Source: Cinnamomum chago (lineage: Eukaryota; Streptophyta; Magnoliopsida; Laurales; Lauraceae). Taken from it: a stretch of 64,000 nt of DNA. The translations under genes were made by a program, and so were the position numbers. The notes under the pieces were generated by a model. It did not search any database. It was not told where the DNA came from and saw only the letters and a list, made by a program, of their open reading frames with translations. Of the stretch, positions 1 to 64,000 are shown piece after piece (the first letter of the stretch is position 1; every line of letters begins with the position of its first letter). The stretch covers positions 17,368,501 to 17,432,500 of the forward strand of contig CP142454.1 in the NCBI GenBank assembly GCA_038049695.1, in the 5' to 3' direction.

Positions 1-1635
1 GCATGGAAAATGAGTTTATTAACCCATTTTCAAATTCAAAGGTCTCAATGACCTCCTTGGAGAAGGCCCTTAAAAGCGGGACAGATGGAACAGAGAATGC
101 TGAAATCAATAGATCATCGTCCACACACAGGAAAAGTGATGTAATTGTGAGAGGGGTGCTATCTGTGACAGTGTTGTCTGCTGAGGACTTGCCTGCCATG
201 GATTTGATGGGAAAGTCTGACCCTTTTGTTGTGCTCCATATGAAGAAGACACACATAAAAAATAAAACAAGAGTAACTTTCAGACCCAGAAGTTTTATTT
301 TATTTTTTTCCTTCTCTCTGTTTCCTTTCTGTATGTCCATGTTGTGCATTTTTTCCTTTCTTTCTTGTTTCAGTCAAATATTACAATTGTGGTCCTTTCA
401 GGTTGTGAATGACACTCTAAATCCGGCCTGGAACCAGACTTTTGACTTTGTTGTGGAGGATGGGTTACATGATATGCTGACTCTGGAAGTTTATGATCAT
501 GACACATTTGGAAAGGTATGCTGCTGCTCAAGTGTGTTGTGGTTAGAGATTTCTTTGGCACAAAAACTTAATCGAAATTCTGCTGTGCATGGTCTTTGTA
601 CATCGTGTTGATATACCGAGGCATGGATACCATCTTAAGTGACTGGTGTGATGTTCCGACAGTGTGGATTTTTCTTATTAGATTCAAACTGTTCCTTGCT
701 TGTCATCGATGTCAAACATCCATTTGCATGGCACCCCCCAAAAGTCCAAACTTTTGTGCTGACCATCCACAGTCAGTCTACCATATCAATGGTCTTGATC
801 AAAGTACACATGCTCAATGGCATTCCTGTGTTGGAAAATTATCTATCCTGTTCTTGGTTCATGTCCACAATGACTTGATGTAGGCACTTGATGAGTGGGG
901 TGAAGCTGAAAAGAAATTTGGAAATAAGGCAACATGTTAGCCTGAATCGGTGTACCTTGTTTTCCACTGCTCAGTCAGTCAAGGCAAACTCGTGTTGCGT
1001 GTCATGGGCTCAAGCTGATCCAAAAATGAGCAGTGGAATATATGGGTGGCAATTCCTTACTTGACCTACCAACCTGAGCGGCCAATTCAGGGTTCAGGTT
1101 GATACCTTCTCTTTTGGTGATGGTGTCATGTGATTAGTGAATGAGTCAAGGTTCTGGTTGAGTCACTCTTGCTATGTTATTTGCCAATCTGATCTGAACC
1201 TGTCTAATTGCACCATACCTGCAAACCCAACCGGACCCAGACCTGTTAACCAAAGGGTTCAAGTTGACCATTTAGATTTCTGTGCTGGTTTTAGTTTGAC
1301 ATTTTGAAACTGATTAAAAGATGCAGAATGTTCTCGTTGAAACTATACATGGTACCTGCAATGCTTAACCTGACCCGACTCATTGCCACCCATGGAGGGA
1401 TAACAGCCATCTATCTCCTTGCCAATTGGCTATGGTGATCTGTCACTGAGTTCCTAAAATCATAAACTTCCATTAATTTTCTCTTCAGAACTACATGGGG
1501 AGATGCATCCTGACACTCACAAGGGTCATATTGGAAGGGGAATACAAGGACACTTACCAATTAGATGAAGCTAAATCTGGACGGCTGAATTTGCATCTCA
1601 AGTGGACACCGCAACCGATATTCCGGGATTCGTGA
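1..1635 (+). CDS. SYT5: Synaptotagmin-5-like (NTMC2T2-type) C2-domain protein, 3' part
   Basis: Three exons are visible: 1-272 (continuing from before the window), 402-515 and 1489-1635, with GT-AG introns in phase 0 and stop TGA at 1633-1635. Spliced, they give a C-terminal C2 domain: strand VIVRGVLSVTVLSAEDLP, calcium-loop residues in MDLMGKSDPFVV, then VVNDTLNPAWNQTFDF, VYDHDTFGK, NYMGRCILTLTRV, ending HLKWTPQPIFRDS. The end matches what I know of plant SYT5/NTMC2T2.1 proteins, which tether the ER to the plasma membrane through an N-terminal membrane anchor, an SMP lipid-transfer domain and C2 domains; those parts lie upstream of the window. The aspartates of both calcium loops are kept, so calcium-dependent lipid binding is plausible. 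Nothing looks broken in the visible part. The ATG at position 3 is internal, not the start. The family call is firm; the exact paralogue is less so. Confidence 0.85.
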
Positions 1636-2494
1636 TCCTATCAATAGGAGGTTGGAATGCCAAGCCACCACTCCAATGCATGCTCCTCCCAGTTCAGAGA
1701 AGAGGGTATGCAAGAAACTTCTACTCTTTTATTCAATTTCTTTGATAGGAATATTTGTCTCTGTGCACTCACCTGCAATGCTGAGAAATAAATCTCCAGT
1801 TCACATCTCACTGTATGTAGTACTTCTGGCTGTTCTCTTTCTTGAGAAGCTAATCTGTAGTCTTTTTACAGTGGTGAATAATGAGGAAATTAGTGCGGAA
1901 TTGAGAATAATAGTAGGGAAAGAAGCGGCCTTTTTTTTTTTTTGAACTTTCTTTGACTTACCACATTCAACTGCATTGATGCATGTTTGGAAGGGAATAT
2001 GTTTCTGTAGGGTGTTCTCGGATTGACTCGGTTGCATGCAATTGAATTCCTAGGAATTCTAGGATAATGTATTCGTAAGGCTAAAATTGAAGAAACAAAT
2101 GTGAAGATCCATAAATTGCCATAAAATAATCTCCCATTTAATGGAAAATTAATTAAGGGTAGATGGGAAATGAATACACAGCATGACCATGATAAATCAA
2201 ATCCTAGGAAAGGCAATGTCCCATCTAAATATCCACCTTTTTTATCCTTCACTCCTCAACTCTTTAATTAAAATACATTTTACATTGAATTGTTGGTAAT
2301 TCAATTCCATGCAAACAAAAGGGCTCATGGGGTTTAAGCCAATAGAAGCTCGACAAATGTCCAACACTTAGTGCCCATTCCTCTGTATTGAATTTGCATA
2401 TAAGACATGCTTTGGAGAAGGTAAAATTGAAGGGTACAGGTGGAGACCCACAAATGACCATCAAATAGTCTTTTATTTGTTTGAAAAATACATG
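1636..2494. other. 3' UTR and intergenic DNA after the SYT5-like gene
   Basis: This AT-rich stretch probably starts with the 3' UTR of the C2-domain gene. No open frame with recognisable protein similarity is seen on either strand. It precedes the repeated block that begins near 2495. Confidence 0.5.
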
Positions 2495-3977
2495 ACTTAT
2501 ACAAGAAGTGAATAAAAAGTGAATTCAAGTTTTAGATGTCAGTATTGGGTCCTCATTCTTAAGATCCAAAACATAAAAAAAAAAAAGCATCTGCCCATGC
2601 TACCTCTAGGTCCAAGTTTCGGTTTGATTGTCACAAACTCAGCCTTCCCAAATAATGGCAATGTATGCACATCCAAACCGTGAATTAAAAGTCCCTTGGC
2701 TGTTGTTGCTCAGCTGCTTAGGCGCATCGAGGTGTGCGTGGTTGCATGAGTTTGAATCTCTTGTGAGAAAAAAAAAAAAGGAAAGAAAAAAAGAAAAAGA
2801 AGAGAGAGTCTAGTAAAAAGTCATTCATGATATGATAGGCATCGCAAAATTTTCCTTCAGTGGAAGGAATGTTGGTCATTGATCAGATCTATTTAAAAAA
2901 AAAAAATTAATGGATGGGAAGTGATTGCCCAAACTAATGGTGAATATCTAATGGTGAATATCACCTTGACCGGAGGAAGATTTTATTTGGTGATGCATGA
3001 ACTAACTGCACATCACCTGGAAGGTTTGGGTCTTGAATAGTTGGATACATTAAATAGAAGATTGTGAATTTGTAAAAAAAGGTTGTTTATTATTATCTCA
3101 ATTACATTTTTTTTTCTCAAGGGAGAATATTGCTTCAAGAAATGGATCTCGGATCTACTAGGATAAAACTGGGTTAAACCATTGTGTAAATGGGTTCCCA
3201 CATGCCGACTAAAGCATTTGTTTATTATTAGCTTTCCATCTAATGGACTTCCATGATCATTATGCATTTTAGTGGGCCCAACTAGGATGAGCATTTTCTC
3301 CTAAAATATTTCCGGGCACTGTGTAGCGCTCCCCATATAATATATATAACTATTAAAATTTTGGGCCATGGATCAATAGGTTAAAATGATCTAATGAGCC
3401 TGAAATTTTATAAAGAGACATGGCCATGAACATCTCTCCATGCCCCATTCCCACCTCAGGTGGGACCCAGGTGGTGCCATTGGTATATTCAGGTAGAATC
3501 GGGATCCTCTGAGACCAATCATGGTCTGTTGGCAGGGCAGTCCAGGGTGACGTGGCGAACTGTAATGGGTTCACTCATGATCACCGTAGGGTAAAGCCTC
3601 ACCAGATCCACTCATTTAGGTAATTGGGTGTGAACTCTGAAAACCGTGGACCTGATTTAAATCAAGCCCATCCAGTGGACTGACCGGGTCCGGATTATGA
3701 ATTGAGTCTCTTGGACCTGTTCACGATTTTTCGAGCCCGAGTCCTCTGGGCATTTGAGGATCCCATTGTCAATCCATACCTAGACTGGTTAGTTAAATAA
3801 TCAGGCCTTCAAGCTCAAGCCTAACCCAGCACAAAAAGCCATAAGCCCAATACAACTAAAATGGAAAACAAAGATTAAAATTAAAATTACCAAATATCAC
3901 AAGATACAAAATGAACTGATAATTTACTTCAATAAAAGCCCATGGCACAGTTAATAAGAAAAACCCACTCCAATCAA

Positions 3978-6900
3978 TTAATTTTCGTCAGCCTCTGAGG
4001 AAACTGCAGGCAACTTCCCACAATCATAGTTTACGACACCAACAAAGATCCTCTTATAAAGAAACCTATAGAAGATCTTATCCCTGATGAACTTGGCCAT
4101 CCAACTTGAACCTCCTTGCTGCGCCCACCCAGAAAGATAAGCCCCTGTTATCAAACCTGCAGCCCTCCATCTCCTCTCATACACATACCCCTCCAATGCC
4201 TCTTTTATCCCCTTTGATCTAATTCCTCCATCCTTTATGAACGAATTTCCGATATGTCGGCTGAGGACGACGGCATCCTCAAGGGCTGCACAACCACCTT
4301 GGCCTAAGTCGGGTGTCATTGGATGCATGGCGTCGCCGGCGACCGTCACGTTCCCTTTGCACGTGGGCCCAAATATGAGGTCCAAAGGAAACCTAAACAT
4401 CAGTGGGGCTGATGTTAATGTAGAGAGATCAGTGTGTTGAACCACATCTAAGTAAGCTGATGGGAAGTTCTTAGCCATGTTCTCCAATACATCTTTCTGT
4501 ATAAGCTCTGGGTCTTTTGTAGCTTCATCACCTGAAGAAGTTTAAAGGAAACAATCTGCTGCGAGTATTCTTGATAGACTAGAATGTGAAGCACAATTTG
4601 GGAAGAAAATGTCACACTCCCACCACATGAATGTGGTAATTTATATCGTTTATTCAATGGGTTCATTGGCTATTTTTAAGTGGTAACTGATGGAACTCCT
4701 CTTCCACACACCATAGAAAGCAAGGACAAATTATGACTTAATCCATGAGAAGAAATGAGAGAGAACATACCTTGGACACAAGATTTGTGGACGATGAACC
4801 AAAAAACATCTGTGCTATTGGGAGTAACAAAACCTGCTCTTAGGCCATCATGCACAAACTGCTCGACTTGATGTTTTAACCCATGTCCTTGTGGGTAAAC
4901 AGCTAAACCTCGCACCCCGATTCGACCCGAATGGATTGGAGCCGAAAGTCCTAGCCACCGAGCCACCACTGAGTGCACCCCATCGCACCCTATTAAAACC
5001 TACCAAATGTAAATGTCACTCACTAGGAAACAATCACTCCGGATTGGAGGTGTTCATGGGCCACATTGACCCGAAGCTTGTTCAAGCTTGGCCCATATGG
5101 CTATCGGCAGGCCAAGATCCAGCCCATGGCCTGAAAGTCAGGCCCAGGATCCCGTTTGAAAAGCATAATATACACCCTTTGTTCTAAGCATGTATATGCC
5201 CAGGCTCGACCTATTTAACCATCAGAGCATAAATGGACCTGAGTGAACTAGGCCATTGGCAATTTAGGTAGCTCACATGTGCAAAATTGAGTATGGACCA
5301 TTTTCATTTCTTTTACCACAGCCTGTTCCTTCGTTGGAGGGATAAGGTTCTTTGCCATAAAAGTCCCTTTTTTTTCAAACCTGCGCGTGTGAGTTTATTA
5401 TTATTATATTTGTTATATGGGTACACAACTTTTGAGGCAACCCAGGGATCAATTCCTGATCCTTGCCCACGGAGTGTCTTTTGTTTCTTATGAGTTTATA
5501 ATTAGCCCACATCCCCAGTGTAACAAATAGAAATAATATAATAAAAAATAGTAAGTCTCTCTCAAGCTCAAGCTTATATTAAAATTTTATAAGCTCATGT
5601 TTATGGGGCCTATTTGGACCAAACATATGACCCTCCTAAATTTCACATGTCCACTAACTTTCGGTCAGATCTGAATTTATTAGACCGTTGGATCTACTAT
5701 GTATCGTTGACTATTAAACTTTTGGGCCCATAAGGAGATGATAAAAATTACGGTTGAGACTGATTTTTTACAGAGAGGAAGATCTCATGGAGTCCTTGAA
5801 AACCCCCCCAACTCCATCTCTATGTGGGCCCCACCACACACTTAAGTTTATTTTATCCTAAGTTTGAACTTAGGAGAGCCTTGCTCAATAAAAAAATATC
5901 AATATATATCTTTAATTACTTTTTTTTACCGCTGTTAAGGGGGCTGGAACTCAAGAGCGTGATCGCATACATATGAGAAAGCAGCTGAAGAAAGCCCACA
6001 TAAATGAAAAATAAGGGCATACAAATGCGAATATGGGACGTATCCAGATTTTGAACCCCCAGGCAGTACCACCCAGGTTAGAAGCCGTTATTATATCTTT
6101 AATTAGTTGAAAGAAACAAGAAGTAGGAGAAATGATTCTCTTGGACATATGTGGAGAGAGAAGTTCTTCAACAATTACTATTTTAATATCATATCATAGA
6201 ATAACAGGTTTTAATCAAAAGTTACCTTAGCATTGATGATGGTTCCATCCTCCATGTGGAGCACAGCTAAAGAAGAATCTTGGTGGACCTTGGTGGTGAT
6301 GGAAGCCAACTTTGATGAGAAAAGAATAGTCTCCGGTGGCAGCTCCTGGGCCAGGGCCTCCAATAGAACTTTGCGGTGCACCGATCTCACTCCCATCCCT
6401 TCCCTGTAACAAAGTTTCACATCACACACAAACTTTTGGTTCAGATCATTAATCAAGTATGGACCCACTCCTGGATTCAAGATGAGGAGTCCGTATCCAT
6501 TATGTCTCATCAGATGAACTGCTTAGAATAAGACCACAGAAAGCAGAGAAAGAGAGGAGACAGGGAAACTGAGAGAGGTGTTTGATTTAGCTGTACCCAT
6601 CTTGTTTTCCACTGAAAGTAATTGGTACCACTTTTCCGCTGCCCAAATCAGTGACATATCCCCTGAATTCACAAGAGAAAGCTGTTACTATATGTTATTC
6701 ATGTCATGCATCTGAACCTTCAGCCTAAATAAATAATAATAATTTTTTTTTTGCAGGATTTGGGTTAATCCTTTTTATTAATTTTGGTTGGAGTATGTTC
6801 AAGGCTATCCATGCAGGGTTGTTTGTTTAACACTTTGATTATCTGCTTCACTCTATGGAAATTCATTTATGTGGGGAGCATGAAAAAGCAAAATATGGAT

Positions 6901-7255
6901 TTTATAAGAGAAATAATTTAAAAAAAAGTTTATTCAAAAAAATACTGCACCACATCAGACTGTGAAAAAATTAAATGCAAAACATGACATCTAATGTTAC
7001 CGAAAGACAGAAAGATTAAATAGGTTTCATTCATACTTAGTAAAAGCAGAGTAGAGGGAGGTGAGCTTGGGAGCTACTCCAAGTACATCTATTGCGCGCC
7101 AGGCGTTGGGGAAGAGGCTGAGACCTGCACCCTTGGCTCGTAGCTTGCGGGACTTCTCAAGGACCATGGCTTGGATTCCTACCTGCTTCAATCCCAGTGC
7201 CGTTGCCAGCCCCGCAATCCCCCCTCCAACAATCACCACATCGTAGTATTTCTCC

Positions 7256-7257
<2 letters not shown>
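3978..7257 (-). CDS. FAD-dependent monooxygenase A (MO1/MO2-like)
   Basis: Five exons: 7257-7037, 6662-6597, 6403-6226, 4999-4771 and 4531-3978 (stop TAA at 3980-3978). Phases agree at every junction and give 415 aa, the usual length for plant MO1/MO2-type group A flavin monooxygenases (related to salicylate hydroxylase and zeaxanthin epoxidase). The FAD dinucleotide fold VVIVGGGIAGLATALGL is near residues 7-23 with the ribose-binding Glu at 34. The DG motif GCDG is at 159-162, and the GD motif GDAMHPMTPDLGQGG at 297-311. The C-terminus has YERRWRAAGL and DCGKLP. Known family members use NAD(P)H and oxygen to hydroxylate aromatic or other small substrates; the substrate here cannot be inferred. 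The MEKYYD start is shared by all five copies; an in-frame ATG at 7299 lies within 10 bases of the TATA box and is unlikely to be transcribed. Residues 350-380 differ from the other copies (RDKIFYRFLYKR). Intron 3 is long (1,226 bp). Confidence 0.87.

Positions 7258-7291
<34 letters not shown>
7258..7291. repeat. (CT)n/(CA)n microsatellite in the 5' leader of gene A
   Basis: A CT dinucleotide run passes into CA directly upstream of the ATG. Similar but shorter or broken CT tracts precede genes B, C, D and E. On the minus strand it is a GA-rich leader. Confidence 0.85.
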
Positions 7292-7293
<2 letters not shown>

Positions 7294-7305
7294 CAACACA
7301 CTTCA

Positions 7306-7313
7306 TTTTTATA
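7306..7313 (-). promoter_or_regulatory. TATA box of monooxygenase A
   Basis: On the minus strand TATAAAAA lies about 49 bases before the ATG, followed by a (CA/CT)n leader. A TATA motif sits at the equivalent place in all five paralogues, which is the main support. Confidence 0.5.
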
Positions 7314-7430
7314 CGAGGGAGATTCTTCAATGATAGTCTTCCACTGAGGAGAAATTTGAAGGCAGCCACACTATAATCGGCACAAGTCAAGGACGAATGG
7401 GAAAATTTGTACGGTGACAATCTTTTTATC

Positions 7431-8257
7431 GAGAAATTCTAAAGGCACCAGGGTGGAAGGCCCATACAGCTCAAACGGAATCGGAACCCACTTTGACACC
7501 ATTCAAAAAAACCATATACCAACCCATAAGTTTAAGCTCATAGGCCTTCCTACAGGTATATTAAGACATGTCAAGCCTATTACTTAGAAAATTTGGGATG
7601 TAGGACTTCCCAACATCTCTCTCCATCTTTCTCTCCCGCTCTCTGCCTCTCGCCATATCGAGAAATTCTAAAGGCACCTGGGTGGAAGGCTCATACAGGT
7701 CAAACGAGATCGGAACCCACTCTAATATCATATAAAAAAACCATATACCAACTCATAAGTTTAAACTCATAGGTGGAAGGCCCCATACAGGTATATTAAG
7801 ACATATTAAACCTATTACTTAAGAAATTTGGGATGTGGGACTTCCCAACACCTCTCCCCATCTTTCTCTCTCGCTCTCTGCCTCTCGCCAGCCGCTCTCC
7901 CTCTCCCTCTCCTTGCCCGCCCGCCCACCCTCCGCCCTCTCCCTCTCCCTCTCCCTCTCCCTGCCCTCTGCTCGCCCAGTCTCCCTCTCCTGTCTCTCTC
8001 CCTCTCCCTCTCTTTCTCTCTGTCGCTCCCTCCCCTTCAGCAGCACCGAGGGGATAGTGGGGGTGGGGATGTAGGTGGATGCAGAAAGAAGCGGGCTGGA
8101 GTAGGGGTCAGTGGCGAGGTCGGGCAGCAGTTGCCGGAGTGGGGAGAGGGAGAGAGAAGGAAGGAGAGGGAGAGGGGTATTTTTGTCATGTGTATTTAAA
8201 AAAAAAACATACTGTGGGGGTGCTCAGCAAAAGATGTGGGTGAGTTTAGAATTTCTC
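7431..8257. mobile_element. Mutator-like non-autonomous element with 9-bp target duplication
   Basis: The ends are inverted copies of GAGAAATTCTAAA (7431-7443 and 8257-8245). They are flanked by a perfect 9-bp direct repeat CTTTTTATC (7422-7430 and 8258-8266). The paralogous positions near 26810 and 27105 read CTTTTTATC once, followed by matching flank, so they are empty sites. No transposase frame is present. The left 0.23 kb is duplicated in tandem (7429-7656 and 7657-7890), so the left terminus occurs twice. The centre (about 7860-8040) is a CT-rich low-complexity tract. A 9-bp duplication fits Mutator-type transposition. Confidence 0.8.
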
Positions 8258-8266
8258 CTTTTTATC

Positions 8267-8509
8267 AGCATGGTTTGATGATCCTCACAAGATTATTAAT
8301 GAAGAAGACGGCCTACCCCATTGGACTCTTCCTAGAAGGATCTTTTTGCTACTTTGTGAAACACTCACAAACGTATCCGACTATTAAAAATGATGGAATC
8401 GATATTAAAAAAAAAAAAAAACAAGAAGATATAATACTGATAACAAACTATAAAATAAAGCTGGGCCGCCCTCATTTTAGATCCGATTAATAAATCAGGT
8501 GGCCATCCC
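8267..8509. repeat. Gene-upstream flank repeat
   Basis: This segment (GATCCTCACAAGATTATTAA onward) recurs at about 27120, 29870, 48750 and 54850, that is in the upstream flanks of the other gene copies. No coding sequence is recognised. Confidence 0.7.
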
Positions 8510-9583
8510 TATGCATGTCAAACGGGCCGGGCTGGGCCCCAACTTGGAGCGGGCTGAGCCGTGCTTGGCGTGCCTCTTTCATTTTTTTCTCGATTAATTT
8601 TTTTCATCTTTTTGGTAATAAAATTAAAAATTAGAACATAAGCACGGAGAATGACAGAGATATTTAAGTGGTTCGGTCAAACTCGACCTACCCATGTTCA
8701 AATAATTAATATTAATTAAAAAAATCCTTTTAAAAAGCCTTATTCTCTCACATAAATTTATATTTATTATGGCTAAGGTTGTATGTATATGGGTTGGTTG
8801 GAACCTAATATCTGATTGGACACATTTCAAAGAAACACATGTGAGTCCAAGACGAGATCCATGGTGTGAGACACTAGTGAAGAGACCAAACTATACTTAA
8901 AGCTGATTATGTTTTAATGGGATAATGTAATCATAATAAAAGTAAAGGTAACATTATATATTTATATATTTTGGATTACTATTATAAGTTTATAACGATT
9001 GATCGGGCCAGAGAAGAATATTAGAAAGGAATGTAATTTGGGTCAATAAATTTAGGTTTGGTTTCAATTAGACCAAAGTTCCCAACCTATTTTCCAAGCT
9101 TACCTGGCCAAATCAAGCCATCTAGTGATGTTTGGTAGGTGCCAAAATAAAAAATGCACATAAAAAGTTTGTGTTCTATTTAGGCCCAATTTCCACAATG
9201 ATTTTGTCACAATAGGCCCACCTGTTATATAATGATTGACATCCTTTATTTTTTTTTAGTAAATAAAACTTTGATTAAAAGAAAAAGAATGGGAGGGTTA
9301 GAGTATTTATAGACTTTGTAAAGTTAAAAAGGACACAAAATACCTCTTATATGACCATTTTATGGCTGTTGATGGGTTAAAATGAATAATTTTTTAAAAA
9401 TAGTCATTTTTGGGCGGGCTAGACAGGCCGATCTTGGCGGGCTGCAGGGGCCAGCCCACTGGCAGTACCAAATGGGCCAACGGGCCCAGGCTCCTCGGAC
9501 ATGAGCCGGGCCGGGCCACGAGTCGTTGATTGGCGGGCCAGGACATGCAGAACCGGGCCGGCCCAACCCATTTGACATCCCTA
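8510..9583. mobile_element. hAT-like non-autonomous element
   Basis: The termini are imperfect inverted repeats: TATGCATGTCAAACGGG at the left and, on the complement, TAGGGATGTCAAATGGG at the right. The flanks carry an 8-bp duplication with one mismatch, GCCATCCC (8502-8509) and GCCATCGC (9584-9591). Subterminal DNA is rich in GGGCC motifs. The paralogous position at about 30055 runs straight through without the element. No transposase frame is visible; the 9360-9650 open frame is GC-rich subterminal DNA. Confidence 0.75.
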
Positions 9584-9591
9584 GCCATCGC

Positions 9592-10279
9592 CTTCCGAGC
9601 TGGAGTCTCATTTCGAACCTTTGGATTAAGGCTGACTCCATTCTTGTCATTCCAACCCTATGACTTTTTTAACTCATGACTTTTTTAACTCTAATCGGCC
9701 AACTGAACCGTGTTAACTCTATATAGTTTCTGGTTCAATTTGTATTAACATTTTCGACCAGACTGATAAATGTGTAGGTGTAGGTTTGAGTAACAGACTT
9801 TCCACTCTACCTAGCAATCCAATCAGATGATTTATTGTATTTTTACCCACCAACCTGACTGGAGCTAACTAAGTAATTCTGCATTTGGGTTGACCCTTTC
9901 GACTTTCAAATTGGGTTTGAACGGTCATTTAAAATCAAATTTGTAAACAGTTATGTTCGGGTTGGGCAATTAAATGTGTTCGGTAGGTAATTTACAATCC
10001 AATATATAAATAGTCATGTTCAAGAGAGAGTGGATGCTGATAAATACATGACTAGACGAGCAGAGGAGGTAAAGCAGAGGAGGTAAATAGTATTCTAAGC
10101 CCAGGTCCTAATAAGATTTTTTTTAAATTAATAAAAATAGACATAAACTAATGTACATTTATTAAAAGCTAGAGAGTAAAAGGAATTAAGATTTGAAATT
10201 TATCAGTGAAAAAAGGTTTATAATATATAAAATCTTAATAAATTTTAACATTCATTGAGTTTGAATTAAAGTGAATGAC
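9592..10279. repeat. Duplicated non-coding upstream flank
   Basis: The stretch shares long similarity with 33630-34130 and 55140-55650, for example around TCATGTTCAAGAGAGAGTGG (10015, 33878, 55519). No coding potential is evident. It is the far upstream flank of gene A, copied with the array. Confidence 0.7.
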
Positions 10280-11874
10280 ATATACAAGAAGTGATTAAAG
10301 TGAATTCAAGTTTTAGATGTCAGTATTGGGTCCTCATTCTTAAGATCCAAAACATTCAAAAAAATGCATCTGCGCATGCTACCTCTAGGTCCAAGTTTCG
10401 GTTTGACTGTCACCATTAGATTGAAGGGTTAATAATGACGACGTCGACAACGATGATAATAATCAGAATCATAATAATGATAATAAAGAGACATGACTGA
10501 ATCTTACAATACATGACATCTTTTGCAAACCTCAGCCTTCCCAAATAATGGCAATGTGTGCACATCCAAACCGTCAATTAAAAGTTCCTTCGCTATTGTT
10601 CAGCTGGTTAGGCACATTGTGGTGTGCGTGATTGCATGAATTTGAGTTTTTTGTAACAAAAAAAAAAAAAAAGAAAGAAAAAAAGAAAAAGAAGAGAGAG
10701 TCTATTAAAAAATCATTCATGATATGATAGGCATCGCAAAATTTTCCTTCAGTGGAAGGAATGTTGGTCATTGATCAGATCTATTTAAAAAAAAAAATCT
10801 GGATGGGAAGTGATTGCCCAAACTAATGGTGAATATCACCTTGACCGGAGGAAGATTTTATTTGGTGATGCATGAACTAACTGCACATCACCTGGAAGGT
10901 TTGGGTCTTGAATAGTTGGATACATTAAATAGAAGATTGTGAATTTGTTCAAAAAGGTTGTTTATTATTATCTCAATCACATTTTTTTTTTCAAGGGAGA
11001 ATATTGCTTCAAGAAATTAAATGGATCTCGGATCTACTAGGATAAAACTGGGTTAAACCATTGTGTAAATGGGTTTCCACATGCCGACTAAAGCATTTGT
11101 CTATTATTAGCTTTCCCTCCAATGGACTTCCATGATCATTATGCATTCCAGTGGGCCCAACTAGGAAGAGCATTTTCTCCTAAAATACGTCCGAATGCTG
11201 TGTAGCGCTCCCCATTTATATATGTAACTATTAAAACTATGGGCCATGAATCAATGGGTTAAGATGATCTAATGGGCCTGAAATTTTATAACGAAACAAG
11301 GCCATGAACATCTCTACATACCCCATTCCCACCTCAAGTCGGACCCCAGGTGGTGTCATTGGTATATTCAAGTAGAATCAGGATCCTCTGAGATCAATCA
11401 TCGCTTGTTGGCAAGGCTGTCCAGAGTGACGTGGCAGATCATGATAGGTTCATTCATGGTCACCATGGGATAAAGCCTCAGCAGATCCACTCATTTAGGT
11501 TCTTGGGTGTGAACTCTGAAATCCATGGACCTGATTTAAATCAAGGAATGACCGGGACCAGATTATGAATTGAGTCTCTTGGACCTGTTCACGATTTTTC
11601 GAGCCCGAGTCCTCTGGGCATTTGAGGATCCCATTGTCAATCCATACCTAGACTGGTTAGCATCAGGCCTTCCAGCTCAAGCCTGACCCAGCACAAAAGG
11701 CCAAAAGCCCAATACAACTAAAATGGAAAACAAAGATTAAAATTAAAATTAACATTAACAAATATCACAAGATACAAAGTGAACCCATAATTTACTTCAA
11801 CAAGAGCCCATGGCACACTGAAAAACATTCACAGTGGTATTACTAATAAAATAAGAAAACCCCACTCCAATCAA

Positions 11875-14800
11875 TTAATTTTCTTCAGCCACTGAGGAAA
11901 CTGCAGGCAACTTCCCACAATCATAATCTACGGCATCAAAGATCCTCTTATAAAGAAGCCCATAAAAGATCATCCTTATGAACTTGGCCATCCAACTTGA
12001 ACCTCCTTGCTGCGCCCACCCAGAAAGATAAGCCCCTGTTATCAGACCTGCAGCCCTCCATCTCCTCTCGTACACATACCCCTCCAATGCCTCTTTAATT
12101 CCCTTTGAACTAATTCCTCCATCCTTTATGAACGAATTTCCGATATGTTGGCTGAGGACGACGGCGTCCTCAAGGGCTGCACAACCACCTTGACCTAAGT
12201 CGGGTGTCATTGGGTGCAGGGCGTCGCCGGCCACCGTCACGTTCCCTTTGCACGTGGGCCCAAATATGAGGTCCAAAGGAAACCTGAACATCAGTGGGGC
12301 TAATGTTACTGTGGAGAGATCACTGTGTTGGACCACATCTAAGTAAGTTGATGGGAAGTTCTTAGCCATGTTCTCCAATACATCTTTCTGTATAAGCTCT
12401 GGGTCGTTTGTAGCTTCATCTCCTGAAGAAGTTTAAAGGAAACAATCTGCTGTGAGTATTTTTGATAGACTAGAATGTGAAGAACAATTTGGGAAGAAAA
12501 TGTCACACTCCCACCACATGACTCTGGTAATTTAAACCGTTTATTTAATGGGGTCATCGGCTATTTTAAGTGGTAACTGATGGAACTCCACTTTCACACA
12601 CCATAGAAAGCAAGGACAAATTATGACTTAATCCATGAGAAGAAATGAGAGAGAACATACCTTTGACACAAGATTTGTAGACGATGAACCAGTAAATATC
12701 TGTGCTATTGAGAGTAATAACAGCTGCTCTTAGGCCATCATGCACAAACTGCTGGACTCGATGTTTTAACCCGTGTCCTTGTGGGTAAACAGCTAAACCT
12801 CGCACCCCTATTCGACCCGAATGGATTGGAGCTTTAAGGCCAAGCCACTGAGCCACCACTGAGTGCACCCCATCGCATCCTATTAAAACCTGCCAAATGT
12901 AAATGTCACTCACTAGGAAACACTCACTCGGGATTGGAGGAGTTCATGGCCCACATTGACCCGAAGCATGTTCAAGCTTCGCCCATATTGCTATCGGGAC
13001 AATTTTCAGGCCAAGATCCAGCCCATGGCCCATCCCTTTTGTTCTAAGCATGCCAATTGAAAAGCATATACTATACACCCTTTGTTCTAAGCATGTATAT
13101 GCCCAGGCTCGACCTATTTAACTATCAGAGCATAAATGGACCTGAGTGAGCTAGGCCAATGGCAGTTTAGGTAGCTCACATGTGCAATATTGAGTATGGA
13201 CCATTTTTTTTTTTTTTTTTTTTATACCACCGCTAAATTTTACATATACTTGTGCCACCTTAAAAGCAGACTAGTCAATGGGTAGGATTAAATGAGTTAG
13301 GACCCACCTCATATGGGGACCAAGTCAAATGATTTTGGTACCAGGGGTTGCAGCAGAGGTACACTTTGTCCTTAAAAAAAAATACTTATAGGAAAAAACC
13401 CTTTAAACATTTCAATGACAGTGGAGGGCCCCAAGCATTTCATATTAATTAGCGCTTGTGGGAAATGGGAAAAAAAAGTTGGGAGGCCCTTGTGCATCAA
13501 TACAAAATGTTTGGGCCCTCTGCCATCCTTGGAAGGATTGAAGGTCCTTTCGCATAAAATTCCTTTTTGTTCAGACTTGGGTGTGTGAGTTTTACTATTA
13601 TTGTTATTAATATTTGCTACATGCATGGGTGAATGGTACACAACTTGTGAGACAACCTACATGCCCATTGACCAATTCATGTGCTAACACGTGAGATGAG
13701 ACACCTTTGTCAATGGGGCGCCTTTTATTTCAGGTGATATTATAATCCGTTTGCATCCCCAATGTAGCAAAAAGAAATAGAAAAAAAAAGAGGATCAACA
13801 TCTTTAATTAGTTGAATGATGACGGCTTACATGAATAGAAAAGTGGGAGGGAGGAGACCTTTTCTTAAAATAAAAAATTAAAAAAAAAACCCCTTATCTC
13901 CCATTTGAAATATTCCTTTGGAGAGGAGCAAGAAGTAGGAGAAATTATTCTCTTGGACATATGTGGGGAGAGGAGCTCTTCCAACAATTAGTATTTTAAT
14001 AATACCATATCATAGAATAACACATTTCAGTCAAAAGTTACCTTAGCGTTGATGATGGTTCCATCCTCCATGTGGAGCACAGCTAAAGAAGAATCTTGGT
14101 GGACTTTGGTGGTGATGGAAGCCAACTTTGATGAGAATAGAATGGTCTCAGGTGGCAGCTCATGGGCCAGGGCCTCCAGTAGTGCTTTGCGGTGCACCGG
14201 TCTCACTCCCATACCTTCCCTGTAACAAAATTTCACATCACATAAAAAATTTGGTTCAGATCATTAATCAAGTGTGGACTCACTCCTGGATTCAAGAGGA
14301 GTCGTCCTTATCCATTATGTCTCATCAGATGAATTGGTTAGAATAAGACCACAGAAAGCAGAGACAGAGAAGACACGGTAGCTGAAATAGAGAGAGGCGT
14401 TTGGATTTAGCCATACGTGTCTTGTGTTCCACTGTAAGTAATTGGTACCACTTTTCCGCTGCCCACATCAGTGACATATCCCCTGAATTCACAAGAGGAA
14501 GCTGTTACTATGTTATTCATGTCATGGATCTGAACCTTCAGCCTAAATTAAAAAAAAAAAAAAAGAGTTTTTGGAAGATTTGGGTTAATCCTTTTTATTA
14601 ATTTTGGTTGGAGTCTGTTCAAGGCAGTCCATGCTTAGGTGGGCCCCACCAGCTGGAGTACATGTGAGGGAGAATATTCTCCTCCATCAACAATTTAAAT
14701 CCCCCAACTGTGCGGCCCAACGTGTATAGATCAAGAAGAAAAGCAAGGGTTGTTTTTATTCTTACTGAGTAACAGCAGAGTAGAGGGAGGTAAGGTTGTG

Positions 14801-14986
14801 AGCAACTCCAAGTGCATCTAGTGCGCGCCAGGCGTTGGGAAAGAGGGTGAGGGCTGCACCCGTGGCTCGAAGCTCGTGGGACCTTTCAAGGACCACGGCT
14901 TGGATTCCTACCCTCTTCAAACCCAGTGCCGTTGCCAGCCCCGCAATCCCCCCTCCAACAATCACCACATCGTAGTATTTCTCCAT
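11875..14986 (-). CDS. FAD-dependent monooxygenase B (MO1/MO2-like)
   Basis: Exons: 14986-14766, 14482-14417, 14219-14042, 12889-12661 and 12422-11875; 413 aa. All introns have GT-AG borders and matching phases. The FAD fold GGGIAGLATALGL, DG motif GCDGVHS and GD motif GDALHPMTPDLGQGG are intact, and the C-terminus is DYDCGKLPAVSSVAEEN. Exon 2 ends in AC rather than GG, so the junction residue is Thr where A, C and D have Gly. Residues around the substrate domain differ from A (LRAAVITLNSTDIYWF). It is the closest relative of A by shared flanks and by the long intron 3 (1,152 bp). An in-frame ATG at 15022 would add an Arg/Glu-rich microsatellite-encoded extension, but it lies within about 17 bases of the TATA box, so the MEKYYD start is preferred. 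Probable cytosolic or organellar FAD/NAD(P)H hydroxylase of unknown substrate. Confidence 0.86.
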
Positions 14987-15038
14987 TCTCTCTCTGTCTC
15001 TCTCTCTCTCTCTCTCTAACACACCAACACACTACATC

Positions 15039-15045
15039 TTTTATA
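15039..15045 (-). promoter_or_regulatory. TATA box of monooxygenase B
   Basis: TATAAAAG on the minus strand, about 53 bases before the ATG, at the same place as in the other copies. Confidence 0.5.
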
Positions 15046-15125
15046 GAAGGGAGATTCTTTAATGAGAGTCTTCCACTGAGGAGAAATTTGAGGGCGGCCA
15101 CACTTTAATCGGCACAAGTCAAGGA

Positions 15126-15498
15126 TGGTGGGCGGCGTCAGTGTCAGAACTCAAAAGGGTTACGAATGGTATAAGAGCCAAAAATTGGTTTGTAAATGGG
15201 TGGGTTCCGGTCCGGGTCCATAGTGAAATCGGAATCGAAACCGTTAAGGAGAAAGTGGAATTGGATCCGGACCAAGAACCGTTTTGAAACCAGTTTCTTG
15301 GCTCCGGAACCGGAACCAAAATCATATATGGGACTGATCTGAATCCGGGTCCGAGTTTAGATAGAGAATGATATTAAAAAGCATAATTTTTAGGAGAGAT
15401 TTATAAAAATTGAGATAAAATGTCGGGTCTCGGGTCCAAACCAAAGTGAAACCGGACCCTGACACATTTTTTTGCGAGTTGCATTTCTGCAGCCAAAA
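15126..15498. other. Non-coding GGTCCGG-rich insertion-like sequence
   Basis: Repeated GGAACCGG/GGTCCGGG-type motifs, as seen in the subterminal parts of plant hAT-type elements, interrupt similarity with the other upstream flanks. I could not find clear terminal repeats or a target duplication, so the class is open. Confidence 0.35.
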
Positions 15499-15533
15499 GC
15501 GTCCAGTGAGCGCCAGGCGTTGGGGGCGAGGGG
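15499..15533 (-). pseudogene. Relic of monooxygenase exon 1
   Basis: The minus strand reads APNAWRSLDA, matching APNAWRALDA of exon 1 in gene D (45150-45185). At the DNA level GCGCCAGGCGTTGGGGGCGA is nearly identical. It stands alone, 0.5 kb upstream of gene B's start, with no other exon sequence nearby. It looks like the remnant of a further gene copy or of an unequal exchange. Confidence 0.6.
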
Positions 15534-16810
15534 TCAAGATTGAGTCCATGCTTACCATTCCGACTCAATCGCTTATTGAGCTCTAATGGGCCCACCGGAC
15601 CGGGTGAGCTCCTTGTAGTTTCTGGTTGGATTTGGATTAACATTTTTAACTAGGTTGATAAATGCATTGGGTTAGAGAACTTCTCAATTTTGACATAAGG
15701 TACTTATTAGATCAAATAGGTATATTCAATATAATAGAATGATTCTGTCATAATCAGAATAATACCAATCCAACCAATTTCATGAAGAAAATGTGACCAA
15801 TTAACTAACCAACATTTACAATCCAATTTATAAATATTTAGTGGATAGTGGATGCTGATAGATACATGACTTAGAGGAGATAATAAGGCTTTGCGAAGCC
15901 CAAGCCCTAATAAGAAAACAATTTTTATTTTATAAAAACAGACACATTTTTATTTCCATTGATATAAAAAAAGTTAGAGAACAGAAAGGAATTAAAACTT
16001 GAAAATTATCAATAACAAAAGATGTGTAAGATATAAAATCTTAGTAAACTAAAAATCTGACGGAAATTTAATTCAAACTTTCACAGTATAAGCTAATCTA
16101 AATCTTAATAAACCCAGTAGGATGATTTTGTTTAATTGAAATATTTTTCATCCCAACTTATTATAATATATCAAGTTAGGAGATTTTGGCTTCAATTTTG
16201 ACCGTCGATTATAATTTTGACCGACGATTATGTAACTATTCATGCAACTACCCACTAATTTTTCCATCAAACTACTCTTGTTTCAGTTGTTCCTATGTAA
16301 CCATACCCTTTTTGCTCAAATTTCCCTATTTTTATTTTATCCAACTTGTCCTATTGAAAGAAGTAATTATTTTTTTAATATGTGATAATTTTTTTTGCAG
16401 TGTAGGAAGATACCGTGTTGAGCTCTGGTTACTGGGCTAGTATATATTATAGTGAAAGGCTTTAAATTCAATTTTAATCCTATCTTTCAATTTTGAATCA
16501 TAGCGGACACCATACCAACCTATTATTATATATGAAAGTCATGAGTTTGAGAGCCTTGATTTTGATTTCAACAATTTCATTTTTACCATTCTTCAAATTT
16601 TATCATTATTTCTAAATGTTTACCCTCACCAGACCTCACATCAACTTAATAGACCTCACACCAATTCAACTTTGACTCAATTTTGGAACACCCCTTAGTG
16701 TTATGTGAAATATATATATATATATATATATATTTTTTTTCTACATTGATTCTTTAAAAAATTTGGAAAACCCCCTAATGTTATAGGAAATTTTAGTTTC
16801 CTTTTATATT
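15534..16810. other. AT-rich intergenic DNA
   Basis: The first part, to about 15900, is related to the upstream flanks of other copies (for example the TTTCTGGTTGGATTTGGATT area). The rest is AT-rich with a (TA)n run at 16712-16732. No gene is recognised. Confidence 0.5.
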
Positions 16811-17450
16811 GGCCCCTCTAGGGGTGGCAAACGGGGTGACATGTGGGGTCCATGATTAGAGCCCAACACATATTTGACCCTTTTTTTCAACGGGTGAGAT
16901 ACCGACCTAACTGGACTAGGATTGCAAACGGGTATCCGATGCTCCGATTATTCGGAAGTGTAAACCCTCAAAATACCAAGTATGAGCCTATTTTAAGATC
17001 CGGTTGATAAACAGGTTTGGGTTCAGAACCCAATTTAAGTTCCGATTGATAAATGTGTTCGATTCTAGGTCCATATAGGTTCTGACCCATGGATCGAGAC
17101 CTAGTATACAAGTCTCTGATGTTGCAAAACTGTAGCTCAAAACGAAAAAAAAAATCTTGGACTTTTTTATGTTTAATCTTAGAGGTAGTAGAGTTAATGC
17201 ACCGTTAGAAGTTAAATAGTATGCTTATCTTAAGAAAAAGAAAAAGAAATTGGAACTAATTTTTGAACTAGAGTTCGATCCTCTAGTTGGACCCGGCTTT
17301 GGAACCAGGTTTGGAACCAACAAAATAGGTTTCGAGTAAGAACTGGACCATAAACCGGAACCTCTATATAGAAATGGGTCTGGGTCGGGGTCTGGTTCCG
17401 ATTTGGGTTCGGTATGGTTCTCTGGCCCTCGTTTGCAAACCTAGTCCTGA
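16811..17450. mobile_element. hAT-like element remnant(s)
   Basis: TAGGGGTGGCAAACGGGGTG at about 16811 is a typical plant hAT-type end. Inside it, GGACTAGGATTGCAAACGGG (16914-16933) has an inverted partner at about 17428-17448 (complement GGACTAGGTTTGCAAACGAG). The interior is rich in GGTTCCGG-like motifs. A clean 8-bp target duplication is not seen, so the exact borders are uncertain and two nested pieces are possible. Confidence 0.5.
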
Positions 17451-19171
17451 AGTGCTTTGACCCGCAACTAATGCACGGTACCCAAGACGCTATTTCCTCT
17501 GGTGTCTTTTGCTATTTCTCTTCTCTGCCCGACAACCTAAGAAGTCTTTTTATTTTTTACTATTGGAGGGTTTTCAACCCTTTGGACTGGACTAATCCCT
17601 CCGGGTCTAAAGGGAAGCCGGGTAAACTCCCCCGTAGTCCCAGTGTGTGCAGTTTAGAACCTACAACCTTAGGATGCAAACCGTGGTCCTAAGCCAATTG
17701 ATAACTCAAGAGGTCTCACTCGGCTGAATTGCAGTGAAGATTACCCATAAATCTTAGACTCTCAAGTGCAATGAATCTTCCTATAAACCTTCTTTCAATT
17801 AATTCTGACAACTCTAAACCACTGAAGTGAGGTGGGCAAGAGTTTTCCATCAGATCTCACCATTCAAAACCCACGATCTACAAATATGCAGATATAGATT
17901 GCCACTCATTCAAGCATGGCCCTCACCATGGCCGGACTATTTGTTCTCGCTGCTGTGAGCACCATCTACAACGTCCCAACTGTTGTAGCACTGCCTACAA
18001 AGCTTAATTAGCCAGGGCCCATCTCCTATAGCTAGGAACATTTTTACATAGCTTGGGACATTAGGACTGGTCCACTGCATGATCATGGACCGAGTAGGGA
18101 CTTTCAGCACCTTCAATCTGAAAATATGCATTTTTTTTTTCTAATCCCTCTCATCATCTCCTTCACTGTCTAAAGTGTCTATGACTGGTGTGCCCCACCT
18201 ATGTGTTAAAAGAATGGATCACTTCACTACAAGTTTGGAACCGTAGTGGCAACTTCGAAAATGGAGATGAGAGCACGAAGACTAAAAATCTCCTAAATCA
18301 TGGAACCAGTATTTTGAAATCTCTAAAGATCATGGAATGAGTTTTTCATTGGGGTAGGAAAACTTGAATTCTTTTTGTATATACCCCTTACCGTTCATAG
18401 AATTTGTAAATATGTCTCTATGATTTTATTTGTATATACCTACAGCCCTGCCTTTTCATTTAATTATCTTCCATGTCCCCAAATCTATATTCTTAATGAC
18501 AATGGGTAGTCACCAAGAGGTTTGTGTTAAACTTTAATAAAAATGATATGTTTGCCCTTAAATCCATTAAACAAAACAACCGTGCTACTTGGCCCGACCT
18601 GGGGACCGGATTCTGGCCCGGTTCCCATGGAGGACCCTTGGATTTCTACATGGTTTCCCTCTCTCACTCACTCACCCACCCAAAGTGTTATTTTATTCTA
18701 CAAACTTACAGTTGTTGTATTGCAGAGCTATTGATTTTGGGACATGGAAGGTATTAAAATGAAAATGCGGGATTTATACAAATATTGAAACACATTTGCC
18801 TATTTATAAATGCTATAAATCATAGGGGAATATACAAAGAAAAAAAACAAAAAAACTCAAAACTTAATACCTTTAGCCAATCAAATATGTGTCCCCAACC
18901 CGATCTGTTTTTATATGGAGATCAGGAAAGTATATCCCGTGACCGACCCATATTCTGTAGTACAAATGCGGGTCGGGTCAGCCAGTGGGGTTGAGTTTTG
19001 CTGCCGTGGTGGTGCCATTGGCATATTCAGGTCATTGGGTGTGAAATCCATGGACCAAGTTCTGGACTCAATTTTAATCAGGTCGATACAGTGGACTCGC
19101 AAGGACCCGATTATGAATTGAGTCTCTAAGACATGTTCACAATTTTTTGGGTCAAGCCCTTCGGATATTTA
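17451..19171. other. Intergenic DNA between genes B and C
   Basis: No recognisable gene. From about 18990 a shortened version of the 3' flank of gene A appears (GGTGCCATTGGCATATTCAG at 19010; compare 3473), so the array block begins to be traceable there. Confidence 0.45.
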
Positions 19172-19448
19172 GGGACCGGTTGGAAAAGGACAGATTAAAA
19201 TATCGTAAACACAATTAACAAATATCACAAAATACAAAGTGAATTGATAAATTACTTTGAAAAGAGCCCGTGTCACACTTGAAGTTGAAGGTGCTCGTTA
19301 ATATAAATAATGTCAAAATTATTGATCTCAATCATTTTCCCAACAGCAAAACCAAAATAAGGAAAAAAAAACTGTACCGGCAATCTATAATCACCACACC
19401 AAATCCAACAAAAGAAGAAAAAAAACAGAAAAAACCCACTCCAATCAA

Positions 19449-22400
19449 TTAATTTTCTTCAGCCACTGAGGGAACTGCAGGCAACTTCCCACAATCATGA
19501 TATTTTACGGCACCAATGATCCTCCTAAAAAGAAGCCCATAAAAGATCATCCTTACGAACTTGGCCATCCAACTTGAACCTCCTTGCTGCGCCCACCCAG
19601 AAAGATAAGACCCAGTTATCAGACCTGCAGCCCTCCATCTCCTCTCATACACATACCACTCCAATGCCTCTTTAATCCCCTTTGATCTAATTCCTCCATC
19701 CTTTATGAACGAATTTCCGATATGTCGGCTGAGGACTACGGCATCCTCAAGGGCTGCACAACCACCTTGGCCTAAGTCGGGTGTCATTGGGTGCAAGGCG
19801 TCGCCGGCCACCGTCACGTTCCCTTTGCACGTGGGCCCAAATATGAGGTCCAAAGGAAACCTGAACATCAGTGGGGCTAATGTTAATGTGGAGAGATCAC
19901 TGTGTTGAACCACATCTAAGTAAGCTGATGGGAAGTTCTTAGCCATGTGAGATACATCTTTCTGTATAAGCTCTGGGTCTTTTGTAGCTTCATCTCCTGA
20001 AGAAGTTTAAAGGTGTTAGCATGATGGTTCAACAAAAGTTGTCATTTCAGACTTGACCTTTCCATGGATCAGCAGACAGTAGGCATGGGTCAGCTTACAG
20101 TCCACATGGTGCAAAGCATGGGCAACGGTATGGGCCTCTCCAATCTGATGGAGGCTATAAATAGAGGCCTCTATTGCTGTGAATGAGTGTGGAAGAAAGA
20201 GAGGAAGAAAGAGAAACAATGAAATCTCTCTGCAAGGTGGTGTTTCCTAATTCCTACAGCACCGAGAGATGAGAGTTATGAGGTGCCTGGGTGTACTATG
20301 GAATTAGGGACTGAGAGATAATTCCATATGTAGTGTACCTCCACTGTTGTAGTCATATGCTTCCTATCTTCTCTGTGGAGGTAGCCCTATTTGGGTGAAC
20401 CAAGTAAATCCTCTGTCTCTCTTGTGTGTGTGGATTGAGTGCATGTGTTCATGCATGTTGCATCTAGACCGTGGATATCTTCCGCTGCGCCACTTTCGCA
20501 CAACAAACTGGTATCAGAGCAAAGGTGGGCCATGATAGCTCAGATCGAAGGTGGGCCATGTTCCTGATCAAGGATCAGGTGTTGCACGAGCCGCATAGAG
20601 GTCACCCGGATTGTGCGATTGACGGATCCAGGTCAGAGATACCCTAGACCATGTGCTGGTGAGGTAGAAGAGGCGGAAAGATCATGATACAGATCTTTGC
20701 CTCTGGCCAGGGCACACTCGGAGGTGGGTTGCAGATTCGATATGGCTGGTGTGATGCAGAAGAGGTGAAAAGATCTATGCCTCTGACACACGATTCAGAT
20801 AAGGAGGCAAGAAGAGAAGTCATCTCTCGACTTCTGGGTTCCATCGGTTTGATGGAAGACTGAGGATTAAAAAAAAAAAAAAAAGGATCAAGACTCTGTT
20901 TGAGACTTACAGAGTGTTCTCTATCGGTCCGGTCTCGGATTTGCAGGAGTAGTTTTGGATCCGATAAACAAGCAAAATCAAGCGATCACAAGTGACCGGA
21001 TAAGGGAAAACAGAAAAAGGGAAGAAAGGCTTGCCGCTGCCGCCCTCACCTTTGCAGGTTGCCGACGCCGCCTGCGTGGCTGAGGAGGAAGGAGAAGACA
21101 ACTGGGCATTGTCTTCCCTGTTACAGAACGAGCTACCGGAGGAGGAGTTGACAGACAATCCAGACTCGCAGCAGATCCACTGCTCTGCTGCTGTTGTTTC
21201 TCGGAGAAGGAGAGGGACGAAGGGTATTCTTGGTTCTCAAATTTGGCGCGCAGCAGAGAAAGAAAGAAGGAGAAGAAAATCCTGGTTCTGTAATTCGTTG
21301 TGCGCAGAGAAGCGGCAGTAGTGAGAAGAATCCGCTGGACCCAAGCGTTGCCACCGTGACTCACGCCGCGGACGACACTGCTTGCGTGGCCGGAGAAGAA
21401 GACCACCACAGCTAGGTTTTCGCTCGGTCTGTTCTGGTTGCAGAGATATAGCAGCCAGGTTCTGCCGAGGAAGAAGAGCCCAGACGCAGGCCAGAATTGG
21501 GTCCTGTCGATAGTAGAAGCGGCTCTTCACCGGGCTGCAGCCATCGCCGGAGAAGGAGATCCTTGCGTGTCGCCGGAGAAGTTGGATCCCCAAGCCGTGC
21601 CGCGGACGAAGTAGAAGCAGCAGTTCTCTCTTGGCAAAAACGAAGAACGAAAAAAAAAAAAAGTCTCTTTTTGTATTGACAGGTGATAAGCAAACTGGGT
21701 CATTTGCCTTGTGATTATCCCCATTAAAGGTGAGAGTGAGACTTGTCTGGTGACAAGTGGAGAGAAAAACTGTTGATGGGGACATGTGTACATGGTGGTC
21801 CAAAGCACCATGTGATGTGAAGTGAAGGCTTACTATTCTTGGCACACAAGAGGTTTGAAAAAAATAAAAGGGTGATAGAGACATGTAAATGGTGGTTCAA
21901 AGCACGATATGAAATGGTAATCCCTACCCTGTTTTTCAGACCAGGCCTGAACGGGTTCGAGTAGGGTTGACCTGACCTGAGTGCAGAAGCCCAGCAACGG
22001 CTGCAGAGATGACGTCAGCCGTGACGTCAGTAATGGTTAGCTGCCTGTTTGACCAGAACCATTGGTCAGAATTCAAGCTGTGATATTCGGGTCCGCTTTG
22101 AAATCCGTTTGAATCCACCTACTCAGGGCGAGTAGATCTAAGCTATTGTGAAAGAAGATTAAATTTGTTTCTATGATATCGAAGCTATCAAGAGTCGGAT
22201 TTTAGATATGTTTTTTCTAGTGTACTCATGGTGATGAGATCTACGCAAGTGAAGCATGAGATTGAAAATCCAATCCAATGGAGGATTTTGACCAATAGGA
22301 GTGCAGGAAATTATTTATGTGATATCGAAGCCATGCAAAGTTGGGTTACAGATCAGCTTGTTCTTGTGAACTCGTAACGACAAGATCTACAAGGTTAACG

Positions 22401-25400
22401 AAGGTGAATGACAGTTTAACAGGTAAAACTTGGTTGACTTAGAAATCAAGTGGTTCGTGGTGGTAGTGATGGATTCAAGCATCATTAGCCAGATTGAAGT
22501 ATCCACTCATTTTCTATCTTATTCTCCTTATTAGTTAGCTTTCATGGATGCTTTTAGTTTATTTCTATCTTGATCTTTCACTTATTTTTACACACTTACT
22601 CATTTGATCTATCTACCATTTTTCATTTGTTCTTGTTATTAATCTTGTTATTTTTCTTTTGTCATTAACTTTATTACTAACTTGTTACTAACCTTATTCT
22701 TCTTTGAGTTCTTCTATTTCTACTTACATCTCTTTGTTATTTAGTTTCTTGTTTTCTTTTAGTTTGCATTTTTTTTATTTTTCTTGTTATTATCTTGTTT
22801 ATTGTTTTTGTTATCTACATTTGCATTTGTTAGCTATATTTGAGTTGATACTCCTTTTCATTAATCATTGTTATTTCTCTTGTAACGATCCTCGTGGGAA
22901 CGATATTCGGACTTTCATAGTCTATATTACTTGAGACAACCGTATACTTGCGGAAAATTGCATACAATGTTCCTAGTTTACAAAGAATTGGATTTCTTTG
23001 GGTACCTTAGACTCCCAAGGCTGTAAGTGCACTATAGCAGGTGGAGTTGGGAAAGGTGATGGAGGGAGCATTGGTCATCATGAATGGTGAGATAATAAAA
23101 AATCTCTACAGGTTGATAGAGGATGCAGTTCCAGGTGGAGCAGTGAAAGAGACATCAGATAACACTAGGAGGAAAGATATTGTTCAAGTGGAGCTAGGTG
23201 TGTAATCTAGCAGTAATCCAGGAAGACTTGAACGGACGGTAATTTCCTCGAAAATGGTCGGGGCAGGTTTAGATTCAAAACCGAGTTGGCTCGACCTATT
23301 ATCAGCAAAGCCCATCCAGTGAAGAAGTAACGTGCTAGCGATGAAATCATGCCTCCTTCAGCAAAGGAGCAGTCAAACATCAGAGATTTGATCAGGATGA
23401 TAGATCGGATGGTAGAGACTTATTTCTTCATGGTGGTACAAATAATTGGGGGCGGTTTGAAGGCTAGTTGTAAATGATTCAAAATCACTAAGATTCATCA
23501 AAGAATTCAAGCGTCATGCTCGAGGTGGAGTTTGACGAGAACATGAACTTTGGGACAAGTCAAAGTTTGGATGTTGGTTCATCATGTCAGAATGTTAAAG
23601 AAAGAAGATTGCATCATTGGTGCAGGGACGTACCAGTCACTGAGGTATGTGAAGACATTGCCAATTTTTTTTTTATCTCCTGGTGGTTGTAAGAATTGCA
23701 TGCCAAGGTGGAGATTGTTGGAGTTATGTCTTGTATTCAGGGTTAACCGGTTGGGTTCATTGGTTAGCCAAGGACCAGGTTAAGGTCAGGGTATTTTGGT
23801 AATTGTACCGGTGCTTTCTTTGGAGCTAAGAAAGCGAAAATGATAGACATCATGTAATCTGTAACCCTAGACCTTGAGAAAGAGGGAGTATAATCTCTCT
23901 TGCTCGTGGTGCTACCTACATCACGTGGTGGAGATGATGAGAGAGTGAGTCTCTGTAAACCTTTGCTTGTTATAGCGAAGATGATATCATCTTTGAGAGT
24001 CAGACGTCCTAGTGAGGAAGGAGAGTGTATCCGTCTCCTCTCGGGATACAGGGGACAATCAGACTATGCAGCAGATAAGCAAATAGAGTAATAGATGATG
24101 TAGACAGGTAGACCGCAGAGAGAATGGAGGCTATAAATAGAGGCCTCTATTGCTGTGAATGAGTGTGGAAGAAAGAGAGGAAGAGTGATACAATGTAATC
24201 TCTGTGCAAGGTGGTGTTTCCTACACACTGAGAGAGATGAGAGTGTTGAGGTGCTGGGTGTAGTATGGGATTAGGGACTGAGAGATAATTCCATATGTAG
24301 TGTACCTCCACTGTTATAGTGATATGCTTCCTATCTTCCCCCGTGGAGGTAGCCCTATTTGGGTGAACCACATAAATCCTCTGTTTCTCTTGTGTGTGTG
24401 GATTGAGTGCATGTGTTCATGCATGTTGCATCTAGACTGTCGATCGTGGATATCTTCCGCTACGCCACTTTCGCACAACAAAAGGAAACAATCTGCTGTG
24501 AGTATTCTTGATAAACTAGCATGTGAAGCACAATTTGGGAAGAAAATGTCACACTCCCACCACATGTGGTAATTTAAACCTTTTATTCAATGGGGTCATC
24601 GGCTATTTTTAAGTGGTAACTGATGAAAAGATGCAAGCATTTTTAAGTGGCAACTGAGGGAACTCCACTTGCACACACCATAGAAAGCAAGGACAAATTA
24701 TGACTCAATCCATGAGAAGAAATGAGAGAGAACATACCTTTGACACAAGATTTGTAGACGATGAACCAGTAAACATCTGTGCTATTGAGACTAACAAAAC
24801 CTGCTCTTAAAGCATCATGCACAAACTGCTGGACTTGATGCTTAAACCCATGTCCTTGTGGGTAAACAGCTAACCCTCGCACCGCCATCCGACCCGAATG
24901 GATTGGAGCTTTAAGTCCTAGCCACTGAGCCACCACGGAGTGCACCCCATCGCACCCTATTAAAACCTGCCAAATGTAAATGTCACTCACCAAAGAAACA
25001 CTCACTCGAGATTGGAGGTGTTCATGGGCCACATTGACCCAGCCCGAAGCTCGTTAAAGCTTGGCCCATATGGATATGATCGGGACAATTTTCAGGCCAA
25101 GATCCAGCCCATGGCCTGAAAGTCAGGTCCAGTCTCCCATTTGAAAAGCATGCATATACACCCTATGTTCTCAATGATTCTCATGGACATATGTGGAGAG
25201 AGAAGCTCTTCAATAATACTACTTCAATTTCAATAATACCATATCAAAACAGGTTTTAATCAAAAGTTACCTTGGCATTGATTATGGTTCCATCATCCAT
25301 GTGGAGCACAGCTAAAGAAGAATCTTGGTGGACCTTGGTGGTGATGGAAGACAACTTTGATGAGAATAGAATGGTCTCAGGTGGCAGCTCCTGGGCCAGG

Positions 25401-25635
25401 GCCTCCAATAGTTCTTTGCGGTGCACCGCTCTCACTCCCATACCTTCCCTGCAACAAAGTTTCATGTCACACACGGATTTTGTACAGGCAGCAGGACCCT
25501 CATTTCAATGTTTCAGATCATTAATCAAGTGTGGACCCACTCAAGATGAGGAATCCTTATCCAGTATGTCTCATCAGATGAACTGGTTAGAATAAGACCA
25601 CAAAAGAAAGCCGAGAAACGGAAAGACACGGAAGC

Positions 25636-25680
<45 letters not shown>

Positions 25681-26592
25681 TTTGGATTTAGCTACCCGTC
25701 TTGTGGTCCACTGAAAGCAATTGGTACCACTTTTCCGCTGCCCACATCAGTGACATATCCCCTGAATTCACAAGAGGAAGCTGTTACTTTCTTATTCATG
25801 CGTTTGAACCTTCAGCCTAAATAAATAAAAAAAATTTGGTGGATTTGGGTTAACCCTTTTTATTAATTTTGGTTGGGGTCTGTTCAAGTCAGTCCACGCT
25901 TAAGTGGGCCCCACCAGCTGGAGTACATGTGAGCAATATGCAGTGTGGGGCCAACTTGTATATATCAAGAAGAAAACTGATTATCTGCTCCACCATGGGC
26001 GGGCGGACCTAAGTGGTAGTGTGGTACGACTTATTACACTTGTGCGATCTTACCCAGCCGGAAGAATCAAGGAACTCCTTAACTAATATGTTAAATTTTT
26101 TTATTTTATTATTTGACTTGATATCTTGACCGTTGCACCACCTATATGAAATTCATGTGTCTGCGTTGCCCTTCAATCGCTATAGAAAGTCATTTATGTG
26201 GTGATTTAGCTTGAAAAAGCAAATCTGGCTTTGCATCATTCAGGTGCCTTTTTGAGATTTTCATTCAGAAAAACACTACACCAGGCGAAATTGCATAAAA
26301 TTTGCTCATAGAACATTATTTACACCTAAAGTGACCTAGAGAAAGAAAGATTAAGTATGTTTTGTTCTTACTGAGTAAAAGCAGAGTAGAGAGGGATGAG
26401 CTTGTGAGCGACTCCAAGAGCATGCAGTGCGCGCCAGGCGTTGGAGGCGAGGGTGAGGGCAGCACCCGTGGCTCGTAGCTCGTGGAACCTCTCAAGGACT
26501 ATGGCTCGGATTCCTACCCTCTTCAATCCCAGTGCTGTTGCCAGCCCTGCAATCCCCCCTCCTACAATCACCACATCGTAGTATTTCTCCAT
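19449..26592 (-). CDS. FAD-dependent monooxygenase C (MO1/MO2-like), intron 4 enlarged by a retroelement
   Basis: Exons: 26592-26372, 25761-25696, 25448-25271, 24966-24738 and 19996-19449; 413 aa. Every junction is phase-consistent and GT-AG. The FAD fold GGGIAGLATALGL, GCDGVHS and GDALHPMTPDLGQGG are intact. A net 3-base deletion at about 19948 replaces VLENMAK by VSHMAK and keeps the frame. ALEWYVYERRW has Trp where the paralogues have Gly. Intron 4 grew from about 0.3 kb to 4.7 kb through the insertion at 20014-24480; splice sites are untouched, so the gene may still work, but expression could be reduced. Exon 5 resembles D (FRRIIGAVKYHDCGKLPAVP), and exon 4 has the C/D/E signature SGRMAVRGLAV. 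Substrate unknown. Confidence 0.82.
20014..20505 (+). repeat. 5' LTR of the copia-like element
   Basis: 492 bp, TG...CA. A TATA box (GGCTATAAATAGAGG, about 20157-20171) marks the promoter. The part from the TATA box to the end matches the 3' LTR, but the first 0.14 kb does not. Confidence 0.8.
20509..20520 (+). promoter_or_regulatory. Primer-binding site (initiator tRNA-Met type)
   Basis: TGGTATCAGAGC, three bases after the 5' LTR, is the standard plant PBS complementary to the 3' end of initiator tRNA-Met. The match stops after 12 bases. Confidence 0.85.
23716..24480 (+). repeat. 3' LTR of the copia-like element
   Basis: 765 bp, beginning TGTTGGAGTTATG directly after the purine-rich AAGGTGGAGAT (23705-23715) and ending CACAACA. 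From about 24126 it matches the 5' LTR with scattered differences. The first 0.4 kb (U3) is unrelated to the U3 of the 5' LTR. Confidence 0.75.
25631..25676. repeat. (GA)n microsatellite in intron 2 of gene C
   Basis: A long GA run just upstream of the exon 2 donor on the plus-strand map. A shorter run is at 44390-44422 in gene D and at 53980-53999 in gene E. Confidence 0.85.
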
Positions 26593-27292
26593 GCTCTCTC
26601 TATCTCTCTAACACACGCCCACCCACTAACACACTACATAATTATAGAAGGGCGGTTCATCAATGAGATTCTTCCACTGAGGAGATATTTCGTGGCAGCC
26701 AAGTTTTATTTGGCATTAGTCAAGGTGGGTGGGCGTCAATGTCAAAACTCAATAACGTAACAAACGAATGGTCCAAATTTAATGGGACAATTTGTACGGC
26801 GACGATCTTTTTATCATCATCGTTTGATCATCACAACATGTTTAATGCAGAAGACAGTCAACACCATGGGCTCTTCCCAGAAGGATCTAGTCGCCACATG
26901 ATGGAATCAGTATATTGAAAGCAGGAGGAGAAGAAGAAGAAGTAAAAACAATATTGATAAGAAATCATAAAAGAAAGCTGAAAGAAGAAGAGGATGAAGA
27001 AATATTGATAACAAATCATAAAAGAAAGCCGGGGCCACCCTCATTTTAGACCCGATTAAAACTCAAAAGGGGCAAACGAATGGTCCAAATGTATTGTCAC
27101 CATCTTTTTATCTGCGTGGTTTGATCCTCACAAGATCATTAATGGAGAAGAGGGTCTAACCCATGGACGTCAATGTCAAAACTCAATAACGGAACAAACG
27201 AATGGACCAAATTCAATGGGACAATTTGTCCCGCGACGATATTTTTATCGTCGTCGTTTGATCATCGCAACATTATAACTGAAGAAGACAGT
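26593..27292. repeat. Upstream flank of gene C with internal duplication
   Basis: Promoter region followed by a partial tandem duplication (about 26733-26950 and 27170-27290). The first copy keeps GACAGTCAACACCATGGGCT at about 26852, the empty insertion site of the solo-LTR-like sequence next door. No gene is recognised. Confidence 0.65.
26640..26646 (-). promoter_or_regulatory. TATA-like box of monooxygenase C
   Basis: TATAATT on the minus strand, about 48 bases before the ATG. It is weaker than the TATAAATA of genes D and E. Confidence 0.4.
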
Positions 27293-29700
27293 TGGGACGT
27301 CCCCAAAATTGCCTAGGATAACATGAAAAATATTGAATAAATAACTATTTTTCTGTGTTTAATGCAACATAAGCTCTCAAATATAGACCCAATTTTTTTT
27401 AAAACATAATGAGTCATAATAAAATATTTGCGGAAGCATTAAATCAATTGGTATCAATATACAAAATTAAACCAACACATAACTACTGAATATTTCAGGT
27501 TAAAGTTTCCAAAATAACCTAAACAAAACAACTAAAAAGAATATATTATGGAATTAAATCAACTAAGGACTCTAAGATGTCGATAGCTCATGCACGAACT
27601 CAGACGACTCCGTAGCCATCTCCGGCTCTCCACTTAGGTTCCACAACTGGCTCAAACATTAGAAGCGTCTGACCATCCTCCGTCTACACGGTAAGGTAGG
27701 GGTCGGTACCCATGCACCAATTAACAAAGTAAACAGCAAGCACAAAAGCATAATTCATAAATAAAATACAAGATCAATGTGAATAATGACAGGTAATGAT
27801 AATAAGAGATTAACAATAGAACAATAATGAAAAGAGCGTATAACATAAATCCATTCTACACAATGGAACAATACAATAATAAGCACTGCTATTATTTTGG
27901 GTGGTCAGGCCTAACTATAAAGGGGGAAAACTTGTTCGAAGGCCGGCAGTAATAAACCGGTTCATAATCGTAGGCCGGATAAACCAGTTCGAAATTTGGA
28001 TATTACAGTCGTTCGAATATAACCCAATCAATATACATATATATACATATCATAATAGAATAAACCTAGTGATTTGTAAAGATCTAACACAGAAACCTAA
28101 GTCAAAGTGAAGGGCTGTGTGCACAATAATCCATAATTGAATACCAATCAAATCATTCAATTAAACCTCTACAATATCTCAATCGATTGCCAGGCCACAA
28201 CACTATCCATGACCAATGACCATAGGGTATGTAACTAATAAACTAACATCAAACTCAATCATGTATGTAAATCCGAAGGTCAAAGGATAATTCACAAGTC
28301 AATTATATGGTTAAGTATAAGATCTCGTACCCAACAACCACATGAATCTCTAATAGATAAAAAATCAACACATCTCTTCTCAATCAATGGTGCATAGACC
28401 CAATTAAGGGTTTTTCAATAAAGATTGGTTGATCTCGAATCCACTAGTATTTCCCCGAGATCATACGAATTACTAAACCCTACATTAGTAATATTCCGTA
28501 TGCCTGGACGGTATTTACTTGGTCCAAAGATCCAATAATAAAGTACAAAAATATAAATTTAACACATTAAAATCAAAGATATCACTCGAAATTAATTTGC
28601 AAATAATAATAAGAAATAGCAATCCTTAATTTATAATTTTAGAAAACTTAGGGGCCCATCTTAATGTATGCCCAAGAATATAAATCTTAAGAGTCCAATG
28701 GGTTCATTAAAGACAAAGGGTCTTTTTTTTTTCTAAAATTAATGGGGCCAAATGTTAAAAATCATAAGTTGTGTGTGGTCACAACAGGACTTCTCTCATA
28801 TATCACCATTCTCTCCTTCTCACACAGGGGTCCTACAGTCCCAAAAACGAAAATTTCCTTTTCTTTCTCACTACTGCTGTCCTTTTTGGTCGCTGAGTGG
28901 TGGACCAAACATGGTCCGCCACCTACGGGTCCAGCATCTCTGAGGTCGTCCGTGGGTTCTCCTTCGGATCCACCGATTAGATCTGCCATCTGTTGACATA
29001 CCTGATCCCATAGCCCATAGTCCAAACACATGTATAGTCCTCACGGTCCCAAATTCGGAACCTGTTTTAGGTTCGTCCGTTGCGGTCTTGGGTGGATAGA
29101 GTTACAACAGTACACTCACCAATCCCCTCACAGTGATGCACAATATGGGAAAAAATAGATGGAATCATCCCCCAATTAAGCTCCAAGCTCCGACCTCTAT
29201 CATTAAAACAATTAACATCATAAAAAAGGGCATTAAATGGTTTCTACATGCATTAACATGCATATCAAGGAAGAATACAAGTATTAAATCTACAAATTAT
29301 AGTTAAGCACTTGTCTGAGGTCCGCAGTTGAGGGAGACTGTCTAAAATTCCTATTGCCAAAACTCAAGGTGCTAAACCAGAGGGAAGTTGAAAGAGAGAG
29401 AATTGTGTGTGAAAATAAAAGAGTATGTTGGTGTATAAAAAGGGAATAAAAATAAGAGTTGTAATATAACTTAAATTCTAAAGGGCATAGAATGTGGGTT
29501 TAGAGTTTGGATTAGAGAATAATTATATCTATTAAACTGGGCCTATGTTAACTATGGGTCAAGATACTTATCCGATAAGCCTAAATCGATCACCAACTAA
29601 AGTTTAGCGTGGTTCCCACTTAGATTAATCGCATATTTAATTAAAATACAATTAATTATATAATAATAAAATAAATAATATATATATTCAAAACGTCACA
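27293..29700. mobile_element. Solo-LTR-like insertion upstream of gene C
   Basis: Starts TGGGACGTCCCC and ends ACGTCACA (inverted TGTGACGT ends with one change), flanked by ACAGT (27288-27292) and ACACT (29701-29705), a 5-bp duplication with one mismatch. Length 2,408 bp, no coding frame. The copy in block D (45596-48574) sits at the same site, so insertion came before the C/D duplication. A large solo LTR of a gypsy element is the simplest reading; no internal domain was found to confirm this. Confidence 0.6.
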
Positions 29701-30134
29701 ACACTCAACACCATGGGCTCTTCCTAGAAGGATCTAGTCGCCACATGATGGAATCATTATATTGAAAGAAGAAGAAGAACAAATCATAAAAGAAAGCTGG
29801 GCCCACCCTCATTTTAGACCCGATCAAAACTCAAAAGGGGCAAACGAATGTGACGATCTTAACGAAGAAGACGGTCAGGGTCTACCCCATGGGGCTCTTC
29901 CTAGAAGGATCTTTTTGCCACGTTTGAGAAAGACTATTAAAATGATGATGGAATCAGTATATTGATAAAAGAAGAAGAATAATACACAATGTTGATAAAA
30001 AATCGTTTAAGAAAGCTGGGGCCACCCTCATTTTAGATCCGATTAATAAACCGGGTGGTCGTCGCCTTTAATTTAGCATTTGGGCTGTTTCTTTTGTCTT
30101 GAAGGTTTAAGTCTCATTTTGAACATAATTCATA
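29701..30134. repeat. Gene-upstream flank between two insertions
   Basis: Contains the CTCTTCCTAGAAGGATCT-type flank repeated at 8322, 26868, 48590 and 54880. No gene. Confidence 0.6.
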
Positions 30135-33100
30135 GAGGATTTATTGGAAAAAACACTTAATGTATACGGCAGATGCAATCAAGCACATTAGATGTTGTAT
30201 AAATTGGAGCAATTAGGACGAAAAATCCATCTTTTTCACGAATTTGGCACGTGGTCGGAGCCAATCTTAATTTACATTATCTAAGGTCAGTGCCGACCCT
30301 ATTATCATGAAAAGTTATAACTATGTGTAAAAAAAATTAGAAAACCTGTGCGCGTCGGCACCGACCCTTTTTTTTAACTAACTAGCATCATCAAATCCCG
30401 TGCAGATCAAGCTTAAATAGTGATTTAAGATAAATATTTATCCAATAATCAGGTAGATAGGATATATACCTGACTGAACATATGGGGAGCATTCCATATC
30501 ATAAAGGCCTACAATGCCATACAAGGACACCCGATTAAACTGCATGAATATAGATTAGATTTGTAGTATATTTAATGAAATCTTGTGAACAAATATATTC
30601 ATAAATCATATTTAAATCACCCAAAAGAATAAATAAAAAGAAATGATTTTGCAACACGTCTTATCACACCAAATTAAAAAAAGATGCAACACAAATGACA
30701 AACTCGACTAGATTAAGAGTGTTAATTATTGTGGACTATATGAATCACGAAAAAAAAAATACGAAATGAAAATCAAAACCCAAAACCTCCAAACCCAATT
30801 ACTAACCTTGTGACTTTCTTAATTTCCCGATCTCCAACTCATCAAGAGACCCAATCCCATACTCCAATGCCCAAATTTAGAGTAACCAATCTCAAATTCA
30901 AAAGGTTAAAAAAAAATATATATCAAATCAAGATCTCCACTATTCAAATTCAGAATAAAGAAAATCCAAAACCATAAATCTACAATTCAAAAATTCAAAT
31001 ATGTAATTGAAACTTTTCAAACCAAAATAAGATGAATCAAATTTCCTGACCCCATTAGATGAGTTTGCAAGCCTGGTTGTCAGTTACATATGACAAATTC
31101 TAATTTATTTCGTCTCCAATTTAAAATACCAAATTACAAAATAAAAACGTACAACCAAGTCATTATATCCAATGCCCAAATTCAAAACCAATACCTTGAG
31201 TCCATCTCAACCCCAAGTTATTAACCATATAGAATTTATTAATTATCTACTCCAAAATTTATGAAAAAATATAAATTAAAAAGAAAAAGCAATGCAAACC
31301 AAAACCTCCAATGTAGGACTTCAAAACCCAAATCCTAAAAAAAAAGCCCCAATTGTCAAACTTGAGTGCAATTACTCAATTCTCCAATCCCCAACTCAAA
31401 ATACCGAATTCCAGATTCCTTAAAAAAATTATTGAGAACCAAAAATCAAAATCTAAGAATTATAAAATCATAAATCAAAATCTTCAAATTATAATAAAAT
31501 GAATCAAATTCCCTAAACCCTAATCCTAATACCAAAAAGGCCATACTCTCTCAAATAGATAATTAGACAAATAAAAATACAAAACCATCAACAATAGCAA
31601 CCATGCAAATAAAAAAAAAAAAAATCAGAACTTCAAAATATGTGACGGGTCATTATCTTAAAAATAAGTCAGTTTTGAATCCTATTATTATCAGTGGAGC
31701 CCTTAGTTTGAAAGGAAAGTAGGAATCATGACACATGGAATAGCAGTGTACATGTTCAACTTCTACAAACTCTTGTCTATTACTAATTAAGAGACTATCA
31801 ATATGGAATCAAGCCCAAATAAGAAAAGGCAACATATAAGAAAAAAGGGGAAATGAGAAAGGAGAAACTATCATGATGTTCCATTAATCTTCGCCTGTCA
31901 CCGAGAACTCCCTTCACAAGGCCTGCTCATATTTTCATGCAACTCCAAACATGTGAAAATATATCAATGGAGCTGAGAAGATGATGGAGTGTTTTTTTTT
32001 TTTTTTTTGAATACAGAAGATTGTGACTGCTTCTGTTAGTATGAAGCGTTTTAGAAGATGAAACGTTGGAGACGTTACGTTGTTTTCTTCAAAACTTTCA
32101 AGAGGCGTGAGTAGGGGATTATGGAGATAAAGGATTGACATTGCCGATGTGGCAAGGAAAAATCAAATCTTACCCTTTTTTTCCCTAACCATTTTTCTAA
32201 CCGTTTTTTAGTTTTCAAGAGAAGTCAAAATTAGAACAAGAAAGTTCCCGACTGAATCTTCAATGCAGCCGAGCTAGCTTGTCATACATGTTTAATTAGA
32301 AGAGAAGTACTAACAAAAACTTGCGAGGAAAACTCACACTTCGCAATATGGGCATGCACCATTTATCGCAATTCAACAGATTTCAGCCCAATGCAGACTG
32401 GATAATAGTGGTGTAAGCGAATTTTTCCCAAATTACTCCATGATTCTGCATTTGGTAGAAGGATTTAAACCCATCAAGAAAAAATACATTCGATCTCTGT
32501 CAATCCAACAACCATGACCGTCCAAGAGAATACAGTTCGCTCAGGCATTTGATCGAACAAGCGACGGGCATAGTCGATTTTGGAGCACTTGCCGTACAAA
32601 TGAGCGTGATGATTGTACAAAATAATTATTTTATCGGCATTGTCGTGAATGAAATTGGATTTTAACAAGAACCCATGAAGTGCTTTCCCTTGTTGGATGT
32701 ACACAATAGCGGAAAAGATGGATGAAGAAAGCCTGCACTTGTGGGTCATTATTGTTGATTTTTTTTTAAGATAGGGACAGAGACAGTTGGTATAGAAATA
32801 TAGCTTCTGAGGATTTGGATTTGATGAGATTCTTGGTGGGTGGTGGTTGTTAGAGGAGATGGAAGTGATGTTATCTCTATGTTGGAAGAAAAGGGAGGGT
32901 TTCGAGTTTGAAATCTGAGAGAAAAAGAATGTTGAGAAACGCAGGGGTGGAGGGTATAACCTGTAGCATCAGTGCTCACATAGCAGTAAAGTTATAACTA
33001 CTGCTTACATTTTTTATTTGTATACTAAAGCGTTATATTCTTCCCGTTAACCTTACCTCAATTGGCTAGAAATATTCATGTGAGTGTGGAAAAAAATCTG

Positions 33101-33612
33101 ACTTTATCTTAAAATAAAGTAATTTTTAAAATATTACACCACTATTGAGCTTTCAAAACACCAGCCTCATTTTCAGACTTTTTAAGGATGTAGTTTACCT
33201 CACTTTTCTATATGTTTGTTTTTTTTTCCCCGTTCTTGAAGGCTTCTTCAATTTGTGATTTGGATAGTTCAATATTTTCATAGAACTAATAAATCCCCGG
33301 GGTGTGAAGTATGGATTTTGAGAGAGTTGTGAAAAAAGAAAAAACAATATGATTCCTGATTTTCTAAAATTTACCCATCTTACTCATTAAAAATAAAGTT
33401 GGTGCCGACGCATGTTTTCTATGTTTTTCACACAGAATTGTAACTTTCTATGACAATAGGGTTGGCACCGACCACGTGTCAAATTGGTAAAAAAAAAAAA
33501 AAAAGGTTTTTCGGCCCAATTGCTCTAATTGGTGCAACAACATTTAAAGTGCTTGATCGGATCCCATGTGCACATTAAGTTTTTTTTTTTTTTTTTTTTC
33601 AGTAATATCCTC
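30135..33612. mobile_element. Mutator-like long-TIR element carrying a PPR gene fragment (Pack-MULE-like)
   Basis: Terminal inverted repeats of about 200-240 bp: 30135-30368 and, inverted, 33612-33395. Both include ends GAGGAT, then ACTTAATGT, CAATCAAGCACATTAGATGT-like and CACGTGGTCGG motifs. The flanks are a 9-bp duplication with one mismatch, TAATTCATA (30126-30134) and TAATTAATA (33613-33621). The E block keeps the empty site TAATTAATA once at 55116-55124 with collinear flanks. There is no transposase. The interior is A-rich non-coding DNA (30400-32160) and a fragment of a host pentatricopeptide-repeat gene (32280-32985). The left TIR has a small internal duplication. Confidence 0.82.
32280..32985 (-). 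pseudogene. PPR-protein gene fragment inside the Mutator-like element
   Basis: Reading leftward: a transit-peptide-like N-terminus (SLRFQTRNPPFSSNIEITSL) to about 32752, an in-frame stop, then PPR-type segments QQGKALHGFLLKSNFIH, HLYGKCSKIDYARRLFDQMP and ERTVFSWTVMVVG, then decayed sequence ending near AHIAKCEFSSQVFV. This corresponds to the first few repeats of a plant organelle PPR protein of the PLS/E-DYW type. Stops and frameshifts and the lack of the remaining repeats make it a pseudogene. It lies between the element's inverted repeats, which suggests capture. Confidence 0.75.
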
Positions 33613-35649
33613 TAATTAATAAATGGTTCGAGTTAAGGTTGACTCCATTTTCACAGACTTTTCACTCTGCCTAGCAATCCAATTAGATGATTTATTGCAC
33701 TTTAACCCACCAACCTCACTGGAGCTAACCAAGTGATTTTGAGTTTGGGTTGACCCTTTTGACTTTGAAATCGGGTTTGAACGGTCATTTAAAATCAAAG
33801 TTATAAATAGTTGTGTTCAGGTTGGGCAATTACGTGGGTTCGGGAGGTGATTTGCAATTCAATTTATAAATAGTCATGTTCAAGAGAGAGTGGATGCTGA
33901 TAAATATATGACTAGTAGAGCAGATATATAGTGTCCTAAGCCCAAGCCATGATAAGATTTTTTTTATTTAATAAAAATAGTCATAATTTTATCTTGATTT
34001 ATAAAGTAAAAGGAATTAAAATTTAAAAATTATCAGTGACAAAAGGTTCATAATATATAAAGTCTATATAAATTAAGATATTCATTGAATTTGATTTTTT
34101 AAATGACTAGTAATAATTCATATACAGAAAGAATATAATCGATCAACCATCACTTTCGCCCCTACAAGCAAACCTTTGCTCTGCCACTGAGTACAACTCT
34201 ATAGTAAAGCCCTCATTAAAAATCCGACCCACTCAAAATAAACAACTTCTTAATATATCTTATCTCTTGAATTTGACCAAGAAAATGGATGATATCACAT
34301 TTTCTATCAAACATCCCATCTTAAGGTGAGACGAAGTTCGACTGGATAAATTTTGGATGATAACCCATATGCTTGGATCTTTTACATGTGGGACCCACCA
34401 TAGATTACCTCTCCTTCAATGGGTTCAGATTCCGGACTCATGCTGCACCGATTTAGGTGTGGGCTGGATGCTTAACCAAATATCTTGTCCTACTTTCAAA
34501 CAGAATGTGAGGAAGGAGCGAGGAACCATCATCCTCTCTCTCTCTCATGGCAACTGGCGTTAGGAACTCCGCAATGGTCCTCAAAAACCGTATTAAAGCC
34601 CTAAATCATGTCTTCTTCTTCATCTTCTATAGCCCCAAAACCCCATTACAGTTGATCATTTGTAAAACCCTGGATGCACAACTCCATTGGAGTATAAGAT
34701 TAAAAAAAATCTCTTCTGTTTCTTTAGTTTGCATTTTGGTTTCTTAAACCCAAAATTGTTATCACATTAACACAATTTTGAAATAAGCCACTTTTATGTT
34801 TCTTTTCACTGCTTTTGATTGCCTTTTTTTTTTTTTTTTTTTGCTGAAAATAGGGAATTCATTAAATAATACAGTTGCTTGATTGCATTTTTTTTACCAT
34901 CTCAATATAACTCATGCAAAAAGTTATCATTGTTTTAAAACTTTATTTTATGAATTATATTGCTTGTGCGAAGAACAACCACGTTTGGCTAGTGTTCAGT
35001 GACAGTCACAAGCCAATCTTAAAAAAAAATGTTTACATCTACGGAATCTGGAATGAGGAATTCAATTCAATCCTACTTATTACGTGATTTGAACTTGCAT
35101 TCAACCCATTAGGTTTGTGCTGATTTGAACAGTCCAAGTTGTTTTATATCTGTCATGAGCAATTTTTGTTAAACTAAGTTCCATTAACATTGGGCAACAC
35201 TGATCTATCCACCTGTCTTATAACTATTCAACCCGAGCTCAACCAGAAATTTAGGAGCGTCAATCCAAACCCAAAATTAATGGGTTGGGTTCATAGATTG
35301 TAGTGCAATTAGTCAGTTAATTTGGGACTTCTAGATGGGTTGAGTTGAATCAATATGAACCCATCCCATTTGTTCATCAGATAAGAAATGTCAACCCAGG
35401 GTCCCGGACCCAACTCAAAAATAAAAATAGTCACCATGGCATTTAAATATTGACCTGGGTTGTTAGAGGACTGTTCACTACATCATATCAATATCACGGA
35501 TATCACGGGATTCTAATATAGTGTGCAGCTTCCGATCACAAATCTATCTATTTATCTATCTATATTACTAAAAGGATGTACTCTTCATCACATGAAGACA
35601 CATGTCCTCCCTGTTATGAAGACACATATCTGCCTTCATCAACCCACAT
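33613..35649. repeat. Duplicated upstream region shared with block E
   Basis: 33613-35540 is collinear with 55116-57023, including AAATCGGGTTTGAACGG-type DNA, the CCTCTCTCTCTCTCATGGCA region and GTGTGCAGCTTCCGA. The last 0.1 kb, from about 35545, is a separate repeat (TCTATCTATATTACTAAAAG) also present at 41640. Confidence 0.75.
34546..34746 (+). pseudogene. Possible first-exon fragment of an unidentified gene
   Basis: An open frame starts at ATG 34547 after a CT-rich leader. The sister copy at about 56084 starts MAIGISSSPAVLKIPKSSLL, rich in Ser and Leu like a plastid targeting sequence, and both contain IIxKTLDAQ. The two copies disagree in frame further on, so at least one is broken. No family is recognised. 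Confidence 0.3.
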
Positions 35650-35759
35650 CACTACCAGAGATTTGGTTATTGGCTCAGCAATAAGCGGGCGACCGTCTCT
35701 GTGCGGTCGCAAAAGGGCCATTCCCGTATAACCCCACGGAACCCACTTTCTCTTTTGTT

Positions 35760-35914
35760 TTTTTTTTTTCCCTTCCCACTCTTTATTTCCTCTCCCGCGC
35801 TCTGCCCTCGCGCGCCCAATCTCTGCATCCCGCCGCACCAGCCGTCCACCGCCAGAGCCCGCCTGCGCCGGAGCCTCCACCGGTTCTCTCTCTCTTCCTC
35901 CCTCTCTCTCTCTC

Positions 35915-35958
<44 letters not shown>

Positions 35959-36467
35959 ACCGTCCCTCTCCCTCTCGCTCTGCCCTGTGCCCGCCCGCGC
36001 CCACGCCATAGCCGGAGCTTGCCTGCGCCGGAGCTCTCTCTCTGCACTGTGCCCTCGCTCCCGCTTGCCGAAGCCCCCACTCTCTCTCTCTCTCTCTCCC
36101 TCCCTACTCTGATTTCTCTGTTTGACTTATACAGCTATAGACTCTTGAATCTAGGGTTCTTGCAATGCAGTTTTTGTGTTGTTTCGTTTCTTTATTGGTT
36201 TTATTAGTTTCTTCCAAGGATGTTATGGGTTTTCAATGAAATTTAGTGGGGTTTCGTTCTCTCATTGTGTTGGCAATGATTTCTTCTCTGTTTGGGCAAA
36301 AAATAGGGATGATTAGCTTATTCTAGGGTTTTTCAAGGCAAATTTGTGTTGTTTATTTACTTTTTTTTCTTGGGTTTATTGATAATTTCTTGATGAGATT
36401 AGCGTTCTTGGATGCAGACTGCAGGCACTTTGCTAACATTGATTGATTGTTTTTTTTTTTTTTTCAG
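35760..36467 (+). other. CT-rich leader and intron of the captured zinc-finger unit
   Basis: 35880-36110 is a (CT)n/CCCTCTC tract containing two copies of GCCTGCGCCGGAGC (about 35861 and 36021). It resembles a 5' UTR. It is followed by T-rich, intron-like DNA ending TTTTTTTTTTCAG at 36467, just before the zinc-finger exon. Confidence 0.45.
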
Positions 36468-36978
36468 GAATTGCATTGCTTTAAGATATATGGGTGGCAT
36501 TATAGTAGAAAGGCAAGGATACAAGAGAATCCATAGTCGTCCTGGTCAAGCTCAATCACAGAAGAAGATTTGCTTCAATTGGCAATCATCTGGTCACTGC
36601 TATTGCCATCACTGTTCCTATCTTCATCCCCAATTGCCCCATGATGACACCACTTCTCAATCTCATCCTCCGAAGAAGCAATGCCACCGCCAGTTACCAA
36701 TTGTCAACACCAACAACAATAATCCCGGGAGACCAACTCCTCGGGCTTTCGTTTGGAAAAATCCTAATTATAACCATCATAACAAAAAAACCTCTTATAT
36801 TTCTTCGAAACCCAATCCAAGAAACCCCAGCTGTGATCAACCCAGGGTCACTCCTTCTTCCAAACCCAATCCAAGAAACCCCAGCTGTGATCAACCCAGG
36901 GTCACTCCTTCTTCCAAACCCAATCCAAGAAACCCCAGCTGTGAGTTAAGAGGTAGTGTGCCTTCAATCAATTTCTAA
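36468..36978 (+). pseudogene. Captured exon of a CCCH zinc-finger (ZFWD-like) gene
   Basis: After a splice-acceptor-like TTTCAG the frame from ATG 36490 reads VERQGYKRIHSRPGQAQSQK, then one CCCH finger ICFNWQSSGHCYCHHCSYLH (C-x8-C-x4-C-x3-H), then basic Pro/Asn-rich sequence with RAFVWKNPNYNHH. The layout resembles the N-terminal finger of plant zinc-finger/WD40 (ZFWD) proteins, but the finger spacing is one residue longer than I expect and no WD40 repeats follow. Three tandem copies of a 54-bp unit (18 residues, SSKPNPRNPSCDQPRVTP) occupy 36807-36945. The frame stops at 36978. The ZFWD assignment is from memory of the family. Confidence 0.6.
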
Positions 36979-37180
36979 AGGTTTCTTTCCTTTCTTCCCC
37001 TTTTTTGTTTGAAATTGAAAATCAAGTTTCATTTGGATATCTTAGAAAATGAGAAAAAAAATCACTAGATAATCGACTGTGTTTTACTACAAGATGTGAG
37101 TGAGTGAGTGAGTGATCTTGTGTTTAATTTAGTGATATTTTGGATTTTTAGGGTTTGGATTCTTATTTCTTTGATTGCAG

Positions 37181-37268
37181 GAAAGGGGATTATTATCGTT
37201 ATCTTGCTGAATTCAAGGCTGGGAATGAGAAGAAAGAAGATGCGGATCAGTCATTGAAAGCATATGAG
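37181..37268 (+). pseudogene. Captured internal exon of a 14-3-3 protein gene
   Basis: Directly after TTTGATTGCAG the exon encodes [20 protein letters not shown], continuing to SLKAYE, the highly conserved 14-3-3 segment with the phosphopeptide-binding Arg-Tyr pair. The exon would end at GAG 37268, but the next bases are GC instead of GT, so the donor is changed. No other 14-3-3 exon is present. Confidence 0.85.
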
Positions 37269-38338
37269 GCATTCCTTCTGATTCTTCTTTTGTTGTTCTT
37301 TGATCATCTTATGACTCTGCTACGAGCTCTTGGTTGAAGTTAAGTTTGGTAAGGTGTGTTTTTTTAGGGAGTTGTTTTGGAAGAAGAATTTGCTAGATCT
37401 GGCTGGATGCAGTATATAGGATTGGAAGTCTGAGGATGAAAGCTTTTACTTACAATTTTGAAGTAGTTTGTGTTATTTAGGTTATTGGATTAATTGAAGT
37501 GCGAACCAGGTACCGATGGAATCCCTCGTGTTTGCACCTTTCTTTGCCAGGCATGGAGGCCTGCTCTTCAAGATCTTCTAAAAGCAACAAGACAAAAAAT
37601 GAAGTTGGTTTCGTTCTCTGGTAGAAAAAAGATGGAAGTTATTTCTTCACTTGGTTATGTAGTTCTAAATTAGTGGAGATTACTTTAGTGCCCACGTTTC
37701 TCTAGCTTGAAATGGGCAGGAAAAATTTTCCTCTTTTTGATGGTAAGAGATGGTGGTTCTTCCTGTAAGAGCAGTCATTTCCGAAGAATGATTGGGCTCC
37801 CTTTTTTTGTGTAACATCATGGGTTTCCCTTTAAACACAGAGAATGCTTCTTGAAATAGAAAAAATCTGTTATTTCTATTTGTTGAGCTTTAAGATGAAT
37901 GTTTGGACCACCCCTTGGGGTTTGAAACGTGAGGAACGAAAGGTATGTGTTGAATCTGTTTTGCCTTTTTAATTTCTTAGGGACGTTATCATTAATCTTG
38001 GGTGACTCATGCGACCTAAAGGCTACAGGGCGAGTTCATCTTTACCTTGCTCGTATGAGTAAGATCAGCGTTATTTGCAAGCAGAGTAAAGATTGGAAGG
38101 GCTCTTAGTTTTGGTTTTGCATTCTTGGGCTCATTTCCCTTTACTCAATTCCATGTGGAATGATTCTTGAGGTGTTGGTTTGATCCTCTGGACTCTATCT
38201 TGTAGGTGTTCCTTGGCCCCTTCCAAAGAAAAAGTGTATTTGTGCTCAGGTGCTGGGGCAAAACTTTTTTCAACAGGCACCTATGATGAGGTGTTGTTCA
38301 AAAGATCATACCTAATTCAGTACTTAGACCTGATTTGT

Positions 38339-38362
38339 GGGGGGGGGGGGGGGGGGGGGGGG
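38339..38362. repeat. Homopolymer of 24 G
   Basis: An uninterrupted run of 24 guanines. Such runs are rare in plant DNA and prone to assembly error. Confidence 0.95.
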
Positions 38363-38934
38363 CGCATTTGATTTATGGGAAGATGAATCTCAAACTACCT
38401 AGCAAAACAAAGAAATGAAACATGGAATTTGATTTATGTAGATGTTTCCCTTTCTCTTCACTTTGTTTTAATAGTTTACATTCACTGTAGACCCAATGTA
38501 GACCCAAATTTTTTTTTTAAGCTAACTCCTGATTGATTGGAGGAAGTTAGGATATTGATGATGATATTCATAGATGCAGGCATATATTTTTTTTTCATAT
38601 TTTTAAAAAAGTGTATGAAGAGAATTGGTAACCAGTGCATGTTCTTGTGAGGGACCTCAAATTTATTTTTTTATTATGTTTATTTTTAAAATTGTTATTG
38701 TCTTGAACTTGGAAAGCTCCAATTATTTATATATAATGCTGTTTGAAATCTATTTCTATGTGTGTGTTAACTATTTCTTTTTCATCTCATGATTTTCTCT
38801 TATGGTGGTTCTACTCTTATAGGTTTCTCTTAATTCTATCCATGTTCCCTTGTAATTCTACGCATCCATTTTAGAACAAGTATTTTAGTTCCTTCTTCAT
38901 TTTATCATACTCAACTCTGTGGAAGAGAGCAAGT

Positions 38935-39210
38935 CTAATTGTTGTTCCCCTCTGTGCATTCCATTCTTTGATTTCTGCATTGGGTTGGGATTGTTGCATT
39001 TTCTTCTGGGGCCTGCTCATTGAAGAACTCCAACTGACCCACATACATGAACACCTCAGAAGCTCCTATCAATACATATTGGGGTACTGTGGAAAGACGG
39101 AGACCCCCATGGAGGAACAAAGATAAATGAATGTTGGTTAGAGATAAATGACTTAGATCCCTAGTGAATTTTACCACTTTATGCACGTGCTTTCGATGAT
39201 TTTCTATCAT
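38935..39210 (-). pseudogene. Captured fragment of an NPF (NRT1/PTR) transporter gene
   Basis: The minus strand at 39092-39006 reads VPQYVLIGASEVFMYVGQLE followed by FFNEQAPE. This is the conserved segment near the C-terminal transmembrane helices of plant nitrate/peptide transporters (NPF). The surrounding frame is not family-like, so only about 30 codons are recognisable. Its orientation is opposite to the other captured exons. Confidence 0.75.
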
Positions 39211-39422
39211 TATTGTTGTGTTCGGAGCACAAGACGATGCCCTACTTAGCTTGGCACTTTAACCAATTAAACTTCTTACACATATCTGACACTAAGACAA
39301 ACTTATTTGCACATACTGCACATAATTTTTACAAACATTTTTTTATGTGTATTGGATATTTATGTTGGCTACGTTGATAATCATATCTTTTGTTGTTCTG
39401 ATGAAAATTTTATCTACTGCAG

Positions 39423-39494
39423 AGACCTTAACTTTAACAACTTGACAAGAGTAATTCTAACAAACTTTGATGGGTTGTCTGCAATGGACTTTAT
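39423..39494 (+). pseudogene. Probable captured leucine-rich-repeat exon
   Basis: A 72-nt segment between CTGCAG and GCAAGT reads DLNFNNLTRVILTNFDGLSA then MDFM. This resembles one 24-residue LRR with the 72-nt exon size usual in plant LRR receptor kinases (subfamily VIII-like). A GC donor would be needed. Further possible exons (39640-39760, 39799-39858) are not identified. Confidence 0.45.
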
Positions 39495-41249
39495 GCAAGT
39501 AATCTGGCATTTCCTATGCTATCTTTTTTCCCCTCTTATTCCCTCACTTTGTTTACATTTGAAAGTTGAAAATCTATAGATTTGCTCATATTTTGCAGTG
39601 TCCTTCACATTGACAATGATTCTTTTTTCAATAATGAAGGTATCTTACAAACAACTTGCTGACCGGGGAAGTACCCAATTGGATCTTGAAAACAACAGAA
39701 ACTTGTATGTAACCCATTCAGAACTACTACTGAGGCTAGTGTGTTCCCTTGATACATGCATAAACATAATATTTGTGCTTGTGGTTCTTTTCTTGCAGTG
39801 ACTGATCTTGGAGCCATTATACAAAATCCCCTCCTTCAAATTGTGCACAAGGGAACCTGTAAGAACACCCGTCATTCAAATTAGAATTGCTCTATCAATT
39901 ATAATTTTGTTATATCATATTTTATGTACATTCGTTTGATAATAGCTCACCAATTTGGCATCTCTCATCAGCCTTACCAACTGCATTGATCATCAAGATG
40001 ACAAGCTTAGTCATTGTCATGAGTTCATGTATTTGTTTCAGATCTCTTATCCTTTTGGCAAACAAGTGTTACATATCGACCAGATTGGGAATAATGACAT
40101 CGATAGAGGAGGATATAGATTAGGGTTGGTAAATCCTCTCTTCTGTCTAATACTTCAGAGGTTGTTTTGGGTGTACTAAAGATACAGGCTGTTCATTGAG
40201 CGGACGAGATGCATATGTGATCATTGGATAATGAAGTTTCTGACTTCCATGTCAGGTGATGCAAAGGGGCCTCACCGTGGAGAATGCATGGATGGGATGG
40301 TGCACCCATGCACTTGTGGAATGATATATGGGTATGACAGTCATTTTTTCTGATAATTTGAGTGTGAATTTGACTTTGACAAAATTCTTTAACTTATTTT
40401 AATATCGGGTGGTATATATGCATTATAAGGCCATCTCAATTTATTTTAAGTTGTGTTTTGCTTTCTTTTCTTCTTGTACTCGTCTTTGCACGTCTTTGCA
40501 TGTATTTTGAAAATCAGGTCATAGAAACAGAGATAAATGAATTGTTGGTTAAAGACAAATGACTTATATTCCTAGTGAAATTTACCACTTTGTGCAATTC
40601 TTTCATTGGTTTTCTTGTGATACTGTTGTGTTCAGAGCACAAGCTGATGCTCTGCTTAGCTTTGCACTTAAATCAATTAAACTTGTTACACATATCTGAC
40701 ACTAAAACAAGCATATTTGCATTCACTGCGTATATACGTTTTAGAACCATTTCATTTTCTTTGTGTATATTGGTTATTTATATTGATAATCATACATTTT
40801 TTCATTCTAATGAAAATCTTATCTACTAGCAGGGACCTTGGAGAAACTGACGGAACGAGATTCCGACTCTCTGATTGCTCGTAATGTTGAAACGTTGGTT
40901 AAAATTTTAATTTTAATTCTTAATTTTTTTATATTTATTATAAATTGCCAATTTTTATACTTATTTATTAATATTTATTTTTCTTTTTCTGTTCAGGTTT
41001 GAGAGCATCGGATATACCACGGCACCCTACACGGAAATTTTTTTTTTCCCTGTAATTGTAATGGATATAATTTATTGAAACTTTTGTAATGTTTTGAATA
41101 TAATTAATATAAGACTTTCTTTTGTTATTTGTAATTTTAATTAATGGTAGTAGTTGTATATACTCAGGTATAGGTACAGGTACAGGTATGAAAAAAGGAC
41201 AAAATTTGAGAAATACGGAATATTTTTTTTAAAATTTTTTTTGTTAGTT

Positions 41250-41515
41250 TTAGCGGCCGCCACTGGCACTATTAGCGACCGCCACTAATACTTAAAAAAA
41301 AAAGAAAAAAGAAAAATTCAAATAAACAATGTATTAGTGGCCGCTATATGGAGTATTAGCGACCGCCAATAGTCCAAATTTTTTTTTTAAAAATTATTTG
41401 CGACGAAGTTTCCGCGTCCGTCGCGGGTCGGTCGCTGAGCGGTCGCTAAAAAGTATTAGCGACCGCCAGCCCACTTTTAGCGACGGCTTTTGGCGGCCGC
41501 TAAAAGTCAATTTTC
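41250..41515. repeat. Subterminal repeats of the CACTA element
   Basis: Repeated TAGCGACCGCCA, TAGCGGCCGC and TTAGTGGCCGC motifs in both orientations. Arrays of this kind are binding sites for the CACTA DNA-binding protein in known elements. Confidence 0.7.
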
Positions 41516-41523
41516 TAGTAGTG

Positions 41524-42483
41524 GATGTGGTGTAATGCACTCTCTCAAATCTCCCCTCTCCTCCAAACAAGCATAACTTCCTCAAAAAAATCTCTCCACT
41601 CTCCTCCAAACAAACTTTTGTATAAGATCCATCTATCTATCTATATTACTAAAAGGATGTACTCTTCATCACATGAAGACACATGTCCTCCCTTATATGA
41701 AGACACATGTCTGCCTTCATCAACCCACATGTGGTGTAATGCACTCTCTCAACTCTCCACTCTCCTCCAAACAAGCATAACTTCTTCAAAAAAATCTTTC
41801 CACTCTCCTCCAAACAAACTATTGTATAAGATGTCTGCAAGAAACTTCTTCCATGAAATCAATCTCCAAAGGATATAGGTCCCACATGGATGATCCGATC
41901 TCATCATCTGGTCCGTTCATCGAGCCGAACATGGTGGGGCGACCTTAGATATGTAGACCCTTGAGAGCTGGCCCCGTTTGGTCCACTATCCAGCAACCCA
42001 AAGGGGCTGACGGCCTTGAGAATGAAAATGGGTTTTTTCCTCTCTTTTTTTGGACTGTGGGGCCATGTGGGCCATTGATTTCAGATCTGGACCATAGATC
42101 ATGAGAAGGGGGCCTAGGCGACTTTATTGGTGGGGTCTGATCTGGGTTATGATCAGGGGAGCCCACGTTTTTCTATCTTGGTAATTTTTAGCACCCGTGC
42201 GAGGAGTCCTGTTTAGGGACTTCTTGATACAGAACGTTGCAAATGGGGAAGAAGAGACAAGCATTTTTTCGGTGGTCAGAGGGAATATTGGAAATTGTAG
42301 ACCTTTTGCCCTGGGCACCTTTTTTTTCTTTTTTTAATCGACCCAGTTTTGCTTTTCCTTAAGTTTTATTAAAGAATTTAATCTTCTCTTTGATTGGTTG
42401 TTGTAGAATTTATTAGTTATTATAAATATTTTCTATTTTTATAAGGGAATGTATTCTCCCTTCAAATGATATCAAATGAGAGC
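41524..42483. repeat. Dispersed repeats between the CACTA element and block D
   Basis: 41527-41635 and 41730-41835 are two copies of one sequence (ACTCTCCTCCAAACAAAC), the first broken by the CACTA insertion, its other half being 35545-35649. 41940-42070 is an inverted relative of 28830-28920 and 47690-47780 (ACAGTCC, CTTTCTCA and GTCCACC motifs). No gene is recognised. Confidence 0.6.
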
Positions 42484-42685
42484 GGTTGGAAAAGGACAAA
42501 TTAAAATATCATAAACAACATTAGCAAATATCACAAAATACAAAGTGAACTGAAAAATTAATTATTTTGATAAGAGCCCATGACACGGTTGAAAGTGCTC
42601 ATTATTGTAAAAAAAAAAATATCATACAGCCAATCTATAATGACCACACTAAATCCAACAAAAAAAAAAAACCCACTCCAATCAA

Positions 42686-44391
42686 TTAATTTTCTTCAGC
42701 CACTGAGGGAACTGCAGGCAACTTCCCACAATCATGATATTTTACGGCATCAACGATCCTCCTAAAAAGTAGCCCATAAAAGATCATCCTTATGAACTTG
42801 GCCATCCAACTTGAACCTCCTTGCTGCGCCCACCCAGAAAGATAAGCCCCTGTTATCAGACCTGCAGCCCTCCATCTCCTCTCGTACACATACCCTTCCA
42901 ATGCCTCTTTAATCCCCTTTGATCTAATTCCTCCATCCTTTATGAACGAATTTCCGATATGTCGGCTGAGGACGACGGCGTCCTCAAGAGCGGCACAACC
43001 ACCCGTGCCTAAGTCGGGTGTCATTGGGTGCAGGGCGTCGCCGGCCACCGTCACGTTCCCTTTGCACGTGGGCCCAAATATGAGGTCCAAAGGAAACCTG
43101 AACATCAGCGGGGCTAATGTTAATGTGGAGAGATCACTGTGTTGGACCACATCTAAGTAAGTTGATGGGAAGTTCTTAGCCATGTTCTCCAATACATCTT
43201 TCTGTATAAGCTCTGGGTCTTTTGTAGCTTCATCTCCTGAAGAAGTTTAAAGGAAACAATCTGCTGTGAGTATTCTTGATAGACTAGAATGTGAAACACA
43301 ATTTGGGAAGAAAATGTCACACTCCCACCACATGAATGTGGTAATTTAAACCGTTTATTCAATGGGGGTCATCCGCTATTTTTAATTGGTAACTGAAGAA
43401 AAGATGCAAGCATTTTTAAGTGGTAACTGATGGAACTCCACTTTCACACACCATAGAAAGCAAGGACAAATTTTAACTTAATCTATGAGAAGAAATGAGA
43501 GAGAACATACCTTTGACACAAGATTTGTAGACGATGAACCAGTAAACATCTGTGCTATTGAGAGGAACAAAACCTGCATTTAAAGCATCATGCAAAAACC
43601 GCTGGACTCGATTCTCAAACCCATGTCCTTGTGGGTAAACAGCTAACCCTCGCACCGCCATCCGACCTGAATGGATTGGAGCTTTAAGTCCTAGCCACTT
43701 AGCCACCACGGAGTGCAACCCATCGCACCCTATTAAAACCTGCCAAATGTAAATGTCACTCACCAAAGAAACACTCACTCGAGATTGGAGGTGTTCATGG
43801 GCCACATTGACCCAGCCCGAAGCTCGTTAAAGCTTGGCCCATATAGATATCGATAGGGACGATTTTCAGGCCAAGATCCAGCCCATGGCCTGAAAGTCAG
43901 GTCCAGTCTCCTATTTGAAAAGCATATACACCCTTTGTTCTAAATGATTCTCTTGGACATATGTGGAGAGAGTTGCTCTTCAATAATTACTATTTCAATA
44001 ATACCATATCATAAAAGGTTTTAATCAAAAGTTACCTTGGCATTGATGATGGTTCCATCCTCCATGTGGAGCACAGCTAAAGAAGAATCTTGTTGGACCT
44101 TGGTGGTGATGGATGCCAACTTTGATGAGAATAGAATGGTCTCAGGTGGCAGCTCCTGGGCCAGGGCCTCCAATAGTGCTTTGCGGTGCACCGATCTCAG
44201 TCCCATCCCTTCCCTGTATCAAAGTATCACGTCACACACAGATTTTGTACAGGCAGCAGGACCCTCATTTCAATGGTTCAGATCATTAATCTAGTGTGGA
44301 CCCACTCAAGATGTGGAGTCCTTATCCAGTATGTCTCATCAGATGAACTGGTTAGAATAAGACCACAGGAAGAAAGCGCGCACACAGAGAT

Positions 44392-44424
<33 letters not shown>

Positions 44425-45327
44425 AGGCGTTTGGATTTAGCTATACCCGTCTTGTGTTCCACCGAATGTAATTGGTACCACTTTTCCGCTGCCCACATCA
44501 GTGACATATCCCCTGAATTCACAAGAGGAAGCTGTTACTATCTTATTCATGCGTTTCAACCTTCAGCCTAAATAAATAAATAAAATTTGGTAGATTTGGG
44601 TTACCCATTTTTATTAATTTTGGTCGGGGTCTGTTCAAGTCAGTCCACGCTTAAGTGGGCCCCACCAGCTGGAGTACATGTGAGCAATATGCAGTGTGGG
44701 GCCAACTTGTATATATCAAGAAGAAAACTGATTATCTGCTTCACCATGGGCGGACCTAAGTGTGACGACTTATTACACTTGTGCAATCTTACCCGGAAGA
44801 ATCAAGGAACTCCTTTACTAATAGCTTAAAAATTTTTATTTTATTATTTGACTTGATATCTTGACGGTTGCACCACCTAAATGAAAATCATGTGTCTGCG
44901 TTGCGCTTCACTCGCTATAGAAAGTCATTTATATGGTGATTTAGCTTGAAAAAGGAAATATGGCTTTGCATCATACAGGTGCCTTTTAGAGATTTTCATT
45001 CAGAAAAACAGTACACCACACGAAATTGCAGAAAATTTGCTCGTAGAACATTATTTACACCTAAAGTGACCCAGATAAAGAAAGATTAAATGTGTTTTGT
45101 TCTTACTGAGTAAAAGCAGAGTAGAGAGGGGTGAGCTTGTGAGCGACTCCAAGAGCATCCAGTGCGCGCCAGGCGTTTGGGGCGAGGGTGAGGGCGGCAC
45201 CTGTGGCTCGTAGCTCGTGGGACCTCTCAAGGACCATGGCTCGAATTCCTATCCTCTTTAATCCCAGTGCCGTCGCCAGCCCTGCAATCCCCCCTCCTAC
45301 AATCACCACATCGTAGTATTTCTCCAT
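42686..45327 (-). CDS. FAD-dependent monooxygenase D (MO1/MO2-like), altered GD motif
   Basis: Exons: 45327-45107, 44512-44447, 44213-44036, 43739-43511 and 43236-42686; 414 aa. All splice junctions and phases are sound. The FAD fold GGGIAGLATALGL is intact. The DG motif reads GCDGLHS. The GD motif reads GDALHPMTPDLGTGGCAALE: Gln at about residue 309 is Thr, a change made by replacing CAA with ACG (43004-43010 region). The Gln-Gly pair of DLGQGG is strongly conserved in group A flavin monooxygenases and lies next to the flavin, so catalysis may be altered or lost even though the frame is open. Other private changes are NRVQRFLHDALNAGFVP in exon 4. It is the sister of gene C. Substrate unknown. 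Confidence 0.85.
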
Positions 45328-45373
45328 GCTCTCTCTATCTCTCTAACACACACCCACACACCAACACAGTACA

Positions 45374-45381
45374 TATTTATA
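45374..45381 (-). promoter_or_regulatory. TATA box of monooxygenase D
   Basis: TATAAATA on the minus strand, about 47 bases before the ATG. Confidence 0.5.
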
Positions 45382-45595
45382 GAAGGGAGGTTCATCAATG
45401 AGATTCTTCCACTGAGGAGATATTTTCGCGGCAGCCAAGTTTTATTTGGTATTCGTCAAGATGGGTGGGCGTCAATGTCAAAACTCAAAACACGGAACAA
45501 ACGAATGAACCAAATTTAATGGAACAATTTGTCCCGCGACGATATTTTTATCGTCAGCGTTTGATCATCACAACATTATTAATGAAGAATACTGT

Positions 45596-48574
45596 TGTGA
45601 CGTCCCCAAAATAGCCAAGGATAACATGAAAAATATTGAATAAATAACTTATTTTCCTGCGTTTGATGCAATACAAGCTCTCAAATATGAATCCACAAAA
45701 TTTCGAAACATAATGAGTCATAATAAAATCTTTGCGGAAGCATTAAACCAATTGATATCAATATCCAAAATTAAACCAACATATAATATAACTACTGAAT
45801 ATTTAAGGTTAAAGTTTCCAAAATAACCTAAATAAAACAACTAAATAGAATATATTATGGAATTAAATCAACTAAGGACTCTACGATGTCGATATCTCAT
45901 GCGCAAACTCAGACGGCTCCGTAGTCATCTCCGGCTCTCCACTTAGGTTCAACAACTAGCTCAAACATTAGAAACATCTGACTATCATCCGTCTCTACGG
46001 TAGGGTAGGGGTCGGTACCTATGCACCAATAAACAAAGTAAAAAACAAGTACAAAAGCATAATTCATAAATAAAATACAAGATCAATGTGAATAATGACA
46101 GGTAATTATCATAAGAGATTAACAATGGAACAATGATGAAAAGAACGTATAACCTAAATCCATTTTATACGATGGACCAATACAATAATAAGCATTGCTA
46201 CTGTTTTGGGTGGTCAACCCTAACTATAAAGCGGGAAAACTCGTTCGAATGCCGGCAGTAATAAACCAGTTCGTAATTGTAGGCCGGATAAACCGGTTCG
46301 AAATTCAGATATTATAGTGTCCGCACACATCGGTGATCAGCTGTCCAATTACAATTGCAGTAGTTCAAATATGACCGAATCAATATACATATATATATAT
46401 ATCATAGTAGAATAGACCTAGTGATTTTGTAAAGATCTGACACAGAAACCTAAGTCAAAGTGAAGGGCTGGTTACACAATAATTCATAATTGAATACCAA
46501 TCAAATCATTCAATTAAACCTCTACAATACCTTAATCGATTGCCAGGCCACATCATTGTCCATATCCAATCAACATAGGGTATGCAACTAATAGACCAAC
46601 ATCAAACTCAATCATGTATGCAAACCTGAAGGTCAAAGGATAATTTACAAGCCAATCCCATAGTTAAGCATAAGATCTCGTACCCAACAACCACAGGAAT
46701 CTCTAATAGATAAAAGATGAACACATCTCTTCTTAATCAATGGTGTAGAGATCCAATTAAGGATTTCCCAATAAAGATTGGTTGATCTTGAATATACTAG
46801 GATTTCCCCAAGGTCATATGAATTACTAAACCCTACGTTAGTAATATACCGTGTGCCCGGACGATATTTACTTGGTCCAAAGATTTAATAATAAAGTACA
46901 AAAATATAAATTTAACACATTAAAATAAAAGATATCATTCGAAATTAATTTGCAAATAATAATAAGAAATATCAATCCTTAATTTATAATTTTAGAAAAC
47001 TTAGGGTCCCATCTTAATGTATTTCCAAGAATATAAATCTTAAGAGTCCAATTGGTTCATTAAAGACAAAGGGTCTTTAATTTTAATTTTGTAAAATTAA
47101 TGGGGCCAAATGTTAAAAATCATAAGTTGTGTGGATGTCATCACCATTTTCTCCTTTTCACACACGTCACCTCCATCTTCCTTTTTCACTTTAACCACAC
47201 ACGTCACCACCATTCTCTCTCTTATCCCACACATGTCATTATCCCTTAGGGCCCGTTTGATAATTCTACTAATTGAGTCAAGTTAAGTAAAGTTGATTTT
47301 GAAGAAAAAATAAAATATAAGTGGGTTATGATGATATTTTATTTTTAGTTGCTTGTTATGGAATTTTTTTGACATTTTGTATGAAAAAGTGGAGTATATT
47401 TGTATTTTAGTGGATAAAGGTAGTTGCTTTTTGACTTTTTGTATAAAAAAATATGGGGGGAATTTTGAATAAAGTGCATTTGATGTGACATCTTGTCAGA
47501 AAATGGATGCTACAGTTCATCTCCACCTCTACACAAAACCGAGTTCTGTCATAACCAGTGACACAACAACTTGCTCACTTAGGATAATTGGCCCACTGAT
47601 CAAGAACCCTCAATCAGCCCCCATCAACATGATCGCCCAAGCCCCCTCTTCAAGATGTAGGGACCCGATCTAAAATCAATGGCCCACATGGGCCCCACAG
47701 TCCTAAAAACAGAAATCCCCTTTTCTTTCTCACTACCCCTGTCCTTTTTGGCTGCTGAATGGTGGACCAAATAGGGTCCGCCACCTATGGTTCCAGCGTC
47801 TCTAAGGTCACTCGTGGGTCCTCCTTCGGATCCACCGCTCAGATTTGCCATCGAGTGACCCACCTAGTCCTATAGCCCGTAGTACCAAACACGGGTATAG
47901 TCCTCACGGTCCCAAATTCGGAACCTGTTTCAAGTTCATCCTTTGCGGTCTTGGTTGGATAGAGTTACAACAGTACACTCACCGATCCCCTCACAGTGAT
48001 GCATAATATGGGAAAAAATAGATGGAATCATCCCCCAAGCTCCAAGCTCCGACCTCTATCATTAAAATAATTAACATCATAAAAAAGGACATCAAAGGGT
48101 TTCTACATGCATTAACATGCATCTAAATCAAGGAAAAACACAAGTATTAAATCTACAAATTATAGTTAAGGACTTGCCGAAGGTCTGCGGTTGAGGGAGA
48201 TAGTCTAAAATTCTTATTGCCAAAACTCAAGGTGCTAACCCAGAGGAAAGTTGAAAGAGAGAGAATTGTGTATGAAAATACAAGAGTGTGGTGGTGTATA
48301 AGTAGGGAATAAGAATAAGAGTTAGTAATATAACTTAAATTCTAAAGGACATAGAATTTGGGTTCTAAATAGATAGAAGTTTGGATTAGAAAAGAATTAT
48401 ACCCATTAAACTAGGCTCGGGTTAACTATGGGTCAAGATACTTATCCGACAAGTCTAAATTGATCACCAACCTAAGATTAGCGTGGTCTCCACTTAGATT
48501 AATCACATATTTAATTAAAATACAATCAATTATATAATAATAAAATAAATAATATATATAATCAAAATGTCACA
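45596..48574. mobile_element. Solo-LTR-like insertion upstream of gene D
   Basis: Starts TGTGACGTCCCC and ends TGTCACA, flanked by ACTGT (45591-45595) and GCACT (48575-48579). It is the orthologous-by-duplication partner of 27293-29700, with a further about 0.5-kb segment (47160-47690, containing GGGCCCGTTTGATAATTCTA). No coding frame of known type. Confidence 0.6.
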
Positions 48575-49023
48575 GCACTCAACACCATGGGCTCTTCCTA
48601 GAAGGATCTAGTCGCCACATGATGGAATCATTATATTGAAAGAAGAAGAAGAAACAATATTGATAACAAATCATAAAAGAAAGGTGGGGGCACGTACCCT
48701 CATTTTAGACCCGATCAAAACTCAAAAGGGTCAAACGAATGTCATGACGATCTTAATGAAGAAAACGGTCAGGGTCTACCCCATGGGGCTCTTCCTAGAA
48801 GGATCTTTTTGCCACGTTTGAGAAAGACTATTAAAATGATGAAGGAATCAGTATATTGAAAAAACGAAGAAGAAGAAGAAAACACAATATTGATAACAAA
48901 TCGGTAAAGAAAGCTGGGGCCACCCTCATTTTAGATCCGATTAATAAACCGGGTGGTCGTCGCCTTTAATTTAGCATTTGGGCTGTCTTGAAGGTTTATG
49001 TCTCATTTTGAACATAATTCATA
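48575..49023. repeat. Gene-upstream flank, block D
   Basis: Copy of 29701-30134. Contains only duplicated non-coding flank. Confidence 0.6.
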
Positions 49024-51718
49024 GAGGATTTAATGTACATGGCAGATGCAATCAAGCACATTAGATGTTGTACCAATTAGAGCAATTGGGGTGAAAAAAC
49101 CATCTTTTTCACCAATTTGGCACGTGGTCGGAGTCAACCTTAATTTACACTACCTAAGGTTAGTGCCGACCCTATTGTCATGAAAAGTTATAACTTTGTG
49201 CGAAAAAAATTAGAAAACCTGTGCGCGTCGGCACTAACCATTTTTTTAACTAACTAGCATCATCAAATCCCGTGCAGATCAAGCTTAAATAGTGATTTAA
49301 GATAAATATTTATCCAATAATCAGGTAGATAGGATATATACCTGATTGAACATATGGGGAGCATTCCATCGTGAACAAATATATTCATAAATCATATTTA
49401 AATCACCCTAAATAATAAATAAAAAGAAATGATTTTGCAACACATCTTATCACACCAAATTAAAAATAAGATGCAACACAAATGACAAACTCAACTAAAT
49501 TAAGAGTGTTAATTATTGTTGACTATATGAATCACGAAAAAAAAAATCCAACATGAAAATCAAAACCCAAAACCTCCAAACCCAATTACTAACCTTGTAC
49601 TTTCTTAATTTCCTGATTTCCAACTGATCAAGAGACCCAATCCCATACTCCAATGCCCAAATTTAGAGTAACCAATCTCAAAATCAAAAGGTAAAAAAAA
49701 AAAAAATCAAATCAAAATCTCCATTGTTCAAATTCAGAATAAAGAAAACCCAAAACCATAAATCTACAATTCAAAAATTCAAATCTGTAATTGAAACTTC
49801 CCAAACCAAAATAAGATGAATCAAATTTCCTAACCCCATTAGATTAGTTTTCAAGCTTGGTTGTCAGTTACATATGCGAAATTCTAATTTATTTCGTCTC
49901 CAATTTAAAATACCAAATTACAAAATAAAAACGTACAACCAAGTCATTATCTCCAATGCCCAAATTCAAAACCAATACCTTGAATCCATCTCAACCCCTA
50001 GTTATTAACCATATAGAATTTATTAATTATCTACTCCAAAATTTATGAAAAAAATAAATTAAAAAGAAAAAGCAATGCAAACCAAAACCTTCTATGTCCG
50101 ACTTCAACACCCGATACCTAAAAAAAAACCCCAATTGTCAAACCCGAGTGCAATTACTCAATTCTCCAATCCCCAACTCAAAACACCGAATTCCAGATTC
50201 CTTAAAAAATTTATTAAGAACCATAAATCAAAATCTTAGAATTATAAAATCATAAATCAAAATCTTCAAATCAAAATAAAACGAATCAAATTCCCTAAAC
50301 CCTAATCAAAATCCTAATACCAAAAAGGCCATACTCTCTCAAATTGATAATTAGACAAATAAAAATACAAAACCATCAACAATAGCAACCATACCAATAA
50401 TATAAAAAAAAAATCAGAACTTCAAAATATATATGATGGGTCATTATCTTAAAAAAAAATCAGTTTTGAATCCTATTATTATCAGTGGAGCCCTTAGTTT
50501 GAAAGGAAAGTAGGAATCATTACACATGGAATAGCTGTGTACATGTTCAACATCTACCAACTCTTGTCTTGTACTAAGAGACTATCAATATGGAATCAAG
50601 CACAAATAAGAAAAGGCAACATATAAGAAAAAAGGGGAAATGAGAAAGGAGAAACTATCATGATGTTCCATTCTTCGCCTGTCACCGAGAAGTCCCTTCA
50701 TAAGGCCTGCTCATATTTTCATGTAACTCCAAACATGTGAAAATGGTGACTGCTTCTGTTAGTATGAAGCGTTTTAGAAGATGAAACGTTGGAGACGTTT
50801 CCTTCAAAACTTTCAAGAGGCGTAAGTAGGGGATTATGGAGATTAAGGATTGACATTGCCGATGTGAAACATGGAAAAATCAAATCTTATCCTTTTTTTC
50901 CTAACCATTTTTCTAACTGTTTTTTAGTTTTCAAGAGAAAGAAGAAGGTCGGTACCGACCCTATATCAAAATTAGAACAAGAAAGTTGCCGACTGAATCT
51001 TCAATGCAGCCGAGCTAGCTTGACATACATGTTTAATTAGAAGAGAAGTATTAACAAAAACTTGCGAGGAAAACTCACACTTTGCAATATGGGCATGCAG
51101 CATTTTACCCAATGCAATAGATTTCAGCCCAATGCAAGACCGGATAATAGTGGTGTAAGCGAATTTTTCCCGAATTACTCCATGCTTCTTCATCTGGTAG
51201 AAGGATTTAAACCCATCAAGGAAAAATCCATTCCCTGTCTATCCAACAACCATGACTGTCCAAGAGAATACATTTTGTTCAGGCATTTGATCGAACAAGC
51301 GACGGACATAGCCGATTTTGGAGCACATGCTGTACAAATGAGCATGATGATTGTACAAAATAATTATTTTATTGGCATTGTCGTGAATGAAATTGGATTT
51401 TAACAAGAACCCATGAAGTGCTTTCCCTTGTTGGATCGACTTGTTATGTGCACAATCGCGGAAAAGATGGATGAAGAAGGCCTGCACTTGTGGGTCATTA
51501 ATGTTGATTTTTTTTAAGACAGGGACAGAGACAGTTGGTGTAGAAATATAGCTTCTGAGGATTTGGATTTGATGAGATTCTTGGTGGGTGGTGGTTGTTA
51601 GAGGAGATAGAAGTGATGTTATCTCTATGTTGGAAGAAAAGGGAGGGAGGGTTTCGAGTCTGAAATCTGAGAGAAAAAGAATGTTGAGAAATGCAGGGGT
51701 GGAGGATATAACCTGTAG
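49024..51718. mobile_element. Truncated copy of the PPR-carrying Mutator-like element
   Basis: The left terminus GAGGATTTAATGT and most of the left inverted repeat are present, and the interior is collinear with 30135-32980. The right inverted repeat is missing: after ATAACCTGTAG at about 51718 the sequence becomes the 3' flank of gene E. The break is a duplication junction and not an element end. Confidence 0.75.
50960..51715 (-). pseudogene. PPR-protein gene fragment (second copy)
   Basis: Minus-strand frames read FRDCAHNKSIQQGKALHGFL, HLYSMCSKIGYVRRLFDQMP, then KFAYTTIIRSCIGLKSIALG and AHIAKCEFSSQVFVNTSLL. It preserves more of the PPR tract than the copy at 32280-32985, but with frameshifts between segments. 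It is a decayed piece of an organelle PPR gene. Confidence 0.75.
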
Positions 51719-51934
51719 TCCGTAGACAACATCACAAAAGGCTCAAGCCTGACCCAGCACAAAAGGCCAAAAGCCCAATACAACTAAAATGAAAAACAAA
51801 TATTAAAATTAACATTAACAAATATCACAAGATACAAAGTGAACCCATAATTTACTTCAAGAAGAGCCCATGGCACAGTGAAAAGTGTTCACAGTGGTAT
51901 TACTAATAAAATAAGAAAACCCCACTCCAATCAA
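51719..51934. repeat. 3' flank of gene E
   Basis: From about 51738 (GGCTCAAGCCTGACCCAGCA) it is nearly identical to the 3' flank of gene B (11670-11874), not to that of C or D. Confidence 0.7.
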
Positions 51935-54665
51935 TTAATTTTCTTCAGCCACTGAGGAAACTGCAGGCAACTTCCCACAATCATAATCTACGGCATCAAA
52001 GATACTCTTATAAAGAAGCCCATAAAAGATCATCCTTATGAACTTGGCCATCCAACTTGAACCTCCTTGCTGCACCCACCCAGAAAGATAAGCCCCTGTT
52101 ATCAGACCTGCAGCCCTCCATCTCCTCTCGTACACATACCCCTCCAATGCCTCTTTAATTCCCTTTGAACTAATTCCTCCATCCTTTATGAACGAATTTC
52201 CCATATGTCGGCTGAGGACGACGGCGTCCTCAAGGGCTGCACAACCACCTTGACCTAAGTCGGGTGTCATTGGGTGCATGGCGTCGCCGGCGACCGTCAC
52301 GTTCCCTTTGCATGTGGGCCCAAATATGAGGTCCAAAGGAAACCTGAACATCAGTGGGGCTGATGTTAATGTTGAGAGATCAGTGTGTTGAACCACATCT
52401 AAGTAAGCTGATGGGAAGTTCTTAGCCATGTTCTCCAATACATCTTTCTGTATAAGCTCTGGGTCGTTTGAAGCTTCATCTCCTGAAGAGGTTTAAAGGA
52501 AACAATCTGCTGTGAGTATTCTTGATAGAGTAGAATGTGAAGCACAATTTGGGAAGAAAATGTCACACTCCCACCACATGACTCCTGTAATTTAAACCGT
52601 TTATTCAATGGGGTCATCGGCTATGTTTAAGTGGTAACTGATGAAAAGATGCAAGCATTTTTAAGTGGTAACTGATGAAAAGATGCAAGCATTTTTAAGT
52701 GGTAACTGATGAAAAGATGCAAGCATTTTTAAGTGGTAACTGATGGAACTCCACTTGCATACACCATAGAAAGCAAGGACAAATTATGACTTAATCCATG
52801 AGAAGAAATGAGAGAGAACATACCTTTGACACAAGATTTGTAGACGATGAACCAGTAAACATCTGTGCTATTGAGACTAACAAAACCGGCTCTTAAAGCA
52901 TCATGCACAAATTGCTGGAATTGATGCTTAAGCCCATGTCCTTGTGGGTAAACAGCTAACCCTCGCACAGCCATCCGACCCGAATGGATTGGAGCTTTAA
53001 GTCCTAGCCACTGAGCCACCACTGAGTGCACCCCATCGCACCCTATTAAAACCTGCCAAATGTAAATGTCACTCACCAAAGAAACACTCACGCGAGATTG
53101 GAGGTGTTCTTGGGTCACATTGACCCAGCCCGAAGCTCGTTAAAGCATGGCCCATATGGAAATGATCGGGACAATTTTCAGGCCAAGATCCAGCCCATGG
53201 CCTGAAAGTCAGGTCCAGTCTCCCATTTGAAAATCATATACACAATTTGTTCTAAATGATTCTCATGGACATATGTGGAGAGAAGCTCTTCAACAATTAC
53301 TACTTCAATTTCAATAATACCATATCATAACAGGTTTTAATCAAAAGGTACCTTGGCATTGATGATGGTTCCATCCTCCATGTGGAGCACAGCTAAAGAA
53401 GAATCTTGGTGGACCTTGGTGGTGATTGAAGCCAACTTTGATGAGAATAGAATGGTCTCAGGTGGCAGCTCCTCGGCCAGGGCCTCCAATAGTGCTTTGC
53501 GGTGCACCGCTCTCAGTCCCATACCTTCCCTGCAACAAAGTTTCATGTCACACACAGATTTTGTACAGGCAACAGGGCCCTCATTTCAATGGTTCAGATC
53601 ATTAATCAAGTATGGACCCACTCCTGTATTCAAGATGAGGAGTCCTTATCCATTATGTCTCATCAGATGAACTGATTAGAAATAAGACCACACCACAGAA
53701 AGCAGAGAAAGAGAAGACACGTAGTGTTTGACTCAGGATTTTCATTTGAGGGTGTGAACCTTAATAGGTAGTTTGGTTTTGGGGGCACACCGACGATTTT
53801 TAAGTGGATTTGGAGGGTGGACCCATTATTTTTCTTTTTTTTGGATTTTTTGAAGCATATTGTGGTTTAACGGGTGCGACCGCACCCGTGTGGTTGTATC
53901 GGGGTCCGCCCCTGAAAACACGAAAGCTGAGTCGCACCCGTGTGATTGTATCTAGATCCGCCCCTGAAGACACGGAAGCAGAGAGAGAGAGAGAGAGAGG
54001 CGTTGCGTTTGGATTTAGCTATACCTGTCTTGTGTTCCACTGAAAGTAATTGGTACCACTTTTCCGCTGCCCACATCAGTGACATATGCCCTGAATTCAC
54101 AAGAGGAAGCTGTTACCATCTAATTCATGCGTTTGATCCTTCGACCTAAAAAAATAAGTTGTTTTTGGTGGATTTGGGTTAACCCTTTTTTATTAATTTT
54201 GGTTGGGTCTGTTCAAGTCAGTCCATGCTTAAGTGGGCCCCACCAGCTGGAGTCATGAAGGTAACTTTTTTGGTAATTTAGCGTTAAAAAGAAAATTTGG
54301 CTTTCTATCGTATAAGTGCCTTTTACATTTTGTTCATTCAAAATAACACTACAACGTACCAAATTACGGAAAATTTGCTCATAAAATATTATTTACAACT
54401 AAAGTGACCAAGATAAAGAAAGATTAAATTTATTTTGTTCTTACTGAGTAATAGCAGAGTAGAGAGGGATGAGCTTGTGAGCAACTCCAAGAGCGTCCAG
54501 TGCGCGCCAGGCGTTGGAGGCGACGCCAAGGGCAGCACCTGTGGCTCGTAGCTCGTGGGACCTCTCAAGGACCATGGCTTGGATTCCTACCCTCTTCAAT
54601 CCCAGTGCCGTTGCCAGCCCTGCAATCCCCCCTCCTACAATCACCACATCGTAGTATTTCTCCAT
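51935..54665 (-). CDS. FAD-dependent monooxygenase E (MO1/MO2-like), mosaic copy
   Basis: Exons: 54665-54445, 54090-54025, 53529-53352, 53052-52824 and 52482-51935; 413 aa with sound splice sites and phases. GGGIAGLATALGL, GCDGVHS and GDAMHPMTPDLGQGG are intact. Exons 1, 3 and 4 carry C/D-type residues (ATGAALGVASNAWRALDALG; SGRMAVRGLAV; HDALRAGFVSLNSTDVYWF), and the short intron 3 (299 bp) is also C/D type. Exon 5 is A/B type (AYLDVVQHTDLSTLTSAPL as in A; IFDAVDYDCGKLPAVSS as in B). Gly to Ala occurs at the start of exon 2 (GCA TAT), and the exon 2/3 junction residue becomes Arg. Intron 2 is enlarged (495 bp) by a short insertion with two copies of GATCCGCCCCTGA-like sequence. An in-frame ATG at 54710 could add 15 residues. 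Substrate unknown. Confidence 0.86.
52629..52738. repeat. 34-bp minisatellite in intron 4 of gene E
   Basis: Unit AAGTGGTAACTGATGAAAAG followed by ATGCAAGCATTTTT starts at 52629, 52663, 52697 and (partial) 52731. Introns of C and D have two starts and those of A and B one. Confidence 0.9.
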
Positions 54666-55115
54666 GTTCTCCCTCTCTATCTCCCTCTCTCTCAAACACA
54701 CCCACACCACACACCAGCACCGACACGCTACATATTTATAGAAGGGATGTTCTTCAATAAGAGTCTTCCACTGAGGATATATTTCGTGGCACCCAAGCTT
54801 TATTTGGCTTTAGTCAAGGAGGGTGACCGTCATCGTTTCATCATCACTACATTATTAATGAAGGTAGTCAAGACCATGTGCTCTTCCTAGAAGGATCTAT
54901 TTGCGACGTTTGCAAAGGACTAACAAATATATTTGACTATTAAAATGATGGAATCAGTATATTTAAAAAAAAGCAAGAAGAAGAAGAAACAATATTGATA
55001 ACAAATCATAAAAGAAAGCTGGTGCCACCCTCATTTTAGACCCAATTATCATCGCCTTTAATTTAGTATTTAGGTTGTTTCTTTTGTCTTCAGGGTTGGA
55101 GTCTCATTTTGAACA
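54666..55115. repeat. Upstream flank of gene E
   Basis: Promoter followed by the flank repeat (CTCTTCCTAGAAGGATCTAT) shared with the other copies. None of the insertions seen in C and D is present. No gene. Confidence 0.6.
54733..54740 (-). promoter_or_regulatory. TATA box of monooxygenase E
   Basis: TATAAATA on the minus strand, about 68 bases before the ATG. Confidence 0.5.
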
Positions 55116-57023
55116 TAATTAATAAATGGTTCGAGTTAAGTTTGAGTCCATTTTTGCCATTCCAAGTTTCCAACCCTATGACTTTTTTGACCTCTAATCG
55201 GCCAACCGAATCGAGTTAACTCCTTTTATATTCTGATTGGGTTTGAATTAATATTTTTAACCAGATTAATAAATGTGTTGGGGTATGGTTGAGCACAGAC
55301 TTTCCACTCTACCTAGCAATCCAATTAGATGATTTATTTCGCTTTAACCCACCAACCTCACTGGAGCTAATCAAGTGATACTGAGTTTGGGTTAACCCTT
55401 TTGACTTTCAGAATGGGGTTGAATGGTCATTTAAAATCAAATTTATAAATAGTCTTGTTCAGGTTGGGCAATTACGTGGGTTCGAGAGGTAATTTTCAAT
55501 TCAATTTATAAATAGTCATGTTCAAGAGAGAGTGGATGCGGATAAGTCAAAAAATTACCAGTGACAAAGGGTTCAAAATATACAAAATCTTTATAAATTT
55601 AAATATTCATTGAATTTGATTTTTGAAATGATTAGCAATAATTCATACAGAGAAAGAATGTAATCGATCAACCATCACTTTCGCCCCTACAAGCAAACCC
55701 TTGGTCCGCCACTTAGTAGAACTCTAGTGTAAAGCCCTCATATTAAAAATCCAACCCGCTCAAAATAAATAACCTCTCAATATAACCTATCTCTTGAATT
55801 TGACCAAAAAAATGGGTGATATCACATTTTCTATCAAACATCCAATCTTAAGGTGAGAGCAACTTCCACGGGATAAATTTTGGATGATAACCCATATGCT
55901 TGGATTTTCTACATCTGGGACCCACCATAGATTTCCACTCCTTCAATGGGTCCGGATTCCGGACTCATGTTGCACCCATTTAGGTGTGGGCTGCATGCTT
56001 AACCTAGGCGACTGCTAGAAAGGTCATGTCCTGCTTTCAAACAGAATGTGAGGAAGGAGGAACCATCATCCTCTCTCTCTCTCATGGCAATTGGCATCAG
56101 TAGCTCTCCAGCGGTCCTAAAAATCCCTAAATCCTCTCTTCTTCTTCATTTTCTACCACCCCAAAACCCCCCTTCCAATTGATTATTGGTAAAACCCTAG
56201 ATGCACAACAACATCGTTGGAGTATAAGATTTCCCTATAGAGATATAGGTAAAAAAAATCTCCTGTTTCTTTATATAGCATTTCGGTTTCTTAAATCCAT
56301 AATTCTATTATTATGAGTGCAATGTGATGTCACATTAGCACAATTTTGAAATTACTCACTTTTATGTTTCTTTTCACTACTTTTCTTTGCTTCTTTTTAC
56401 CATCTCTATTTAACTCATACAAAAAGTGATCATTATTTTAAAATTTTATTTTAAAAATTATATTTCTTGTGTTAAGAACAACCACGTTTGGCTAGTGTTC
56501 AGTGACAGTCACTAGCCTACTGTAAAAAAATGTTTACATCTACGTACGGAATCAGGAATGAGGACTTCAATTCAATCCTACTTATTACATGATTTGAACT
56601 TGCAAGCAACCCATTAGGTTTGTGTTGATTTAAACAATCCAAGTCGTTTTATATCTGTCAAACAAATTAAAGTTCCACTAACCTTGGGCAACACTGATCT
56701 ATCCACCTGTCTTATAAGTGTTCAACCCGAGCTCAACCAGAAATTTAGAACCGTCAATCCAAACCCAAAATTAATGGGTTGGGTTCATGGATTGTAGTGC
56801 AACTAGTCTGTTTGGGACATGTAGATGAGTCGAGTTGACTTAATATGAACCCAACCCATTTGTTCATCAGATAAGAAATGTCAACCCAGAGTCCCAGACC
56901 AAACTCAAAAATAAATATAGAGTCACCAGGGCATTTAAATATTGACCTGGGTTGTTAGAGGACCGTTCACTACATCATATCAATATCACTGTTCTAATAT
57001 AGTGTGCAGCTTCCGAACACAAA
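55116..57023. repeat. Far upstream flank of E, duplicate of 33613-35540
   Basis: Begins at the intact 9-bp TAATTAATA (55116-55124), the empty site of the Mutator-like element, and runs collinear with the C-block flank. It contains a copy of the unidentified first-exon-like fragment at about 56084-56240. No intact gene. Confidence 0.75.
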
Positions 57024-57308
57024 TACAAAACAAAATGACAGTGAAAGAGCTATGCGCATCTTATTCGTTTCTTTGATGAAGCCCAAAATCTTGTTACAGT
57101 TAATGAACTACAAGCTTGCAACAAACTCATGGAAGGCACTGTTGGGTATGTGGGCTTGGGTTTGGCTTGGTTTGTAGGCCCAACCCATTTGTATTGGCCG
57201 AACCCATTTGTATTGTGGTTGTTGGGTTTGGACTTGTTGAACATCTTGAGTATGAGCACTTATGGGTGTATAGCACCTATGGGCGCATTTGGAGGCTAGT
57301 GTTCCTCC
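57024..57308. other. Unassigned intergenic DNA
   Basis: A junction zone between the array flank and the gypsy remnant. GGCTTGGGTTTGGCTTGG-type low-complexity sequence is present; nothing else is recognised. Confidence 0.4.
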
Positions 57309-57500
57309 CTACCCTGCCAGCATGAGCTGCAATATTTGCTGATTCTGAGTCACCAGCTGCTGCATGGTCTCCAGCATCTGTTGAGGGGAGGGAGCGGGAG
57401 CGGGAGCATTCGGTGCAGGGTTGGTCGGTGGAGGATTACATTCGCCCTCCCGCGAGGAATTACCATCTTGTCGCCTTGTTGACCTTGTGGTGATCGGCAT
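57309..57500 (-). pseudogene. Gag N-terminal fragment of a gypsy element
   Basis: ATG at 57500 starts MPITTRSTRRQD, then a Pro/Ala-rich stretch and QQMLETMQQLVTQNQQILQL, ending at a stop at 57311-57309 after about 63 codons. The position just inside the primer-binding site and the Gln-rich composition fit the Gag start of Tat-type gypsy elements. The rest of gag is absent. Confidence 0.6.
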
Positions 57501-57529
57501 GACCTTAGAAAAAATGAAATTTTTTTCAG

Positions 57530-57547
57530 TTCCCACAGACGGCGCCA
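57530..57547 (-). promoter_or_regulatory. Primer-binding site of a gypsy element
   Basis: On the minus strand TGGCGCCGTCTGTGGGAA, three bases after the LTR. This is a common PBS form in plant Ty3/gypsy elements. Confidence 0.8.
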
Positions 57548-57550
57548 AAC

Positions 57551-58076
57551 TGATGATGCCAAAAAGTGTTTCGGGAACCACCGGTCAAGTGATATGCAAT
57601 TAATGTGAAAATTAATGAAGAGAGAGAGGGTTTATAATGGTTCGGTCGGTGTGACCTACGTCCACTTCAACTGGTGACTTTACTGTTCTGGGGAAGAGAT
57701 TACAGAGTAGAAGGTTACAATGATACTGAAAAAATTTGATCCCCTCGCTTCTTTGGTAGGACTCTCCTTTTATACTCTTCCCCTAACGGATGGGGACGAT
57801 TCTCCAGCGATGCACGCTCCATTCTGGTGGAGTCTCCCGAACCGTCCTCAACAGACGAGCAGGTAGGATCTCCCCCGCAGGAATTGGTAAAAGTCGGTTA
57901 AAGGAACAACGCATTGACTCCGTCATTCGGTGGATCTGGACCCGGCCCTTAATGGGTGGGTGATGACCCGGGCTCATCACGGACTTGGGTCACTTTGACC
58001 TGACCCGTCATCGTGGACTGAGCCACTTGGGTCCAACTCATCCTTGCGGACCGAGTCACTTGGGCCTGGTCCATCA
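57551..58076 (-). repeat. LTR of a Tat-like gypsy element
   Basis: 526 bp bounded by TGATG and CATCA. A minus-strand TATA box (GTATAAAAGGAG, about 57767-57778) gives the orientation. The adjacent GAGGGGCAAA (minus strand, 58086-58077) is a fitting polypurine tract on the pol side. PBS and gag sequence lie on the other side. Confidence 0.75.
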
Positions 58077-58328
58077 TTTGCCCCTCAATGTCTCGCGCCA
58101 AAGAGAACTTTGAAAGGGAGACATTTTGAATATTCAGACTTTTTCATGTCGAGCGTTAGTTGTTTTCCACAAACGCTATCCACCTCCGCGTTTGGGGTTC
58201 CACAACAGAGTCCTCTGGGTTCTCTCCCACTTTGATTTTTACGGAAGAGCTCTTGTGTCTCAGGGCTTTTCTCCTTTGCTCTCCTGGTTTAGTGCTCTTT
58301 CTCCTTTGAAAACCCTAGAGCAAGAGTT

Positions 58329-58336
58329 TATAAATA
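58329..58336 (+). promoter_or_regulatory. TATA box of the antisense gene of the gypsy element
   Basis: TATAAATA on the plus strand, about 130 bases before the ATG at 58460, in the correct orientation for the antisense gene. Confidence 0.45.
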
Positions 58337-58459
58337 GAGAGGCTTTTACCCATTTTGTTTTTCACTTGGAGTTTTTTTTTTCTTCTTCTTGTCAACAAGG
58401 GGAGCAGCCACTTGCAATTTCTTCTCGTCCAAGAAAGGAAAGCAAATAGGACTGCCATC

Positions 58460-61204
58460 ATGGAGCATCAACAAGAGGAGAAGATATTGGGCAATGGAAA
58501 AGAGGAGCAGGCCATGGCCAGCCCTACTGCCCCGGCTGCAGGCAGTTCAGGGATGATGGATGGCGATCGGGCTGACGGGGCCGTTGTACAAGGCAGGGAT
58601 GCTGCTGGTCAGGAGAAACGGGGTGCCCAGGTTGCTGCATTCGCCGATGAGGGGACACTGGGCGCCCCCGCTGCCGTGCTTGCCGCGCGTGGCGGGCAGA
58701 CGACGGGCGACGCCGGGCGGGCGGTCGCTGTGCACGGTGGACAGGCAGAGGGCTACCAGGCAGCGGCCAGGTGCTACTGCTGCAGGCGTCCCGGGGCGCC
58801 CCAGCTGCTGTGCTCGCTGACGTGGGTCTGAGCGCTCCTGCGCGTGTGCTCGCTACGCAAATACCTGCTACGCGTGATGGTCAGGCGGGCGACGTCGGAC
58901 AGTGCGCCTCGGGCGTGGGTGCCCCTGCTACTTGGCGTGCAGCCCCGGCTTCTGCTAGTGGGCGTGCAACGCTTGCTGTTACTGGGCGTGGGGAATAGGA
59001 CGTCCCTTCCTTGGGTGCCCCTGCTGCAGCAACGAGGATTCCGGACCAGCCAGTTATTGATGGAGAGGTGAGTATGGGCGCCACGGCGGTATGCACGACA
59101 CGTCCTCACCGCAAAAAGTATCGAGGAAAAGTGGTCGACGACGACGGGTCCAAGGTGAGTACTCTTTTCAGCTTGCTCACTACTGATAATGATGTTTTTA
59201 GAATTGTCTCTGCCTATCACATTCCCCCTACTGTGTTATGCCGTCGGGCTGAGGCGGACGAACCGGCTTGCGACGACTCCTCGGGTGAGATCGCCATTTA
59301 TGAAGAGATGCTCGAAGCTGGGCTTAGGTTCCCCATGCCCTCCCCCGTTTGTCGCATACTCCATCACTTCTCACTGACCCCGGGGCGATTAGCACCCAAT
59401 GGTTGGAGGGTTCTGCTTGGCTTTCTTGCACTATGGAGGAGGGTTCATTAGGAGGATGCTTCTCCTGTGGAGTTCTATGCGGCCTATAGCCTGATTGAGT
59501 CTCCGGTCCCAAACAGAGGATTGTACTACCTTACCCCTAGGGGTGGCAAGCTGCTTACGGGCCTACGTTCCAACTGCCACAGTTGAAAATCCCGTTTCTT
59601 CTTTGTTGGCGGAGAATGGGCCTCTGAGACAGACCGAGTATTGGTGCCAACTCGATGGGGAGACGCCAGGAGACTTGGTAAGCCACTCACTTGCTGCTCT
59701 TTCGCTTTATTATTATCTTTTATGTGCTCACCCGTTGCCCTTTTTGCAGACGCGCCAGTACTCTCCACGAGTCAGGAACGGAAGCTGCAGGCCGTAAGAG
59801 ACCATCCTGAAAAGGACTTGGATGTTCTTTTACCCAAAGAAAATAGTAGTGTCAGTGGAGCTAGTGGCCCTTCTCAGGCACCTACGGCGAAGAGAAAAGG
59901 TATTTGACTTCTGCTTTTCCTTTCTCTTTTTTTTTTATATATATATGCACTAGTAACATTTTTTGGCTTTTGCAGCAGTGGATAGAGGGATGATCGGGGC
60001 TCTCCTTAGGTGTACCCCTTCTTCTGGAGCTCGTCCTTCGAGTAGGAGTGCCCCCCTTCCAAGGGGGCGAGAGTAGACAGCACAACAATGGGGGACTCCC
60101 CGCCTGTGTCTTTCAGTGCCAGCTCTCTCGCATCCACCCCTTAAGCGGGGGTACAACTGTGTTCCCATAGGGCTGTTTCTCCCACAGTACCGCCCCAGCC
60201 AGCGGCCTCTTCTGCCCCGACTTCTTCTGCCCCGATTGCTATTCCAGAGTCCTCTTCTCCAGCTGCACCTCCTGCCCCTTATTCGTGTCCCCCACGCTCG
60301 GGGGTTCCTGCAGGGGCTGGTCAGATGCTGGGTAACCCGCTGGTGATCCGGGAGAGGCTTGGGAGATTTGTATTTCCTCCTGAGGTTACACAGATCACTT
60401 CTTTGGGTACTGAGAGGGTCATAGATACATTCCTGGAGGGTCTGGCTCAGGTAAAGGCTTTTCCTTTTCTCCAGACTTTCAAATTTTTTTTTTTTTTGTG
60501 ATGTCTCATTTCCTTTCCTATTGCTCCAGGCTTCCACTGCGTCCGTTTCCTTGCTGTCAAAGGCCAAACATAACAGCCAGTTGAAGAGAGAGAATGAGAG
60601 TATGCGGAAGGAGCTGTCCATCGCTCAGAAGAAGATTGTAGATCTTGAAGCTGCTAGGGGAGCTTCTGAAGCCGATCTTGGGACGGCCGGTGAGAGGGCG
60701 TCCCGGTTTGAGACTGAGCTCTTGTCAGCCAGCGAGAGGGCTACCAGGGCAGAAGGTGAGCTCTTGATTGCCCGCGAGAGGGAGTCCAGGTTTGAGACTG
60801 CCCTTTCGTTAGCCTGCGAGAGGGCGAGGAGGGCAGAGGCTGAGTTGGTGGAGGCCCGCGAGAAGGCTTCACTCAGGGAGGCTGAGTTGGTGGAGGCCCG
60901 CGAGAGGGCTTCACTCAGGGAGGCTGAGCTCGTGCAGGCCCGCTAGTGAGCGTCGCTCAGAGAGGTTGTCGTGGCAACAGAGATGAAGGCGGCCCGTGAT
61001 AAAGCTTCTCAGGCTGAAAGAGAGCTAGCGGAGGGCGTTGCCTATGCCTTCATTGATGGGTACGAGGGGCTTCGAGGGAAGATTGCTACTGCTTTCCTTG
61101 ACCTTGACCTTTCAGGCTTTTTGCCCACCGAGGAGCCTGAGGGAGGTCCTGATGACGCAGAGGATGGCGAGGAGGATGATAAGGGGAGCCATGAGAGTGG
61201 TTAG
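58460..61204 (+). pseudogene. Antisense ORF of the Tat-like element (Transposase_28-like domain plus coiled coil), disabled
   Basis: Likely exons: 58460-59677, 59750-59899, 59976-60450 and 60530-61204, each bordered by GT/AG. The first begins MEHQQEEKILGNGKEEQAM and runs through GC-rich Ala/Gly sequence. It then encodes a globular part (YHIPPTVLCRRAEADEP; LRFPMPSPVCRILHHFSLTP; FYAAYSLIESPVPNRGLYYL) resembling the Pfam 'putative gypsy type transposon' (Transposase_28) domain. The last exon is a long coiled coil with repeats of ARERASLREAELV and an acidic end (DDAEDGEEDDKGSHESG). In-frame stops (58996-58998, 59449-59451, about 60944) and at least one frameshift near 58800 disable it. Genes of this kind between pol and the 3' LTR are known from Tat elements; their role is unknown. 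Confidence 0.7.
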
Positions 61205-61403
61205 GGTGTAGGAGACTTTACTATGTTTCATTACATGTAGTTTTTTTTTTTTTTTTTTAGAAGAGGCAATTGTGTAGCCTAACATATGGAATGAATAAAA
61301 TTTAGAACTTTATTTATCCACTGCTGATGACAAAAGAACATTTTACAGAGTGCTAAAAAAAAATTGAACTACCCCTTTCCATTGCTTTTTTCCCCTTCAT
61401 ATG

Positions 61404-63118
61404 TCACTGGTAGAATTTCTTCAAATGTTCTGCATTCCACGGATGAGGTAGGACTTTCCCTTTCGAACTCTGAATCATGTAAGTACCTGGTCTTACCACC
61501 TCCGTTATGAGGTAAAGACCTTCCCAATTCGGGCCCAGTTTGCCTTCCCGAGAATCCTTAGTGGCGATGATTACTTTTTTAAGGACCAGATCTCCGGGTT
61601 GGAGGGGGCGAGGCTTTACCCTTGAGTTATAGTATGTTGCCATGCGCCGCTTATATTCTGTATTGCGGACATTGGCCATCTCCCTTGCTTCATCCACCAA
61701 ATCGAGGTTGATGCGAAGTCCTTCCTCATTGGTGTCGGGGTCATGGTGCTGGACTCTAAGAGAATGGACCCCAATCTCAACTGGGATAACTGCCTCAATC
61801 CCAAAGGCGAGAGAGAAAGGGGTTTCCCCGGTTGGAGCTCTTGGCGTGGTCCGATATGCCCACAATACCCCGGGAAGCTCGTCGACCCAAAGGCCCTTTG
61901 CTCTTTCGAGCCTTGTCTTCAAGTTTCGCAGGACCGTTCTCACCATGACCTCTGCATGCCCGTTCGCCTGTGGATGTGCCGGGCTAGAATGGGGCTGCTT
62001 GATCTGAAGGTCGGAACAAAACGAGTTGAAGAGTTTGTTGTCAAATTGCTTTGCATTATCACTGACGATAGCATGTGAGATCCCAAAGCGGCAGACTATG
62101 TTTTTCCAAACAAAGTCTTTCACTTTGGAGTCTGTGATCCTCGCTAAGAGTTCCGCCTCCGCCCACTTTGTAAAGTAGTCGATGGCGACCGCTACAAATT
62201 TACATTGCCCTTTACCCAATGGAAGGGGACCTAGGATGTCGATTCCCCACTTGGAGAAAGGCCATGGGCTCATGATGGTAGTGAGTTCCTCTGGGGGCTG
62301 CCTTGGCACAGTGGCAAAGCGCTGGCATTTGTTACATTTTCTGACAAATTCTTTGGCGTCCGCTAGCATGCAGGGCCAAAAGAAGCCTTGCCTAAGTGCT
62401 TTGTGAGCAAGGGAGCGCCCGCCCGAGTGGTTCCCGCAAATTCCCTCATGGATTTCTCTCAGGGCGTAATCAGCTTCTTCGGGAGAGAAGCACCTCAACA
62501 GGGGTAAAGAGTAGCGCTTCTTGTAGAGGACATCTTGCAAGAGTGTGAACTTGGAAGCTCTCATCCTCATATTCCTCGCCTCAAGGGGGTCCTCTGGCAG
62601 TGTACCCTCTTGAAGGTACGCCCTTATCGGGGTCATCCAACTCGTTTCAGCTGTAGCGCAATTGATGTTTGCAGTGCTTTCATTCAACTGGCTTGGTTCG
62701 AGCTGGTGCCCAAGGAATGTTGGTTTGCCTAGTGAGGTCTCTATGGATGAGGCGAGTCTGGCAAGTGTATCGACATCAACGTTACTCTCCTGAGGGATGT
62801 GACTGATTTGGAAGTGCTGGAATTGCGGGATCAATTTTTTCACTAGGCTGAGATAATCCTGCATTCTGGTTTCCTTTGCTTCGAACTCGCCCTTTACCTG
62901 ATTCACTATCAACTGAGAGTCGTTGTAAGCGATGAGGTATCGGGCGTTCATTTCTAAGGCCAACTTCAAACCAGAGATGAGAGCCTCGTACTCAGCTTCA
63001 TTGTTGGAGGTTGGAAAGTGGAACTTTACTTCATACTTGAGGGTGTACCCTCAGGGCTGATCAAAACGAGTCTCGCTCCACCTCCATTACTGGTCGCGGA
63101 GCCGTCAACATAGAGTTT
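61404..63118 (-). pseudogene. Pol fragment: archaeal-type RNase H and integrase
   Basis: A second RNase H starts at LYVDGSATSNGGGARLVL (63118), has a 1-base frameshift near 63055, and continues SNNEAEYEALISGLKLALEM and YLIAYNDSQLIVNQV, with the catalytic D, E and D visible. From 62969 the frame is open for 521 codons. Integrase follows: zinc-binding HEGICGNHSGG with CNKCQRF, catalytic core WGIDILGPLP, then IVSDNAKQF and NGHAEVM (D, D, E), and a C-terminal SRVKPRPLQPGDLVLKK region. The stop is at 61404. The integrase core appears complete; the frameshift disables the polyprotein. Confidence 0.85.
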
Positions 63119-63175
63119 TCATCGTGGTATCGAGGAACTCGGGGCATCATGCTGGGAAACAGGGGGCAACGGGGT

Positions 63176-63976
63176 CTAGGCCTGGGCACCCAGGGCTGCA
63201 GAGAATGCCTGGGCGCCCAAGGTTGCAGGGAATGCCTGGATGCCCAGGGCTTGGGCGCCCAGGGGTGCCTGGTCCCCTGTGGAGGCCTGGAGATCTGGAG
63301 CTGTGGGGGCAACCTTTTGGTTGTCCTCCTCTTGTGGCGACCCGCCTCGTATGGGCGAGGCTGGTTCATCCGTCTTCCCCTCTGCATGTGTAAACTCTGC
63401 TACAAAGTCTGCCAAGGCTTGCACTTTGATGGCTGACCTTGGCTGGTACTGGACATCAAACTCTCCCAGCTCTACTGCCCATTTGACGAGTCTTCCGGAT
63501 ACATCTGACTCTCCTAGTACTCTCTTCAAAGGCTGATCAGTAACAACAACAATTGTGTGACTCTGGAAATAATGCCGCAGCTGCCTTGCTGTCGAGATGA
63601 GGGCGAGCGCCAGTTTTTCCAGCTCCGTGTATCTGGGCTCTGCCCCTCGGTATGCTCTACTTACATAATAGATGGGCTTCTGTACTCCATCATGATTTCT
63701 GATAAGGACATAGCTGATTGCTGAGGAGGAAGCAGAGAGGTACAAATATAACACCTCTCCGGGTGAAGTATGTGAAAGAAGAGGGGGAGTGGTCAAGTAG
63801 GCTTTAAGCTTTTGGAATGCCTCCTCTGCCTCGGGCCCCCACTCGAAAGCTTTCCTCAGGATTTTAAAGAAAGGCAAACACTTGTCTGCAGACTTGGAGA
63901 CAAATCTGCTAAGTGCTGCAACCCTTCCATTGAGGCGTTGTAGCTCCTTGGTGGAAGTGGGCGATCTCATGTCCAA
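63176..63976 (-). pseudogene. Pol fragment: end of reverse transcriptase and RNase H
   Basis: The frame is open from the window edge. It reads STKELQRLNGRVAALSRFVS (end of reverse transcriptase/connection), FFKILRKAFEWGPEAEEAF, then an RNase H domain (YLYLSASSSAISYVLIRN, EKLALALISTARQLRHYF, VVVTDQPLKRVL, LADFVAEFT). The first position where active Ty3/gypsy RNases H have Asp is Ser here, consistent with the inactive first RNase H described for dual-RNase H Tat elements. It ends in a repetitive Ala/Gln/Leu-rich tether at 63180-63290. It is part of a polyprotein and is called a pseudogene because the downstream frame is shifted. Confidence 0.8.
63180..63290. repeat. Minisatellite in the pol tether
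   Basis: Imperfect tandem units of about 30-40 bp (GGGAATGCCTGG, GCGCCCAAGGTTGCA variants) between the two RNase H domains, encoding Leu-Gly-Ala-Gln-rich repeats on the minus strand. Confidence 0.7.
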
Positions 63977-64000
63977 TATAGCCTTAATTTTATCGGGATT

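Follow-up and report, generated by a model that had tools for sequence, protein, structure and literature searches.

A Pack-CACTA element of Cinnamomum chago with fragments of unrelated genes, and relatives with nested cargo

The Tpn1 family of morning glory is related to En/Spm and carries pieces of host genes, a likeness to the element reported here that is one of description only. How DNA transposons take up unlinked gene pieces is unsettled, and an undiscovered mechanism may exist, according to the available text of a 2026 review (PMC13317346). The soybean element Tgm-Express1, found at the wp allele, is presented in the accessible part of its report as a 5.7 kb CACTA element without normal cargo of its own, in which five unrelated genes are represented by pieces of intron and exon (PMC1947982). 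Elements termed Pack-CACTA or Pack-TYPE in Arabidopsis, rice and maize are portrayed, in the accessible sections of their source, as non-autonomous with intact ends and a target duplication, and as showing multi-locus cargo and fused element types (PMC8903248). The C. chago element resembles all of these in the characters listed, and in size it is close to Tgm-Express1.

Element identity, insertion site and source of transposase

The window, a 64,000-nucleotide stretch of DNA (C4:17368501-17432500), was analysed against a searched genome of 1.06 Gb in 14 contigs. The framework of the element is as follows, in window coordinates with the strand in brackets where it applies:

35647..35649: left target-site copy, CAT (flank sequence)
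35650..41523 (+): whole CACTA element, 5,874 bp (termini, target duplication, siblings, empty site)
35650..35665 (+): 5' terminal inverted repeat, 13/16 matching the 3' end (by eye)
35885..36110 (+): CT-rich leader (sequence)
40836..41523 (+): 3' terminus and its subterminal region, which holds GCGACCGC-like repeats (sequence, comparison with relatives)
41508..41523 (-): 3' terminal inverted repeat (by eye)
41524..41526: right target-site copy, GAT, with one mismatch to the left CAT (flank sequence)
41627..41804 (+): empty-site paralog of the insertion point, outside the element (alignment to joined flanks)

The element starts with CACTACCAGA at 35650 and ends with TCTAGTAGTG at 41523, and the terminal letters of its siblings are CACTACTAGA. 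Identical 3-bp flanks border six of the seven siblings with both ends (L011/L012, L013, L014, L017, L018 and L021), L022 being the one that lacks them. When the window flanks were joined and aligned to 41627-41804, 169/181 positions were identical, with a single 3-base gap at the insertion point; because of this gap, we read 41627-41804 as an empty site and the three bases as a target duplication. The 5' 601 bp of the element gave at least 13 other full-length matches at 81-92% identity (40 scored of 390 candidates). A 31-base pattern of the 3' end with few open positions matched the genome 228 times, the window included, and its reversed control not once. Subterminal repeats of the GCGACCGC type near the 3' end were recognised by eye, with no count against chance.

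The interval 35650-41523 is thereby well supported as a real CACTA (En/Spm) element of the Pack-CACTA kind. Its inverted CACTA termini, 3-bp target duplication and subterminal repeats are the marks of the superfamily; the lack of a transposase of its own, the host gene fragments and the dispersed copies are those of Pack-CACTAs. Scattered copies bearing target duplications record past movement of the family. The clean CACTA termini described in an earlier sequence-only reading were confirmed by the ends, the siblings, the target duplications and the neighbouring empty site; siblings without CACTA ends, which that reading would have taken as grounds to abandon it, did not appear, as the siblings do have such ends together with target duplications.

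The same reading had found no transposase, and tblastn with five TNPD proteins of the same genome agreed, giving zero matches in the window, the element, loci L001-L032 and L040; the Pfam scan of the element covered 10 of its 78 listed ORFs. Locus L040, a relative at the 3' end, has no transposase in its 4.7 kb. Candidates for the PF02992 transposase are plentiful in the genome (1,658 at first look; 150 scored, 150/150 above cut-off). No autonomous partner was found among the five TNPD loci examined of the 150 scored; these five are without GCGACCGC-type subterminal repeats, though one of them, L036, contains CACTACTAGA. We infer that the element moves with transposase supplied from elsewhere in the genome.

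Captured gene fragments and their coding potential

Between the ends, the following pieces were delimited:

36257..36944 (+): ZFWD-type gene sequence, comprising intron-like DNA at the 5' side and the first coding exon (86% to L025, C4:80.306 Mb)
36490..36978 (+): 162-aa open frame that begins with the captured ATG (ORF list, copy comparison)
36812..36944 (+): tandem repeat of a 54-bp unit, reaching up to the zinc-finger/14-3-3 junction, with units from 36812, 36866 and 36920
36942..37521 (+): module with 14-3-3 DNA, common to elements L022, L026 and L027 (sequence comparison)
37071..37095 (+): 14-3-3 exon tail, STVFYYKM (comparison with 14-3-3 genes)
37096..37180 (+): native 14-3-3 intron, 85 bp, GT..AG (comparison with 14-3-3 genes)
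37181..37268 (+): 14-3-3 exon (PF00244); the next donor is GC in the window copy
37517..39005 (+): third module, no candidate origin assigned, parts in L030 and L031 (sequence comparison)
39005..39086 (-): NPF (NRT1/PTR) exon piece, antisense (100% to L038, C6:73.592 Mb)
39087..39112: 26-bp filler, common to L012 and L032 (junction comparison)
39113..40841 (+): NLR-flank DNA, donor at C9:71.066 Mb (97.2% and 96.2% to L029)

Neither the third module nor the 26-bp filler figured in the sequence-only reading, and the source of the 3' half is likewise an addition to it.

The zinc-finger DNA is 86% identical over 621 columns to its donor L025 (C4:80.306 Mb), where a PF00642 finger follows (E=8.7e-6), as does a WD40-like stretch. 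A CCCH exon had been proposed here, and the assignment holds as far as an exon of a ZFWD-type gene; the finger that Pfam recognises is missing. The Pfam scan gave no zf-CCCH match in the window frame, which carries the first, degenerate finger only (C-x8-C-x4-C-x3-H, by eye). The second finger, the only one that Pfam recognises in L025, is absent from the window copy and present in L021, slightly below the Pfam cut-off.

The proposed 14-3-3 exon is borne out by PF00244 (E=2e-8) and by 14-3-3 proteins of the PDB (E=3.7e-8), and no close donor of it was found in the genome, where the best genes are ~74% identical. For the NPF piece, profile matches were weak (PF00854, E=0.002, below cut-off; PDB NRT1.1, E=0.004). 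What decides the matter is an identity of 82/82 bp (39005-39086) to the NPF gene at C6:73.592 Mb, and the piece lies on the opposite strand as first proposed. The probable LRR exon of the sequence-only reading was rejected: Pfam gave no LRR match in five ORFs scanned from 39271-41002 or in two ORFs of the donor stretch, and the DNA derives from the flank of an NLR gene, where its donor lies ~1.4 kb past an LRR-bearing ORF. What remains of the earlier picture is a CACTA element with ZFWD, 14-3-3 and NPF pieces, less the LRR exon and an intron start at 36950.

Donors were thus located for three pieces, the zinc finger (C4:80.3 Mb), the NPF piece (C6:73.6 Mb) and the NLR flank (C9:71.07 Mb), and not for the 14-3-3 DNA. 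These positions bear on a reading of the interval as one degraded ordinary gene region with no transposon, its donors lying in normal order elsewhere. The pieces do retain intron and exon structure, as such a region would; against it stand siblings that share the element's ends and have target duplications, the empty site, and donors that lie apart on C4, C6 and C9. We rejected this reading as extremely improbable.

The intron previously drawn from 36950 to 37181 has the right acceptor and the wrong start. In both 14-3-3 genes examined (L028 and L039) the native 5' splice site corresponds to 37096, 85 bp from the acceptor at 37181; because these genes place it there, the donor at 36950 is not native, and the interval was replaced by 37096-37180. 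The onward junction suggested from 37268 lacks its GT in the window copy, where the 14-3-3 exon is followed by a GC donor; the donor is GT in 10/10 other element copies and in 2/2 genes. Joining each of the 19 GT sites in 36900-37150 to 37181 yielded one in-frame zinc-finger/14-3-3 fusion, of 203 aa, whose donor (TGA/GTTAAG at 36944) is a weak site. A stop codon directly precedes the 14-3-3 exon tail in its frame. On these predicted sites, a spliced chimeric transcript from the element is possible.

An alternative makes the element a young chimeric gene: transcription would start from the CT-rich leader, and selection would preserve the zinc-finger frame, possibly with 14-3-3 residues added. 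From its ATG this frame runs on with no frameshift or early stop in 10/13 copies, the native 14-3-3 intron and acceptor are intact, and fragments of soybean Tgm-Express1 are spliced, according to the accessible part of its report (PMC1947982). We nevertheless hold this improbable, as the first 115 codons in 11 copies (L012 and L018 excluded) show 8 synonymous variants at 63 sites and 17 non-synonymous variants at 249 sites, raw counts that carry no formal test; a residue inside the finger is altered in the window copy alone, the stop lies just ahead of the 14-3-3 frame, and strong splice sites yield no fusion. The copies thus give no clear sign of selection on the captured frame. The cargo is most likely without a function of its own.

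Nested cargo, different 3' ends and proposed assembly

To define the cargo of each relative, the fetched loci were compared with the element by BLAST; a piece counts as fully absent only in loci that were fetched with both ends (L014, L017, L021 and L022). Zinc-finger DNA occurs without 14-3-3 in L020, L021, L023 and L024 and together with it in L022; L009, L010 and L014 have both and, in addition, the third module, whole or in part, and L011/L012, L013, L018 and L019 add NPF/NLR DNA, the NPF piece having been lost in L013 and L018. Interiors are shortened in L015, L016 and L017. A search for sibling copies with the same gene set had been suggested; relatives exist, and they hold nested subsets of it. 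Identity to the donors is 86% for the zinc finger, 98.4% for NPF in L012 (623 columns) and 96-97% for the NLR flank, an order that broadly agrees with the nested order of the cargo in the copies compared, and by which the NPF and NLR captures are not separable from each other.

One 5' half occurs joined to different 3' ends among these copies. The window is 95.9% identical to L014 at the 5' end, 98.8% in the interior and 76.1% at the 3' end; the 5' and 3' values are 95.2% and 72.1% for L017 and 91.7% and 75.2% for L021. For L032, which has NPF/NLR DNA, the 3' value is 90.3%. It is 85.4% for L022, an element that lacks NPF/NLR DNA and has 2.65 kb in common with L026; the 3' types therefore number more than two, and a given type does not always go with a given cargo. 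The 5' end of L041, which has NPF and NLR pieces, is 74% identical to that of the window over the alignment.

Exchanged 3' ends are what would be expected of hybrid elements. Catoni et al. 2019 reportedly put forward a Pack-CACTA capture model of neighbouring elements. Two related CACTA elements would insert nearby and lose their facing ends, and the outer ends would then move as a hybrid with the intervening chromosomal DNA, any microhomology being a product of later deletions only. This model and fused AB elements are described in the available portions of two sources (PMC13317346, PMC8903248). As the origin of the present cargo we consider it a serious though rather unlikely rival, since the adjoining NPF and NLR donors sit on different chromosomes and the NPF/NLR join has filler, which a single hybrid step does not explain. 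As one step among several it fits the data, and it may have contributed here as well.

The junctions bear on the same question. Six have a reference on both sides and were scored. Microhomology amounts to 3 bp at zinc finger/14-3-3 (the left side by eye, as the anchor lay within the repeat), 5 bp at 14-3-3/third module, 3 bp at third module/NPF, which is a deletion relative to L012, 4 bp at a ~260 bp deletion within the NLR DNA and 5 bp at NLR/3' end; NPF/NLR has instead the 26 bp filler common to L012 and L032. Microhomology of 3-5 bp at 5/6 scored junctions has a chance of ~6e-6 (5/6 with at least 3 bp) under a simple model with a match probability of 0.27 that ignores uncertainty in the reference sequences. 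The 54-bp duplication abuts the first of these junctions in fused copies, with three units in the window, two in seven other fused copies and one in the donor and in 4/4 unfused copies; L022 scores a single unit, which we attribute to a 15-bp deletion within the first one.

We favour, with a probability of about 0.6, a non-autonomous Pack-CACTA whose cargo was acquired stepwise, by fusion and trimming of elements through microhomology-mediated repair. An ancestor element would have taken the first coding exon of a ZFWD gene and then been joined to 14-3-3-bearing DNA and the third module, both of which other elements hold as well; in the final step the 3' half, together with the terminus, would have been swapped for that of a related element with NPF and NLR-flank DNA. 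Microhomology-mediated repair or template switching may have formed the joins, possibly where transposition had left breaks. The boundaries, the three donors, the nested copies, the different 3' ends joined to one 5' half and the microhomology are observed, whereas the capture order, the repair pathway and mobilisation in trans are inferred. More tentatively, multi-gene Pack-CACTAs could in general be built by microhomology-guided template switching in repair, with whole 3' halves exchanged between subfamilies. If so, a family that keeps successive steps could decide how DNA transposons acquire unlinked gene pieces. Because the copies differ by one or a few modules, the donors are located and the junctions are readable, the family offers real sequence on which to weigh rival capture models. 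The effect of the element itself on the plant is probably little.

Comparison with known systems

No published description of this CACTA family was found in a partial literature search, outside which most of the subscription literature lies. Tgm-Express1 is a close analogue of the window element. Its transcripts were seen by RT-PCR, whereas the window element is known from its sequence; it carries other genes, and the window family shows instead a nested cargo (PMC1947982, accessible part). The window family differs from the Pack-TYPE elements of Arabidopsis, rice and maize, as these are portrayed in the accessible sections of PMC8903248, in that three donors were located, junctions were read and copies of successive content were compared. 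The Pack-CACTA is an already known kind of element, and the useful part is a family with nested cargo.

L030 and the third module

The third module of the window element, a non-autonomous Pack-CACTA, contains a run of 24 G residues at 38339-38362 in the window copy. At L030, another CT-rich stretch, located at C2:57425500-57430000, 96.9% identity to the window element was found across 37517-38869, and a Ras-family piece was identified within the same locus by a Pfam match (PF00071, E=6.9e-18). L030 is apparently a multi-gene chimera distinct from the window element.

CACTA transposase candidates in the genome

A first look across the genome returned 1,658 candidate members of PF02992, the CACTA transposase family, and 150 of them were scored. 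Many of these 150 have open frames of >700 aa and several have identical scores, which suggests that this family has been recently active in the genome.

Insertion site and related copies

The window element is inserted in a repeated unit of about 180 bp (35546-35650 and 41627-41804), a second copy of which directly follows the first. Among loci elsewhere with related copies, L015 (C11:7.76 Mb) and L016 (C9:48.57 Mb) have identical left flanks and identical BLAST blocks; the pair stems either from a segmental duplication or from duplication within the assembly. In L009, a 281-aa frame (1821-2663 of the stretch analysed, minus strand) has a weak BED zinc-finger match that falls under the cut-off (PF02892, E=0.015). 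L011 carries a 3.6-kb insertion between element positions 884 and 891, with 8 bp of the element repeated at its edges, a pattern expected for a hAT insertion.
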